From Alphaproteobacteria bacterium (GTDB taxonomy: Bacteria; Pseudomonadota; Alphaproteobacteria; Rhizobiales; Hyphomicrobiaceae), in contig JAHJSN010000070.1 in assembly GCA_018830445.1 (NCBI GenBank), positions 1 through 58,306 of the forward strand: a stretch of DNA of 58,306 bases, in the 5' to 3' direction. Positions 1 through 58,306 of this stretch are shown here, one piece after another; the stretch's first letter is position 1; every line of letters starts with the position of its first letter. The notes below the pieces were generated by a model that saw nothing but the letters and a program-made list of their open reading frames with translations, was not told the origin of the DNA and searched no databases. The position numbers and the translations under genes are program-made.

Positions 1-8
1 GGGGCCAG

Positions 9-154
9 CTAGTGCTCCGAACTCTGACATATGGTTCCCTGCCGGGAACCTGAATGTCAGCCCGGAACACTAGGCAACCTGCTGATTGTGTTCTGGATTC
101 ACAAACATTTGACGACCTCCACCCGGGAATCAAATGTTTGATCCAGAACACTAG
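9..154. repeat. CTAG-bounded double-hairpin repeat, copy 1
   Basis: Two adjacent long palindromes bounded by CTAG. The first (9-73) folds on CTAGTGCTCCG against CGGAACACTAG, then CTGACAT/ATGTCAG (24-30, 54-60), then GGTTCCC/GGGAACC (33-39, 44-50). The second (88-154) pairs GTGTTCTGGAT (88-98) with ATCCAGAACAC (141-151) and CAAACATTTGA (102-112) with TCAAATGTTTG (130-140). A near-identical copy is at 9208-9366. No coding potential. It looks like a small non-autonomous mobile or REP/MITE-like repeat; the CTAG could be a duplicated target or part of the terminal inverted repeat, which one window cannot separate. Confidence 0.85.
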
Positions 155-532
155 AAGGGTGCGCCCGGGCGCCAGCGAAGCGCGTATGGCATAACTGCGG
201 GCCGTTAGACCAGAGCTGCCGCCTGCTGCCAAGTGAAGAATTCGACATGCGGGGGTCCGGTCTGGCGGGGCTCCGGCAGTTCGACGCGTTGACAATTGTT
301 GTCAGCGTTCCTTATTGCTGTGCAGCCGTGATGCCGTTGGGGTTTCACTGACGGGAATGGTGCGTCTTATGTTCCCATCCCGTTCCACTCGAGACTCTCC
401 GGCCGCACCGTCCGGAATTCAAGTGAAATCCCAGCTGCCGCCAGTTAGCCGGCTGGGTCCTGCCAGCCGCAGGGCTGCTCAATCACCGTCGGCGGGGGTT
501 CCCGTCCGAACTTATGCCTTTCGAGGACTTTA
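155..532. other. Intergenic region upstream of secA
   Basis: About 380 bases between the repeat and secA. A short open frame overlaps the secA start but resembles nothing and is probably fortuitous. The only signal I see is a possible promoter at 289-317. Confidence 0.5.
289..317 (+). promoter_or_regulatory. Possible secA promoter
   Basis: TTGACA at 289-294, a 17-base spacer, and the weak -10 TTATTG at 312-317. The -35 overlaps the small inverted repeat TGACAA-TTG-TTGTCA, which could be an operator or chance. The -10 match is poor, so this is a suggestion only. Confidence 0.3.
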
Positions 533-3463
533 ATGCTCTCTCTTGGAACAATCGCCTCCAGGTTTTTTGGTACCTCCAATGAGCGCCAGGTGCGCAAATT
601 CCGACCTGTCGTGGAGGCGATCAACGGGCTCGAGAATGAACTCGAAGCGCTGAGCGACGATGAGCTGCGGCAGCGAACCGAGATCTTCAAGCAGGATATC
701 GCAAACGGCGCGAGCCTCGACGACCTCCTCGTTCCGGCGTTTGCGACGGTCCGGGAAGCGGCCAAGCGGACGCTCGGTCAGCGCCACTTCGATGTCCAGC
801 TGATCGGCGGCATGGTGCTCAACAAGGGCGATATCGCCGAGATGAAGACCGGTGAAGGCAAAACGCTGGTGGCGACCCTTCCGGTCTATCTCAATGCGCT
901 GACGGGGCGGGGTGTCCACGTCGTCACCGTCAACGATTACCTGGCAAGCCGCGACGCCGAATGGATGGGGCAAGTCTATCGTTTCCTGGGGCTGAAGGTC
1001 GGCTGCATCGTGCATGGCCTCGACGACGAAGCGCGCAAGGCGCAATACGCCTGCGACGTGACCTATGCAACCAACAACGAACTCGGGTTCGACTACCTTC
1101 GCGACAACATGAAGATGAGCGCCGAGGAGATGGCGCAGCGCGGTCATGCCTTCGCGATCGTCGACGAAGTCGACTCGATCCTGATCGACGAAGCACGCAC
1201 GCCGCTGATCATTTCCGGTCCGCTCGACGACAAGGCCGAGCTCTATGTCGCCATCGACAAGTTCATCCCGGGCTTGCAACCCGAACATTACGAAATCGAT
1301 GAAAAGCAGCGGCAGGTTGCGCTTTCCGACGAGGGTAACGAATTCATCGAAGGGCTGCTTGCGGAAGCCGGACTGCTCAAGGGGTCGACGCTTTACGACG
1401 TCGAGAACGTAACCGTCGTGCACCACGTCAACCAGGCGCTGAGGGCACACAAGCTGTTCCAGCGCGACAAGGATTACATCGTCAAAGGCGGCGAAGTCGT
1501 CATCATCGACGAGTTCACGGGCCGCATGATGCCGGGCCGGCGGTATTCGGAAGGTCTCCACCAGGCGCTGGAAGCCAAGGAAGGGGCGGATATCCAGCCC
1601 GAAAACCAGACGCTGGCTTCCATCACCTTCCAGAACTACTTCCGCCTTTACGACAAGCTTTCAGGGATGACCGGTACGGCGGCGACGGAAGCTGCCGAAT
1701 TCATGGACATCTACGGCCTCGACGTGATCGAGATACCGACCAACGTCACAGTCGGGCGGGTGGATGAGGACGACGAGGTCTATCGCACGCAGACCGAAAA
1801 ATACCGCGCGATCATCATGGAGATCTCGGATGCCGTGCGGCGCGGCCAACCGGTGCTCGTCGGTACGGCGTCGATCGAGAAATCGGAATATCTGTCCGAA
1901 CTGCTCAAGGACAAAAAATACATCGGCGACCTCGCCAAGAGGATCCTCGACCAGGCCGAGACCTTCAAGTCGCCCAAGGAAGCCGAATACAAGGCGCATC
2001 TGGAAGGGATCGGCGAGCATCTCGCCGGGCTGGTGAAGAGTGCCAAATCCGGCAAGCCGCTCATTGATCACAAGGTGCTCAACGCCCGCTACCATGAGCA
2101 GGAAGCCAACATCATCGCACAGGCCGGAGTTCCCGCCGCGGTGACGATCGCGACCAACATGGCCGGGCGCGGAACCGACATCCAGCTTGGCGGTAACGTC
2201 GAATTCCTGGTGCGCGACTGGCTCGACGAGGAAGCGCGCGCGGGCCGTGAACCTTCGGAAAAGGACATCGCCGCGAAGCGCAGCGAGATCGAAAAGGACG
2301 TCGCGGCGAACAAGCGAAAGGCGCTTGAGGCAGGCGGCCTTTATGTGGTTGCCACAGAGCGCCATGAAAGCCGGCGGATCGACAACCAGCTGCGCGGCCG
2401 TTCGGGACGTCAGGGCGACCCGGGCCGATCGAAATTCTATCTGGCGCTCGATGATGACCTGATGCGGATCTTCGGGTCCGACAAGATGGATAGCATCTTG
2501 AGCAAGCTGGGCATGCAGGAAGGCGAGGCGATCACGCACCGCTGGATGAACAAGTCGCTTGAAATGGCGCAGAAAAAGGTCGAGGCGCGCAACTTCGATG
2601 CGCGCAAGCACGTGCTGAAATACGACGACGTGATGAACGACCAGCGCAAGGTGATCTTCGAGCAGCGTCTCGGGATCATGGAAAGCGAGGACGTGTCGGA
2701 GATCGTGGCGGATCTGCGCCGGCAAGTGGTCGCAGAACTCGTCAACAAGCATATCCCTGAAAAGGCATATGCCGAGCAGTGGGATACCGAGGGGCTGATA
2801 GAAGCCGTGAAGGGCGTCTTCGGCCTCGAATTGCCGGTCAAGGACTGGGCCGACGAAGAAGGCATCGCCGACGAGGAAATCGAAGAGCGGATCAACAAGG
2901 CCGTTGACGAGCGCGCTGCGGCGAAGGCCGCGGAAATCGGATCGCAGCTGTTCCGGCAGATCGAGAAGATGGTGCTGTTGCAGACGCTCGATCACTTGTG
3001 GCGCGAGCATCTCGTCATGCTCGAACATCTGCGGCAGGTGATCGGTTTCCGCGCCTACGGGCAGCGCGATCCGCTCAATGAATACAAGACGGAAGCCTTC
3101 GTGCTGTTCGAAGCTCTGCTGGGCCGCCTGCGCGAAGCCGTCACCGGCCAGCTGATGCACATCGAACTGGCGCCAAACCAGGAAGAAGAATTCCTGCAGC
3201 ACGACGAACTGCCGCCGATGGAGGCACACCACATCGATGCGACCACCGGGTTCGATGAATTCGAGATGGCCGATGCGGTCATCGAGGGGCGCGCGCATTT
3301 CGACGACGGTAGCGACGAGCGGCGCGCTCCCTTGCAGACCCGCAAAGGAGCCGACAAGGTCAACCCCATGGACCCTGCGACCTGGGGCAAGATCTCACGA
3401 AATGCGCAGTGTCCTTGCGGCTCGGGCAAGAAATACAAGCACTGCCACGGCAGTAACGGTTAG
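533..3463 (+). CDS. secA: Preprotein translocase subunit SecA
   Basis: ATPase motor that drives unfolded preproteins through SecYEG at the inner membrane. The 976 residues are close to full length for alphaproteobacterial SecA. Visible parts: N-terminal DEAD-like motor with Walker A (TGEGKT around 106-111), the DEVD Walker B box at 211-214, the PTGRM-type region ([20 protein letters not shown]) feeding the preprotein-binding domain, the second motor half with MAGRGTDI and GRSGRQGD, helical scaffold and wing regions, and a C-terminal zinc-binding SEC-C tail ([14 protein letters not shown]) for SecB and lipid contact. GAGGA lies 6 bases before the ATG. Stands alone, with the carbamoyltransferase gene 130 bases downstream. 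Confidence 0.98.
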
Positions 3464-3596
3464 GTAGACCGGCCATGGCGCATGCGACCGGCCACGGATT
3501 CCGGAAGTTGGGCCGTGCCGCGGCGAACCGCAGGTGGGGTGGGCGTTGCTTGCTGCAATTCTCGGGGGGAGAGAATCGCATGGAGGTACAGCGACC

Positions 3597-5354
3597 TTGC
3601 GAATAATGGGGCTGGTTGCTGCGACACACGATAGTGGACTGGCGCTGCTCGAAGACGGCGTGCCGACGCTTGTACTGGAGGAAGAGCGGCTCAACCGGGA
3701 AAAGCGCACCAAGGCATTCCCCCGGCATTGCCTGATCGAGGCGATGGGGCCACGTGCAGCCGGGCTTGCCGACGTCGATCTCATTACAGCGCCGTGGGAT
3801 GAGAAGAAGCTTCTGCAAAGTTTCTCGCGGGTCATATTGCGGGGGCTGCCACAAAGCCTGCATCTCTTGCGCGAGGGTTCGCATACGCCGCAGAGAAACG
3901 AGATCGTGCGGCTGAGTGCGATCCTGAAGCGGCGCATGAAACGCATAACCGAAGGCGCATCGGCGGTGCCGCCTATCGTGTGTGTGGGACATCACGATTC
4001 ACATGCGGCAACTTTCTTCGTTTCGCCTTTCGAGGACGCCAACGTTCTGGTCATGGACGGATTCGGCGACGATGCGGCCACCAGCACCTATTCGGGGCGC
4101 GGCAACAGGCTCGTACGGCACAGCCAGGAAGTGATTCTGAATTCGGTCGGGCTGGTTTACACGTTCGTCACGAAGTTTCTCGGATTCAGCGGCTTTTCCG
4201 ACGAGGGCAAGGTCATGGCGCTCGCCGCATGCGGCGACGACCGCTTCGTCGAGCGGTTCCGGGATGTGATCGGGCTTCGCGATCACGGCCGCTATGCGGT
4301 CAACATGGATTATTTTCTCTATCCAAGGTACGGCGAGCTGAAGCCGCTGTCGGCCAAGTTCTATGAAGTCTTTGGACATCCGCGGGTTCCCGGCAGCCAG
4401 CTCGACGAGCGGCATATGGCGATTGCCAAGGGGTTGCAGACGATGACGGAAGAAGTTGTCGTGCATATTGTCCGCGGGATGCTGGAAGCACGGCCGTCAC
4501 GCAATCTCGTCATGACCGGCGGAGTGGCGCTCAATTGCGTGGCGAACGCCAGGGTGCTCGAAGATACCGACGTGGAGCGGCTTTGGGTTCCACCGTGCGC
4601 ATCGGATACCGGTGCGCCGCTTGGCAGCACGCTGTGGCACTGGCATCAGACGATGAGGAAACCGCGCGGCTTCGAATTGACGCACGCCTCCTTCGGACTT
4701 GCCTATTCCGACCAGGACATCACGCAAGCGCTTGCAGCTGCGGGTTTGGAAGCAGAGCGCCTTGACGAGAGGGATCTGGTCAATCGGGTTGCCAGCGATC
4801 TGGCCGACGGCAAAATCGTCGGATGGTTCCAGGGCCGGTTCGAGATGGGTCCGCGTGCACTCGGCAACCGGTCGATTCTGGCCGACCCGCGGCGGGCCGA
4901 GATGCGCGATGTGATCAATGCAAAGATCAAGCATCGCGAAGCCTTCCGGCCGTTCGCCCCGGCGGTCCTCGAAGAGCGCGCTGCCGAGTTTTTCGAGATT
5001 TCGCAGCCCGATCCCTTCATGACGCTGGCGCCGCATGTCCGGAAAGATAAGCTGAGCGTCATCCCGGCTGCGGTGCACGTCGATGGCACCGGGCGGATCC
5101 AAACCGTGTCGCGGGCGCAGAACCCTCTCTACTACGACCTTATCGCTCAGTTCGGCGAACTGACAGGTGTGCCCGTTCTCCTCAACACCAGCTTCAACCG
5201 GCATGAGCCGATCGTGGCGCGGCCGAGCGAAGCGATCTCGTGCTATCTGAGGACGGGGATGGATGTCCTGGCGATCGGCAACCATTATGTGACCGACCGC
5301 AACCGACGTTCGCAAGACTGGGCCGAGCGGACGTTCGTGGCGGGGCCCATCTGA
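3597..5354 (+). CDS. NodU/CmcH-family carbamoyltransferase
   Basis: Predicted O-carbamoyltransferase moving a carbamoyl group from carbamoyl phosphate, through carbamoyl-adenylate, to a hydroxyl on a small molecule or glycan. The N-terminal TsaD/Kae1-like half shows GHHDSHAA (131-138) for metal binding, a DGFGDDA loop (154-160) and TGGVALNC near 307-314. The C-terminal Carbam_trans_C half shows MGPRALGNRSILADPR (417-432) and LLNTSFN (528-534). TTG at 3597 is chosen because GGAGG lies 10 bases upstream and the resulting MRIMGL start looks like the family; ATG 3606 is the alternative. 585 residues. No glycosyltransferase, polyketide or nod genes are nearby, so the acceptor is unknown. Ends 12 bases from the converging L,D-transpeptidase gene. 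Confidence 0.88.
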   Translation: MRIMGLVAATHDSGLALLEDGVPTLVLEEERLNREKRTKAFPRHCLIEAMGPRAAGLADVDLITAPWDEKKLLQSFSRVILRGLPQSLHLLREGSHTPQRNEIVRLSAILKRRMKRITEGASAVPPIVCVGHHDSHAATFFVSPFEDANVLVMDGFGDDAATSTYSGRGNRLVRHSQEVILNSVGLVYTFVTKFLGFSGFSDEGKVMALAACGDDRFVERFRDVIGLRDHGRYAVNMDYFLYPRYGELKPLSAKFYEVFGHPRVPGSQLDERHMAIAKGLQTMTEEVVVHIVRGMLEARPSRNLVMTGGVALNCVANARVLEDTDVERLWVPPCASDTGAPLGSTLWHWHQTMRKPRGFELTHASFGLAYSDQDITQALAAAGLEAERLDERDLVNRVASDLADGKIVGWFQGRFEMGPRALGNRSILADPRRAEMRDVINAKIKHREAFRPFAPAVLEERAAEFFEISQPDPFMTLAPHVRKDKLSVIPAAVHVDGTGRIQTVSRAQNPLYYDLIAQFGELTGVPVLLNTSFNRHEPIVARPSEAISCYLRTGMDVLAIGNHYVTDRNRRSQDWAERTFVAGPI

Positions 5355-5366
5355 TCCTGGCCGGTA

Positions 5367-6578
5367 TCAGCGGGGTGTGTTGTGAGCGCTCCGGCGGCTG
5401 CGTTGGCGTCGCTGCTTGTCGGCGTAGGCGCGCGAGGCGCGCTTGCGTTTGAGGGCAAGGTGCCTGCGGCAACTGGCGAGTCTCAGATTGCATTTTACGC
5501 CAACATTGGGAACCGTTTCAGCGCGACCGGCGGCGTTGCCGCGCGTGCCCGATTTTTTTGAACTAGAGGCTCGCGCGAGCGCTGCCTGGCGGCGGCGGAG
5601 GATCTGTCTTGGCGGCGCCTTCAAGAGGGTGAGGAGCCTTCTTTCGGTTTCGCTCAGCGTTGACCACCGGGACGGCTGGCTGACAATGCTTTGTAATTGC
5701 TCCTCCACTTCGAGAAGCTGGGCGGTTTGCCCGCAAGCGGCTAAAGGGCGCGATGACAGGCCCACCTCCTGGGGGCGACCGTCCGAGATCGTGTAGCGGC
5801 CATCGCAAACGCTGATCGATGGTGGTAGGCGGGTGGTCTCGAAGGAGTCGTAGCCTTGCTTGAGGTTGTTCCAGAACGGCGCCCATTCGCTCGTCCGGTA
5901 CTTGTCGAGGTTCGCTTCGGTCATGCGGAAGGGGAAGACGTGGATTGGCACGTGGCGCTGACCAGCTTTCAGCGCCTTCTGCACCAGTCCGAAAACTTCA
6001 TTGATGACGTCGTTGGTCATCGCGTAGCAGCCGACCGACGAGCAGCCGCCGTGGATGAGGATGTAGGAACCGGTGCGCAGCAGCGAACGGTCGAAGACGT
6101 TGGGGAAGCCCAGGTTTAGAGAGCGCGGCCAGCGGCCGGAGCGGTGCATCTGTCGGCGGGTGACGGTGTAGAAGCCCTCGGGGGCCTGCTTGTCGCCTTC
6201 GGCCAGCTTCGGTCCGAGCGTGCCGGACCAGTTGCAGATGGGGTAGGTCGCGAACAGGAGGTAGCGGTCGTTCCGCTGGATCCACATCTCGAGTTCGGAT
6301 TCTTCCTTGAAGATGCGGATGAGGACCGGGCTGCCTTCACTCAGGTCGAGTTTTTCCAGCCGGGCGGCCGTTTCGGCGATTTCGGGAGTGCCGGGAAGAG
6401 GCAATGCGCCACGAGCCGCCAGTCGCTGCCGCTCGATACGGTCAGGCGCTGCGTCCAGCAATTCAATCGTAAGGGCTTGCGCGGGGAAGACAAACGCTGG
6501 GGTGTGGGCCGAGACGAGCGCCAGAAGCGCAATCATGCAGCCGAGCAGGCCGCGCCGCTGGAGCGGGCCGCGAAGCAT
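5367..6578 (-). CDS. L,D-transpeptidase-fold (YkuD/YafK-like) exported protein 1
   Basis: Member of the YkuD family, in which a cysteine forms 3-3 or protein-peptidoglycan links, or cuts them (YafK/DpaA type). A hydrophobic signal segment at about 11-35 points to periplasmic location. The YkuD domain spans roughly 85-215 and ends in the catalytic motif IHGGCSSVGCYAM (His 176, Cys 184). A Trp/Phe-rich stretch follows, and the last 80 residues are a strongly basic Arg/Lys/Ser-rich tail not shared by the two paralogues upstream. ATG 6578 is chosen because it opens a proper signal sequence with GGAG upstream; a longer frame to 6677 adds 33 residues with no such features. 403 residues. Confidence 0.85.
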   Translation of the reverse strand: MLRGPLQRRGLLGCMIALLALVSAHTPAFVFPAQALTIELLDAAPDRIERQRLAARGALPLPGTPEIAETAARLEKLDLSEGSPVLIRIFKEESELEMWIQRNDRYLLFATYPICNWSGTLGPKLAEGDKQAPEGFYTVTRRQMHRSGRWPRSLNLGFPNVFDRSLLRTGSYILIHGGCSSVGCYAMTNDVINEVFGLVQKALKAGQRHVPIHVFPFRMTEANLDKYRTSEWAPFWNNLKQGYDSFETTRLPPSISVCDGRYTISDGRPQEVGLSSRPLAACGQTAQLLEVEEQLQSIVSQPSRWSTLSETERRLLTLLKAPPRQILRRRQAALARASSSKKSGTRGNAAGRAETVPNVGVKCNLRLASCRRHLALKRKRASRAYADKQRRQRSRRSAHNTPR

Positions 6579-6796
6579 CCGTATTCGTCTCCAGAGGGCT
6601 TTGGTGGATATGTTCAAAGTCCTGTCCTGTATGGTCTCAAGGCCGTCGCATGCATTATAAATCGGCAATGCGAACACTTCGTGATTTTTCCTGTCATAGG
6701 TTTACCAAGTGGCGTCGATATGTTCCCGGCGGCTGTTAATGGCAAACTACAACGTATTCGTTCTGCGGCCGAACGACACCACTTTGAGAAGTAAAA

Positions 6797-7708
6797 TCAG
6801 TTAGTTACCATGGAATTGTCAGCCTTGCAGCTGCGCGTGAGGCTATGGGTGCCGTCGCTTCCAGGACTGCCCGGCGCGGCCGTATAGCGCTTGCCGCAAA
6901 CATCGACCTCAGGGGGAATTCCTGTCTCTTCGAACAGGTCGTAGGGGGCTTTCAACTGCGACCAGAACGGGAAGAGTGGGTCGTGGCGGCGTTCCTCAAG
7001 ATTCGAATCGCTCAGACGGAACGGTAATGCCTGGACTTGGAACCGGGACTGGCCGCCATCGAGGGCGGCGGTGACCAGCTTCCAGATCTCGTCGACAACC
7101 TGGTTGGTCATGGCGTAGCAGCCAATCGACGAGCAGCCGCCGTGGACCATCAGGAAACTACCGGTGCGGCCATGGCTGCGGTCGTAGAGATTGGGGAAGC
7201 CCAGGTTGAAGGACCGGTGCCAACGGCTGTTCGGATTGAGCTGGCTCCTCGTCACCGTGTAAATGCCTTCGGGGGACTGGTGGTCGCCCTGCTTCAACTT
7301 GGGGCCGAGGCGGCCGGAATACAGGCAGATCGGATAGCTGGCAAAGCGAACGAAGCGCGTGTCCTTCTTCAGCCAGATCTCCAGTTCGAACTCGCGTTTG
7401 AAAATGCGCATGAAGATAGGTGCGCCAAGCTCAAGGCCGGCAGTCTTGAGGCGGTCGTCCAAGGAGGCAAGATCGGGCGTTCCCGGGAGTGTCCAGCCGA
7501 ACGCCCAATAGGTCGAATGCCAAAGGCGTTTTATCGCCACCCGACGGCTGTCGTCGCTGGCGATAAAGCCGCCGATCCGCTTGCCGAGCAGAGTTTCGAG
7601 CTTCGATTCCAACAGTGCGGCGCCGGCAATCATGGCTGCGGCAATCGCCAGGAGCGCCACCGAGGCGAGGAAACCCGAGGCCCGCTGTTTAAATCCTGTT
7701 GCCGCCAT
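6797..7708 (-). CDS. L,D-transpeptidase-fold (YkuD/YafK-like) protein 2
   Basis: Second of three tandem YkuD paralogues. One hydrophobic segment at about 12-33 is followed by a polar stretch and looks like an uncleaved anchor or Sec signal; the YkuD domain covers about 95-230. The active-site motif VHGGCSSIGCYAM places His 189 and Cys 197. Conserved blocks shared with its neighbours include FMRIFKREFELEIW, SYPIC, SPEGIYTVTRSQ and FNLGFPN. The start ATG 7708 has GGAAGG just upstream; the 15-residue longer frame to 7753 lacks this. 303 residues. About 218 bases separate it from paralogue 1 and 119 from paralogue 3, so each may have its own promoter. Confidence 0.85.
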   Translation of the reverse strand: MAATGFKQRASGFLASVALLAIAAAMIAGAALLESKLETLLGKRIGGFIASDDSRRVAIKRLWHSTYWAFGWTLPGTPDLASLDDRLKTAGLELGAPIFMRIFKREFELEIWLKKDTRFVRFASYPICLYSGRLGPKLKQGDHQSPEGIYTVTRSQLNPNSRWHRSFNLGFPNLYDRSHGRTGSFLMVHGGCSSIGCYAMTNQVVDEIWKLVTAALDGGQSRFQVQALPFRLSDSNLEERRHDPLFPFWSQLKAPYDLFEETGIPPEVDVCGKRYTAAPGSPGSDGTHSLTRSCKADNSMVTN

Positions 7709-7827
7709 ACTGCCTTCCAATGCGTTACGCCGGGGCCAACGCGTGGATGGCACGCGTCAGCCGAATCGTGGCGCGATTAGGAGGGGAAGAACGCGTCAGG
7801 TTTGGGGCGGCCGCAGGGGCGGCGCGG

Positions 7828-8823
7828 TTACAAGCCCAATGCGGCAAGCGGGTTGCTGGTGGCAGCGGGCGCGCGCGACTGATTGGTCGCTGTATCGCTC
7901 ATGCCGAGGCCGTAGGGAACCAGCTTCGGGATACCGTTGCTGGCGACGGTGCGCATCTTGGAACCCGGTGCCTTGATCGTCTCGAAGGCGATCTGCTCTT
8001 CGGAGGGACGCGGAACGAACGGTTCGATGCTCGGCTTCGAGAATCGCGGGCAGGCGCCGGCAGGGTCGAGGGAGCGGTTCGAGGGCCAGGCGACATTGAC
8101 CACGTATTTCTTCTGGCAAACCACGACGTTGGGCGGAATGCGGTGGGCTTCAAAATGGTCGTAGCCTTCCTTCAGCGTTTGCCAGAAGCGGTACCATTGG
8201 TGCTTCTTGTGGCGCTCCATGTTGGCTTCGGTCATGCGGAACGGGAAGGCGTGAACCTGGAAGTTTTCCTGGCCGTTCCTGAAGGATTCGCGGGCCAGAG
8301 CGTAGATTTCCTCGATCAGCGCGTCGGTCATAGCGTAGCAGCCGGCCGAGCGGCATTTGCCGTGAACCATCAGGAAGTCGCCGGTGCGGTTGCGCGCCTG
8401 ATCGTAGGCGTTGGGGTAGCCGAGGTTGAAGGCTATGTGGAACGAAGAGTTGGGGTTCATCTGGTGCCTGGCGACCGTGTAGAACCCTTCCGGGGCCTGC
8501 TTATCGCCTTGCACAACCTTTGGGCCCAGATCGCCGGACCAGTTGCAGATCGGGTAGGTCTTATAGTGGTAGAAGCGGCCGTCGTCGCGGGCCTTCCAGA
8601 CCTCTAGCTCGGATTCTTCCTTGAAGATTCGGATGAACATCGGGGCGCCGGGCTGCATGCCCTTGCGGCCGAGCAGCATCACGGATTCCTTGGAAAGCGG
8701 CTGTTCTGAAGGTGGCAGTTGAGGCGCGCCAGCGCAGGCCGCCAACAAGGTGGCAGCAGCTACAATCATCAAAATAGCACGGAAGCCTGACAGGCCCCGT
8801 TGTCCCAAGCGGAACGAATTCAT
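7828..8823 (-). CDS. L,D-transpeptidase-fold (YkuD/YafK-like) lipoprotein 3
   Basis: Third YkuD paralogue. The N-terminus is a lipoprotein signal: charged start, hydrophobic stretch and lipobox LAAC with the lipidated cysteine at 30. The catalytic motif is VHGKCRSAGCYAM (His 154, Cys 162), differing from the other two in carrying Lys and Arg where they have Gly and Ser. The domain runs about 60-200; a Pro-rich C-terminal extension with no recognised domain follows. ATG 8823 has AAGGGG upstream and opens directly on the signal; the frame to 8877 is 18 residues longer. 331 residues. Probably the first gene of the tandem set. Confidence 0.87.
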   Translation of the reverse strand: MNSFRLGQRGLSGFRAILMIVAAATLLAACAGAPQLPPSEQPLSKESVMLLGRKGMQPGAPMFIRIFKEESELEVWKARDDGRFYHYKTYPICNWSGDLGPKVVQGDKQAPEGFYTVARHQMNPNSSFHIAFNLGYPNAYDQARNRTGDFLMVHGKCRSAGCYAMTDALIEEIYALARESFRNGQENFQVHAFPFRMTEANMERHKKHQWYRFWQTLKEGYDHFEAHRIPPNVVVCQKKYVVNVAWPSNRSLDPAGACPRFSKPSIEPFVPRPSEEQIAFETIKAPGSKMRTVASNGIPKLVPYGLGMSDTATNQSRAPAATSNPLAALGL

Positions 8824-9207
8824 CTCGTAGTGCCCCTTAACGAACGCCAACAACAATCGAATCAGCATCGTTAACAAAACGTTAACATCTGAAAAAAGAG
8901 TTGGCGATAGCCTCGGTGATCAACTTTTTCCCTGATTTGCAATCTGGCAGGCGAATGCGGCGTTGTCGGGGCGTTCGACGCGCTGGGGATCTGCTCCAAT
9001 TGATTGAAACGAAAGGGTAAATGTTGGGCGTGGGGGAGTTGCGCGGTCGGCGACGTTCGGTGGGGCGGGCGCAATCTGGCAGAGGGCATATCCGGCGGCA
9101 CGAGAAAGGGTAGGGCGGGGTTAGCGCAGCGCAACCCGCGGCAAGGGGCACAGCATCCGCGAACTGGTTCGGTGGATTTCGCGGCGCACTATCATCCCCA
9201 CAAACTG
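8824..9207. other. Intergenic region upstream of L,D-transpeptidase 3
   Basis: No gene is supported. Directly upstream of the lipoprotein start lie two CGTTAAC units (8869-8875 and 8880-8886) with an 11-base repeat distance, that is, on one face of the helix. They could be a regulator site but are too short to be sure. Confidence 0.4.
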
Positions 9208-9366
9208 CTAGTGTTCCGACTCTGACATATGGTTCCCTGCCGGGAACCTGAATGTCAGCCCGGAACACTCAGCCCGGAACAACAGGCAACCTTTTGATTG
9301 TGTTCTGGATTCACAAACATTTGACGACCTCCACCCGGGCATCAAATGTTTGATCCAGAACACTAG
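9208..9366. repeat. CTAG-bounded double-hairpin repeat, copy 2
   Basis: Second copy of the element at 9-154, same orientation, with both hairpins intact and the CTAGTGTTC / GAACACTAG termini. It is 13 bases longer because the segment CAGCCCGGAACA is tandemly duplicated at the junction between the two hairpins, which also destroys the internal CTAG present in copy 1. A few point differences lie in the loops and the junction. Confidence 0.85.
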
Positions 9367-9454
9367 CCAACTGGCGATCTGTTGCTTGCCGCGAGCGATG
9401 CGTCAGGGATTATCAGGGTGCGGTCAATGCCGGGAGAAAGCGGGACGATCAGTG

Positions 9455-9481
9455 TGCCGACGTGTGGATGAGCCGTCGGCA
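9455..9481 (-). terminator. Hairpin directly after accA
   Basis: TGCCGACG (9455-9462) pairs perfectly with CGTCGGCA (9474-9481), 8 bp with an 11-base loop, beginning right at the accA stop codon. No T-run follows, so it may stabilise the transcript end rather than terminate alone. Confidence 0.4.
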
Positions 9482-10489
9482 TTAAAGATTACGGCCCATC
9501 TGCAAGAAGCGGTCGTGGCGCTGGCGGCGGACGCGGTCGGGGGGCATGGCATCGAATTCGGCAAGGGCCAAGGCAATGGCGGTGCCGAGAGCGTCGATGG
9601 TGCTCTTTGGATCGCGGTGCGCGCCGCCGACGGGCTCTGAGACGATGCCGTCGATGACGCCGAGTTCTTCCAGGTCCTGGGCGGTGATCTTCATGGCGGT
9701 CGCGGCCTCCTCCTTTTTGGCGCTATCGCGCCAGATGATGGAGGCTGCGCCCTCCGGCGAAATCACCGAATAGATCGCATGTTCGAGCATCAGGATGCGG
9801 TTTGCGGTGGCAATCGCGACGGCCCCGCCGGAGCCGCCCTCGCCGATGATCACGGCAACAATCGGGACGCCGAGTCCGAGGCAGCAGTCGGTCGAGCGGG
9901 CGATGGCCTCGGCCTGGCCGCGCTCTTCGGCGTCGATGCCGGGGTAGGCGCCGGCGGTGTCGACCAGGGTGATGACCGGCAGGCCGAAACGGTCGGCCAT
10001 CTCCATCAGGCGTACCGCCTTGCGGTAGCCTTCGGGCATGGCCATGCCGAAGTTGTGCTTGATGCGGCTTTCGGTGTCGGACCCCTTTTCGTGGCCGATG
10101 ACCATGACGGAGCGGCCGCGGAAGGTCGCGGGCCCGCCGACGATTGCGGCGTCATCGGCGAAATAGCGGTCGCCGGCGAGCGGCGAGAAGTCCTTGAACA
10201 ACCGGTTGATGTAAGCGAGGCAATGCGGCCGCTCGGGATGGCGGGCGACCTGCGTCTTCTGCCAAGGGGTCAGTTTGGAATAAGTGTCGGAGAGCGTCGC
10301 GCGGGCCTTTTCCTCCAGCTTCTTGATCTCTTCGGAAAGGCTCTTTTCGGTGTCCTCGTCGATGAGCGCGCGCATTTCGCTGACCTTCGCTTCGAGTTCG
10401 GCGATGGGCTTTTCAAAATCCAGGTAGGTGCGTACGGCCGCGGCGCGGTCGGGGGGGAGGTCGTCGGAGATCTGTTCTGTGTTCGCCAT
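9482..10489 (-). CDS. accA: Acetyl-CoA carboxylase carboxyltransferase subunit alpha
   Basis: Alpha subunit of the carboxyltransferase half of acetyl-CoA carboxylase. With AccD it moves the carboxyl group from biotin to acetyl-CoA to give malonyl-CoA, the first step of fatty-acid synthesis. The family core begins at [14 protein letters not shown] and includes [23 protein letters not shown], the oxyanion-hole region GEGGSGGA and [13 protein letters not shown]. 335 residues, about 18 more than many AccA proteins; the valine before RTYL is GTA, not a start codon, so the extended ATG start at 10489 is used. No acc partner is adjacent, as is normal for accA. Confidence 0.97.
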
Positions 10490-10712
10490 GTTCTGCCAGG
10501 ATCCGCATTTAGGCCTGTGGGCGCGCCCGATCGGCGCGAGGTGACAATGGTTTCAAGCTGTTAGAGCGAGCGGGCGGGACAGTGTCAAGCGCGCCAAGGG
10601 CGCAGTGTGAATGGTTTTTCTCGCCACAGGCGATCGGTCCGGGTGCGCGAGGGCGACTGACGGTTTGCAATCGGGGCTGATCGGGCCAAATGGACAGCAA
10701 TCCGCTGCGGTA

Positions 10713-13700
10713 TCAAATGGCCGTGGCATCGGTCGTGATCGTCTTGGCGCGGGCCCGCAGGCGGGGGGCGCGGCGGAAGCTTTTGAGCTGCATGGCGATG
10801 TCATGCTGGATGGCAAGCATCGCCGGGGTCAAAATCAGCACCAGCAGCATTCCGAACCCGAGACCATAGGCCAGCGTGATGACGGTCGGTTTCAGGAACT
10901 GCGCTTGGCGGCTCGTTTCGAGGAGAAGCGGAGCCAGTCCGCCGACGGTTGTCAGCGTCGTCAACATCACGGCGCGCAACCTGTCGGCGGTGCCGTCGAT
11001 GATCGATGACAGCATATCGCGGGTCCGGGTCTTCTCGTCGATGGCAGTTACCAGGACGATGGAGTCGTTGATGATAATGCCAGCCATGCCGATGAGACCG
11101 ACGACCGAGAACATGCTGAGCGGCGTCGCATGCAGCCAGTGACCCCAGATGGCGCCGATCAATCCGAACGGAATGACGAGCATGACGATCAATGGCCGCG
11201 TCCAGGATGCGAAGACCCACGCCAGGATGCAGTAGATGCCGACCAGAGCCGCGAAAAGGCCGATGGTTGCGTCGGAAAGGAATTCGTTTTCCTGTTCGGC
11301 AAGTCCGCCGAGCGTCCACCGCACACCAAAGCTTGAAGCGACGTCGGGCAGGATCGTATCGCGCAGTGCCGCCATCGTCTCTGCGGCGGCTTCGGGGTCG
11401 TCGGAAAGATCACCGCTGACCTGAATGCGGCGCTCGCCGTTTTCGCGGCGGATCGAGGAGAAACCTTCGATCTCCTCGAAGGTCGCGATTTCGGTCAGGG
11501 CGACAAATCCACCGGCTGGCATCGGCAAGGTGGCCTGATGCATGAAAGAGGCGCCGAGTTCGCTATTCGGCAGGCGGACTTTGGCCACGACTTCGCTGTC
11601 GTCGCGGGCGAGCTTGACCGCTTCGACGCCGTCGAGGCGCTGACGCAGCGCGGCCGCGATCGACTGGGTGGTAAACCCGAGGGCTTGGCCCTTCGCATTC
11701 AACCGGATCATGAGTTCGGGCCGGTCGTAGGCCATGTCGTCCTCGATGCCGGTTGCGGCTGGGTACCTGGCAAGCGCGGCCTTGAGCGATTCGGCGGCGG
11801 CCTTGAGCGTCGTTTCCGATGCGCCGCTCAAGCGGACGTCAATGGCATCGCCGCCGGGGCCGGAGCGGTCGCCGCGCAAGGCAAGCGTTTCGAGCAGCGG
11901 GTGACGCGCGATCTCGTCCTGCCAATCCTGGATGAAGTCGAAAGCGCTGTAGGTGCGATCATCAGGATCGATCAGTTCGATATCGTAGCTGGCGAGCCGA
12001 TCGGGCTCCTTGGTGTCAGCGCTTTTGAGGCCGCGGCCGGACGTGGCACCGACCTTGGCAATCGCGACCTTCACGGGCGCTGTACCGTATTTGGCGGCAT
12101 AGCGCTCGTCGACGGCCTTCAGTGCGCGGTCGAGTTCAGCGACCATGGCGAGGGTGTCGGCGCGCGAGGCGCTGTCGAGCATGGCGAGGTTGGCGCGGAT
12201 CGTGGCGCGTTCGGGCGAGGAGAAGAACTGCCAGCGGACCGTCTTGTCGACGACGGCGCCGACAGACACCGACAACAGCAGCAGGCCTGTGGCGATGACG
12301 GGATAGCGCAGCGAAACCGCCGTGCGTACAATGCGGCGGAAGATGTTCTCGCGGAACCAGTCGAAGCCGCGGTTGACATAGGTGCTCGGTAAATCGAGCA
12401 GGCTGCGGCCGGTGTTGTGGGCGAGGGCGTGACGCATGTGGGCGGGCAGGATCAGGAACGATTCGACGAGGCTTGCCAGGATTACAACGGCCACCGTGAA
12501 CGGCATGTCGGCGATCATGCGGCCGAAGCGGCCGCCGATCAGGCCGAGAACCGCGAATGCGACAACGGTGGTGATCGAAGCAGCGAACACCGGGGCTGCC
12601 ATGCGCCGTGCGGCAGAGGCTGCGGCTTCTTCCGGCGGCATGCCGCTGCGGGCAAGGTGATCGGCATGCTCGCCGACGACGATGGCGTCGTCGACGACGA
12701 TGCCAAGGCAGATGATGAGCGCGAACAGCGAGACCATGTTGAGGGTGAAGCCGAAGGCATACATCAGCGCAATGGTCGCTGCCATCGCTACCGGAATGCC
12801 GGCGGTGACCCAGAATGCGGTTCGAGACGACAGGAACAAGAACAGAAGTACAATGACCACGGCGAGGCCGGACAGACCATTCTTGATCAGGATGTCGAGG
12901 CGATCAGAGATCGCCTGTGCGCGCGGATGGACCAGCTTTACTTCGACGCCTGCGGTCAGCGTGGGCTGGATCGCGGCGACAGCCTTTTCGACCTTGGCCT
13001 GGATGGCAAGCGCATCTCCTTGAGCGTCGCGATCGACAGCCAAGAGCACGGCGGCCTTGCCGTTTTCGTAAAGAGCGATTTCGCGGTCGATGCCTTCGTT
13101 GCCGACATCGGCGACGTCGCGGAGCAGCACCTTGCTGCCATCGGCGCCGGCACGGATGGCGATGTCGGAAAGTGCTTCGGCGGTGAGAGGCCTGGAAGCT
13201 GCGCGAACGCGTGCACCGGTGCGTTCGATCTCACCGACCGGCAGGGTGCCGGTCTCGGCCTTAATGGCCTCGGAAATATCGTTCAGCGAGAGGCCGTATC
13301 TCTCGAGGTCAGCGGGACGCACATCGATACGGATTTCGGGTGCGGAAATCCCGTCGAGTTCCACCAGCGTGACGCCCTGGCGGAACAGTTCGGTGCGCAC
13401 TTCCTCGGCAATCCGCTTCAAGGCGTCGACGTCAACATTGCCGGAAACCAGAACGTCGGTAACGCGGTCGCGCCAGCGGTTCGGGCGGATGACGGGTTCA
13501 TCGATGTCTTCGGGCAGATCGCTGACCTGATCGACGGCCGCCTTGACGTCATCGAGGGCCTGCGACATGTCGGTCGAGGGATTGAACTCCAGCGTTATGG
13601 AGGCCGAGCCGGTGCGTGAGACGGCGGCTACGTCCTTGACGCCCTCGACGGTTCTAAGCTGCGGTTCGAGGCGGGCGACGACGGCTTCATCCATCTCAGC

Positions 13701-13904
13701 GGGGCCGGCGCCGGGCCAGGCGATGCTGACGGCGATCTGCTCGACGGCGACATCGGGGAAGAACTGAGCGCGGATACGGGTGGAGGCCGCCAGGCCGGCG
13801 ACGATCATCAACACGAGCAGCAGGTTGGCTGCGGTGCGATGCTGGACGAAGTAACTGAGGATGCCGCGATTATGGTCCGGCAATTGAGAACCAGGGGATT
13901 TCAT
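10713..13904 (-). CDS. RND-family efflux transporter, inner-membrane pump subunit
   Basis: Proton-driven RND exporter of the AcrB/CusA superfamily (ACR_tran), 1063 residues. It has the expected doubled layout: a first membrane helix near 25-45, a large periplasmic porter domain, a block of helices from about 340 to 550 carrying the proton-relay pair in GIVVDDAIVVGEH, a second helix and porter domain, and a C-terminal helix block (about 880-1030) with IINDSIVLVTAIDE. Heavy-metal-type motifs are absent, so a hydrophobic or drug-like substrate is more likely, but this is inference. Its ATG overlaps the stop of the fusion-protein gene by four bases (ATGA, 13901-13904), giving translational coupling. 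No outer-membrane TolC partner is nearby. Confidence 0.93.
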   Translation of the reverse strand: MKSPGSQLPDHNRGILSYFVQHRTAANLLLVLMIVAGLAASTRIRAQFFPDVAVEQIAVSIAWPGAGPAEMDEAVVARLEPQLRTVEGVKDVAAVSRTGSASITLEFNPSTDMSQALDDVKAAVDQVSDLPEDIDEPVIRPNRWRDRVTDVLVSGNVDVDALKRIAEEVRTELFRQGVTLVELDGISAPEIRIDVRPADLERYGLSLNDISEAIKAETGTLPVGEIERTGARVRAASRPLTAEALSDIAIRAGADGSKVLLRDVADVGNEGIDREIALYENGKAAVLLAVDRDAQGDALAIQAKVEKAVAAIQPTLTAGVEVKLVHPRAQAISDRLDILIKNGLSGLAVVIVLLFLFLSSRTAFWVTAGIPVAMAATIALMYAFGFTLNMVSLFALIICLGIVVDDAIVVGEHADHLARSGMPPEEAAASAARRMAAPVFAASITTVVAFAVLGLIGGRFGRMIADMPFTVAVVILASLVESFLILPAHMRHALAHNTGRSLLDLPSTYVNRGFDWFRENIFRRIVRTAVSLRYPVIATGLLLLSVSVGAVVDKTVRWQFFSSPERATIRANLAMLDSASRADTLAMVAELDRALKAVDERYAAKYGTAPVKVAIAKVGATSGRGLKSADTKEPDRLASYDIELIDPDDRTYSAFDFIQDWQDEIARHPLLETLALRGDRSGPGGDAIDVRLSGASETTLKAAAESLKAALARYPAATGIEDDMAYDRPELMIRLNAKGQALGFTTQSIAAALRQRLDGVEAVKLARDDSEVVAKVRLPNSELGASFMHQATLPMPAGGFVALTEIATFEEIEGFSSIRRENGERRIQVSGDLSDDPEAAAETMAALRDTILPDVASSFGVRWTLGGLAEQENEFLSDATIGLFAALVGIYCILAWVFASWTRPLIVMLVIPFGLIGAIWGHWLHATPLSMFSVVGLIGMAGIIINDSIVLVTAIDEKTRTRDMLSSIIDGTADRLRAVMLTTLTTVGGLAPLLLETSRQAQFLKPTVITLAYGLGFGMLLVLILTPAMLAIQHDIAMQLKSFRRAPRLRARAKTITTDATAI

Positions 13905-15400
13905 GACCGGCTCTCCGGGTTTGCCATCTTGCGCTCGATGCGGTCGATGATGCGGCTTTCAGGGGAGGGCTTTTCGAGTTCGCGCAATATCCTGTCGCGG
14001 CGGTCGGCTGTCATGTCGGGCCGGTTCCTGACGAACGCTATCAGGGCCTGGCGGCGGTTCTCGTCGAATGCTGCCGGGGTGGGTTCCAATGGGTCCGCGG
14101 AGGCAACCGGGGCCTCGCTGGTTGGGCGCTGCTTGACGTTGCGGGCATCGACCTTGATGCCTCGCGAAAGAAATGGCAGGCGGCGTTCGACGTAAGTGGC
14201 GCCAAACGGAACGTCGGCGACTATCAGCGTTTCGGCCTGACGGCGGATGATGCGTGCCTGGTGCTCTTTCAGGCGCGATGATTCGTCGATCAACAGGATT
14301 CGGCCATCGAGTGTGGCGGCATCTGCGGGGATTACGGCGACTCGGTCCAGCTCGGGTTCGGCAACGTCGATCTTGACGAAGTCCCCGGGGCGCAATGCGT
14401 TGATCTCGCCGCCGGTGAGGCGGGCGTAAACCGTGCGGCCTGCCTGGGTCGATGCGATCGCGGCGGGACGGTCAAGGACGGCTGCGGCGGTTACCGATTT
14501 GCCCGAAAGGTCGAGCGTCACGACGGCCTTGAGCGGGGCGAGATTCTGTTTGTCGTTCGGGTCGAGCAGATTGCCGAAGTCGGAGTTGCGTACAGGGAAG
14601 GACACTTCGAGAGCGGTCGGATCGATCAAAAGCCCGAGCTTTTCGTTTTGCGATACGCGGCGGCCAAGGGTCAGCGCGACTTCGCTCAGGCGGCCCGCAA
14701 AAGGCGCTCGGTAACTCGTGTCGTGCAATGCGCGCTCGGCATCGGACAGGGTCAGCCTGGCCCGTGCGACACCGGCTTCGGCCTTGTCGATGCGGCCTTG
14801 CAAAGCCAGAAACTCGCGCTCCTTCGCGATGACGTTCTGCCGGGCGGCGGAAACCGCGAGAACGGAATCGTCGCGGATGGTCGATGTCGTCAACTGCTTG
14901 TCGAAAAGCCGCGTCTTGCGGACAAGGTCGGCCTGGCGGACATCGGCTTCCGACTTTGCGGCTGCGATTTCGGATTCGATGTGGCGACGGTTCTGCGTGG
15001 CTTCGCTCAGCTCGGTCTCGGCCTGGGCGAGAGCCGCCTTGGAATCGACGACGCGGCGCTCGGCCAGTTCGGGATCGATGCGGAAGAGAAGTTCGCCGGC
15101 GGTGACGGCCATGCCGTCGCGGAAGTTCGTCGAGATCTCGGTAACAGGGCCGCCAGCAGGTGCGCGGATCTCAAGGCTGTTCCACGCCAGGACCTGTCCG
15201 TAGGCGGTGACAACCGGTGATATTCGCGTTTCCTTCAATGTGGCGGCGTCAACCGCGAACGAACGTTCGCGGGCCGACGGCGAGCGGCGCTGTTCGGCTG
15301 CCGACATCGTGGAATAGAAGTGCCAGCCGGCAGCGGCGAGCAGCGCCAGCGTGGAGAATGTCAAAGCGAGACCTGAAAGTGCGCGATTGATAAACCGCAT
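13901..15400 (-). CDS. RND efflux periplasmic adaptor (HlyD/membrane fusion protein)
   Basis: Periplasmic adaptor linking the RND pump encoded next to an outer-membrane channel. An N-terminal hydrophobic anchor (about 5-30) precedes a lipoyl-like half (ILAPAGG-type segment RAPAGGPVTEI), a long Ala/Glu/Arg-rich coiled-coil hairpin (about 115-215), the second lipoyl half with SYRAPFAGRLSEVALTLGRRV, then beta-barrel and membrane-proximal domains. A further C-terminal helical extension of about 80 residues ends the protein. ATG 15400 is preferred because GGGAG lies upstream; 15 extra residues are possible up to 15445. 499 residues. First gene of the two-gene operon. Confidence 0.9.
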   Translation of the reverse strand: MRFINRALSGLALTFSTLALLAAAGWHFYSTMSAAEQRRSPSARERSFAVDAATLKETRISPVVTAYGQVLAWNSLEIRAPAGGPVTEISTNFRDGMAVTAGELLFRIDPELAERRVVDSKAALAQAETELSEATQNRRHIESEIAAAKSEADVRQADLVRKTRLFDKQLTTSTIRDDSVLAVSAARQNVIAKEREFLALQGRIDKAEAGVARARLTLSDAERALHDTSYRAPFAGRLSEVALTLGRRVSQNEKLGLLIDPTALEVSFPVRNSDFGNLLDPNDKQNLAPLKAVVTLDLSGKSVTAAAVLDRPAAIASTQAGRTVYARLTGGEINALRPGDFVKIDVAEPELDRVAVIPADAATLDGRILLIDESSRLKEHQARIIRRQAETLIVADVPFGATYVERRLPFLSRGIKVDARNVKQRPTSEAPVASADPLEPTPAAFDENRRQALIAFVRNRPDMTADRRDRILRELEKPSPESRIIDRIERKMANPESRS

Positions 15401-15530
15401 GTGAAGCTCCCATCCGGCAAATGCCACAATCCGAGTTGTGCGCAATCTGGCTGAAGGGATCTGAACGGCGCGTGGATTGCCCGTTCATGTGGCGTTCATC
15501 GCAAGCTGCCCAGCCGGGGCAGCATCGTAC

Positions 15531-15563
15531 AAAAAAAAGACCGCAGCAGGGAGGCTGCGGTCT
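15531..15563 (-). terminator. Rho-independent terminator after the cytochrome c/fccB operon
   Basis: Reading the minus strand, AGACCGCAGC pairs with GCTGCGGTCT (15538-15547 and 15554-15563, 10 bp, 6-base loop) and is followed by eight T (15531-15538). A classical intrinsic terminator downstream of fccB; it separates that operon from the RND operon. Confidence 0.85.
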
Positions 15564-15578
15564 ATGTTCTTCTGGCGT

Positions 15579-15613
15579 ACCGGCGGCAGTCCTCGTTGAG
15601 GAATACCGCCGGT
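15579..15613. terminator. Second hairpin between fccB and the terminator
   Basis: ACCGGCGG (15579-15586) pairs with CCGCCGGT (15606-15613), with a further inner stem TCCTC/GAGGA (15590-15594, 15598-15602). It has no T-run and lies between the fccB stop and the intrinsic terminator; probably 3' end stabilising structure. Confidence 0.45.
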
Positions 15614-15632
15614 TTGTGTGTCACGGCAGCGG

Positions 15633-16904
15633 TTAGGCGCCGAAGATGTCGTTGGCGATGCCGGCGTACCAGCCAACGCTCTCCTCGAAGGTTGCCTTGC
15701 GAAGTGCAGCGTCCTCACCGGTTTTCGAAACGAAGCCACCTGTCGAGGTGATCTTGTCGGGCTTGGCTTCGTAGCTTGCCCCGACCTTGACGCCGTCGTT
15801 GGTGGCGATCAGGCTCCAGCAGGTGTTGGAGAATTTCGCCGGGAAGACCTTGGAACCGGTCAACTCTCCGCGAACCGCGTTGGCGCAGACCTTGGCCTGG
15901 CTGTTGGCGGAGTAGCCGGATTTCGGCATGTCGCCGGCGATGGTCGAGTCGCCGAGGACATAGACGTTAGGGTCTGCCTGGCTTTGCATGCTGCCAGGGA
16001 CGATCGGGCAGAAGCCGGTGTCGTTGGTGAGGCCGGCGGTGGCGGCGATTTCACCTGCGGCCTGTGCCGGGATGATGTTGGCGGCGTCCGATTTGAAGGT
16101 ATCAAGATCAGTCTTGATCTCTCCGGTGGCGACATCGACGGACTTGATGCCGCCATGAATGGATGCCGGAATCCACTCAACCATGCCGGGATAGTGCTGT
16201 TCCCAGCCGGCCTGGAACAGACCCTGCTTGGAGAACTTTTCCTTCGGATCGAGAACGATGATTTTCGCCTTCGGGTTCTTCTGCTTGAAGACGTGGGCGA
16301 TCATGGAAACCCGCTCATAGGGTCCAGGCGGGCAGCGGTAGGGGTTCGGCGGTGCAACCATCACGAAGGTGCCGCCTTCCTTCATTCCATCGACCTTCGA
16401 CTTCAGAAGCTGCGTCTGCGGTCCGGCCTGCCAGGCGTGCGGCATGACTTCGGAAGCATCCTTGGTGTAGCCCGGGAAGCTGTCCCATTTCAGCGAGATG
16501 CCAGGCGAAACGATGAGCTTGTCGTAGGGTACACTCGAGCCGTCGGCGAGCGTCACCGTCTTGGCCGCCTTGTCGACACCGGTCGCCATCTGGTGGACCA
16601 CCTTGATGCCGTGCGTCCCTTCCAGCGTCCTGTAATCGTGCGTGATCGACTCAAAGGTGCGGAAGCCGCCGATATAGAGGTTGGAGAAGAAGCAGGTCGT
16701 AAAGGCCTGCTGCGGCTCGATCAAGGTGACGTCGATCGCTCCCTTGGAGTCCTTGGCGATGTAACGTGCGGCCGTGGCGCCACCGGCCCCGCCGCCGATG
16801 ACGACGACCTTCGGCTTGTCCGCAGCGCGCAGAAACGTCGGTATTGCCAGCGCGGAAGTCGTCAACGCGGTTCCGACCATGAAGTGGCGGCGAGAGATCG
16901 ACAT
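15633..16904 (-). CDS. fccB: Flavocytochrome c sulfide dehydrogenase, flavoprotein subunit
   Basis: FAD subunit of flavocytochrome c, which oxidises sulfide to sulfur or polysulfide in the periplasm and passes electrons to its cytochrome partner. A Tat signal (SRRHFMVG) heads the protein, as expected for an export-folded flavoprotein. Rossmann motif VVVIGGGAGGATAA at 33-46; Cys 71 in TTCFFSN is at the position that bonds FAD covalently in characterised FccB; Cys 191 (YRCPPGPYER) and Cys 362 (SNTCWSL) fit the redox disulfide near the flavin; second nucleotide motif VYVLGDS near 314-320. 423 residues, normal length. It follows the di-haem cytochrome gene by 62 bases, so the two form an operon. 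Confidence 0.92.
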   Translation of the reverse strand: MSISRRHFMVGTALTTSALAIPTFLRAADKPKVVVIGGGAGGATAARYIAKDSKGAIDVTLIEPQQAFTTCFFSNLYIGGFRTFESITHDYRTLEGTHGIKVVHQMATGVDKAAKTVTLADGSSVPYDKLIVSPGISLKWDSFPGYTKDASEVMPHAWQAGPQTQLLKSKVDGMKEGGTFVMVAPPNPYRCPPGPYERVSMIAHVFKQKNPKAKIIVLDPKEKFSKQGLFQAGWEQHYPGMVEWIPASIHGGIKSVDVATGEIKTDLDTFKSDAANIIPAQAAGEIAATAGLTNDTGFCPIVPGSMQSQADPNVYVLGDSTIAGDMPKSGYSANSQAKVCANAVRGELTGSKVFPAKFSNTCWSLIATNDGVKVGASYEAKPDKITSTGGFVSKTGEDAALRKATFEESVGWYAGIANDIFGA

Positions 16905-16966
16905 GAGTGTCCTCCTTGGTTTTCTACTTGGTAGAGCGGCGAACGTCGTTCAGTGGCTGATCGGGG

Positions 16967-17737
16967 TCATTGCCCCTTCTGTTGGAAGTATGCCGCGAGA
17001 GCGGCGATTTCGTCGTTGCCGAGTTGGCTGGCCATCATCTGCATCACGGGATTGTCGCGTTTCCTGGACTTATAGGCATGCATGACGACGACGAAGTCTT
17101 CCACCGGCCAACCGACGATTCCAGGAATGCCCCGGTTCGAGCCCGACGACTGGTGGCAGGTCAGGCATTCGGAGGACAGATACTCGCCGTATTCGGGATC
17201 GCCCTTGATCGCGAGGATTTCGGCCGGAATGCCCGGGTCTGCTGAAGGAAGCCCGCGGGCAGCAGGTGTTTCTGGAATGTTCGAGGAGCCGGTGGCAAAG
17301 GCCGAAAGGTAAGCGATCAGGGCTTTGCGGTCCTCTGCATCCTCGACACCATCGAGGCCCATCGTGGTGTCCTCGATGAAAGACGTCGGGTCGGCGACGA
17401 AGGCATCGAGTGTGTTCGCGTCCCACTTCAGTCCGTCCTGACCGGCCTTCTTCATGGCATCGGAATAGCGCGCGCCTGCAATCGAACCTGCGGTGCGGCC
17501 GATAAGGTTGTTGAGGTGGGGGCCGATGCGATTTTCCGCGTCGGGTCCGATACGATGGCAAGCGGTGCAGCGTTGAAAGACTTCCGTGCCGCGGGTGACA
17601 AGAAGCTTATGCTGTTCGGACAAAGCTTCCGAAGCCTGCGTTGTTTGGCTGTGTGCGTCTGTGGAGAATCCGGCAGGCAAGCCGAAGGCGATCAAAACGC
17701 AGGAAAAAATCAATGCATTTCGCCTGCTGCAAATCAT
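16967..17737 (-). CDS. Di-haem cytochrome c, likely partner of FccB
   Basis: Periplasmic c-type cytochrome with two haem sites, CTACH (57-61) and CLTCH (191-195), after a Sec signal peptide (about 5-30). The N-terminal half (about 40-150) resembles a cytochrome c2/mitochondrial-type domain (RIGPHLNNLIGRTAG, with Met 126 a likely axial ligand); the C-terminal half (about 170-256) is a smaller class I domain with Met ligands possible at 234-235. Being upstream of fccB it would be the FccA-type electron acceptor, although the unlike halves suggest a domain combination rather than a simple duplication. ATG 17737 follows GGGAG at 6 bases; the longer frame to 17758 begins inside that site. 256 residues. 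Confidence 0.82.
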   Translation of the reverse strand: MICSRRNALIFSCVLIAFGLPAGFSTDAHSQTTQASEALSEQHKLLVTRGTEVFQRCTACHRIGPDAENRIGPHLNNLIGRTAGSIAGARYSDAMKKAGQDGLKWDANTLDAFVADPTSFIEDTTMGLDGVEDAEDRKALIAYLSAFATGSSNIPETPAARGLPSADPGIPAEILAIKGDPEYGEYLSSECLTCHQSSGSNRGIPGIVGWPVEDFVVVMHAYKSRKRDNPVMQMMASQLGNDEIAALAAYFQQKGQ

Positions 17738-18259
17738 GGATGTCTCCCTACCCACCAAGCATCTTATCGATCACTCAAGTTGGTGTGAGCGACCGACCGT
17801 GCTTTTTATGATCTGGAGCGCAATACTACTTAACTTGTTCGGAGCGTGCAAATTTTTTTGAAAGAATAGAATAAATTAGAAAAAAACTAGCGCTGTGTAA
17901 CTCATATTAGTTTTCTGTTTCATGGCAGGTGACGTGGTTGCTGCCGAATTTCTCAGTCGCAACGCGTGGTGCCGCTGTCATTGAAATTGGCTTTCGCGAC
18001 CCGGCTATGATGCTCTGCCGTCAGCGTAAAGTGGGGCAACAGCAAGTGCGAGGGAACACCGGTTTATCATGCAACGATAAGCCACGCGAGTTGCTGACAA
18101 GTGCGCTTGGGCTGCCGCTTTCGAATGTGGTTGTGTTCGTAAAATTTTTCTCGCCGACGTTTGCGTCAATAGCCGCCGGGTACCTGAGGCGTCAAACAAA
18201 GGAAGTGAAGTCGGCGCTTGCCTGGACCTTATCCGAGCCGCTGTTGCCGACATGCGGCG
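17738..18259. other. AT-rich intergenic region upstream of the cytochrome c/fccB operon
   Basis: About 520 bases between the divergent-tail DUF302 gene end and the cytochrome gene start. The part at 17820-17920 is markedly AT-rich compared with the rest of the window, with runs of T and A, and is where the cytochrome/fccB promoter should lie. Open frames here resemble nothing and I reject them. Confidence 0.5.
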
Positions 18260-18646
18260 TCAGGCGGCCTCGACGGCCTCTCTCAGCAACTCGCGAACCT
18301 GGCCGGCAACGCTTTTCAGCGTGGGATTATCGATCGCGGCCATGGAGGCGACAGGATCGATCGCGGAGATTTCGATGCCGTCTTCGACCTGTCTCAGGAT
18401 CACGTTGCAGGGCAGCATGGCGCCGACGCGCGGTTCCATGCCGATGGCCTGATGGGCCATGCCGGGATTGCAGGCTCCGAGGATGCGATAAGATTCCATG
18501 TCGACGTCGAGCTTCTTCTTCATGGTGGCCTTGACGTCGATTTCTGTGAGGACGCCGAAGCCTTTGTCGGCGAGCGATTTGCGGATCCGTGCGTCGACCT
18601 CGTCGAAGCCGGCGCCGGTGATCGTGCGGTCGATGGTGTAGGCCAT
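18260..18646 (-). CDS. DUF302 family protein
   Basis: 128-residue cytoplasmic protein of the DUF302 family, whose biochemical role is not established. The diagnostic core is visible: a helix with VDARIRKSLADKGFGVLTEIDV, then MKKKLDVDMESYRILGACNPGMAHQAI and GAMLPCNVILRQ; the two cysteines at ILGACNP and LPCNV are typical of the family. ATG 18646 has GAGGAA 7 bases upstream; the longer frame to 18715 overlaps the anti-sigma gene and is disregarded. It sits 65 bases after the anti-sigma gene, so it is probably the third gene of the sigma operon and a candidate effector of that regulon. Confidence 0.85.
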   Translation of the reverse strand: MAYTIDRTITGAGFDEVDARIRKSLADKGFGVLTEIDVKATMKKKLDVDMESYRILGACNPGMAHQAIGMEPRVGAMLPCNVILRQVEDGIEISAIDPVASMAAIDNPTLKSVAGQVRELLREAVEAA

Positions 18647-18711
18647 GTGGTAGTTCCTCGATGCTGTCCTGCGGCGATACTTGCGATCATGCCGTATCGC
18701 CACGGCGGAAA

Positions 18712-19434
18712 TCAAATCTGGGGCATACGCGCAAACCCCTTGCCGAGAATCGGGCCGGTCGGTTTGCCGGTCGGTGAGCCACCTTCGGGCTCAATCGTGA
18801 TCTCGTACAGCTGGTCCGGCTTTGGAGCGGGAAGGCTCGGCCCTTGCAGCGTGATTTCGACTGCTTCGTCCATGATCCCCATCGAGACAGGTCCGGTTTC
18901 CTTGTTCGGGAGTGTCCAGACCTGAAGGGTTTTTCCGGAAGGGACGACGACGCCGTCGAGCGGGATGACGCGGATTTTCTGACCTTCGAAGGCTTCGACC
19001 AGGGAGACCGGCTTGGCTTGGTCGTCGAGCAGGACGATGATAAAGCGCGGTTGCAGCGGTTTCAAGTAGACGTAGGCGAGCGACGTGGCGAGGATTGCCG
19101 CCACTGCAGCAGCCGCGAAACCCGACCAGAATGAAGATCGCCGCTGCTGCCGGGACTGGGTTGCGCCAGCCGCGAGCCTGCGCTGCGACAGGTTGACGAT
19201 CTGAGGCCTGGGCTTATCGAGTTCCTCTTCAATACGATCCCACAAGCCTTCACGCGGGGGCGTGGCGGGCGCCGTCAAATCGAGTTCGAGGAGCCGCTCG
19301 CGTGCGCCGGCAACGGCGCGGCGGGTGTCGGCATCGCTGGAAACGCGGATTTCGAAATCAGCGACGTCTGCATCGCTCATCAAGCCAAGGACGTATTCGG
19401 AGGCGAGCACATCGATATCATCGTGTTCGCTCAT
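18712..19434 (-). CDS. RskA-type anti-sigma factor
   Basis: Membrane-bound inhibitor of the ECF sigma factor encoded just upstream. The N-terminal helical segment (ASEYVLGLMSDADVADFEIRV) is the sigma-binding type found in RskA-like proteins, lacking the HxxxCxxC zinc signature. One membrane helix lies near 112-135 (FAAAAVAAILATSLAYVYL), and the C-terminal half is an RskA periplasmic domain (KTLQVWTLPNKETGPVSMGIM). Release of sigma would be expected by proteolysis after a periplasmic signal, by analogy. The start ATG 19434 overlaps the sigma stop codon by four bases (ATGA), coupling the two. 240 residues. Confidence 0.88.
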   Translation of the reverse strand: MSEHDDIDVLASEYVLGLMSDADVADFEIRVSSDADTRRAVAGARERLLELDLTAPATPPREGLWDRIEEELDKPRPQIVNLSQRRLAAGATQSRQQRRSSFWSGFAAAAVAAILATSLAYVYLKPLQPRFIIVLLDDQAKPVSLVEAFEGQKIRVIPLDGVVVPSGKTLQVWTLPNKETGPVSMGIMDEAVEITLQGPSLPAPKPDQLYEITIEPEGGSPTGKPTGPILGKGFARMPQI

Positions 19435-19967
19435 GCCATGCACTCCTTGAGTGCCGCCAGGGCACGGCGAATCCAAGACTTTGCCGTGCCAAGCGGAACG
19501 CCGAGGATGCCGGCAATCTCACCATGGGAATAGCCGCCGACGTAGGCCAGAAGTACGCCCTTGCGCCGTTCGCTTTCGAGGCCTTCGAGGCAGCGGCGCA
19601 GCCTGCTGTCCTCGTCGAGCCGTTCGAATGCGTCATCGATTACGGCATCGCGGTCACGCAGCATATCCAGTGTGTCGTCCTCGACGAGGTCGAGGCGGCG
19701 TCCGTCGCGGACGACGTTGAGGGCACGGTTGCGCACGATGGTAAAGATCCAGGAGAGCGCCGATCCGCGTGACGCCTCATAGGTCGCGGCATGCTGCCAG
19801 ATCTGAATGAATGATTCCTGCACGATTTCTTCGGCCAGTTCCCTGCGACGGACGATGCGTTGAGCGACCGAAATCAATCTACCGGCCTCGGCGTCATACA
19901 ATTGGCGGAGGGCAACACGGTCACCCCGCGCAACCGCTTGAAGCACTCTTCCATGATCAAAAGACAT
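19431..19967 (-). CDS. ECF-type RNA polymerase sigma factor
   Basis: Extracytoplasmic-function sigma factor, 178 residues, with region 2 (RQLYDAEAGRLISVAQRIV ... AEEIVQESFIQIWQHAATY) and region 4 (GVLLAYVGGYSHGEIAGILGVPLGTAKSWIRRAL). It resembles the SigK/RskA-paired class, which fits the RskA-like anti-sigma encoded downstream with a 4-bp overlap. It reads away from the DUF7282 gene across a 230-base region holding inverted TGCATCCAAA motifs, which may be its own recognition elements (autoregulation), since SigK-class -35 elements contain CATCC. Confidence 0.9.
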   Translation of the reverse strand: MSFDHGRVLQAVARGDRVALRQLYDAEAGRLISVAQRIVRRRELAEEIVQESFIQIWQHAATYEASRGSALSWIFTIVRNRALNVVRDGRRLDLVEDDTLDMLRDRDAVIDDAFERLDEDSRLRRCLEGLESERRKGVLLAYVGGYSHGEIAGILGVPLGTAKSWIRRALAALKECMA

Positions 19968-20031
19968 TCGACCTCAACTGCCGCGAACCTGTCAGAATTG
20001 CCGTAATTATGCATACACACTTGATGCCCGA

Positions 20032-20040
20032 TTTGGATGC
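20032..20040 (-). promoter_or_regulatory. Candidate ECF -35 motif, sigma operon side
   Basis: GCATCCAAA read on the minus strand, directed toward the sigma factor gene 64 bases away. An identical copy on the plus strand is at 20078-20086. I cannot place a matching -10 with confidence. Confidence 0.4.
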
Positions 20041-20077
20041 ATTTCCCACGGGTTTGCCAGTTTTTTCACGATGCCTT

Positions 20078-20086
20078 GCATCCAAA
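20078..20086 (+). promoter_or_regulatory. Candidate ECF -35 motif, DUF7282 side
   Basis: GCATCCAAA on the plus strand, directed toward the DUF7282 gene. Three bases after it is the palindrome ACCCCCCTGGGGGGT (20089-20103), a possible operator or a transcript hairpin. Confidence 0.4.
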
Positions 20087-20197
20087 CCACCCCCCTGGGG
20101 GGTTCCCAACGCATGCAGGGTTTCGAAACGCCCCTGCGGTAGCGGCGGTCTCGAACGAGAACCGATCGCCAGGTCAACCATGAAGGGAATGAAAATC

Positions 20198-20611
20198 ATG
20201 AAAATCCAAGCTTTCGCAGCCAGTGTTCTTGGCGCGCTTGTCATCGCCGGTAGTGCCTACGCCGACGGGCACCTGATGGTGAAGGCAAGCGATCAGGACG
20301 TCTCCGGCGGCACCGTCACGGCTTCCGAAATTGGCGCCGGCGCAAACGGCTGGCTGGTCGTGCACCGCACAGATGCGGCGATGAAGCCGGGCCCCGTCGT
20401 CGGCCATGCGCCGTTGAAGTCGGGCAAGAACGTTGAAGTGGCTGCGATCCTGACGGAGCCGGTGAAAAAGGGTGAAATGCTGATGCTGATGCTCCACGGC
20501 GAAGCCGGTGGCAGCAAGACGGGCATTTTCGAATACACGCTCGGCGCCAAGGAAGACGGTCCGGTCAAGGTGGATGGCAAGCTCGTCATGACCGTGATCA
20601 CGGCGCAATAA
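20198..20611 (+). CDS. DUF7282-type secreted protein
   Basis: Exported protein of 137 residues. The signal peptide MKIQAFAASVLGALVIAGSAYA is followed by a single beta-rich domain with the DUF7282 pattern: ASDQDVSGGTVTASEI, GWLVVHRT, VVGHAPLKSGKNVEV, and LMLMLHGEAGGSKTGIFEY. No catalytic function is known to me for this fold. ATG 20198 is favoured because AGGGA lies 9 bases upstream; ATG 20180 (six residues longer, with AGG upstream) is equally open. It diverges from the ECF sigma operon and is likely one of its targets (inference from position and the shared motif). Confidence 0.75.
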   Translation: MKIQAFAASVLGALVIAGSAYADGHLMVKASDQDVSGGTVTASEIGAGANGWLVVHRTDAAMKPGPVVGHAPLKSGKNVEVAAILTEPVKKGEMLMLMLHGEAGGSKTGIFEYTLGAKEDGPVKVDGKLVMTVITAQ

Positions 20612-20862
20612 CCGTCGCCAAAGCAGAGGGGAGCAGCCTTCGTCGCAGTGCAGGCAAGATCGTGGCTGTGCGGCGGGCCCGGCGGGGCTGAACTCTCGAT
20701 TGGGTCCCAGCGGGGAGAGCCCGGCTGCGAATTGTGGAACAGTCACCCCCGTTTTCGCGATTCGCGGCCGTGCTTCTCGGGTTACGGAGATACGATATCA
20801 ACGATGACAGGAGCTTGTTGGTCGGATGGTTCGGGGCAACAAGCCGGCCGTGGTGGTGAAAG

Positions 20863-21408
20863 ATGCGTCCACCCAACATATTGATTGCGGGATTGTTGCT
20901 GGCGGTTGGGCTGATTGCAGCAGGCGGATGGCAGCCGGCTGCGGCCGCGCCAGAGGGTGAAGTCCGCGCTGCGAATCCGGAGGGTGAGTTGATATCCCTT
21001 GCCGAGATGAGCGATGACGAACTGCGCGCGGCGATGGTGAAGTTCGTCGAAAATTTCTACCTTGCCGGCGAAGACCAATCCGACGAGCAATTGACCGTGC
21101 TCTATGCGCCGGTCGTCGACTATTTCGGATCTCGCCGGAAGTCGCGCGTGGCAATAATCCGCGACCAGAAATCATATTACCGCAAGTGGCCGGATCGCAG
21201 TTTCCTGCTGGCGCCCAATACGCTTCGCGTTGAACGCACCTCCGGAGGCGAGCCAATCGTCGAGGTCACCTTCGAGTACCTGTTCGACAACCGGTCTGCG
21301 AAGCGGAGGTCGCGCGGGCGCGGGGTTTCCTATCTGACGCTCGACTTCTCGGTCGCGGGCGGTCAGATCATTCGCGAAGGCGGGCGCGTCTTACAGCGCT
21401 ACCGCTGA
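20863..21408 (+). CDS. Exported protein of unknown function
   Basis: 181-residue protein with a Sec signal (LIAGLLLAVGLIAAGGWQPAAAA, cleavage after about 29). The mature part (DDELRAAMVKFVENFYLAGEDQSDEQLTVLYAPVVDYFG ... VEVTFEYLFDNRSAKRRSRGRGVSYLTLDFSV) has the helix-then-curved-sheet look of SnoaL/NTF2-like proteins, which is a suggestion only. GGTGGTGAAAG precedes the ATG. Its stop codon directly abuts the stop of the converging phytase-like gene: TGATCA at 21406-21411 carries both stops. Confidence 0.7.
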   Translation: MRPPNILIAGLLLAVGLIAAGGWQPAAAAPEGEVRAANPEGELISLAEMSDDELRAAMVKFVENFYLAGEDQSDEQLTVLYAPVVDYFGSRRKSRVAIIRDQKSYYRKWPDRSFLLAPNTLRVERTSGGEPIVEVTFEYLFDNRSAKRRSRGRGVSYLTLDFSVAGGQIIREGGRVLQRYR

Positions 21409-22563
21409 TCACAGCGGTTCTGTTCGCGCGGAGGCTTTGTCATCTTCCAACCGGAACTGCAACAGAATTGTGCGCTGGAACAGGCGATTGAAGTTGTCGT
21501 CGGAAATCAGGGTGAGGACCGGGGCGCCAGAGCGATCCTGATGGATGGCGAGGCCTTCCATGTTGTCGATGTCCTGGCTCATGGTTGCTTCGAGCAGGAC
21601 TTCTCCCTCGATGTTCGCGTTGGGCTTGATGTCGGACACAGCTAAGCGGCGCAGGCGCATCTTGATGCCTTCGAGCCAGTTGAAGCGGCGCTCGAGAATG
21701 ATGAGATCGCCGTCGGGCAGGGAGGCCATGCCGGTGATGTCGTAACCGCCGATGTCGCTCAGCGTATAGGCATTGGCCTTGCCGTTGGTCCAGAACCAGC
21801 CGGTATGACGGCCCGTAGAGTCATGCATGCGCTCGGCGATTGCGATGAGCGAGCCGCGATAGCGGCCCTTGGAGAGAAGGGTCATCGCTTCGAAGCCGAG
21901 TAGACCGCTCATTGTGCCGCGGCTCTTGTCGGGGCGGACGTAAGAGCGCGGGGGGGAAACTCCGCCGGGGCCGATATCGAACCTGCCGATGCGGTGGTTC
22001 TGCTCGAAGGATATCAGCAAGGTGCCGTTCTTCGTGGTGCCGGAGACGAGTTCGACGGCTTCGGCATCGCGGTCGCGTTCACGGTTCAGCGGGGTGCCGT
22101 TCATCGCCTTCAGCGGGCCGGTGCGGGCGTCGTCGAAGGAAGCGAGAATCTCGCCTTTCATGCCGAGGCGTGCCGTCATCCATAACCCGGCATCGGACAC
22201 TGCGATTATACCGCGTCCATCCGGATCAACGGCGATGCCCGACCAGCCGCCGAAAGTCTTTTCCTCGCTCGACAGCTTGAGACCGCCGAGAAACGTCAAC
22301 TTGCCGAAGCGGCGCCTGGCGGAATCCGTGCGGTCGAAATACGAGATCGGCGTGGCGTTGACCGCGATCGTGCGTACGCCGAGGCGCTTCGGGTCGGGCT
22401 TGGGTTCGGCAAAGGTACTGTCGGCAGGCACGAAAACGGAGAGCGCAGCACAACAAAGACCGAGTGTCAGCGCGCGGCGGTTGAGAGTACCACCGCTCGG
22501 CCTCGTCGGGGCTGGCAAGCGGCGATGCTGCGGGCTGGTATGACTCAACTTGGCTGCCTTCAA
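21409..22563 (-). CDS. Phytase-like / esterase-like exported protein
   Basis: 384-residue protein of the phytase-like (esterase-like activity of phytase, PF13449-type) family, a periplasmic beta-propeller. Signal region about 28-52 ([24 protein letters not shown]). Family hallmarks: [66 protein letters not shown] and [10 protein letters not shown]. Substrate unknown; members are annotated as phytase-like without strong biochemical proof. The ATG overlaps the cobT stop by four bases (ATGA, 22560-22563), so it is translated with cobT although its role in cobalamin synthesis is not evident. Confidence 0.82.
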
Positions 22564-24464
22564 TGCAGTTGCCGGCCGGCTGCGCCACCCCTTCGCCTGG
22601 GGGGGATGCCGGTACGCTGTGGTTCGGGCGTGGCCTCTTCGAACAGCTCGACAAGTTTGTCGGTCATTGCGCCGGCCAATTCGCTCGGGTCGGTTATGGT
22701 GACGGCGCGGCGGTAATAGCGGGTGACGTCGTGACCGATGCCGATCGCGATCAATTGCACGGCGCTCCTGGTTTCGATTTCCTTGATGACCTGGCGCAAA
22801 TGGTGTTCGAGATAATGCGGCGAATTCACCGACAGGGTGGAATCGTCGACGGGTGCACCATCGGAAATCATCATCAGAATGCGGCGCTGCTCGGGCCGGC
22901 CGAGAAGGCGCTTGTGCGCCCAGGCGAGGGCTTCACCGTCGATGTTCTCCTTCAAAAGGCCTTCGCGCATCATCAGGGCAAGCGAGCGTTTGGCGCGCCG
23001 CCAGGGGGCATCGGCGGTCTTGTAGACGATGTGGCGGAGATCGTTGAGGCGGCCGGGGTTGGAAGGCTTGCCATCGTTGAGCCAATCTTCGCGGGATTGG
23101 CCGCCTTTCCATGCGCGCGTGGTGAAGCCGAGGATCTCGACCTTGACGCCGCAGCGTTCGAGAGTCCGCGCAAGGATGTCGGCGCAGGTGGCGGCAACCA
23201 GGATCGGACGGCCGCGCATGGAGCCGGAGTTGTCGATCAGGAGCGTCACAACGGTGTCGCGGAAATCGATGTCGCTTTCCTGCTTGAAGGAGAGCGGGGC
23301 GGTGGGATCGATGATGACGCGGGTCAGCCGCGACGTGTCGAGCGTGCCTTCTTCGAGGTCGAAGCTCCAGTCGCGGTTCTGCTGGGCCATCAGGCGGCGT
23401 TGCAGGCGGTTGGCAAGACGCGCGACGACGCTCGACAGGCCGTGCAGTTCCTTGTCGAGGAAGGTGCGCAAGCGTTCCAGCTCTTCGACGGTGGCGAGGT
23501 TTTCTGCGGCTTCCTCCTCGTCGTGGGCGCGGGTAAACACCTTATAGCCGAACAGTTCCGGGTCATCGAGAACGGACGAATTGGGCCGCCAGGGTTCGGA
23601 GGTTTCGGTCGACTCGTCGCCTTCGAGTTCGTCGCTGTGGTCCTCATCGGCGGAGGCGGGTTCGTCATGCTGGTCGAACTCGCCGAGGTCGTCCTGTTCG
23701 GCGGCGTCGTGGGGTTCCTGGTCCTCGGTGCCGGTGTCGCCGGATTCGTTCTCCTCGGCCGAATCGCTACCGCCTTCGGAAACGTCGGGCTCCTCCTCCT
23801 GCTGCTCGGAACCCTGGGCTTCGTTGGCGTCCTGAAGCAGATCGAAGGCGCGCAGCATGTCCTGCATCAGACGGCCGAATTTCTCCTGGTCCTCGACGTT
23901 TTCACCGAGACGCTCGAAAAGATCGCCGGCGCGGTCCTCGACCCATGGGCGCCATTCTTCGACCAGGCCTCTGGCGGTTTCCGGAGGGGCGGCCCCGGTC
24001 AACTGCTGACGGACCAGCAAGGCTAGCGCATCCGGGAGGGGGGCCTCCTGGCGGGACTTTATCTTGGCGTAGCGGCCGTGCGCATAGGCCGCCTCCAACT
24101 TGGCGTTGAGGTTTTGCGCCATGCCTTGCATGCGGTTGGCCCCGACGGACTCTACACGGGCGCGTTCCATCGCCTCAAAGGCATCGCGGGCGGGGCCGTG
24201 CGATGGAGCAAGCCGTTCGTGCAGGCGCTTGTCGTGGCACGCGGCCTGAAGCGAGAGTGAATCGGCGCAGCCGCGCAGCACAGCGATTTCGAGTCTTGTG
24301 GGCGTGCGCGGGGGCTCGGGCAGGTGGACGTTCTTGCCGACCAGCAGCGGCTGGCCCGCGTGGTAGGCAACGTGGACTTCGCTGTCTCCGGCGATAGTGC
24401 GAACGGCAATGCCGAGCGCGCGCTTGAAGGGTTCGACTGGGGTTTCCTTGCGCTTGTTCGTCAT
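22560..24464 (-). CDS. cobT: Aerobic cobaltochelatase subunit CobT
   Basis: Large AAA-partner subunit of the aerobic (CobNST) cobaltochelatase, which inserts cobalt into hydrogenobyrinic acid a,c-diamide using ATP. The 634 residues show the N-terminal helical part, a very acidic Glu/Asp/Ser-rich linker (about 212-290), and a C-terminal von Willebrand A-type domain with the MIDAS motif DNSGSMRG (411-418) and a second metal site near [12 protein letters not shown]. Part of a minus-strand run cobS - MaoC-like - cobT - phytase-like, joined by ATGA overlaps on both sides of cobT. CobN is not in the window. Confidence 0.96.
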
Positions 24465-24943
24465 CCCGCATCATCCGGGGAAGCCGACTTATGGGTCAAC
24501 AGCAAGAGGCTGCCCGTGGCGTTCAGAAGTGTCAGGGAATTGGCGACATCGCGGATCTCGCCGGTAAGCGTAACGACGGTGCCGTTCAGCTTTTCGGACC
24601 ATTTCTTTTCGGCAATTGCCCAGATGAGGTCGGTTTCGGTGCCGGCTTTCACGGCCCGGCGAAGGGTTAGATCAAAACCGAGACCGACAGCTTCGCCGTT
24701 TGCCGCGAACTTGTCGGCGACAACAGAAATCAGCACTCCGGTGGTGTGTGCGGCGGAAGCAATGAGGCTGCCGAAGCGGCTTGACGCAGCCAGTTCGCCA
24801 TCGTGGTGCAGCGGATTGGTGTCGCCGGCCATCGCCGCATATGCGCGGATGTTCTCCTCGGTGAAGGTGTAGCGGTGCGAGACCACGCGGCCGACCTCGT
24901 GGAGTCCGGCAACCTTCTTTGGGCTATCGGCGGGTTGCTGCAT
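24461..24943 (-). CDS. MaoC-like acyl dehydratase (hotdog fold)
   Basis: 160-residue hotdog-fold protein with the R-specific enoyl hydratase motif: [29 protein letters not shown] carries the expected Asp and His. Such enzymes hydrate enoyl-thioesters or act on other acyl groups. Its place between cobS (11 bases before its start) and cobT (4-bp ATGA overlap) ties its expression to cobaltochelatase, yet no cobalamin step needs it; the link may be only regulatory. ATG 24943 has GGAAAGG upstream; the 36-residue longer frame overlaps the cobS end and is rejected. Confidence 0.82.
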
Positions 24944-24954
24944 GACCTTTCCGT

Positions 24955-25959
24955 TCAGGCCAGCGCGACGTTGGCGGAACTTTCGGGCAGGTCTTCGCCA
25001 AAGCAGCGCTGGTAAAGCTCGGCGACGACAGGGCGTTCGAGTTCGTCGCATTTGTTGAGGAAGGTGAGGCGGAAGGCGAAGCCGATATCGGAGAAGATTT
25101 CGGCGTTCTCCGCCCAGGTCATAACCGTGCGCGGGCTCATAACGGTGGAAAGGTCACCATTGATGAAGGCCTGGCGGGTCAGGTCGGCGACGCGAACCAT
25201 GTTGGATACGGCCTGGCGCTTGTGTTCGCTCTTGGCGAAGGATTTGACCTTGGAAAGGACAATGCCGACTTCGTCGTCGTGCGGCAGGTAGTTGAGGGTG
25301 ACGACGATCGACCAGCGGTCGAGCTGGCCCTGGTTCAGCTGCTGGGTGCCGTGATAGAGGCCGGAAGTGTCGCCGAGCCCGATGGTGTTGGTGGTGGCGA
25401 ACAAACGGAACGCCTTGTGCGGGCGAATGACGCGCGACTGGTCGAGGAGCGTCAGGCGGCCCGACACTTCGAGAACGCGCTGGATGACGAACATCACGTC
25501 CGGGCGGCCGGCGTCGTATTCATCGAAGACGAGGGCGGTGTTCGACTGCAGGGCGTAGGGCAATATGCCCTCGCGGAACTCGGTGACCTGCTTGCCGTCC
25601 TTGAGGACGATGGCGTCCTTGCCGACGAGGTCGATACGGGAGACGTGGCTGTCCAGATTGATGCGCAGGCATGGCCAGTTGAGCCGTGCAGCGACCTGCT
25701 CGATATGGGTCGATTTGCCGGTGCCGTGATAGCCCTGCACCATGACGCGGCGGTTGTGCTTGAAGCCCGCGAGGATCGCAAGCGTCACGTCCTTGTTGAA
25801 CAGGTAATCGGGATCGAAGTCCGGCACGTGCTCGTTGGATTGCGAATAAGCCGGAACCTTCATGTCGCTGTCGATGCCGAACAGCTGGCGGGCGGAGACC
25901 TCGATGTCGGGCAGTCCTGCCTCGGCGGCCTTGGTGGCCTTGGTGGTTTGCGACGCCAT
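24955..25959 (-). CDS. cobS: Aerobic cobaltochelatase subunit CobS
   Basis: AAA+ ATPase subunit of the CobNST cobaltochelatase, related to BchI/MoxR. Walker [10 protein letters not shown] (76-84), Walker B LVFDEYD (143-149), a sensor-1 segment FRLFATTNT and a conserved arginine region (QLDRWSIVV). The N-terminus [29 protein letters not shown] is the usual CobS beginning, so ATG 25959 is taken rather than the longer frame to 26088. Forms hexameric rings with CobT. 334 residues. About 143 bases follow the DnaJ-like gene upstream. Confidence 0.96.
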
Positions 25960-26040
25960 GGCTTCAGGATGATCTTTCAGATTTTCGGCGAAGCCTGTCC
26001 GGCCACGCTTTCGGTGTGGAAGGATGTGTGTCCGTACGCG

Positions 26041-26062
26041 GCGTATAATACGCGCGCGCGCG
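26041..26062. repeat. TATAAT palindrome and (CG)6 tract upstream of cobS
   Basis: GCGTATAATACGC (26041-26053) is a perfect palindrome around one A and runs directly into six CG dinucleotides (26051-26062). The palindrome contains a TATAAT box on the plus strand and TATTAT on the minus strand; for cobS it would lie about 85 bases upstream. I find no good -35 box. Confidence 0.35.
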
Positions 26063-26102
26063 CCAGCCTTGATCTGGGCGCACGACACGCCGGCCCGGCC
26101 GA

Positions 26103-26744
26103 TTAAACGAGGCCTGCCTGCTTCAGGTAGTTATAGGCTTGGAGGATTTCGCGCAACTTATCCTCTGAGCGCCGATCGCCGCCGTTGGCATCGGGATGGT
26201 GCTCCTTGACCAGGGCCTTATAGCGCGCCTTGATGTCTTCCTTGGTTGCTTCGGGGCTCAGGTGAAGGGTCTGAAGCGCCTTGCGTTCCAACGGCTTGAG
26301 GTTACGCTTCTTGGTGCGCAAGTCGTCGCGGGCCTGTTTGGCACGCCAGGCAAAAAAGCCGTGCGGATCGCGGGCGCGACGTACCGCCTCGTCCGAGCCC
26401 GTGGCGGTTTTTTCGGGTTCGGCGTCCTTGCCGTCACCCATTTTCCAAGTGGGGCGATGGCCGGTGATCGATTCCTTCAAGAAGGTCTCGACTTCATTGT
26501 CCGACATGCCATCGAAGTAGTTGTAGGAATTATTGTACTGGCGGACATGATCGACGCAGAACCAGAAATAATCGCCGTCGCGCCCGCGGCCCATTGGCGC
26601 ACGGTGCGGGCCCGGCTTGTCGCAACCCTTCCATTGGCACGTCAGAGAACCGTCGGAGCGCTCGTTCTTGGCGGTGGACTTGGACGAGCGGCCTCGCTTG
26701 CCGGCGACGCGGATCGAGTCAAAGTATTTCGATTCAAGTTTCAT
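26103..26744 (-). CDS. J-domain (DnaJ-like) protein
   Basis: 213-residue co-chaperone-like protein conserved next to cobS in Hyphomicrobiales. The J-domain is at the C-terminus (about 155-213) with the essential HPD at 183-185 ([11 protein letters not shown]). The N-terminal part holds C36, C41, C63 and H66, spaced like a small zinc site ([10 protein letters not shown] ... [10 protein letters not shown]), and the conserved SYNYFDGM and [11 protein letters not shown] blocks. The start [13 protein letters not shown] matches family N-termini, so ATG 26744 is used instead of a 95-residue extension. Should stimulate an Hsp70; the client is unknown. Divergent from bolA. Confidence 0.9.
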
Positions 26745-26958
26745 GCGGTGAAGTATGATCCCTCCGACTGAGCTACACAAGCCGATGGTTCGATGGCAGC
26801 GCCTCGGCGTTGCGGCGATGACATAGGTCGCATTCAAAATGGCGTTGTAACGGCAGGCGTGCGAGTTTCGTGCCGATGCGAAACACGTCAGCAACTGTTG
26901 TCGGAGCCCGTTGCCCCTCGGCGACTCGCGAAGAGCGGAAGAATATGGAGACAAAAGG

Positions 26959-27234
26959 TTGAGTATTGAACAACAAATGCGCGAAAAATTGATGATCGCC
27001 CTGGAGCCGATCCGGCTCGACATCCTCAATGAAAGCGAAATGCATGCTGGCCACCGCTCCTCGCCGGGGACGGGGGACAGTCACTTTCGGATGCTGATCG
27101 TGTCGCCAAGGTTTGCTGGCAAGCCGCGGGTCGAGCGGCACAGGATGGTCAACGAAACACTCGCGGAGGAACTGGCAGGGCGGATTCACGCACTGGCGCT
27201 AAGGACCTACGCCCCCGGAGAGGCGTTCGAATAA
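26959..27234 (+). CDS. bolA: BolA family protein
   Basis: 91-residue BolA protein, a partner of monothiol glutaredoxins in iron-sulfur and iron regulation. The KH-like fold shows LDILNESEMHAGHR (with the conserved His for cluster ligation), SHFRMLIVSPRFAGKPRVERHRMVNETLAEEL and IHALALRTYAPGE. The TTG at 26959 is the likely start: GGAG is 8 bases upstream and MSIEQQMREKL fits the family, while the ATG at 26977 has no ribosome-binding site. Confidence 0.93.
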   Translation: MSIEQQMREKLMIALEPIRLDILNESEMHAGHRSSPGTGDSHFRMLIVSPRFAGKPRVERHRMVNETLAEELAGRIHALALRTYAPGEAFE

Positions 27235-27284
27235 CGCCGGCCTGGATATGTTGTTCTGCGGGGTCAGGGGTCGGGTGGTTTTGG

Positions 27285-28592
27285 TCAGGGCTTGGCCAAC
27301 TCTTGCGGCCCGGCGGTCGAGGATGCGGCTTGCAGCGGCTTGACGCGCAAGGCCGAGATCTTGTTGCGGTTTTTGCGCAGCACCTCAAAACGGTAGCCGT
27401 GGAACGTGAAAACCTGACCGGGCTCGGGAATTGACTGGGCTTCGTGGATGACGAGACCCGCGACGGTCGTTGCTTCGTCGTCGGGCAGGTTCCAGTCCAT
27501 CTGGCGGTTCAGGTCGCGGATCGGAACGGAGCCGTCGACATTGACGGTGCCGTCGTTCTGCGGGCGGATCGCCATATCCTGCGGATCGTGTTCGTCGACG
27601 ATCTGGCCGACGATTTCCTCCAGTATGTCTTCCAAGGTGATGAGGCCCTGCACTTCGCCGTATTCATCGACGACCAGCGCCATCTGCATCTGAGCCTGGA
27701 GAAACAGGTTCAACTGCTCCTTCAGGCTTGTCGTATCGGGAATGAACCAGGGCTCCTTGCAGACGGTCTCGATATCGAGCTTGCCGATGTCCCAGTCGGA
27801 GCCGGCAAGGCTGGCCAAGAGATCCTTGGTGTGGAGAACTCCGATGATGTTTTCCTGCTCGTTCTTCCAGATCGGAAGGCGGGAATGTTTCGACTTGACT
27901 GCTTCGGCCACGATTTCGGCGGGCGGATCGCCAGCGTCGATCGTCTCCATTTTGGTGCGATGGATCATGATGTCGGCGACCTGCAGATCGCCGAGATCGA
28001 GGATGCCGCCAAGCATGTGGGCGTCGTGGCGCGCGACCGTGCCTTCCTTGGTCTGCAATTCGATGTGGCCGCGGATTTCCCGATGGGCAGCAAGGAAATT
28101 GGCCTCGTCGTCCCTGGTGTCGGGCGTCAGCGAAAGGATGGCGCGGACGATCACTTCGACAGCGATGGTCGCCGGTCGCAGCAGCACGATCAAGACGCTC
28201 ATGATCGGGGCAACCGCAAGAGAGAACTTGTCGGAATAGGCGAGCGCATACGTCTTGGGCAGGACCTCGGAGAAGATGACGACGAGCAGCGTCATGACGA
28301 CGGTGGCGTAGGCGACGCCGACTTCACCGAAGAGGCTGATCAGCAGGCTGGTGGTGAGCGCGGAAGCGAGAATATTGACAAGGTTGTTGCCCAACAGGAC
28401 GGTGCCAATAATTCGTTCTGGGGACGCCAGCATCCGGTTCACGGTCTGGGCGTTCCTGTCGCCCTCTTCAGCCAGTGAGTGCATGCGGGCGCGGGACGCC
28501 GCTGTCAGGGCTGTTTCCGAGCCTGAAAAGAATGCGGAGAGCCCCAGCAGCAAGACAACTCCTGCGACGGTCATTAGGATCTCAATATCCAT
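27285..28592 (-). CDS. CNNM/CorC-type (HlyC/CorC) membrane protein with CBS domains
   Basis: Inner-membrane protein of the DUF21/HlyC-CorC family, linked to magnesium or cobalt efflux and often annotated as a hemolysin. Layout: DUF21/CNNM membrane domain with about four helices (5-190; FSGSETALTAASRARMHSLAEEGDRNA), two CBS domains (about 205-330; MIHRTKMETIDA, VVDEYGEVQGLITLEDILEEIVGQIVDEHD) and a C-terminal CorC_HlyC transporter-associated domain (about 350-430). ATG 28592 is used; the upstream alternative is a TTG at 28616 without a binding site. 435 residues. Downstream of aroB in the conserved cluster. Confidence 0.9.
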   Translation of the reverse strand: MDIEILMTVAGVVLLLGLSAFFSGSETALTAASRARMHSLAEEGDRNAQTVNRMLASPERIIGTVLLGNNLVNILASALTTSLLISLFGEVGVAYATVVMTLLVVIFSEVLPKTYALAYSDKFSLAVAPIMSVLIVLLRPATIAVEVIVRAILSLTPDTRDDEANFLAAHREIRGHIELQTKEGTVARHDAHMLGGILDLGDLQVADIMIHRTKMETIDAGDPPAEIVAEAVKSKHSRLPIWKNEQENIIGVLHTKDLLASLAGSDWDIGKLDIETVCKEPWFIPDTTSLKEQLNLFLQAQMQMALVVDEYGEVQGLITLEDILEEIVGQIVDEHDPQDMAIRPQNDGTVNVDGSVPIRDLNRQMDWNLPDDEATTVAGLVIHEAQSIPEPGQVFTFHGYRFEVLRKNRNKISALRVKPLQAASSTAGPQELAKP

Positions 28593-28799
28593 TTGTTTTT
28601 CGCGTCCCGATTTCAAAGTTCGCCGGCGGCGTCATTACGGGTGCCGGGTAGACTTCGGATTGAAGTGAAGATCTGGCATCCATGGTGCCGCAGGACCGTC
28701 CGGGTCCTGGGTCGTGCGCAATCTATTAAATCGCGCGCAACTCCCATTATAGCCGTGACTTTGGGCCCGCGGCGTTAACGTTCGGAATTGATGCTGCAA

Positions 28800-28823
28800 G
28801 CCGGGCTCCTCGCGGCGCCCGGC
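28800..28823 (-). terminator. GC-rich hairpin after aroB
   Basis: GCCGGGC (28800-28806) pairs with GCCCGGC (28817-28823), starting four bases after the aroB stop codon. There is no T-run; it may be a weak terminator or a 3' stabiliser. Confidence 0.4.
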
Positions 28824-28827
28824 GAAT

Positions 28828-29982
28828 TCAGGATGCGCGCGTGCACTTTTCGGCAAGCATCGCGCGGACGATTTCGATATCGACATCCTGAGTGAGGAAT
28901 GCTTCGCCGATTCCGTGGACGAGAACGAACGTCATGCGGCCGTCGCGGACCTTCTTGTCCTGCCCCATCAGGCGGACCAGTTCATCGGCGCTGAAGCCTG
29001 GCCCGGGAATTTCGGTAATACTGGTCGGCAGACCGACGGCTGCAAGGTGGCTTTCGGCGCGCGAAGCGGTGCCCTTTTCAGCGAGGCCGAGCCGTTCGGA
29101 AAGCTCCAGCGCGAGCGCCATGCCGATCGAAACGGCTTCGCCGTGCAGCAGGCGGCCGCCGTAGCCGGTCGCGGCTTCGAGGGCGTGGCCGAAGGTGTGG
29201 CCGAGATTGAGCAGGCCGCGGACGCCGGCTTCCTTTTCGTCGGCGATGACGATTGCCGCCTTGGCGCGGACGCTGGTCTCGATGGCCTGGGTCAGGGCCG
29301 CCTGATCGTGAGCGAAGACCGCCTGCCAGTCGGTTTCGAGCCAGGAGAAAAATTCAGCATCGCCAAGCAGGCCGTATTTCGCGACTTCGGCATAGCCGGC
29401 GCGCATTTCGCGATCGGGCAAGGTTTTCAGGACATCGGTGTCGGCGAGAACCAGATTGGGCTGGTGGAAGGTGCCGATGAGGTTCTTGCCCTGGGGCGTG
29501 TTGATGCCGGTCTTGCCGCCGACGGAGGAATCCACCTGGGCGAGAAGGGAAGTGGGGATCTGCACGTAGCGGACGCCGCGGCGCAGGATGGAAGCTGCAA
29601 AGCCGGCAAGGTCGCCGATGACGCCGCCGCCGAACGCGACAACGAAATCGCCGCGCTCAAGGCCCAATTCCAGCAGGTTTTCGCTTAGCTCCGAGAGCTT
29701 GGAGAAGCACTTCGTGGTTTCGCCGGCCGGCAGGATGATCGAGCCCTTGTGGCGGCCTTCGGCCTTCAGGGCTGCTTCGAGGTTTGCCAGATGGTGGGCG
29801 GCCACGTTGGCGTCGGTCACGACAGCGCATTTGCCCTTGCCGAGGTGCTGGGCCACCAGCCGGCCGGCATTGTGCAAAAGGCCGGTGCCGATCAGGATTT
29901 CATATTCATGGCCGGGCAGGGCGATGTCGACTTTGCGGTGAGTACCCGCCTGGGCGAGATTTGAATGGACTATGGTTGGCAT
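28828..29982 (-). CDS. aroB: 3-Dehydroquinate synthase
   Basis: Second enzyme of the shikimate pathway, converting DAHP to 3-dehydroquinate with NAD and a divalent metal. Motifs: GGGVIGDLAGFAAS for NAD, QIPTSLLAQVDSSVGGKTGIN, the metal ligand Glu in REMRAGYAEVAKYGLL and the His ligands in NLGHTFGHALEAATGY and LLHGEAVSIGM. 384 residues, full length. 61 bases after aroK, the usual aroK-aroB operon. Confidence 0.97.
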   Translation of the reverse strand: MPTIVHSNLAQAGTHRKVDIALPGHEYEILIGTGLLHNAGRLVAQHLGKGKCAVVTDANVAAHHLANLEAALKAEGRHKGSIILPAGETTKCFSKLSELSENLLELGLERGDFVVAFGGGVIGDLAGFAASILRRGVRYVQIPTSLLAQVDSSVGGKTGINTPQGKNLIGTFHQPNLVLADTDVLKTLPDREMRAGYAEVAKYGLLGDAEFFSWLETDWQAVFAHDQAALTQAIETSVRAKAAIVIADEKEAGVRGLLNLGHTFGHALEAATGYGGRLLHGEAVSIGMALALELSERLGLAEKGTASRAESHLAAVGLPTSITEIPGPGFSADELVRLMGQDKKVRDGRMTFVLVHGIGEAFLTQDVDIEIVRAMLAEKCTRAS

Positions 29983-30043
29983 GGGTCGGGTCTATCGCAA
30001 TCGTGTTCTTCGGTTTGGAGGGAGTGTTAGCATCCCGCGAGCT

Positions 30044-30643
30044 TCATTTCTCGTCTGGGCTCAGATCATAAAGCTTTTCGATGATCTCGGTGACGATCTG
30101 TTCGTGCGGCACATCGCGGCTTTCGGCGACGATGCTGGCTTCCGAATAGGTCGGATAACGCTCGCGCATGAGCTTTTCCATGACCTCAGCTGGATTTCCA
30201 TTCTTCAATAGCGGCCGGTTGTCGCGGCGGGCGACACGTCGCAGGAGGACCGGCAGATCGGCCTTCAGCCATACCGAAATGCCGTTTTCGGCGACGCGGG
30301 CGCGGGTTTCGGTGTCCATGAACGCACCACCTCCGGTAGCAAGGATCTGGGGGCCGTTGGTCAGGAGACGGGCAATGACCTTGCGCTCGCCTTCGCGAAA
30401 TTCCGCTTCGCCGTGGTCTTCGAAGATCTCGCTGATCGATTTACCGGCGGCTTTCTCGATCTCGTCGTCTGCATCGACGAACGGCAGATCGAGGGCGGCG
30501 GCGAGACGTTTGCCAATGGCAGACTTGCCGCAGCCCATCAGGCCGACCAGCACGATCGACTTGTCGGCGAGGAGCTCCTTCACCGCGATGATCTCGCGTG
30601 GCGCCGGCTTGCGCGCCCGCCGGGTGAAACCGAAACGTATCAT
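30044..30643 (-). CDS. aroK: Shikimate kinase
   Basis: Phosphorylates shikimate at O3 with ATP. P-loop GLMGCGKS (34-41), the shikimate-binding DADDEIE (58-64), EAEFREGE with the conserved Arg, the GGGAF loop (TGGGAF) and the lid segment RRDNRPLLK. About 20 extra N-terminal basic residues precede the core, common in alphaproteobacteria. 199 residues. First gene of the aroK-aroB-CorC run and divergent from the small membrane protein and xerD group. Confidence 0.97.
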   Translation of the reverse strand: MIRFGFTRRARKPAPREIIAVKELLADKSIVLVGLMGCGKSAIGKRLAAALDLPFVDADDEIEKAAGKSISEIFEDHGEAEFREGERKVIARLLTNGPQILATGGGAFMDTETRARVAENGISVWLKADLPVLLRRVARRDNRPLLKNGNPAEVMEKLMRERYPTYSEASIVAESRDVPHEQIVTEIIEKLYDLSPDEK

Positions 30644-30933
30644 TTGGTCCGCTCCAGTCTATCTCGCTCCGGCCCGAGCTGCTTAAAACGTAATGCTTGC
30701 GCCATCAGCAGATTTGATAGAATCGCGCGGCTGCTTCATAACACCGTCCATGGCGTCGCGGCAGCCAAATGGCGGCACAGCAGACGTTGGTCGAAACATC
30801 GCGTTCGCGCAACCCGCCGATTGGCGATTAGCTCTCATCAGGCAGCGCCACGGGCCGTCGGGGCTGCATCATTCGGACATACTGCAGCCAATATATTCAG
30901 TAACGACACACAACTGAGCGGAAGCAAGGAAAT

Positions 30934-31092
30934 ATGCCCAGCCTCTTTCGATTTCTTTTCGTCGTCGGGACGCTTTCCGGGCTGGCATTTGCCGGACTTT
31001 ATTTCCTTGCCACCGAATTCGAGCCCGAGCAGCGCGAAATCACCTACCGGCTGGAAGATATCCAGGTGGAGCGCGTTCCGGAGGGAGACTGA
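30934..31092 (+). CDS. Small single-helix membrane protein
   Basis: 52-residue protein with one membrane helix (FRFLFVVGTLSGLAFAGLYFLAT) and an acidic, soluble tail (EFEPEQREITYRLEDIQVERV). AAGGA stands 5 bases before the ATG. Small proteins with this pattern are conserved in Hyphomicrobiales upstream of xerD and are sometimes mislabelled as histidine kinase; the function is unknown to me. Ends 40 bases before the next gene. Confidence 0.75.
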   Translation: MPSLFRFLFVVGTLSGLAFAGLYFLATEFEPEQREITYRLEDIQVERVPEGD

Positions 31093-31132
31093 CCGGGTTC
31101 GCCCAGTTTTCTGCTGCAACAAGGAGCGGCGG

Positions 31133-33208
31133 TTGAACGCCAATGGTATCGGTTTCGGTTTGAGCGCGTGTGCTGGCTGCTGGCTCGCCATGATCGCTGC
31201 AATGGCTTCACCTGCGCTTGCGCAGGATGGCTGGCCCTATAGCGCGTGGGAGGAAGAAAAACGCCCTTCCAAATCCGATCCAGGGCCGGCGAGAAGTTCG
31301 CAGGACGCGCTGCCGCCGATGGATGCTGCGCCGGGTTTCAACGATCCGCGAGCCGGGACCGCGCCGGGTTCATATGGCAACGGTGCCAACTACGGGGCGA
31401 CGGACAGCTACGGCGGCGGGTCTTCTTCCTTCGCGACTCCGCCGGCAGTCGAACGGGTTGATCTGCAACCTCTGGAACCCGCAGCGCCGCCTGCCGGCGG
31501 CCAGGATCGGCCCGATGGGACCGAGGGCCGGGGGGATGGTCGCGGTTTTGGAGCGGAGCCGGCACGTGAAGGTTTCGGTAGAACGGAACGCGAGGTCGCC
31601 CCGCCGCCATCGGGGGGGACAGCCGACCTTTATTCGAAACCGGGGCGTAATGGGTCGGCATGGTCGACTGCGACGGTTGCCGAACAAGGGCGGATCGATC
31701 CGCGGGATGAGGCGCGGCTGTTCAAGTCGCTGAGCGGGGCACCGAAATCAAGGACGCTGCGCGACCTGCTCGGACCGGTTATGGCGGGTGGCGCATCCGG
31801 GGACGGTCGCGACGCGGAGGCTGCGGCGGCCGCCAAGATAGACGCGCAACTGCGGCTTGGCTTTGTCGAACAGGCCGCAGCCTTTCCAGTTCCTCAGGGA
31901 TTAAATCGCGAAAGCTCCGACTGGGCGGGGTTTGCGCTGCGCAAGGCCGTCGCGAACGCAGCGTTGGATCGCGGCGAGGATGCATGCCGGGATGCGCGCG
32001 ACATCGTTGCGGTGGCCGACGGACTGCCGGCAAAGGACAAGGATCTGGCGATTGCGCTTTCCGGGTATTGCGGGGCGCTTGCCAACACCTCGGCGGCGGT
32101 CACACTGGCGGCGGACGTGGCGCGCGACCGGTCGGGCTTCGATCCGGCAGGGCTTGCCGGGCTTGAGGCGCTGGCACGCGGTTCGCGCCCCCGCATTCCA
32201 GCTTCGTTGCAGCTGTCCCCGCTGGCCTACCGGATGTTGCATAAGGCAGGCGCGGACCCCTCGGAGCTGGTTGCGGCGGTGCCCGACGCCGCGTTGCTGG
32301 CGGCGATGCCGCACGATGCGACGTTGAGTGCGGAAGCACGGATCGAAGCAGCGGAGAAGTCGGCGGCGGCGTTCATCGCTCCTGCTGATCTGCTTGCAAA
32401 GTCCTATGGAGCAGCCCCGCCCGGGGCTGACATTGAAGCCATGCCGTCCGGGCGGGAGGCTGATACGGGCAATCGGGTGCTGCAACGCGCCAACTTGTTC
32501 ACTTCGGCGACACGCCAGCCGACACCGCTGAGGAAAGTCCGGCTGGTGCGCAGCTATCTCGATCAGAGCGCCAAGGTCGGGCTCAGTATTGCGGCGCTTG
32601 AAATCATGAGCGAAACGGTGGCGCAGATCAGGCCGGTGCATGAGATCGGCTGGTTTGCCGAAACCGCCATCGAAGCCCTCTTGATCGGGGGACGCATCGA
32701 TGCGGCGCGCCAATGGCTGAGGCTGGCCGAGGATGCCGATCCGCGCGGGCCGGGTGCCCTTACCCACTGGGCGGCGCTTGTCGACATTGCCGATCCCAGC
32801 CGTAGCGCGCGCCGGGGCGACAGCCTGGCGTCGCTCGAAAGGATGGCGTTGCGCGGCGATTTCAGGCCGGCCGACCTGCACCGGCTGGCGACGGTGCTTG
32901 ATGCGCTCGATTATCAGGTGCCGATTCCGTTGTGGGAGGCGGCAAGCCGTACTCCGCAGCCAACCGACGGGCATCTTCCGCCAACCGGTGTTCTTTCGGA
33001 GTTGCAGCAGGCGGCCAAATCGGGCGAGCATGCCAAGACGGTTCTTCTTGTCGCCAGCGCCATCGGTCCGGATGGGCCGGCAGGTGCGCACATGATTGCG
33101 CTGGGCGACGCGATCCGCGCCTTGAAGCGGATCGGCATGGACCGGGAAGCGCGGCGCCTGGGGGTTGAAGCGTTGTTTCTTTCCTGGCCGCGCTCGGCGC
33201 AAGGCTGA
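31133..33208 (+). CDS. Large exported protein of unknown function
   Basis: 691-residue protein that I do not recognise. A signal peptide (CAGCWLAMIAAMASPALAQ, cleavage near residue 32) is followed by about 150 residues rich in Gly, Pro, Ser and Arg that should be disordered, and then about 500 residues of mainly Ala/Leu-rich helices resembling a helical-repeat array. No catalytic motif is visible. TTG 31133 is taken as start because AAGGAG lies 6 bases upstream and it opens on the signal; the open frame upstream of it to 30413 overlaps the small membrane gene and aroK and is fortuitous. Lies between the small membrane protein and xerD, all in the same direction. Confidence 0.75.
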   Translation: MNANGIGFGLSACAGCWLAMIAAMASPALAQDGWPYSAWEEEKRPSKSDPGPARSSQDALPPMDAAPGFNDPRAGTAPGSYGNGANYGATDSYGGGSSSFATPPAVERVDLQPLEPAAPPAGGQDRPDGTEGRGDGRGFGAEPAREGFGRTEREVAPPPSGGTADLYSKPGRNGSAWSTATVAEQGRIDPRDEARLFKSLSGAPKSRTLRDLLGPVMAGGASGDGRDAEAAAAAKIDAQLRLGFVEQAAAFPVPQGLNRESSDWAGFALRKAVANAALDRGEDACRDARDIVAVADGLPAKDKDLAIALSGYCGALANTSAAVTLAADVARDRSGFDPAGLAGLEALARGSRPRIPASLQLSPLAYRMLHKAGADPSELVAAVPDAALLAAMPHDATLSAEARIEAAEKSAAAFIAPADLLAKSYGAAPPGADIEAMPSGREADTGNRVLQRANLFTSATRQPTPLRKVRLVRSYLDQSAKVGLSIAALEIMSETVAQIRPVHEIGWFAETAIEALLIGGRIDAARQWLRLAEDADPRGPGALTHWAALVDIADPSRSARRGDSLASLERMALRGDFRPADLHRLATVLDALDYQVPIPLWEAASRTPQPTDGHLPPTGVLSELQQAAKSGEHAKTVLLVASAIGPDGPAGAHMIALGDAIRALKRIGMDREARRLGVEALFLSWPRSAQG

Positions 33209-33313
33209 GCAGGTCGAGGGGATGCTGCCGATTGCATCTTCCAGGTCCACAGATCGAACCGGTCTTTGGTTGCGTCGTTCCGCGTGATCATTTTACGAAA
33301 ACCCGGGGCCGAA

Positions 33314-34282
33314 ATGAGCGCAACTGCCGCGATATCCGACAAGCGACTGATCGAGATGTTTCTCGACATGCTTGCAGCCGAGCGTGGTGCTGCAGCCAAC
33401 ACGCTTGCCGCCTACCGGCGCGATCTGGAGCATGCCGGGGAGTTTTTCCGGCGTGCCGGATCCAGTCTCCAAACGGCAGCTCCAGCCGAGGTTTCGCGGT
33501 TGCTCAACGAACTGGGCGAAGACGGGTTGGCAGCGGCGACGCGGGCGCGGAAGCTGTCGGCTCTACGCCAATTCTATCGGTTCCTGGTGGCCGAGGGGAC
33601 GATCGAGGAGGATCCGTGCCACGGCTTCGCGGGGCCAAGAAAAGCGCGTTCGCTGCCCAAAACGCTATCGATCGGCGAAGTCGACCGGCTGATCGAAACA
33701 GCGCGGGAGCGGTGCGCGCGCTGCCGCGGCGGGGAACGGTATCGAGCGGTGCGGCTCTACTGTCTGCTTGAGGTGCTTTATGCGACAGGACTGCGCGTGT
33801 CGGAGCTGGTGTCGCTGCCGCGCGACGTGCTGCGGGGCGACGCGAGGGTTCTGACCGTCAAGGGCAAGGGCGGGCGCGAACGCATGGTGCCGCTGTCGGG
33901 TTCAGCGGTCAAAGCGCTCCACGACTTCCTGTCACTTGGGCAATCGGTGGACGACGACGTCAGCGAGACGGTGGCGACCAGATGGCTGTTTCCCTCGAAA
34001 AGCGCGCAGGGGCATCTGACCCGGCAGAGGTTCGGGCAGGATCTGAAAGAAGTGGCCGAAGAGGCGGGGCTCGACCCGCAGCGGGTCAGTCCGCACGTGA
34101 TGCGGCACGCGTTCGCGAGCCATCTGCTGGACCGGGGGGCGGATCTCAGGGCGGTGCAGCAGCTGCTCGGGCATGCCGACATCTCGACAACGGAAATCTA
34201 TACCCACGTTCTGCAGGAACGCCTCAAGGCGCTCGTCGAAAAACATCACCCGCTGGCGGTCAAGGGGCAGGTTCGGGAATAA
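33314..34282 (+). CDS. xerD: Site-specific tyrosine recombinase XerD
   Basis: Tyrosine recombinase that, with XerC, resolves chromosome dimers at dif under FtsK control. The N-terminal SAM-like core-binding domain (about 8-95) precedes the catalytic domain with all active residues: Arg 161 (TGLRVSEL), Lys 185 (VKGKGGRER), His 261 and Arg 264 (HVMRHAFASHLL), His 287 (LLGHADI) and Tyr 296 (TEIYTHV). ATG 33314 gives the usual start; the 16-residue longer frame has no family support. 322 residues. Divergent placement relative to aroK is the usual one, suggesting a housekeeping recombinase and not a mobile-element integrase. Confidence 0.94.
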   Translation: MSATAAISDKRLIEMFLDMLAAERGAAANTLAAYRRDLEHAGEFFRRAGSSLQTAAPAEVSRLLNELGEDGLAAATRARKLSALRQFYRFLVAEGTIEEDPCHGFAGPRKARSLPKTLSIGEVDRLIETARERCARCRGGERYRAVRLYCLLEVLYATGLRVSELVSLPRDVLRGDARVLTVKGKGGRERMVPLSGSAVKALHDFLSLGQSVDDDVSETVATRWLFPSKSAQGHLTRQRFGQDLKEVAEEAGLDPQRVSPHVMRHAFASHLLDRGADLRAVQQLLGHADISTTEIYTHVLQERLKALVEKHHPLAVKGQVRE

Positions 34283-34315
34283 AAAAAGCGCCGGGTTGCC
34301 CCAGCGCGCATTTTT
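34283..34315. terminator. Bidirectional terminator between xerD and rpmB
   Basis: An imperfect GC stem (GCGCCGGG against CCCCAGCGC around a TTG loop, 34288-34307) is flanked by A on the left (34281-34287) and T on the right (34311-34315). It can terminate xerD on the plus strand and rpmB on the minus strand. Confidence 0.7.
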
Positions 34316-34349
34316 CAGATCGTTTCTTATTGTTGGCTTTCTTTCGACG

Positions 34350-34655
34350 TCAGGCGGCGACTTCCTCGCCCTCGGTCTTGCGGGCCTTCTTGACGTCGCG
34401 CTTGATTTTCAGGACGCGGCCGGAAAGCTCGGCGTCCTTGGCCTTCATCAGGAAGGCATCGAGGCCGCCGCGGTGCTCAACCGTCTTCAGCGCATGGGCG
34501 GAAACCCGGAGGCGATACTTCTGGCCGAGCGTGTCGCTCATCAGCGTGACGTTGCACAGGTTCGGGTTGAACTTGCGCTTCGACTTGTTTTCGGCGTGGC
34601 TGCGGTTCTGGCCCGAAAGCGGGAGCTTGCCCGTCAGCTCGCATTGCCTGGTCAT
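34350..34655 (-). CDS. rpmB: 50S ribosomal protein L28
   Basis: Ribosomal large-subunit protein L28, 101 residues. Typical start [32 protein letters not shown] followed by the [22 protein letters not shown] segment and a Lys-rich tail, an alphaproteobacterial form without the cysteine zinc pairs of C+ paralogues. GGAG precedes ATG 34655; the frame to 34760 adds 35 unrelated residues and is rejected. Confidence 0.97.
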
Positions 34656-35024
34656 TTCTTGTCTCTCCTGGCGCAGCAGGCCCCCGATTGCAAGGGCGCG
34701 CGCCGGTTCTGGTGTGTCGATTATCAAAACGAATAGCCCGCCGGCGCGGCCAGCGGGCATGTGAGGCGGGTTCTACCGGACAGAGGCCCGTGGCGTCAAG
34801 GGGGGAGCAGCAAGCAGGGCGACATCAGGCGGCAAATCGAAGTTGCTTCGGAACCGGACAGGAGTAAGCGGATTATTAACCAAGGCGGGGTAGCCTTTGG
34901 GCAGTCTCTCAGTTGTCTCAATCCCCTGACAGCCTCACCGGCAGTCATGGGTCCGCGTTTGGGTCCGCGTTTGGGTCCGCGTTTGGGCCCGCGTTTGGGG
35001 CCCGCGTTTACGGGAAGTTGCGTA
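34656..35024. other. Intergenic region between divergent rpmB and the DUF3108 gene
   Basis: About 370 bases holding the promoters of both genes. The only conspicuous structure is the tandem repeat at 34949-35009, immediately upstream of the DUF3108 ribosome-binding site. Confidence 0.5.
34949..35009 (+). repeat. Five tandem 12-bp units before the DUF3108 gene
   Basis: Units GGGTCCGCGTTT (three times), GGGCCCGCGTTT, and a 13-base last unit with one extra G. An ATG at 34947 would read through the repeat in frame as MGPRLGPRLGPRLGP, but the real start at 35025 has its own ribosome-binding site and a signal peptide, so the repeat most probably lies in the leader. Confidence 0.85.
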
Positions 35025-35930
35025 ATGTCTAAAAGCGTCGGTCGTTCATTCTCGAAAGCTATGGTTTTATCCGCCCTGCGGCGGGCTGCGGCGGTTGGTC
35101 TGTTGCCAGCGGTGCTGGCGCTCGCGGCTCTGGCGTTTTTCACCCACAAGGCTTCCAGCGAGACGGCGCGCACGCCTGACAGGGTCGATGCGGTCTATTC
35201 GATCTCGTTCAACGGGTTCAACATCGGCAGCTTCACCTTCGAAGCAACCGTCGATGGAAACTCCTACACGCTCAACGGGGATGCGGAACTTTCAGCGCTA
35301 CTCGGCGCGTTCAAATGGCGCGGTATCTCGCGCGCTACAGGCCGGGTGGCCGAGAGCGGTCCGAAGCCGGAAGACTATACACTGGCTTTCGATGGCACCG
35401 GCCGTAGCGGTTCGATCAAGGTCGGTTTCGACCGCAAGGGCGTCAATTCGGCGTCGATTGTGCCGCCGTTTCCCGTGGCATCCGATGAAATCCCGCTTCA
35501 GCGCAAGCACCTCAGCGGCGCGCTCGATCCATTGACGGCGGTCATGGCCCTGACGTTTGGATCGGCCAGCGATCCTTGCGGTCAGAAGCTGGCGATCTTT
35601 GACGGCAAGCAGCGCTTCGATCTGCAACTCAAGAAGCGCGGCGTTCGCGCGGCAAAGACGTTTCCCGGCGAAACGCGTTCGCGGGGAACGAGTGTGGTGT
35701 GCGCCGTCGATTACCGGCCACTCGGAGGGTTTCGGATGACGGCCCAGACCGAGCAGCTTGCAAAGTCGACGGATATCGAAATCTCCATGCTGCCGGTCGA
35801 AAGTGCGAATGTCGCTGTGCCGCAGGAAGTGCGAATTCCAACAGGAATGGGCAGCGTGATCCTGACTGCGGAAAAAATAAGCATCACGAACGGTTCGAAA
35901 CGCCGGGTTGCGCTGCTGGACGCGCGCTGA
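35025..35930 (+). CDS. DUF3108 exported protein
   Basis: 301-residue envelope protein of the DUF3108 family. The N-terminus MSKSVGRSFSKAMVLSALRRAAAVG leads into a hydrophobic segment (LLPAVLALAALAFF) and the beta-sheet-rich domain starts at VDAVYSISFNGFNIGSFTFEATV. Typical family features: KWRGISRATGRV, DPLTAVMALTF and an extended C-terminal strand region ending with IPTGMGSVILTAEKI. Probably an LPS- or lipid-binding barrel in the periplasm, but no function is established. GGGAAG lies 7 bases before the ATG. Confidence 0.82.
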   Translation: MSKSVGRSFSKAMVLSALRRAAAVGLLPAVLALAALAFFTHKASSETARTPDRVDAVYSISFNGFNIGSFTFEATVDGNSYTLNGDAELSALLGAFKWRGISRATGRVAESGPKPEDYTLAFDGTGRSGSIKVGFDRKGVNSASIVPPFPVASDEIPLQRKHLSGALDPLTAVMALTFGSASDPCGQKLAIFDGKQRFDLQLKKRGVRAAKTFPGETRSRGTSVVCAVDYRPLGGFRMTAQTEQLAKSTDIEISMLPVESANVAVPQEVRIPTGMGSVILTAEKISITNGSKRRVALLDAR

Positions 35931-36319
35931 ACCGGCCGGGCTTGGAAGTTGCGAACTATCGCCAGATGGCGGGCTTCCATCGAGGTCCGCCATTTGCCGT
36001 TTGCGGGAAGTGTGTGATTGAGTGGTGCCTTCCCATCTGCTCTTTGAAGCCAAAGTGTGGACGGGACTTGATCTTGGCGACGCTCTGGGGCAATCGAGCA
36101 CGGGCGTGTCTGGCTTAGTCGCCGCTGAGGCCGCTCGATCGACGATGTTGTCCGGTCAATCAAGGGATGTGCCGCCCTTGGCCCGCCATGTGGTGCTTTT
36201 CTACGTAAGCACTTTAACTTTGCGCATGCCGGGGGCTGCGCAATTCAAAGGTTCTACCAACCTTATGCCAAGTTCGAAGGCGATTCTTTCGGCTCCGGAA
36301 AACTGGAGGGGCTCCTCTC
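35931..36319. other. Intergenic region upstream of the Suv3-like helicase gene
   Basis: About 390 bases. An open frame at 36022-36330 overlaps the helicase start and shows no protein-like features. I see no terminator, repeat or operator. Confidence 0.45.
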
Positions 36320-39300
36320 ATGGGCAGTAATCTCGATACCCGCATCCGTCATGTCACGGCTGTGCTGGGGCCGACCAATACCGGCAAGACGCACCTGGCG
36401 ATCGAGCGCATGCTCGACCATGAGACAGGTATGATCGGGCTGCCGCTGCGGCTGCTTGCGCGCGAGGTCTACGACAAGATCGGCAACCGGATCGGATTCG
36501 ACAAAGTCGCGCTGATTACCGGGGAAGAAAAAATCAAGCCGGAGAAGGCCCGCTTCTGGATTTCTACCGTCGAAGCGATGCCGCGCGACATCGACGTCGA
36601 TTTCCTGGCGATCGATGAAGTGCAGCTTGCCGCCGATCCGGAACGCGGTCACGTCTTCACCGACCGGCTGCTGCATGCGCGTGGGCGCCAGGAAACGTTT
36701 CTTCTGGGTGCGCAGACGATCCGGGACGTGGTCCAGGACATCATTCCCGGCGCCAACTTCATCTCGAGACCGAGGCTTTCGCGGTTGACGTACTCGGGCC
36801 AGAAAAAGATCACGCGGCTGCCGACGCGTTCAGCCGTGGTGGCGTTTTCGGCGAACGAAGTCTACGCCATCGCCGAGCTTATCCGGCGCCAGCGCGGCGG
36901 GGCGGCGGTCGTTCTCGGCGCACTCAGCCCAAGAACCAGAAACGCCCAGGTCGCACTTTATCAATCTGGCGACGTCGATTTTCTGGTCGCGACAGATGCG
37001 ATCGGCATGGGTCTCAACCTCGATGTCGATCATGTGGCCTTTTCCGCCGTGCGCAAGTTCGACGGACTCAATCATCGCAACCTGACGCCGGGGGAACTCG
37101 GCCAGATCGCCGGCCGAGCCGGACGCCATATGAACGATGGAACGTTCGGAGTCACCGGCTCGGCAGATCCATTCGATTCCGATCTCATCGAGCGGCTCGA
37201 AACGCATAATTTCGAGCCAATCCGCGTGTTGCAATGGCGTAACCGGAATCTCAGCTTCGCCTCACTCGATGCGCTGCATGAAAGCCTGCGCAAGCTTCCC
37301 AACGAACCGCGCCTTACCCGCGCGCGGACCGCCGACGACGTCGAAACGCTGGAGGCGCTGTGCCGCGATCAAGAGATCGTCGACATGGCGGGCAGCCCTG
37401 CGGCGGTCGAAAGGCTGTGGGAAATCTGCCAGGTGCCAGACTACCGCAAGATTTCGAGCGCCAGCCACGCCGAGATGATCGGTACGCTTTACAAATTCCT
37501 GATGAAGGACGGCTTCATTCCCGAAGACTGGTTCGCCAAGCAGGTGGCCTTCGCCGACCGTACCGATGGCGACATCGATACATTGGCGAACCGTATCGCG
37601 CATATCCGTACATGGACGTTCGTTTCGAACCGGCGCGACTGGTTGAAGGACCCCGAGCATTGGCAGATGAGGACGCGCGAAATCGAGGATGCGCTTTCAG
37701 ATGCGATGCATGAAAGGTTGACGCAGCGATTTGTCGATAAAAGAACGAGCGCCCTGATGAAGGGCATGCGGGACAAGGAAGAGCTTAGTGCTGAAATTGG
37801 CGAGGACGGTTCGGTGAGCGTCGAGGATCATTATGTCGGGCGGCTCAAGGGGTTCAGGTTTGCGCCCGAGACCCATTCGGAAAGTCTCGACGGGAAGGCG
37901 ACCCGTCATGCCGCCGCGCAGGTCTTGTCGCGTGAACTCTCGATGCGGGCCCGGCGCGTGGCCGCTGCCAAGCCGGAAGCCTTCAAGCTGACACGCAACG
38001 GAATGGTGCTGTGGAAGGATGAAGAGATCGGCCGGGTGGAAGCCGGCGAGGACCCGCTTCGCCCCAGCGTGACACTGCTTTGCGACGAGCACCTTTCGCA
38101 ACCCGACAAGGAAAAGGTGCAGGCGCGGCTTGACCGGTGGATCGAGGAAATCATTGCCGAGCGTCTGAAGCCGCTGAAGGATCTCTCGGCCGCCGAAGAC
38201 GTCTCGGGACTTTCGCGCGGTATCGCTTTCCAGCTCAAGGAGAACTTCGGCATCCTCAGTCGCGAGGCGGTTGCCGATGAAGTGAAGTCACTCGACCAGC
38301 CGTCACGCGCGCAGCTGCGCAAATACGGCGTGCGCTTCGGCGCATTCAATATCTATCTGCCGCTGCTGCTGAAGCCTGCGCCCGCCGAACTTGCCGCAAC
38401 CTTGTGGGTGCTGAAGCATGGCGCTGCGCACGGCCTCGATCTCAGTCAACTGCCGGAGCCGCCGCGTGCCGGTTTGACCTCGGTAGCCACCGATCCGGCG
38501 ACCCCCGAAGCCTATTACCGTGCCTTCGGTTTCCACCTGTGCGGACCACGCGCCGTTCGCCTCGACATACTGGAGCGGCTCGCCGACCTCATCCGGCCGC
38601 TTGTTGCGTGGCGGGCCAGGGAGGCGGGCGGCAAGGAGCCGCCAAAGGGCTCAACGGGCGATGGCGGGTTCACGGTCGTTCCGGATATGATGTCGATCCT
38701 GGGTTGCTCGCCGGCCGAGCTTGGCAATGTCCTGCAGGCGCTGGGCTTCCGGGTGGAACGCAAGCCCGCGCCGAAGCCGGAGGAGGTGGCGGTTGCCGAA
38801 ACCGAAGCCGAAGCCGAAGCCGAAGCCGAAACCGGTGTTGGCGAGATAAGCGAGGCGGTCGACGCGACAGTGGCGCAAGACAGCTCGGGCGAAGCCGTAG
38901 TGGCTGCTTTTGAAGCGGCGGCAGAGACAATCACCGCACAGTCGGCGCCGGCGGTCGACGAGCCGGCGGCGGCGGGCACGGTCGACGCACCCGGCGAAGT
39001 GGAGCCGGCGGCAGCGGGTAATGTTGGCGTAGGCGCTGAGACTACAGCGGCGGACCGGGAAGCGCCGCCACCGGAGGCGGGCAAAACAATCGCCACGGAG
39101 GCGGAAATCTCGACTGCGGCGGAGCAATCCGACGGCAGTGAAGCAGTCCAAGCCGGGGCTGCCGAAGATGCCGAAGAGGTGTTCATCGAAATCTGGAGGC
39201 CGCGCAAGCATCGTGGCGACGGGGAGCGGTCACAGCGCCGCGGCAGGAATCAAGGTCGGGGTCGCCGGGGGGGCGCGCAAGGGTCAACCGTGCCGGCCCA

Positions 39301-39643
39301 GGCAGTTCCGATTGCCGGCAGCGAGGCTGCAGCGGCTCCGACTTCAAGCGATGGTACAGACGTTGCCAATCGTCCGGATGATGGCCGGGGGAGGAGGCAT
39401 TCGGGACGGGATCGATCGAAGGGGGATCGAGGAAAGTTTGGCGGCGCGGGTGGCAAGGATCAGTCCTCCAGGCCGAACCGGCAGGGCAAAGGCGGCGGTA
39501 AACCCGGTGGTCCGGGGCGTTCCCGCAAGCCGGAAGTGCACTCGTCGGGCCCGCGCAAATCCGGTGGCATGGATCCAGATTCACCTTTTGCCGCTCTAAG
39601 TGCCTTGAAAGCGGCGATGGAACGTGGCGAGAATGACGGCTGA
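36320..39643 (+). CDS. Suv3-like superfamily 2 RNA helicase with low-complexity tail
   Basis: 1107-residue ATP-dependent helicase of the Suv3/SUPV3L1 type, an RNA helicase that in mitochondria works with RNA-degrading enzymes; the bacterial role is less clear. Walker A GPTNTGKT (17-24), Walker B with DEVQ (99-102), motif III LGAQT, and the helicase C half with FLVATDAIGMGLNLDV and QIAGRAGRH. A long helical Suv3-C region follows to about 815. From about 815 the protein is Glu/Ala-rich with hexamer-encoded EA repeats, then from about 960 Arg/Gly-rich (RRGRNQGRGRRGG, GKPGGPGRSRKP), which should bind RNA. First gene of the helicase - S4 - fdxA - carD order. Confidence 0.92.
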   Translation: MGSNLDTRIRHVTAVLGPTNTGKTHLAIERMLDHETGMIGLPLRLLAREVYDKIGNRIGFDKVALITGEEKIKPEKARFWISTVEAMPRDIDVDFLAIDEVQLAADPERGHVFTDRLLHARGRQETFLLGAQTIRDVVQDIIPGANFISRPRLSRLTYSGQKKITRLPTRSAVVAFSANEVYAIAELIRRQRGGAAVVLGALSPRTRNAQVALYQSGDVDFLVATDAIGMGLNLDVDHVAFSAVRKFDGLNHRNLTPGELGQIAGRAGRHMNDGTFGVTGSADPFDSDLIERLETHNFEPIRVLQWRNRNLSFASLDALHESLRKLPNEPRLTRARTADDVETLEALCRDQEIVDMAGSPAAVERLWEICQVPDYRKISSASHAEMIGTLYKFLMKDGFIPEDWFAKQVAFADRTDGDIDTLANRIAHIRTWTFVSNRRDWLKDPEHWQMRTREIEDALSDAMHERLTQRFVDKRTSALMKGMRDKEELSAEIGEDGSVSVEDHYVGRLKGFRFAPETHSESLDGKATRHAAAQVLSRELSMRARRVAAAKPEAFKLTRNGMVLWKDEEIGRVEAGEDPLRPSVTLLCDEHLSQPDKEKVQARLDRWIEEIIAERLKPLKDLSAAEDVSGLSRGIAFQLKENFGILSREAVADEVKSLDQPSRAQLRKYGVRFGAFNIYLPLLLKPAPAELAATLWVLKHGAAHGLDLSQLPEPPRAGLTSVATDPATPEAYYRAFGFHLCGPRAVRLDILERLADLIRPLVAWRAREAGGKEPPKGSTGDGGFTVVPDMMSILGCSPAELGNVLQALGFRVERKPAPKPEEVAVAETEAEAEAEAETGVGEISEAVDATVAQDSSGEAVVAAFEAAAETITAQSAPAVDEPAAAGTVDAPGEVEPAAAGNVGVGAETTAADREAPPPEAGKTIATEAEISTAAEQSDGSEAVQAGAAEDAEEVFIEIWRPRKHRGDGERSQRRGRNQGRGRRGGAQGSTVPAQAVPIAGSEAAAAPTSSDGTDVANRPDDGRGRRHSGRDRSKGDRGKFGGAGGKDQSSRPNRQGKGGGKPGGPGRSRKPEVHSSGPRKSGGMDPDSPFAALSALKAAMERGENDG
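38795..38830 (+). repeat. Hexamer microsatellite inside the helicase gene
   Basis: Six in-frame copies of GCCGAA (one with A for the first G) encode alternating Ala or Thr and Glu. In-frame length changes would only alter the disordered acidic tail. Confidence 0.8.
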
Positions 39644-39666
39644 GCCGATCTGACCAGGGGGCAGGA

Positions 39667-40143
39667 TTGCCCGATCCAGATGATGATGCGACGCCAATGG
39701 GCGAGGATGTTGCGCAACGTCCACCGGGCGGCGGTGCGCAGCGACTTGATAAATGGCTTTGGTATGCGCGGGTGGTAAAGACCCGCTCGCTGGCCGCCGC
39801 GCTGGTTACGCGGGGACGGGTGCGGGTTAACCGGGAGCGGATACAGAAGCCAAGTCAGACGGTCAAGCCAGGCGACGTCATCACAGCGTCAGTTAGTCGC
39901 GATATGCGTGTTTTGAAGGTTCTCCTACCCGGCACGCGCAGGGGCCCTGCCAGCGAGGCGCAGACACTTTATGAGGATCTTTCGCCGGTCAAAATCGCCG
40001 GGCCTTCTGCGGGGGGGGCTGTATCGGGGGATCAATCGAATACCAGCGGGCCGCCGGTGGGCGGTGTTTTCGACACCGGGAGCGGCCGACCGAGCAAGAA
40101 AGAGCGCCGCCAAATCGTCCGGCTCAAGGGGCAGGATCGCTGA
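39667..40143 (+). CDS. S4-domain RNA-binding protein (Hsp15-like)
   Basis: 158-residue protein with one S4 RNA-binding domain at about 24-80 (QRLDKWLWYARVVKTRSLAAALVTRGRVRVNRERI), similar to heat-shock protein Hsp15, which rescues free 50S subunits with attached nascent chains. The C-terminal half is low-complexity, Gly/Ser-rich, ending in the basic PSKKERRQIVRLKGQDR. The start is a TTG with AGGGG upstream; ATG 39697, ten residues in, is the alternative. 23 bases after the helicase gene, so probably co-transcribed. Confidence 0.85.
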   Translation: MPDPDDDATPMGEDVAQRPPGGGAQRLDKWLWYARVVKTRSLAAALVTRGRVRVNRERIQKPSQTVKPGDVITASVSRDMRVLKVLLPGTRRGPASEAQTLYEDLSPVKIAGPSAGGAVSGDQSNTSGPPVGGVFDTGSGRPSKKERRQIVRLKGQDR

Positions 40144-40369
40144 TACGGCTGGGATTGTCGTTTCGCCTTCCGCGATCAGGCGTATCGCGTCGAGATACCG
40201 ATGGGGGCTATCGGCGTCAGCCTCTTGCGCGTGCGGCCGGTTCTAGGCACATATGCTGCGAGCGCGATGAACAAAAACTTTTTGCTTGTGGCGCATGCTT
40301 GCGGATGTGGTTGCAAGCGAGAAATATCCGTGTCCGAGAGCCACGGGATAATCGAGAGCTGAAGAGCGA

Positions 40370-40708
40370 ATGACCTACATCGTCAATGACAATTGCATCA
40401 AGTGCAAGTTCACCGACTGCGTCGAAGTCTGCCCCGTGGACTGCTTCTACGAAGGTGAGAACATGCTCGTCATTCACCCTGACGAGTGCATCGATTGCGG
40501 TGTGTGCGAACCAGAATGCCCTGTCGATGCAATCAAACCGGACACAGAACCTGGTCTGGAGAAGTGGTTGGAGATCAACCGCGATTTTGCAGATAAATGG
40601 CCAAATATTACTCAGAAAAAACCGGCTCCCGAAGACGCTGACAAGTACCGGGAGGAAGAAGGAAAGTTTGAAAAGTACTTCTCCGAAAATCCCGGGGAGG
40701 GCGACTAG
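40370..40708 (+). CDS. fdxA: Seven-iron ferredoxin FdxA
   Basis: 112-residue 7Fe ferredoxin with one [3Fe-4S] and one [4Fe-4S] cluster. First binding set [17 protein letters not shown], second [15 protein letters not shown]. The long C-terminal part ([29 protein letters not shown]) is the extension seen in FdxA-type proteins. GAAGAGCGA precedes the ATG. A low-potential electron carrier; its partner enzyme cannot be told from this window. It precedes carD, as in related genomes. Confidence 0.95.
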
Positions 40709-41173
40709 GGTTCGATTCGTGGCAGTCGTATTTTTTCTATCCGACCCGGTGACTCAATTTGTGTTACCGGGCAACGCCGCTGGATAACCATGTAAATACA
40801 GCAATTGAAACACCTCTTCAATTTCCGTGAAGATTGTGTTATGTTAGCAACGAGTGGCGTAGCTGAACACTTGCAGAACTTCGGCGAACATATGGGGGTC
40901 CGACCGTCTCGTGAAGGCTGGAGCGGAACTTGAACCGGCGCTTGAGAGCGTACTCGCCCGAGGATTTGACTTCGGACAGCATAGCCATAGCTGAATAGGG
41001 TGCGACCTTTGCGGCTCCTCATTGGGAGGTGCATTGGAGCGCTTTTCGATTCCGTCGGGCGGTTCTTGCTGCCTGGCGGTTGTTTATGCGGCCAGTCACT
41101 CAAGCTGGCCGGTCTGACCCCGTCACTGTGATGGCGGTCAGTATTGTATGCGTGGGAAGAGGTGAGACTTCAG
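40709..41173. other. Intergenic region between fdxA and carD
   Basis: About 465 bases. An imperfect hairpin CCCGGTGA / TTACCGGG lies at about 40743-40771 (no T-run). The region at 40800-40860 is less GC-rich and may contain the carD promoter. The open frame on the other strand resembles nothing. Confidence 0.4.
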
Positions 41174-42568
41174 ATGGCTGCAAAGACCAAAAGCCCGGCT
41201 AAGGCCGGGTCCGCAAAAACCAAGGCCAGTACAACCAGAGCAAAGACCGCCATATCGGCTTCCACCAAGCGCAGCGCTCCGGTGAAGAAATCCGGTGCCG
41301 CTGGCAGGTCGACCGCCGGTGCATCCGAGGCCAAAGCTTCTTCCAAATCATCCGTTGCATCGAGGGGCAAGGCTGTCAAGGCGAAACCGGCCCCGGCGAC
41401 CGCGAAATCTACTGCGAAATCCACGGCAAAATCCACGGCAAAATCGGCCGCTTCCACGAAGTCGAAAAAGGCAGCTACCAACTTGAAAAAGTCTGTATCG
41501 AAGTCCGCTACCAAGGTTGTTGCTTCCAAGAAGTCCGCTGCTCCGGCCAAGGCTGCGAGTTCAGGCGCGACGAAACGCAAAACGGCAGCCGCCAAACCGG
41601 CGGCTAATTCTGCAAAGGGCAAGGCTGCTGCTGCGAAGGCGGCCAATAAGCCCGCTGCAGCCAAGGCGACGGCTGCCAAGACAGCGGCACCGAAGGCGGC
41701 AAAGGCCGCAGCCAAGCGGGCCGAGAAGCCAATTGCCGCAGCGAATTCCACGATGGCTCCGGCTACCAGCGCCAAGGCGACGCGCGGGACGGCGCGGAAG
41801 GCGAAGTCAACCAAGGCAGCAGCGGTGCCACTGGCTCCGTCGGCCCCGGCTGTCGTTGCGACCGGTGCGCAGGCACGGGCCGTTGCAGCCTCTATTGCCG
41901 AAGCGGCACAGCGCAAGATCAGTTCGCCAATCACGCCGGTGAAGTCGCAGAAGGCGGTCGCCGACAAGGCATCGATCAGCTTCGACGGGGCGGCCGACAA
42001 GAAGTCGGTCAGTCAACGTCACGGCTTCAAGACGAACGAGCATGTCGTCTATCCTGCGCATGGGGTCGGCCGTATTATCGGTATCGAGGAGCAGGAAATC
42101 GCCGGCATGGCGCTTGAGCTGTTCGTGATCAACTTCGAGAAGGAAAAGCTCACTTTGCGCGTGCCGACGGGCAAGCTCGAGTCGGTCGGCTTGCGCAAGC
42201 TTTCCGAAGACAAGACTGTCGCGAAAGCCCTCGACGTGCTGAAGGGACGCGCCCGCGTCAAGCGCACCATGTGGAGCCGCAGGGCGCAGGAGTATGATGC
42301 CAAAATCAACTCCGGTGACATCATCGCGCTCGCCGAAGTTGTGCGCGATCTCTACCGCTCGGAAGCCCAGCCGGAACAGTCGTATTCTGAACGGCAACTC
42401 TATGAAGCCGCGCTCGACCGGATGGCCCGCGAGGTTGCTGTTGTCTACAAGCTCGACGAGCGTGGCGCGATCCAGACGATCACCGACGTGCTGTCGAAGA
42501 GCGCTCGCACGCGCCGGGCCGCGGAAGATGCGGCCGAGAGCGACGGAGAGCCTTCCAAGGCGGCCTGA
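41174..42568 (+). CDS. carD: CarD-family regulator with histone H1-like N-terminal arm
   Basis: 464-residue protein. The C-terminal third is CarD/CdnL: the RNA polymerase-interacting domain (about 283-345; FKTNEHVVYPAHGVGRIIGIEEQEIAG ... LELFVINFEKEKLTLRVPTGK) and a helical DNA-contacting domain (to about 455; MWSRRAQEYDAKINSGDIIALAEVVRDLYR). CarD stabilises open promoter complexes at sigma-70-type promoters. The first 220 residues are almost pure Lys/Ala/Ser/Thr/Pro, like histone H1 tails, with TAKS tandem repeats. ATG 41174 follows GAGGTGAG; a ten-residue longer start at 41144 lacks this. Followed by a strong terminator. Confidence 0.9.
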   Translation: MAAKTKSPAKAGSAKTKASTTRAKTAISASTKRSAPVKKSGAAGRSTAGASEAKASSKSSVASRGKAVKAKPAPATAKSTAKSTAKSTAKSAASTKSKKAATNLKKSVSKSATKVVASKKSAAPAKAASSGATKRKTAAAKPAANSAKGKAAAAKAANKPAAAKATAAKTAAPKAAKAAAKRAEKPIAAANSTMAPATSAKATRGTARKAKSTKAAAVPLAPSAPAVVATGAQARAVAASIAEAAQRKISSPITPVKSQKAVADKASISFDGAADKKSVSQRHGFKTNEHVVYPAHGVGRIIGIEEQEIAGMALELFVINFEKEKLTLRVPTGKLESVGLRKLSEDKTVAKALDVLKGRARVKRTMWSRRAQEYDAKINSGDIIALAEVVRDLYRSEAQPEQSYSERQLYEAALDRMAREVAVVYKLDERGAIQTITDVLSKSARTRRAAEDAAESDGEPSKAA

Positions 42569-42621
42569 TCGGAACGAGCCGAGATCAAGCCATGCGGTTC
42601 AAGGTTGGCTGAACATTCCAG

Positions 42622-42654
42622 GCGCCGGGAGCGAGAGTTCCCGGCGCTTTGTTT
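42622..42654 (+). terminator. Rho-independent terminator after carD
   Basis: GCGCCGGGA (42622-42630) pairs with TCCCGGCGC (42639-42647), 9 bp with an 8-base loop, followed by TTTGTTT. It ends the carD transcript. Confidence 0.85.
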
Positions 42655-42705
42655 GGTGTGGTGCAGCATGTTCGAAATGGCTCGCGAGTTTGAGGCTGCA
42701 CTGGG

Positions 42706-43671
42706 TCAATCCGCCCATTCAATCTGATCCAGGTTTTGGACCTCGATCATTGGGCCGGCGCGTTCTTCGATCCAACCCCTGGCTCGAATCCGTGTGCCGG
42801 CCGGCAAGCGACTTTTCAGATCGAAGGCTGCCGCGATCGACGGGGCCTTTGCGCCTTGGCGTTGCTGGTTTTTTGGTCCCTTGGATTGTTCGGCCGTTCC
42901 GCGTTGCTGTTTGAGAAGCCGTCCGGGAACGAAGATGGTGACGTCATCGCGCCAGTTCGTGCCGAAGTTGAAATAGATCCCCTTGCGGGATTTCGATCTG
43001 CGACGCAGACGGCCTTCAACGATTGCAAAGTGCCCGGTCAGTGCCGCCACTTCGCTGGCATTGGTTGCGTCAAGGACGGTGAAGACGCCTGTTGCCCAAT
43101 GGCCGACTCCTCGGCGGCGGGCCTCGTTCTCGAGCCGCAGCAATTCCTTGTGGCCGCAAGCGCCGGCTGCGTCGAGGCTGACGCGGGCGTGTCCCCCGGA
43201 TACGAGTGCGCCTTGCAGCCAAACGAGTTCATCACCTATCCGGACGGCGGCAGTACCGCGGAGCCGGCCGTATCGATCGGCAGTCTTGGCGGCGGTCTCG
43301 CCGGGAGCGGCAAGCGTGACGGCGCGACCGACGACCAGATCGTGCAATGCGCGGCGGCCGGCGGCGTCATCGAGGCTTGCTGAAATAAGGCCGAGATTGA
43401 TTTCGCGACCATCGGCCAGCATTAGATTTTCTGCGTCGCTGACGGCGCTGACGGGGCTGGTGGGACTGCCCTTCAATCCGCATTGGCCTGGCGGCGATGG
43501 GTAGCTCCCGGGTCTGTCGGCGGCGGCAGCCGATGCGGCAGTGGCTGCCTGCGCGAATAGGAATAGCACGGCAATGGTACTGGCGGTGCAGATAGGAGGA
43601 ACAAGGGCAGCGGTCGAGCCGTCGCCCGGTTGGCGGGTCAATGGCCGCCTAGCTCCACTGCGCCGAAGCAT
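42706..43671 (-). CDS. SNase-fold (thermonuclease-like) exported protein
   Basis: 321 residues with a hydrophobic export segment (about 30-52) and an SNase-like OB-fold (about 80-210): INLGLISAS, VVGRAVTLAAPGET, KTADRYGRLRGTAAV, WLQGALVSGGHARV and LLRLENEARRRGVGHW. The arginine in RYGR aligns with Arg87 of staphylococcal nuclease, but the Asp/Glu calcium and catalytic segment (the usual DTPE) is not seen, so nuclease activity is doubtful. The C-terminal part (YFNFGTNWRDDVTIFVPG ... RIRARGWIEERAGPMIEV) looks like a second OB-type domain. ATG 43671 has AGG at a good distance; a longer frame to 43722 is less likely. Lies 82 bases after the RTX gene. Confidence 0.72.
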   Translation of the reverse strand: MLRRSGARRPLTRQPGDGSTAALVPPICTASTIAVLFLFAQAATAASAAAADRPGSYPSPPGQCGLKGSPTSPVSAVSDAENLMLADGREINLGLISASLDDAAGRRALHDLVVGRAVTLAAPGETAAKTADRYGRLRGTAAVRIGDELVWLQGALVSGGHARVSLDAAGACGHKELLRLENEARRRGVGHWATGVFTVLDATNASEVAALTGHFAIVEGRLRRRSKSRKGIYFNFGTNWRDDVTIFVPGRLLKQQRGTAEQSKGPKNQQRQGAKAPSIAAAFDLKSRLPAGTRIRARGWIEERAGPMIEVQNLDQIEWAD

Positions 43672-43691
43672 AAATACCTGCCTGCAGGGTT

Positions 43692-43731
43692 TGAACGCGG
43701 ATGACGCACCGCCGCTGGTCATCCGCGTTCA
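43692..43731 (-). terminator. 14-bp perfect hairpin between the RTX and SNase-like genes
   Basis: TGAACGCGGATGAC (43692-43705) pairs with GTCATCCGCGTTCA (43718-43731), a perfect 14-bp stem with a 12-base loop. No T-run follows on either strand. It lies after the RTX stop and before the SNase-like start on the same strand and may end most RTX transcripts or protect their 3' end. Confidence 0.55.
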
Positions 43732-43753
43732 TACGCCTGAGCTGCCTCAGCGG

Positions 43754-46700
43754 TCAGGCGTATACAAAATCATTCGCGTGCAGATCGGCAAGTGCCACTC
43801 CGAGTAAGTGAACACTGTTGTCGATATCGAATGTGATCAGTGTACTTCCATCTTCTTCTATTGCAAGTGCCGTTACTTCGGCCAGGCTCGTCAGCCCCAG
43901 CGCGGATACGTCAAGCTTGTCGTAGCCCGACACGCCCCATTCGAAATCGAATATCGTGTCGTGGCCGCCGCCGGTGGCGAGGATGAAGGTGTCTGAACCC
44001 TGGTCGCCAATGAGGATGTCGTCACCGGCACCGCCGTCGATGAGGTCGGTTCCCGTGCCGCCGCTCAACGTATCGTCCCCGAGCCCTCCTGAAAGGATGT
44101 CGTTGCCGGCATCGCCATGGAGGAGATCGGCGCCTTCACCGCCATCGAGGGTATCGTATCCGCCGCCGCCGGACAGGAAGTCGTTGCCGTTGCCGCCGTT
44201 GATGGAGTCGTCGCCGGATTCGCCCTGCAAGAGGTCGTCGCCGTCGCCACCGTCGATGGTGTCGTTGCCGTCGCCACCATAGGCATCGTCATTGCCTGCG
44301 CCTCCGACAAGGGTGTCGCCGCTCTTGCCGCCAAACAGGATATCGGCTCCGTCATCGCCGAACAGGACGTCCACCCCGGAGCCGCCATCGAGAAGATCGT
44401 TGCCGGCGTTGCCATAGAGGGCGTCGCCATTGTTGCCGCCAATCAATGTGTCGTGACCATTGCCGCCGTGAAGGACATCGTTGCTGTCGCCGCCTTCCAG
44501 GGTGTCCTGGCCGTCACCGCCGAAGATTTCGTCGCTGCCGCCGAGGCCCAGGATGTGATCCCAGCCGGCCGTCCCCATGATCGTATTGTTCAATTCCGTG
44601 CCGGTGATCGCGTTGACGCCATTGATGACGATGTCAACGGTGGCGCTGGCGCTTTCGTCGGTTCCATCCGTTGCGGTGTAGGTGAAGGATGCCGTTCCGG
44701 TATAGCCCGCGAGCGGAGTGAAGGTGACGGTGCCGTCCGTGTTGAGGGTGACGGTACCGTTCGTGGCGCCGGCGACGGATGCAATGGCGAGGCTGCCGCC
44801 ATCGGGATCGTTGTCGTTGCCGAGGAGATTGGATGCGAGGAAAGTAAAAGGCGCATCTTCGGCGATGTCGACGGGACCGTCGGCGACCGCGACAGGCGCT
44901 GCGTTTGCCGGACCGACGAGCAAGGAAACGCTCGCGGTCGATGTGGCGCCGGAGGGATCGGACGCGGTGTAGGTGAAGGTGACGATGTCCTCGGTGCCGG
45001 CGGGAACGACGATGTTGATATCGCCGTTGGCAAGCAATGTCGCTGTGCCGAGGGATGGCGTGCCGATGGCGGTGATGGTCATGGTGTCGCCGTCAAGGTC
45101 GCGGTCGTTGTCGAGGAGGATGCCCGCGGGAACTAGGATGTCGTCGCCGTAGACGGTGAGGCCGCTGTCGGCGACGGCCTGCGGAGCTGCGTTCGAGGAT
45201 ATGCCGGCGAGCGCGGCAAGCGCGTCGATCCCGGCGCGAGCGAGGGCCGGGTCCTGGTCGAAGACGATTTCGTCAATCCCTGCGCCGATCAATGTCGTGG
45301 AGAAGTAGTCCTCGACAGTAATGTCGCTGCCGTCGGCGAGGAGGACATGCAGATCATCGGCGTTCATAGCGTGGCGCAGGATGGTGACGTCCGACTGGGT
45401 CAGGCCGGGCAGGTAGAGGCGGTCTATGTCCGTTGCCGGGCCGGTGTCGCGGATCACGTCGTTACCGTCTCCGGCAGAATAGACGAAGGTGTCGCTGCCG
45501 CTGCCGCCGTCGAGGGTGTCGTTGCCGGCTCCGCCCCTCAGCGTGTCGTCGCCGCCGGCACCATTCAAGGTGTTGGCCGCGTCGGTGCCGGCAAGGGTGT
45601 TGTCGAGTGCGTTGCCGGTGCCGGAAATCGCGCCGCCGGCGAGGCTAAGGCTCTCAACGTTGGCGGTCAAAGTGAAGTCGATGAAGGCGGTGACGCGATC
45701 CTGACCGCCAGCTGCCGCCTCGATGACGACGTCGCCTGCGTTGTCGACGACATAGCCATCGTCGCCGCTGCCTCCGTCAAGCGTGTCGCTACCGGTGCCG
45801 CCGTCGAGCAAGTCGTTGCCGTCGCCGCCGGTCAGCTGATCGTTGCCGCCGCCGCCCAGGATATCGTGATCGTCGGCGGTGGCCGCAATGATGATGTCAT
45901 CGCCTGCGGTGCCGGAGGCGATCTGCGGGTCGGTGCCGCCGGTTTCATCATTGTGGTTGGGGTTCGAAGTGGGGGCCTGCGGGCGCGGATCGAGAGGAGC
46001 GAACATTGTGCCGCCATTGGTCATCAAGTTCACGGCCGCGTCGAAGTTCGGGTAGGTCGTCGCACCGGCTCCGTTAGAGAGGGTAATGTTGGTCCCTTCA
46101 CCTGGGTCGTGGAACTCAATGCCGAGGTCGCCGACTTGGAAATCGGTTATTCGGATCGTGGTTTCATCATCAAGAATCACGAGATGGGTTTGGGTGAAGA
46201 GCACTTGGCCGTTCTCACCCAGGATGGGGACTTCCTCGGTTTCACCCTGATAGAGATTGATGATCAGGTCGTCGCCGTCGAGCCAGTATTCAATCGAGCC
46301 GGCGAAATCGATGACGCCTTCGGTGAAATTGTTGCCGAAAAAAAAGTCGTCTTCAAGCCGCCACTCGAAACTGAGCACGTAACCGTTGTCGTGAAGGTCT
46401 GCGTATGTGCCCATCGCTCCGAGCAGGGGGAGGAGGTCAGAACCTTCGAACTCGCCGACGCCCTGGCCGCCGGTAAAGAAGTCGTAGGCGACGAACAACC
46501 GGTCGTCGGACTCTGCGTCATCGATGATGAATTCGACGTTGCCGATGGCATCCTGGGTCGCGGTGAGACTGGAGAGGATGAAAGTGTCGGCGCCAGTGCC
46601 GCCGATGGCGAGGGTCTGGCCACCTGTAGAGACGATCGTGTCGTCGCCTGCGCCGCCTTCGAGGCGGGCGGTGTGTCCGTCAGCGGTGGTCCCGGAGCCG

Positions 46701-47920
46701 GCGGCGGCAAGGCGGCCATCGATCAGGTCGTTACCGCTGCCGCCATCGGCGCCGCGCATGTTCGCGGACAGGTAGATGCGGTCATTCGACTCGGTTCCAA
46801 CGATCCATTCGGCATCCTCGATCCACAGCCCTTTCTGATCGGATTCGGTGACCTGAGCGAAGACCGTGCTGGCGTTCACCGCGTTGACGAGAATCCCGCT
46901 GCCCTCAATGTCGGCGAAATCAACAACGTCTCCCTGGTCGTCGGTGGGGGCGGCGGAGGACTGCGAGCCGAGGTGAAGGTCAAGGCCCTGGCGGATCAGA
47001 TCGACGCCGGGGCCGAGCTTGATGAAGTCGTTGTTGCCGCGCCATTCGAGGCGCTCGATGGACAGAAGCGAGTCTTCGCCGGTGGAGTGTTCCACGACGA
47101 ACTGGGCGTTGTAATGCTCGATATGGTCGATGGACGGGAGCCGGATGTAGAATGGGCCGATCTGATCGTAGATTACGGTGTCAATGCCGTCCTTGACATA
47201 AAGGAGGTTGAGAACGCCGCCGTGGTAGACGTGCGAACCTTTCGACCAGTTGAAGGTGTCGTCGCCGCTGCCGCCGTAGAAGCGTTCGGTCTGAGAAACG
47301 TCGTCGGTGCCGAAGAAGGTATCGGTGCCGCCGCCGCCGAACAGCGAGGTGAAGCCGTTCTCAATGCGCATCTCTTCGCCGGAATTTGTCCCGAGCAGGG
47401 TTTCGCGGCCCGGCGACAGACGTAGTCCGAATGGCAGATTGGTGGAAAGATTGGTGCCGGCATAGTGCAACAGAGATGCGATCAGGGACGTCGAGTTCAG
47501 CGCGGAGTTGGTGGTCAAGGGCAGGGCAACGGCAGTGTAGGGGTGGGCGGCCGCATCGATCCTGCCGGCGAACGAGGCGATGGTCGCCCAGCTGGCGTCG
47601 GCATCGACGAATGGGAGCGCGCGGCTGCCGCGCTGTTCGGGCGTGCCGATGATGCCGACGAGCTCGGATTCGGTTGGAGCGCGGTAGCTTGTTCCATCAT
47701 AGATGGCGTTCAACGTCGCGAGGGTTGTTGTGCCGTTGGCCCCCAGGACGCCGAGGGTCGGGGTGGGGCTGCCGCCGAAGGTCACGCGGGCACCCTCGAT
47801 GCCGAACCAATAGGCCTGATCAATGAATGAAGCAGGCTCGAAAGTGAGGAGTAGGTGGTCACCTCCGAAAAATCCGATGAAACCTTCTATTGGAGTTCTT
47901 TCAACCCTAACGCGTGGCAT
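43754..47920 (-). CDS. RTX-type calcium-binding secreted protein
   Basis: 1388 residues, probably secreted by a type I system. Blocks of glycine/aspartate nonapeptide (GGxGxDxLx) calcium repeats occur at about 195-225, 375-450, 668-820 and 1105-1315. Two cadherin-like tandem repeats (VADGPVDIAEDAPFTFLASNLLGNDNDPDGG and its partner) lie at about 910-1105. The end (DTIFDFEWGVSGYDKLDVSALGLTSLAEV ... ALADLHANDFVYA) fits an uncleaved C-terminal RTX secretion signal. There is no N-terminal signal peptide. The first 350 residues match nothing I recognise. GGAGGG lies 7 bases before the ATG. No ABC/HlyD/TolC secretion genes are in the window; adhesin or matrix protein is a guess. Confidence 0.9.
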   Translation of the reverse strand: MPRVRVERTPIEGFIGFFGGDHLLLTFEPASFIDQAYWFGIEGARVTFGGSPTPTLGVLGANGTTTLATLNAIYDGTSYRAPTESELVGIIGTPEQRGSRALPFVDADASWATIASFAGRIDAAAHPYTAVALPLTTNSALNSTSLIASLLHYAGTNLSTNLPFGLRLSPGRETLLGTNSGEEMRIENGFTSLFGGGGTDTFFGTDDVSQTERFYGGSGDDTFNWSKGSHVYHGGVLNLLYVKDGIDTVIYDQIGPFYIRLPSIDHIEHYNAQFVVEHSTGEDSLLSIERLEWRGNNDFIKLGPGVDLIRQGLDLHLGSQSSAAPTDDQGDVVDFADIEGSGILVNAVNASTVFAQVTESDQKGLWIEDAEWIVGTESNDRIYLSANMRGADGGSGNDLIDGRLAAAGSGTTADGHTARLEGGAGDDTIVSTGGQTLAIGGTGADTFILSSLTATQDAIGNVEFIIDDAESDDRLFVAYDFFTGGQGVGEFEGSDLLPLLGAMGTYADLHDNGYVLSFEWRLEDDFFFGNNFTEGVIDFAGSIEYWLDGDDLIINLYQGETEEVPILGENGQVLFTQTHLVILDDETTIRITDFQVGDLGIEFHDPGEGTNITLSNGAGATTYPNFDAAVNLMTNGGTMFAPLDPRPQAPTSNPNHNDETGGTDPQIASGTAGDDIIIAATADDHDILGGGGNDQLTGGDGNDLLDGGTGSDTLDGGSGDDGYVVDNAGDVVIEAAAGGQDRVTAFIDFTLTANVESLSLAGGAISGTGNALDNTLAGTDAANTLNGAGGDDTLRGGAGNDTLDGGSGSDTFVYSAGDGNDVIRDTGPATDIDRLYLPGLTQSDVTILRHAMNADDLHVLLADGSDITVEDYFSTTLIGAGIDEIVFDQDPALARAGIDALAALAGISSNAAPQAVADSGLTVYGDDILVPAGILLDNDRDLDGDTMTITAIGTPSLGTATLLANGDINIVVPAGTEDIVTFTYTASDPSGATSTASVSLLVGPANAAPVAVADGPVDIAEDAPFTFLASNLLGNDNDPDGGSLAIASVAGATNGTVTLNTDGTVTFTPLAGYTGTASFTYTATDGTDESASATVDIVINGVNAITGTELNNTIMGTAGWDHILGLGGSDEIFGGDGQDTLEGGDSNDVLHGGNGHDTLIGGNNGDALYGNAGNDLLDGGSGVDVLFGDDGADILFGGKSGDTLVGGAGNDDAYGGDGNDTIDGGDGDDLLQGESGDDSINGGNGNDFLSGGGGYDTLDGGEGADLLHGDAGNDILSGGLGDDTLSGGTGTDLIDGGAGDDILIGDQGSDTFILATGGGHDTIFDFEWGVSGYDKLDVSALGLTSLAEVTALAIEEDGSTLITFDIDNSVHLLGVALADLHANDFVYA

Positions 47921-48432
47921 CGTGCGCCCTCCAAATTGTTGTGAGAGCGGCTTTCAGGCCGTAACAGATGTCTGAATATTCGTTATTTGATGCTTGTTAT
48001 AGCCTGCTCCGCTCAGAATTAACCATTTTGAGCGTAGACCCCCTACATTTCAGAGCGCAACAGTAAATTCTCGCTACTACTACAACCACAATGTGCAACG
48101 TTGTATGGTGGCCACAATAGTCCGAGTCCGGAGTTATGTGGGGTTCGCGGCTGCGAATTCGTTCGTTCAAACTGGGGAAGCGATTCTGCCAAGTCACTGA
48201 TCAACTTGCGTTGGATTGAGGCAGCCGTGCGCGAAGGCTGCTTGCGCTTCGCAGGTCGCGGATATTATAACATCCGCATGAGCTGCCCGGTTTTCGCGAC
48301 GATTGCGTCGCCGGGGCGTTGAATATTCATCGATTGGGCGTCGGTGGGCCGGGGAGCGGTCTCGAAAGCTGTTCGGAGTGCTGAGGGTAAAGTTGTGACG
48401 TGACGGGCAGTATCGATGTGATCGAGAAGAGT
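47921..48432. other. Divergent intergenic region between the RTX gene and zur
   Basis: About 510 bases, relatively AT-rich at 47960-48100. Besides the palindrome at 48258-48277 I see no gene or repeat; short open frames here have no protein-like character. Confidence 0.5.
48258..48277. promoter_or_regulatory. Candidate Zur box
   Basis: GCGGATATTATAACATCCGC is a 20-base palindrome with only one mismatched pair and a TTATAA centre, as in alphaproteobacterial Zur operators. It lies about 155 bases upstream of zur and the zinc uptake genes, so zinc-loaded Zur would repress its own operon. Confidence 0.7.
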
Positions 48433-48840
48433 ATGAAAGAGATGACTGTGGAGCGGCAGCTCAATGCCAATGAGAAGCTGGTGCTGGCCGCGCTGAGACG
48501 ATGCGGCAAGCCGGCGAGCGCCTACGATCTGATCGACGACCTGAAGCCCGATGGGGTGAAGGCGCCGCCGACGATCTACCGCGCGCTCGGGAAGCTCATC
48601 GAGGCCGGACTCGTGCACCGCCTCGAGTCTCTCAACGCGTTCGTGGCCTGCTCGCATGCGCATCGATGCAAGGCGGTGGCTTTTGCCGTGTGTGACGATT
48701 GCGGGACGGTGGACGAGTTCGAGTCGAAGCAACTTTCCGGCATCCTTCAGGGATGGGCAGAGAATGCCCGTTTCAGATTGCGACAGACGACGCTGGAGCT
48801 GCGCGGGCTGTGCGCGGTATGTGCAGAAAAGTCCGGCTGA
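48433..48840 (+). CDS. zur: Zinc uptake regulator, Fur family (Zur)
   Basis: Fur-family repressor, about 135 residues. The winged-helix part (NANEKLVLAALRRCGKPASAYDLIDDLKPDGVKAPPTIYRALGKLIEAGLVHRLESLNAFVAC) is followed by the metal-binding dimerisation domain with SHAHRCKAVAFAVCDDCGTVDEF and the C-terminal CAVC pair, giving the two-CxxC structural zinc site typical of Zur. Next to znuCBA and a palindromic operator, so zinc and not iron sensing is the reading. ATG 48433 is chosen; GTG 48400 or ATG 48442 are possible, none having an ideal ribosome-binding site. Confidence 0.88.
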   Translation: MKEMTVERQLNANEKLVLAALRRCGKPASAYDLIDDLKPDGVKAPPTIYRALGKLIEAGLVHRLESLNAFVACSHAHRCKAVAFAVCDDCGTVDEFESKQLSGILQGWAENARFRLRQTTLELRGLCAVCAEKSG

Positions 48841-48898
48841 TGACGGGACCGTTGGCGATGGCGGGGCCTTATCGATCAAAGCGAACTGGAGTGGCGGC

Positions 48899-48991
48899 AT
48901 GCTCTACATGAGCGCAGTGGAGAGGATTGCCTACGCTGCGGTGATTATTGCCGCCGTCTGGGTGGTGATCCTGGCGGCGATGTGGAGCTGA
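48899..48991 (+). CDS. 30-residue single-helix membrane peptide
   Basis: Tiny open frame between zur and znuC: MLYMSAVERIAYAAVIIAAV followed by WVVILAAMWS. It is nearly all one membrane helix. GGAG lies 7 bases before the ATG, and its stop is 25 bases before znuC, so it has the setting of a translated gene of the zinc operon. It could modulate ZnuB or be a chance frame; conservation would decide. Confidence 0.55.
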   Translation: MLYMSAVERIAYAAVIIAAVWVVILAAMWS

Positions 48992-49016
48992 CAGGCATGT
49001 GTAGCGAACAAGCGCA

Positions 49017-49778
49017 ATGAACAAGCTAAGTCCTGCGGCGCCGCGCATCGCGATTGCGAACCTGACGCTTGGGTATGAAGGGCATCCGGCCGTACATCAT
49101 CTCAGCGGCGAGATGCCTGCCGGGTCCATGACGGCTGTCGTCGGACCCAACGGCAGCGGCAAAAGCACATTGCTGAAGGGGATCGTGGGTCTGTTGAAAC
49201 CGATCCACGGGCATATCGAGATCGATGGGCTGGGGGGCAACGCCATCAGCTACCTGCCGCAGCAGGCCAACATCGACCGGACGTTTCCAATCTCCGTGGA
49301 GGAGACGGCGAGCCTCGGCCTGTGGTCGCGGTGCGGTACGTTCGGCGGCGTGTCGCGGCCCGAGCGCGAGAGAGTCGCGCGCGCGATATCGGCTGTCGGC
49401 CTCGAGGGGTTCGAACAGCGCACGCTCGATACGCTTTCCGGCGGGCAGGTGCAGCGCGTTCTTTTCGCGCGGGTGCTGGTGCAGGACAGCCCGCTCATCC
49501 TGCTCGACGAACCGTTCAACGCGATCGACGCGAACACGGCGGGCGACCTGATGAACCTGATCGAGCGCTGGCACAAGGAGAGGCGTACCGTGGTGGCGGT
49601 GATGCACGATCTGGATCTTGCGCGCGACAGGTTTCCGAATGCGCTGTTGCTGGCGCGCGAGAAAATCGCCTGGGGCGAGACGTGCGATGTCATCACGCCG
49701 GCGAACCTGTTGAAGGCGCGCAACATGTCGGAATGCTGGGACGACGATGCGCCCTGGTGCGAGCGCGAGGCGGTTTGA
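49017..49778 (+). CDS. znuC: Zinc ABC transporter ATP-binding protein
   Basis: Cytoplasmic ATPase of the high-affinity zinc importer. Walker A GPNGSGKST near 43-51, Q-loop YLPQQANID, the manganese/zinc-type signature LSGGQVQRVLFARVL, Walker B LILLDEPFNAID and the switch His in VAVMHDLDLA. 253 residues. Its TGA overlaps the znuB ATG by one base (TGATG). Confidence 0.93.
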   Translation: MNKLSPAAPRIAIANLTLGYEGHPAVHHLSGEMPAGSMTAVVGPNGSGKSTLLKGIVGLLKPIHGHIEIDGLGGNAISYLPQQANIDRTFPISVEETASLGLWSRCGTFGGVSRPERERVARAISAVGLEGFEQRTLDTLSGGQVQRVLFARVLVQDSPLILLDEPFNAIDANTAGDLMNLIERWHKERRTVVAVMHDLDLARDRFPNALLLAREKIAWGETCDVITPANLLKARNMSECWDDDAPWCEREAV

Positions 49779-50650
49779 TGATCCTTTACGATTGGCTGCT
49801 GTCTCCGTTCGTCGAATTCTCCTTCATGCGGCGGGCGCTGGCGGGATCGATCGCGTTGTCGTTCAGCGCGGCTCCGGTCGGCGTGTTCATGATGCTGCGG
49901 CGGATGAGTTTGATGGGGGATGCGATTTCGCACGCGATCCTACCGGGCGTGGCGGTCGGATTTCTGGTGTTCGGCCTCGAAATCCTGCCGATGACGATCG
50001 GTGGAATGATCGCCGGGCTGGTCGTGGCGCTGGCGGCTGGGCTGGTGGCGCGCGGCACGGCGCTGAAAGAAGATGCGAGCCTTGCGGCGTTCTATCTTAT
50101 CTCGCTGGCTCTGGGGGTTTTGATCGTCAGCATCAAGGGATCGAGTGTCGACTTGATGCACGTCCTGTTCGGAACGGTTCTGGCGCTCAACGACGAAGCA
50201 CTTATCGTGCTCGGAGCAACGGCGACGGCTACGATCGCGGGGCTGGCAATCATTCTGCGGCCGCTGATCGCGGAATTCGTCGATCCGGGTTTTCTTGCAG
50301 CCGTGCGCGGGCCGGGGGCGATGTCCTATCTCGTGTTCCTGACGCTGGTGGTGCTTAATCTGGTGGCAGGATTTCAAGCGCTCGGCACGCTGCTTGCGGT
50401 CGGGATCATGGTTCTGCCGGCGGCGGCGGCGCGGTTCTGGATGCGGCGCTTGAGCGGCATGATCGGTGTTGCGGTCTTGATTGCGGTGCTGTCGTGCATC
50501 GCGGGGCTTCTCGTTTCGTATCATTGGCGGCTGGCATCGGGTCCATGCATCACGCTTTCGGCCGGAGCGATATATCTTGGGTCGTTGCTGGCCGGTCCGG
50601 CGGGTGGCATCGTGTGGCAACTGCTGCCGCACAAGCATCGGGCGGCATGA
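49778..50650 (+). CDS. znuB: Zinc ABC transporter permease
   Basis: Inner-membrane permease of the ABC-3 family, 290 residues with about eight hydrophobic helices. Family signals: PVGVFMMLRRMSLMGDAISHAILPGVAVGFL near the start, GTVLALNDEALIVLG and LGTLLAVGIMVLPAAAARFW, with SAGAIYLGSLLAGPAGGIVW at the end. The start ATG 49778 overlaps the znuC stop, which is the natural operon arrangement; a longer frame upstream overlaps znuC fully and is rejected. Confidence 0.93.
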   Translation: MILYDWLLSPFVEFSFMRRALAGSIALSFSAAPVGVFMMLRRMSLMGDAISHAILPGVAVGFLVFGLEILPMTIGGMIAGLVVALAAGLVARGTALKEDASLAAFYLISLALGVLIVSIKGSSVDLMHVLFGTVLALNDEALIVLGATATATIAGLAIILRPLIAEFVDPGFLAAVRGPGAMSYLVFLTLVVLNLVAGFQALGTLLAVGIMVLPAAAARFWMRRLSGMIGVAVLIAVLSCIAGLLVSYHWRLASGPCITLSAGAIYLGSLLAGPAGGIVWQLLPHKHRAA

Positions 50651-50660
50651 GGGGCGTTGC

Positions 50661-51602
50661 ATGAAGTTGATTGGCGTCCTCGTTGCCGCGCTGCTGGCGG
50701 GCGAGATTCTGGCGGTTTCGATCAAGCCGGCGCACGCGGCGGAGAAAATCGCTGTGGTCGCGACCTTCTCGATCCTCGCGGACATGGCAAAGCAGGTTGG
50801 CGGCGAGCGGGTTGCGGTGCATTCGATGGTGGGGCCGGGGAGCGATGCGCATGTGTTCCAGGCGACGCCGGCGGATGCGGTGACGTTACGGCGTGCGGCA
50901 CTGGTTGTCGAAAACGGATTCGGTTTCGAAGGATGGCTGGACAGGCTGATCGAGGCCGCGGACTACAAAGGCCAGCGTATTGTCGCGAGCGAGGGCGTGG
51001 CGCCACTGAGCCAAGCGGACACCGACGATCATGGGCACCATCAAGGCGACAAGCATGGCCTGCGTGCTGCCGATCCGCATGCCTGGCAGAACATCGCCAA
51101 CGGGGTTCATTACGTTGACAACATTGCGCGCGGTTTGTGCAACCTCGATAAGAGCGGTTGCCCGACCTACAAGGCGAATGGTGCCGCCTACATCGAACGG
51201 CTGCAGGCGCTCGATCGCGAGATCAAAGGGCGGCTGGCGGCCATCCCGTCCGAAAGGCGCAAGGTGATCACGTCGCATTCGGCGTTCGGGTATTTCGCCG
51301 AGCGGTATGGCGTGGAAATCATCGCGCCCGAGGGTGTTTCGACGGAGCAGGAGGCCGCCGCCCTCGACGTGGCGGGCCTCATCCGGCAGATCCGCGAGCA
51401 CGACATCAAGGCGCTGTTCGTCGAGAACATTTCGGACCCGCGGCTGATCGAGCAGATCGCGCGGGAGACGGGCTTGAAGCCGGCGGGCCGGCTTTATTCG
51501 GATGCGCTGTCGAAGGCCGGCGGCGAAGCGGACAGTTATATCGCGATGATGCGGCACAACGGGGTTGCCATTGCGGAAGCGCTGGAGGCGGCGGGGCGGT
51601 GA
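50661..51602 (+). CDS. znuA: Zinc ABC transporter substrate-binding protein
   Basis: Periplasmic zinc-binding protein of the cluster A-I family, 313 residues with a Sec signal (about 1-26, ending AHA). Likely ligands are visible: His in GPGSDAHVFQATPAD, His in RAADPHAWQN, His in ITSHSAFGYFAERYG and the acidic residue in the C-terminal lobe. A His/Asp-rich loop (DDHGHHQGDKHG) between the first two ligands is typical of zinc rather than manganese binders. GAGGGG lies 6 bases before ATG 50661, which is 10 bases after znuB. Confidence 0.93.
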   Translation: MKLIGVLVAALLAGEILAVSIKPAHAAEKIAVVATFSILADMAKQVGGERVAVHSMVGPGSDAHVFQATPADAVTLRRAALVVENGFGFEGWLDRLIEAADYKGQRIVASEGVAPLSQADTDDHGHHQGDKHGLRAADPHAWQNIANGVHYVDNIARGLCNLDKSGCPTYKANGAAYIERLQALDREIKGRLAAIPSERRKVITSHSAFGYFAERYGVEIIAPEGVSTEQEAAALDVAGLIRQIREHDIKALFVENISDPRLIEQIARETGLKPAGRLYSDALSKAGGEADSYIAMMRHNGVAIAEALEAAGR

Positions 51603-51659
51603 GGTGGGCAATAGTTGCCCCAACATCGGGCGCGCCCATGCCGGAGTGCTCAACGCACG
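51603..51659 (+). terminator. Small hairpin after znuA
   Basis: GGGCAA (51606-51611) pairs with TTGCCC (51615-51620) around TAG, four bases after the znuA stop; no T-run follows, so it is weak evidence for transcript end. Confidence 0.3.
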
Positions 51660-51951
51660 CTACGAAGACTGCTGCTCCACCGCGTTCGCGGCGTCGATTA
51701 GGCTTTTGCCGCAATCGGATTTGCCGAGGGCGGCAACGAATCTTTCGAGGGCGGCGCGGGCCAATTCGATGACGCCGTGTCTTTCCGGACCGGTGGCGTG
51801 TTAGGCGAACATGCTGGCGGACTTTTCGCGGTGCAGCGCGCGGTGCACGGGGTTCGGATAGGCCGTGACCGTAGTCGAAATTGTCGCCGAGGATGAGGCA
51901 TGTGTTCCGGCCGGAGCCGCTGGCGAGAACGCTGTCTCTGATTTTCTCCAT
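51660..51951 (-). pseudogene. rfbA: Decayed rfbA (glucose-1-phosphate thymidylyltransferase) remnant
   Basis: Two pieces of RfbA/RmlA-like protein survive in different frames on the minus strand. One frame gives VLASGSGRN and then TCLILGDNFDYGHGLSE (51852-51902), like the RfbA nucleotide loop and the LVLGDNIFYGHGL block, with the 80 or so residues normally between them missing. After a frame change the other gives HREKSASMFA, a TAA at 51801-51803 where RfbA has the Tyr of FAY, and HATGPERHGVIELA, like DPERYGVVEFD. The reading then ends at a TAG at 51660. It directly follows rfbB, where rfbA is expected. Clearly non-functional. Confidence 0.72.
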
Positions 51952-51993
51952 CCCCCTTATCCTGCAATCCTGATTGGCGCGCTGGATTGAGGT

Positions 51994-53061
51994 TCAGGGC
52001 TTTTTCGAGCCGGTGCCGAGGCGCTGGCCGGAATAGTTCTTTGCGCGGATGGGCCGCCACCATTCGTCGTTCGCAAGATACCAGGAAATCGTGTCGGCAA
52101 GGCCTTCCTCGAAGGTGCGCGAGGGGGTCCAGCCAAGCTCGGCTTCGATCTTGGAGCAGTCGATGGCGTAGCGGCGGTCGTGGCCTGGACGGTCGGTGAC
52201 GAATGTGATGAGGCTGCGCCGTTGCGTACCGTCTTCGCGCGGCACCTGCTTATCGAGATGATCGCAGATCGCCTCGACGACGGCGAGATTGGTGCGTTCG
52301 CAGCGTCCGCCGACGTTGTAGGATTCGCCGATCCGGCCCCGGGTGGCGATCGTGACAAGAGCCTTGGCGTGGTCCTCGACGTGCAGCCAGTCGCGAACGT
52401 TGTCACCCTTGCCGTAGACGGGAAGCGGTCTGCCTTCCAGTGCGTTCAGCGTGACGAGCGGAATGAGCTTCTCGGGAAACTGGTAGGGACCGTAGTTGTT
52501 CGAGCAGTTCGAAAGCACGACCGGCAGGCCGAACGTGTGGTTCCAGGCGCGGACCAGGTGGTCGGAGGAAGCTTTCGAAGCAGAGTAGGGAGAGGAAGGC
52601 GCGTAGGGCGTCGTCTCCAGGAACAGGCTGTCGTCGAAGGGCAGGTCACCGAAAACTTCATCGGTCGAGACGTGATGGAAGCGGAACGAATTCCTGGCGG
52701 TGCCTTCGAGTTCAATCCAGTAGGTGCGGGCGGCTTCCAGCATCGCGTAGGTGCCCATCACGTTCGTTTCGATGAAGATCGCGGGGCCGTCAATCGAGCG
52801 GTCGACGTGGCTTTCGGCGGCCAGATGCATGATCGCGTCCGGCTTCTCGCTTTGCAGGATGCCGAGGATCGCTTCGCGGTCGCAAATGTCCTGCTTGTAG
52901 AATGAATAGAGCGGGTGGCCGGCAATGGGTTTGAGCGAGTCGAGATTGGCCGCGTAGGTCAGCTTGTCGACGTTGACGACCGCCATCGCGAGATCGCCGA
53001 CGAGATGCCGGCAGACGGCCGAGCCGATGAAGCCGGCGCCGCCGGTCACGAGGATCTTCAC
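51994..53061 (-). CDS. rfbB: dTDP-glucose 4,6-dehydratase
   Basis: Extended short-chain dehydrogenase that makes dTDP-4-keto-6-deoxyglucose, the second step of dTDP-L-rhamnose synthesis. NAD-binding GGAGFIG (7-13), catalytic TDEVFG (133-138) with the Asp-Glu pair, and YSASK (159-163); the substrate-binding [17 protein letters not shown] is also present. 355 residues, full length. Its ATG overlaps the rfbC stop by four bases (ATGA, 53058-53061). Confidence 0.96.
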
Positions 53062-53636
53062 GGGTTTGTTCCTTTGCCTGCATATAGAAACAGGTCTGGC
53101 TGGTCTTTCAGCAGCGGCGCGACGCTGTCCTTTGCGGAAAGAAGAGGCTCGATTTGATCCAGGGGCCAGTCAATTGCGAGTTCGGGATCGCTATAGTGTA
53201 TCGAGCATTCGTATTCGGGCGCGTAGATGTTGGAGACCTTGTAGATCACCTCGGTATCGGGTTCGAGGGTGAGGAAACCGTGCGCGAAACCCTTGGGAAT
53301 GAACAGCTGGTTCCAGGCTTGCGAAGTGATGATGCGAGCGCACCATTTTGCGAAGGTGGGGGAACCCTGGCGGATGTCGACGGCAACGTCGAAGATTGCG
53401 CCCTTGGTGACGCGTACCAGTTTGTCCTGGGCAAACGGTGGAAGCTGGTAGTGTAGCCCCCTGAGGACGCCTCTCGTCGCCGAAAATGAGTGGTTGTCCT
53501 GGACGAAAACGGACAGTATGCCGGCATCGGCAAACTTCATCGCATTATAGGTTTCGGAAAAGAAACCCCGCGCGTCGCCGAACTTCCGAGGTGCGATTTC
53601 CAGAACTTCGGGAAGCTCCTGCGGCGTAACCTGCAT
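53058..53636 (-). CDS. rfbC: dTDP-4-dehydrorhamnose 3,5-epimerase
   Basis: Cupin-fold epimerase, third step of dTDP-L-rhamnose synthesis. Motifs: [32 protein letters not shown] with the catalytic His, [15 protein letters not shown] with the Asp, [11 protein letters not shown] and [30 protein letters not shown] with the Tyr. ATG 53636 has GAAGGA 9 bases upstream; a TTG three codons earlier sits directly on that site. 192 residues. First gene of rfbC-rfbB-rfbA(pseudo); rfbD is not in the window. Confidence 0.95.
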
Positions 53637-53930
53637 TCCGTTCAATCCTTCGCGCTGCCGTCCGCGTCCACCGAAATTTGCTGCAAATTTCCATGATTCG
53701 CGACTGCGCCAAACTATTCAACTCCGGGACACGAGTCGACCTGTAACGGGCTGCCGATGCCGCCGGAAGCTTTTCGGCAATCCGACTCGCGTGAGGTTCG
53801 CAGAGAACGGTGCGGACGCGTCACGAAGTTGCGACAATAGCTGGAGAGCCCAATAGCGAAGGGTGCCTACACCATTGTTGCGGCGATGGTCAATTGCAGG
53901 CAGCAACTGGGGCCGAAGTCCAGTCTTCCA
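53637..53930. other. Intergenic region upstream of rfbC
   Basis: About 295 bases between the DUF937-like gene end and rfbC. It should contain the rfbC promoter, but I recognise no clear elements, repeats or gene. Confidence 0.4.
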
Positions 53931-54572
53931 TCATTGTTCGAAGGCTTGTTTTACCCAAGGCTCTTCGTGGCTGACACCCGATTCTATCATTTTGCCAAGG
54001 AACAGCGCGCCGGCATGCGTGGCGGATGGCCGGGAGAAGATGCTCGTGAAGATGCTCAAGAAACCGCGTCCACCCGAAGGGGAATTGAGGCTTTGGCGAA
54101 TGCGCGCCTTTTCCTCTTGCGTCACTGATTTGGTTATTGCGCCGACGGCCAGAGTGGCGACGACCGGTAGAAGGCGGGAGATCGCCATGGCAGGCAGGTT
54201 CGAGTTGGAAGCAATCCTGGCGATCAGTCCGGAGCGATCGCCGGCAATGTTCAGGATGTTGCTCAGAACGGATTCGCCTTCGCTCACGACCGATGACGCA
54301 TCAACGGTGGATGCGGCATTGAGGTAGCGCTCAAGCGTGGCGTCGTCGGCCTTATCGAGGAAGTCGATCAGGTCCTGCTTGGAGGCGGTCTGTTTTTTTA
54401 TGGCGGCCGAAATAACGGGAAGGAGAACTTCGGCGGCTTTTTCGGCTTCCGCGGAACTCGAGAGATAGTCGCGGCCGACCGATTCCAGAAGTTGAAGTCC
54501 CTGGTTGGCGATCAGAAGTGTCAAAAGATCATGGCCAATGCCTCCAGTAGAATTGTGCGGCGCTATTTCCAT
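53931..54572 (-). CDS. DUF937-like protein
   Basis: 213-residue protein without signal peptide. It is mostly helical, with segments resembling YidB/DUF937 proteins (LLTLLIANQGLQLLESVGRDYL, EKAAEVLLPVISAAIKKQTASKQDLIDFLDKADDATLERYL, SVLSNILNIAGDRSGLIARIA, ISRLLPVVATLAVGAITKSV). The family has no settled function; YidB is small and cytoplasmic. The ribosome-binding site is weak (GACGG). Not in an evident operon. Confidence 0.6.
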   Translation of the reverse strand: MEIAPHNSTGGIGHDLLTLLIANQGLQLLESVGRDYLSSSAEAEKAAEVLLPVISAAIKKQTASKQDLIDFLDKADDATLERYLNAASTVDASSVVSEGESVLSNILNIAGDRSGLIARIASNSNLPAMAISRLLPVVATLAVGAITKSVTQEEKARIRQSLNSPSGGRGFLSIFTSIFSRPSATHAGALFLGKMIESGVSHEEPWVKQAFEQ

Positions 54573-54881
54573 AAATTACCGTCGAGCTTCGGCATTGGTG
54601 TCGCGATGGTCCAGGATTGATCATTGCGGATGCCCTTTGACGTGGTCTGGTCAACCGGAACGCATACCTTAGCGGGAATAGCGTCAGTTCGGTGAGTGGA
54701 ATGCCGGGCAGAGAATTCCTTTGGCGCCTTCACAATAGAGTTCCGATTCCGACACCTGGTGCCCAAGCGTTTGATCGATATAACTCGTTTAAGCATAGCG
54801 CTTTTGCGAGCTTGTTGGAACCAATATGCCAAGGTGCGGAAGACCCGCTGGACATAGGGCCGGGTGCCAGCGGTCGAGCGC
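54573..54881. other. Intergenic region between the DUF937-like gene and the crotonase gene
   Basis: About 310 bases. Two overlapping short open frames exist, one per strand; neither shows a ribosome-binding site or protein-like composition, and I see no repeat or terminator. Confidence 0.4.
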
Positions 54882-55628
54882 TCAGTTGATGCTGGCGAGA
54901 TAGGCTTCGATGCGTTGCTTCAGGCCGGGTTCGGCAATCGAGCGGGCGAGTTCGGCCATATCCGCGTCGCGATGGTCGGGCCGGGTCAGGCGCAGCAAAC
55001 GTTCGAAGCTCGTTTGCGGCAACGAGGTGCCTGTTTCGGTCAATTCAGCAAGTTTGGCGTCCCACTCGCGGCGTTCTGAGATGCCGGTCAGGAAGCCCAG
55101 CTCGATGGCTTCCTGGGTTCCGAATACAGTTGAACCCAGAAGTATTTTCAGGGCTGCCTGACGGCCCACGACTTCCGCCAGCCTGCGCGTTCCCAGCGCC
55201 ACGGCGAATTGCAGACCGGGCATCCTGAACCGTGAAGCGGGCGCGGCAAAACGAAACGTACAAGATGCGACAAGATCGGCAGCGGCTCCGAAGCAGGCCC
55301 CATGGACCAGGGCGATCGTTACGAAGGGAGCGTAGTGGACGGCCTGCAGCAGGTGTTCGAGGCGCAGGAAGCGAAGGGCAAGATCGCCGTCGCTCTGGCC
55401 ATCGAGGCCGCTGAAGTCGAAGCCGCCGGAAAAGTCCTTGCCCTCGCCCGAAATCGCCACGAGGCGAACAGAGTGCCTGCGGGCATCGTCAAGTGCGGAA
55501 ATCAGGTCTTCAACCAGATCGGAGTCGAGCGCGTTGAGCTTATCGGGCCGGGTCAGCACGATGCGAAGAACCGCGCGATCGCGAGTGACGCGGATCCGGC
55601 TCGATGCAGATGCGTGGTGCAAGGTCAT
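54882..55628 (-). CDS. Crotonase-fold enoyl-CoA hydratase/isomerase family protein
   Basis: 248-residue member of the crotonase superfamily. VLRIVLTRPDKLNALDSDLVEDL is the N-terminal motif, ISGEGKDFSGGFDFSGL the first oxyanion-hole segment and ALVHGACFGAAADLVASCTFRFAAPASRFRMPGLQFAVALGTRRL the second. At the positions of the two catalytic glutamates of classical hydratases I see Ala/Asp in the GAAADL segment, so it may be an isomerase, a hydrolase or of unknown reaction. 28 bases after the rhodanese gene; probably one transcript. Confidence 0.85.
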   Translation of the reverse strand: MTLHHASASSRIRVTRDRAVLRIVLTRPDKLNALDSDLVEDLISALDDARRHSVRLVAISGEGKDFSGGFDFSGLDGQSDGDLALRFLRLEHLLQAVHYAPFVTIALVHGACFGAAADLVASCTFRFAAPASRFRMPGLQFAVALGTRRLAEVVGRQAALKILLGSTVFGTQEAIELGFLTGISERREWDAKLAELTETGTSLPQTSFERLLRLTRPDHRDADMAELARSIAEPGLKQRIEAYLASIN

Positions 55629-55656
55629 GGCCTAATACCCGGCAGTGGTGACGCCG

Positions 55657-56061
55657 TTAAGCGGATTTTTCGGGATGTTCGACGACCGTGCCGCCGGACT
55701 TCTTCCACTTGGAGAAACCGCCTTCCAGATGGCAGACGTTTTCGAAGCCCATATCGATCAGGGTTGCGGTGGCGAGTGCCGAGCGCCAGGCCGATCCGCA
55801 ATAGAGCAAGAACTTCTTGCCGGAGTCGAAGACTTCCTTGTGGTAGGGGCTGTCGGGATCGATCCAGAACTCCAGCATGCCGCGCGGGGCGTGGAACGCG
55901 CCGGGGATCATTCCTTCACGTTCAAGTTCGCGAAGGTCGCGGATGTCGACCCATTGCACGTTCGGGTCGTCGAGCAGCGCTTTTGCGTCGTCAATACCGA
56001 GTGTTTCGATGCGTTCGTTGGCTTCATCGATGAGCTGCTTGAAACCGCGCTTCAATGTCAT
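55657..56061 (-). CDS. Rhodanese-domain protein
   Basis: 134-residue single-domain rhodanese. The catalytic loop is YCGSAWRSALA with Cys 88, and the flanking VDIRDLRELEREGMIPGAFHAPRGMLEFWIDP is a typical rhodanese entry segment. No signal peptide is present, so it is cytoplasmic. Such proteins carry sulfane sulfur; the specific acceptor is unknown. GGAG lies 5 bases before the ATG. Precedes the crotonase gene and diverges from the aldo/keto reductase gene. Confidence 0.92.
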   Translation of the reverse strand: MTLKRGFKQLIDEANERIETLGIDDAKALLDDPNVQWVDIRDLRELEREGMIPGAFHAPRGMLEFWIDPDSPYHKEVFDSGKKFLLYCGSAWRSALATATLIDMGFENVCHLEGGFSKWKKSGGTVVEHPEKSA

Positions 56062-56328
56062 GTCGTACTCCGTTTATCGTATCGCTCCGGTCGGCGTCCT
56101 GGGCGTGCTTTAGCAGTTTCATGGGGTTGGAGTAAGCCTGGATTCAACAGCCTGATAGGTCACGAAGTTCACGAAAGGTTCAACGCCGGCGGTGGGGGAA
56201 GGCGGGCGCGGCGCTGGTGATGGGGATTGCGGTCGCCGGTGGCCTTCACCAATGCGCCGCATGTCTGCTATCAACCGTTGGGCGGGAACGCGCGTCAGGC
56301 GCAGAGAAACCGGCGCAGGAGTTCGACC

Positions 56329-57267
56329 ATGGAGTTGCCACGCAGAAGCCTGTTGAAAGGTGTAGGAGCCGCAGCCCTGGCCGGTGTCGCGGGGCTCGGC
56401 GGGACAGCTCCGGCGGCGAGGGCGGCAATGCCGCTGCCGCTGCCGCTGGCGCGAAAAATTCCATCGACCGGTGAGATGTTACCGGTTGTCGGTCTCGGCA
56501 GCTGGATCACCTTCAATGTCGGCAACGACCCGCTTCTTCTCGATAGAAGCGCGGAGGTTGTCGCGGAATTTTTCGAGGGCGGCGGCAGGCTCATCGACTC
56601 GTCTCCGATGTATGGGTCCTCGCAGGCGACGATCGGTTACGCGTTGAAGAAGCTCGGATATCCGAAACCAGCGTTTGCCGCGGACAAGATCTGGACATCC
56701 TATGAAACGGAAGGGGCTTCCCAATTCGCGGAAACACGCTCGCATTGGGACGTTCAAACCATGGACCTGATGCAGGTCCACAATCTGCTGGCCTGGCAGG
56801 CGCATCTTGAAATGCTGCAAGCGAAAAAGGCAGCCGGTGAAATCCGTTATATCGGCATTACGACCTCGCATGGCAGGCGTCACGGCGAACTCGAAGCGAT
56901 CATGGCCAGCCATGAGATCGACTTCGTGCAGCTGACCTACAATGTCGACGACAGGGAGCCGGAGCAGCGCCTGCTTCCGATGGCGGCTGAGCGAGGTATC
57001 GGGGTGATCGTCAACCGGCCGTTTCAGCGCGGAGGGCTGATACAGCGGTTTCAGAACAAGCCGCTGCCAGGGTTCGCGGCGGAAATCAATGCGGGCTCGT
57101 GGCCCCAATTGCTGCTGAAGTTCGTCATCTCGCATCCGGCCATCACGTGTGCGATTCCCGCGACCACGCGTGTCGACCACGTGAGGGAGAACCTTGCAGC
57201 GGCGTCGGGGCCTCTGCCGGACGAAGGCATGCGCAAGAAGATGCTCGGCTACATCGAGCAACTATAA
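56329..57267 (+). CDS. Tat-exported aldo/keto reductase
   Basis: 312-residue aldo/keto reductase with a twin-arginine signal (ELPRRSLLKGVGAAALAGVAGLGG), so it is likely periplasmic, which is unusual for a nicotinamide-dependent family. The TIM barrel shows the family tetrad: Asp and Tyr in IDSSPMYGSSQ, Lys in AADKIW and His in LMQVHNL. Cofactor-end segments TYNVDDREPEQRLLPMAAERGIGVIVNRPF and CAIPATTRVDHVRENL are present. AGGAG lies 8 bases before ATG 56329; a longer frame to 56227 is unsupported. Followed two bases later by the DUF6064 gene. Confidence 0.88.
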   Translation: MELPRRSLLKGVGAAALAGVAGLGGTAPAARAAMPLPLPLARKIPSTGEMLPVVGLGSWITFNVGNDPLLLDRSAEVVAEFFEGGGRLIDSSPMYGSSQATIGYALKKLGYPKPAFAADKIWTSYETEGASQFAETRSHWDVQTMDLMQVHNLLAWQAHLEMLQAKKAAGEIRYIGITTSHGRRHGELEAIMASHEIDFVQLTYNVDDREPEQRLLPMAAERGIGVIVNRPFQRGGLIQRFQNKPLPGFAAEINAGSWPQLLLKFVISHPAITCAIPATTRVDHVRENLAAASGPLPDEGMRKKMLGYIEQL

Positions 57268-57269
57268 AG

Positions 57270-57953
57270 ATGGGTACTTGGTCGAGCTACTCGCTGTCGG
57301 ACTTCCTGCTGTTCTCACCGCAGGTCTATCAGCGCATGTTCGTCCTCAACAACGAAGACTTGTGGCCGCTGCAACCTGTCGTCCTGGGGGTCGCGGCGTT
57401 GGTTTTTATGGCGGTTGCTCGAGGGGCGCCTTGGAGTGGGCGGGCGCTATTGGTGTTGCTGGGAGCCGCATGGCTCGCGATTGGCGGCGTCTTCTTCCCT
57501 GGGCGCTATCAGGCGATCAACTGGCTGGGGAGCAGCTTTGCTGCGGTGGCCGGGCTTGAGGGGGTGCTGCTGATACTTCTGGCGTTCATGGGCCGGCTCA
57601 GGTTGATTGATCGGCGTGAAAACCGGTTTGTTTCTGGCTTGGGAATGGTCTTGCTGGCGGCCGGTCTGGTGGCCTATCCGCTGCTTGATCTGGCAACTGG
57701 ATCGCCGGTTCGCGGAGCCCAGGTCTTCGCCATTACCCCGGACCCGACGGCGATTGCGAGCCTGGCGGGGCTTGCACTTGTCGACGGACGGATGCGCTTC
57801 GTGGCGGCGATCATCCCGTTGTTGTGGATGAGTTTCACCGCGCTGACTTTGTGGACACTCGGATTGGGCGAAGTGCTGGCGGCAGTGGCGTTCCTGGCAT
57901 TCGCGGTGATTGCCGTTGCCTGGCCGCGGGCGGTTCGTTCCACGGGGCGGTAA
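57270..57953 (+). CDS. DUF6064 membrane protein
   Basis: 227-residue inner-membrane protein with about six hydrophobic helices. The start (WSSYSLSDFLLFSPQVYQRMFVLNNEDLWPLQ) is the DUF6064 signature. No function is known to me. The ATG lies two bases after the aldo/keto reductase stop, so the two are translated from one message. The last residues (WPRAVRSTGR) are soluble and basic. Confidence 0.8.
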   Translation: MGTWSSYSLSDFLLFSPQVYQRMFVLNNEDLWPLQPVVLGVAALVFMAVARGAPWSGRALLVLLGAAWLAIGGVFFPGRYQAINWLGSSFAAVAGLEGVLLILLAFMGRLRLIDRRENRFVSGLGMVLLAAGLVAYPLLDLATGSPVRGAQVFAITPDPTAIASLAGLALVDGRMRFVAAIIPLLWMSFTALTLWTLGLGEVLAAVAFLAFAVIAVAWPRAVRSTGR

Positions 57954-58166
57954 TCCGTCACATCGTGATTATTCCTTCAGGTATTGGCCTATGCTGCGGC
58001 CGGAAGAGGCTACGGATTCGCTCCACGCGAGCCTGAGCTCTCAAGTGGATTGTACGACGGCGGCGAGGCGTCGGGCGGCTCGCTTGGCATTGATGCGATC
58101 ACGAAGTACGGCTTGATTGATTTTGGCCAATGCGGCCGGACTATCCGATGAATTACAGTGTGGCGC
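57954..58166. other. Intergenic region after the DUF6064 gene
   Basis: Short open frames overlap the DUF6064 gene end and are not convincing. No terminator is visible. The palindromic element at 58167 follows; the last 64 bases of the window hold nothing I can identify. Confidence 0.4.
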
Positions 58167-58242
58167 CTAGTGGCCTGTCTCGCCTAAATCGGTGTGCTGG
58201 CCGCAACCGCTGACGATTTAGGCGAGACATGAAGGCCACTAG
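58167..58242. repeat. CTAG-bounded palindromic element, second family
   Basis: 76 bases forming one long hairpin. CTAGTGGCCT (58167-58176) pairs with AGGCCACTAG (58233-58242), then GTCTCGCCTAAATCG (58177-58191) pairs perfectly with CGATTTAGGCGAGAC (58214-58228); ATGA (58229-58232) is bulged and the loop is 22 bases. Sequence unlike the element at 9-154 except for the CTAGTG / CACTAG ends. Confidence 0.85.
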
Positions 58243-58306
58243 CGAAAACAATGGCTTAGTGTGGCGTTCAGCGCGCCTCAATTGACAACTCCTGTGCGGC
58301 ACCAAC

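Follow-up and report, generated by a model that had tools for sequence, protein, structure and literature searches.

Results

The stretch of DNA analysed here (58,306 nucleotides, hereafter the window) makes up the entire contig C43 in the 213-contig, 4.15 Mb assembly of a member of the Hyphomicrobiaceae, the completeness of which is 97.5%. It contains two copies of a palindromic repeat, of which copy 1 sits at the contig edge, starting at base 9. The features that bear on the repeat are the following:

9..154, plus strand: repeat copy 1, order B-A, 146 bases, outer-end CTAG at 9-12 and 151-154
9..73, plus strand: hairpin B of copy 1, outer arm of IS630 right-end type
74..87, plus strand: linker between hairpins B and A of copy 1, 14 bases
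88..154, minus strand: hairpin A of copy 1, right (outer) arm, read on the minus strand, of IS630 left-end type
96..100, plus strand: GANTC (GATTC) by the bulge in the inner arm of hairpin A, copy 1
127..131, minus strand: copy 1, A outer end, GANTC (GATTC) at its positions 24-28, the arrangement of IS630 left ends
9208..9366, plus strand: repeat copy 2, 159 bases, internal duplication
9218..9222, plus strand: copy 2, B outer end, GACTC at its positions 11-15, the arrangement of IS630 right ends
54735..54776, plus strand: probable decayed relic of the repeat family, by its rank (4) in the end-matrix scan described below and by eye

Elsewhere in the window, three adjacent minus-strand genes (5367-8877) have repeats in common; the first gives a weak LdtF/DpaA/YafK match below cut-off, the other two a YkuD L,D-transpeptidase domain. 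A 1388-aa RTX protein with 14 calcium-binding nonapeptide stretches and cadherin-like domains is encoded at 43754-47920 on the minus strand, and the 12-mer TGGGTCCGCGTT stands in four head-to-tail copies at 34948-34995.

Read on the plus strand, the repeat runs from CTAG through hairpin B, the linker and hairpin A to CTAG. Hairpin B is formed by CTAGTGTTCCGACTCTGACATATGGTTCCC and, nearby, its near-complement with CACTAG at the end, while hairpin A starts with GTGTTCTGGATTCAC and ends with GATCCAGAACACTAG. The inner arm of hairpin A has no CTAG and carries a bulge, and that of hairpin B is shifted by one base. Copy 1 folds with -40.2 and -43.3 kcal/mol on its two strands (DNA parameters; z about -10), which none of 200 shuffles equalled, and CTAG is present at all four outer ends of the two copies. 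The double hairpin with CTAG termini described in the first-pass annotation is thereby confirmed, as is the absence of genes, since neither copy contains a gene-like ORF; a mechanical 128-aa frame (8882-9268, minus strand) extends into copy 2. The same annotation had the copies share almost every base. They do lie at the positions it gave, but copy 2 has an internal insertion, its 159 bases being due to a duplication at the junction of hairpin B and linker, and identity to the family consensus is 97.3% for copy 1 and 89.3% for copy 2 (gap counted). The relic at 54735-54776 consists of a B outer arm, with GATTC at position 11, fused to an A-type arm as found in relatives (CAAGCGTTTGATC), and is probably a trace of older activity of the family.

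Copy number and distribution

The core of hairpin A (29-mer, up to 3 mismatches) occurs at 228 places genome-wide and that of hairpin B (37-mer, up to 3 mismatches) at 226, while the reversed patterns occur at none; CTAGTGTTCYGG is found 314 times, against once in the control. The two copies of the window thus belong to a large family, as expected of the mobile repeat that had been proposed. Taking each of the 226 cores as a whole copy of ~145 bases, the repeat makes up an estimated ~33 kb, or ~0.8%, of the 4.15 Mb genome. The 44 full copies collected measure 143-161 bases, with 27 of exactly 145; nine have 158-161 bases, so the type of copy 2 is a sub-type of the family.

The 146-mer is present in 8 of 59 genomes searched, the own genome, with 286 first-look candidates, counted. 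Within the genus, G003 has 43 candidates and at least 18 matches, G008 has 4 and G004 has 1, and the five other same-genus genomes (of 8) gave no match; the same-family genomes G011, G024, G025 and G030 hold 1 or 2 matches each. In plasmid records, no match was found at E 1e-5. A search with hairpin A in the form it takes in relatives hits eight stretches of named genomes, five in 'Alphaproteobacteria bacterium BRH_c36', two in other alphaproteobacterial MAGs and one in a Hyphomicrobium MAG. On one G003 contig (C97, L051), at least four full 130-base units, each with both hairpins, stand in tandem.

A second double-hairpin family with CTAG ends (CTAGTGTTCCGGTTC.../...GCTACACTAG) is found in the own genome, G003, G008 and G011 (L118, about 1436-1605; L120; L121; L026:1250-1520). 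Its architecture is the same, its arms are others, and the copies read have no GANTC at position 11 or 24.

Pairing in hairpin A is kept among genomes. In 16 sequences from the own and related genomes (duplicates removed), 8 of 22 pairs have changed on both sides and 93.2% of cells are paired, and none of 500 shuffles reached either value, although sequences akin by descent may exceed shuffles even without structure. Sliding the partner by one base lowers pairing to 43% or less. A 22-row alignment, with four copies doubled and one row badly aligned, gives a similar picture.

Insertion sites

CTAG stands at the left end of 36 of the 44 full copies and at the right end of equally many, and the flanks beyond it have no further bases in common (17 loci viewed; bases tallied in 31 copies, at 27 flanks on the left and 27 on the right). 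Two filled sites (L029 and L025) have orthologues in the same-genus genome G004, aligned over about 500 bases with 72% and 74% identity, and both are empty, with a single CTAG precisely at the junction. These are the empty sites that the first-pass annotation had proposed to look for, found where shared orthologous copies would have spoken against mobility. Junction alignments at other compared sites, such as L010 and L011, are too poor to read.

In the own genome, the TAG of the element closes frames of 357 and 400 codons at L029 and L025, respectively, and the L029 orthologue in G001 has TTAA at the junction, hence a TAA stop in the same frame. At L014, the compared relatives have other stops (ATAG, GTAG, TTAG and others) and no CTAG. 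We counted such frames at 84 ends, each with 300 or more flanking bases; these ends come from 74 distinct pieces and are no random sample of copies. An upstream frame of at least 150 codons is stopped by the TAG of the element at 17 of them, compared with 4 and 2 ends for the other frames, whereas the same count at CTAG outside elements gives 33, 55 and 30 of 326 sides (Fisher p = 6e-5; background stretches from large contigs, open frames serving as proxy for genes). This bias is consistent with a loss of gene-breaking insertions and a tolerance of those that restore a stop codon.

CTAG is under-represented in the genome sample (204 against 527 expected from dinucleotides), where it is not the rarest tetramer. 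The idea that the copies have saturated the available CTAG sites is weakened by 170 free CTAG in 458 kb, which correspond to roughly 1500 free sites against 226 copies. On the right flank of L013 and L027, the element adjoins another dispersed sequence starting with GAGCCTGTCCGAGTAGTC, which also follows CTAG in G013 (L126, L139) and is perhaps another mobile element of CTAG sites.

IS630-type ends and the resident IS630 element

The first eight IS630 elements collected from plasmids of alphaproteobacteria all have CTAG at both termini and similar sequence at their ends. From the 16 ends of eight IS630 elements on plasmids of other alphaproteobacteria we built a matrix, CTAG omitted, and scanned both strands of the window with it. 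Ranks 1 to 3 are three of the four outer ends of the repeat copies (33.0, 32.8 and 29.9), followed by 14.8 at rank 4, the relic; the fourth outer end (copy 1, left) has a one-base insertion and comes out of register at rank 6 (12.2). For comparison, the 16 IS630 ends themselves score 16.5-32.8 when their own element is excluded. The match between IS630 ends and outer ends spans about 28 bases. With scores of -4.0 and -9.3, the inner ends fall below zero; only the outer ends thus seem functional, and the hairpin pair forms one unit. The inner arms do not look like functional ends, to judge from spacing spoiled by base shifts and, in one arm, the missing CTAG.

The genome contains a single DDE_3 (IS630) match over the cut-off, an open 370-aa gene on contig C137 (G000:C137) that scores 275.5 bits against NCBIfam transpos_IS630 (cut-off 100) and has no related solved structure at E 1. 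It lies in an element of 1174 bases, from CTAGTGTAGCGG to CAGAACACTAG, with the ends CTAGTGT/ACACTAG (CTAGTGTAGCGGCGCC... and, read inwards from the opposite side, CTAGTGTTCTGACTCCAACGCTTGGTTCCC), so that a candidate for the insertion sequence that the first-pass annotation proposed to look for does reside in the genome. Its transposase gene is closed by the TAG of the flanking CTAG. At the edge of contig C150 there is another, distant IS630 piece. The same use of the terminal CTAG as stop codon is seen in the IS630 elements L057, L114, L115, L231, L232, L234, L235 and L263; in L108, L112 and L113 the transposase gene stops short of that point. IS870 reportedly needs CTAG to complete its stop codon.

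The right end of the resident element agrees with the B outer arm of the repeat at 20 of 26 positions and its left end with the A outer arm at 16 of 26, against 24 of 26 for the B end of a repeat copy in G003. Given this weak match to the own copies and the better one in G003, another IS630 element, lost or unassembled, may have driven the burst. Among relatives with repeat copies, a match to the resident transposase was absent from G003, G004, G008, G024, G025 and G030 and amounted to three short pieces in G011.

GANTC sites in the ends

IS630 elements close to the resident one have a GANTC site at a set position in each end. This close group comprises 18 elements from alphaproteobacteria and 10 on IMG/VR contigs without host assignment, and was bounded after the ends had been inspected. 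GANTC occupies positions 11-15 in 25 of 25 right ends (middle base C in 9, T in 7, G in 6, A in 3) and positions 24-28 in 27 of 28 left ends (T in 17, G in 7, A in 3; the exception is L252). No right end was found for L233, L255, L256 and L262. Four rows are omitted from these counts, namely L254 and L256 (doubles of L253 and L255) and L261 and L265, of which only right ends are at hand, with GACTC at 12 instead of 11 and GATTC at 11, respectively; with all four restored the counts are 29 of 30 (left) and 27 of 28 (right). These counts are not independent, since the elements are related by descent. The right-end rule was set after the first nine IS630 elements and was obeyed by the later members of the close group, L261 deviating by one base, but it failed in 2 of 4 distant alphaproteobacterial elements (L238 and L241); the left-end rule, set after 16 elements, was borne out by 11 of the 12 non-duplicate elements that followed.

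The ends of the close group have a mean pairwise identity of only 56% and 62%. Beyond CTAGTG, the left-end columns conserved to at least 95% are exactly G24, A25, T27 and C28; right ends conserve C19, T26 and C28 in addition to GA-TC. The resident element has two GANTC in its 1174 bases, one per end, and in 15 IS630 elements listed, five have only the two end sites and ten have one to three extra.

The repeat keeps the same arrangement. Allowing a slack of one or two bases, GANTC is found at B 11-15 in 37, at A 24-28 in 38 and at both in 31 of the 44 full copies. In the window each copy has lost one of its two sites, as an extra A breaks the B-end GACTC of copy 1 and the A-end site of copy 2 now reads GATGC. 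A-ends from several genomes have GANTC in 15 of 22 cases, with all four middle bases present (10 of 16 without doubles, by eye), and B-ends in relatives keep it in 6 of 8. The genome sample has fewer GANTC than its base composition predicts (858 against an expected 1597). The genome also encodes a CcrM-like methylase, with a RAMA domain of 62 bits and 6pbd (named CcrMI) as best solved relative (E 6e-155); among 14 control genomes, the RAMA domain was found in Caulobacter only.

Outside the close group the picture differs between the two positions. The position-11 GANTC is present at both ends of 5 of 8 elements from other bacteria (actinobacteria, Azotobacter), among which two Streptomyces elements have identical ends, while the left-24 site is absent from all eight and from four distant alphaproteobacterial elements. 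The distant plasmid elements L238-L249, kept apart for their different-looking ends, a choice made after viewing these, have left-24 GANTC in 0 of 12, and position-11 GANTC in 6 of 12 left and 7 of 11 right ends. Elements of the host's own family, L079 (G033) and L080/L088 (G010), with a transposase about 52% identical and kept apart likewise, have no left-24 GANTC and GATTC at 11 in one end each; L082 has no such ends.

Discussion

The repeat is, with little doubt, a MITE of the IS630 (Tc1/mariner) family whose outer ends are IS630 recognition ends. It has IS630-type ends, no transposase gene and a length below ~200 bases, and a related open transposase gene is present in the same genome, all of them traits of IS630-family MITEs. 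The first-pass annotation had proposed a REP/MITE-like non-autonomous element; its MITE half stands and its REP half falls, with Y1 matches in the genus confined to pieces in the own genome and in G003, and ends that match IS630. Transposition in trans by a CTAG-target transposase, likewise proposed, is favoured by the ends, and the resident 370-aa transposase, outside the window, is a candidate mover on sequence grounds.

Several other origins were weighed. Hairpin dimers, high copy number, intergenic position and a tetranucleotide at the hairpin foot would all suit a REP/BIME or REPIN-type repeat moved by a RAYT (HUH Y1 transposase), and an origin of this kind is nonetheless extremely improbable. 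In the own genome, Y1_Tnp is matched only by one piece at a contig edge (PF01797, 109 bits), whose 1.8 kb locus holds no end resembling CTAGTGTTC with 2 or fewer mismatches over 12 bases, and among the eight same-genus relatives Y1 matches are confined to two short pieces in G003. A RAYT gene could have been seen, since weaker Y1 matches (26-42 bits, mostly in frames of 190-227 aa) did surface in other genera, and yet none flanked by the repeat was found in the eight relatives or in the own genome, where at 97.5% completeness one may have been missed. Moreover, GTAG-tagged REPs have 20-40 bases (PMC3733652), against ~145 bases with CTAG at both ends here, and it is IS630 ends that the repeat matches. 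That the MITE belongs to another DDE family, one that duplicates the four bases of CTAG/YTAR (IS5, IS701, IS481 or IS21 type), is hardly more credible, even if MITEPsy1 of Pseudomonas syringae ('IS5?') duplicates CTAG or YTAA (PMC3189936). The match to IS630 ends over about 28 bases stands against it; the transposases compared were of the rve_3 type, and the five rve_3 loci of the genome (IS3/IS481-type) have no pair of matching ends, only one stray end match each, with 2 mismatches, at L032, L035 and L036. CTAG followed by TGTTC...GAACA would presumably also suit an IS481-like end.

A further view is that the hairpins are kept for a host function, as terminator, RNA element or methylation-linked site, with copy number secondary. 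The covarying pairs of hairpin A and the share of copies directly behind stop codons fit with it, but covariation may also stem from hairpin correction during replication, and no Rfam family matched anywhere in the window at gathering scores. Above all, five of the eight same-genus genomes gave no match where another has at least 18, and the orthologous site is empty in two cases, which argues against a fixed site-specific function and makes this view unlikely, if less so than the two preceding ones. An open-access search for rhizobial RIME elements, another candidate, found no literature on RIME1.

For the IS630 MITE, we propose that an IS630 transposase acting in trans would bind one left-type end (A outer) and one right-type end (B outer), excise the unit and join it to the TA of a CTAG, rebuilding CTAG at both boundaries, while the inner arms would keep the two ends in hairpins apart, each end paired to its complement. 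The transposase of ISY100, an IS630 family member, alone performs excision and strand transfer with TA duplication in vitro (PMC2170065), and a preference of IS630 for the TA in CTAG is stated in the title of Tenzen and Ohtsubo 1991 (cited in PMC2170065). Going by the way IS630 is known to move, the duplicated target is probably TA inside CTAG rather than four bases; of the 4-base CTAG-type target inferred at first, the CTAG is borne out at nearly all insertions. Both duplications look alike here because nearly all insertions are at CTAG. Since CTAG occurs at TAG stops, a good part of the persisting copies sits on a restored stop codon. Growth in copy number under cut and paste is usually explained by repair of the donor from the sister chromosome.

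In open-access literature, judged by title or start of the abstract, no published repeat matches this one. The nearest known system in mechanism is RUP of Streptococcus pneumoniae with IS630-Spn1: a 107-base unit present in 108 copies, intergenic, in TA-containing targets, whose ends resemble those of IS630-Spn1 as the ends of our repeat resemble IS630 (PMC2229807). RUP differs in host and sequence, the available part of that source describes neither a double hairpin nor GANTC for it, and the target of our repeat is nearly always CTAG. Correia/NEMIS elements are likewise short, are bounded by TA and by terminal inverted repeats and fold into strong hairpins, but their stem pairs the 5' with the 3' end instead of forming two hairpins (PMC2229807), and their sequences are unrelated. 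REP/BIME and CGTC repeats are palindromic, intergenic and often dimers, yet have short stems and an unpaired GTAG or CGTC tag, with no IS630 ends described in the portion of PMC3733652 at hand; this also links GTAG repeats to RAYT and gives no known enzyme for CGTC repeats. Among autonomous elements, ISAzs31 (L112), ISAr1 (L234) and IS870 (L263) resemble the repeat in CTAG at both ends, CTAGTG with similar sequence, and GANTC at left 24 and right 11; they differ in their length of about 1.15 kb and their transposase gene, which stops at the TAG of the terminal CTAG in ISAr1 and IS870 and 14 bases before the CTAG end in ISAzs31.

In form, the nearest relatives are the CIR (CcrM-associated intergenic repeats) of Caulobacter, Brucella and other alphaproteobacteria, about 110 bases long with TA termini, which like our repeat have two hairpin arms with a linker and a conserved GANTC and are absent from genes (PMC2229807). 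The traits that define CIR (two hairpin arms, linker, TA termini, GANTC) are all found in our repeat, a likeness in description; the mobility of CIR is described as unexplained (PMC2229807). Their GANTC lies at a terminal loop (PMC2229807), against set outer-end positions and a place beside the bulge here. GANTC in IS630 ends is not reported in the available part of PMC2229807, which came from the literature on GANTC and IS630. While an IS630-family MITE is ordinary in kind, the two-hairpin build and the pinned CcrM sites are unusual.

The pinned sites suggest that transposition by these IS630-type ends is coupled to methylation. With one GANTC per end, the ends would be hemimethylated just behind the replication fork, and transposition would be switched accordingly. 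Dam sites act as such a switch for IS10 and IS50. A methylase site predicts just such a free middle base between constant GA and TC, although contact with a dimeric protein could yield the same. The position-11 GANTC of elements from other bacteria speaks against the CcrM reading: their hosts are not known to have CcrM, and this site may hence be an old protein contact. The lack of the left-24 site in these elements, in the distant alphaproteobacterial ones and in L079 and L080, the missing GANTC in the second double-hairpin family and the common descent of the elements counted weigh on the same side. On balance, that the IS630 elements of alphaproteobacteria and the MITEs derived from them are under CcrM cell-cycle control, with CIR being IS630 MITEs of the same kind, is a proposal we put forward tentatively, at somewhat less than even confidence.

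In summary, our analysis names a likely mover and target for a repeat that covers about 0.8% of its genome. It also exposes a conserved trait of an insertion sequence group, in which a CcrM methylation site is pinned in each transposon end while the remainder diverges. The placing at stop codons indicates how, by a CTAG target, an element enters a compact genome and leaves its genes unbroken. If methylation gates the ends, alphaproteobacterial transposition would be tied to the replication cycle, and the reason for GANTC in CIR repeats would become directly testable; CIR being IS630 MITEs of the same kind, if true, would explain it.
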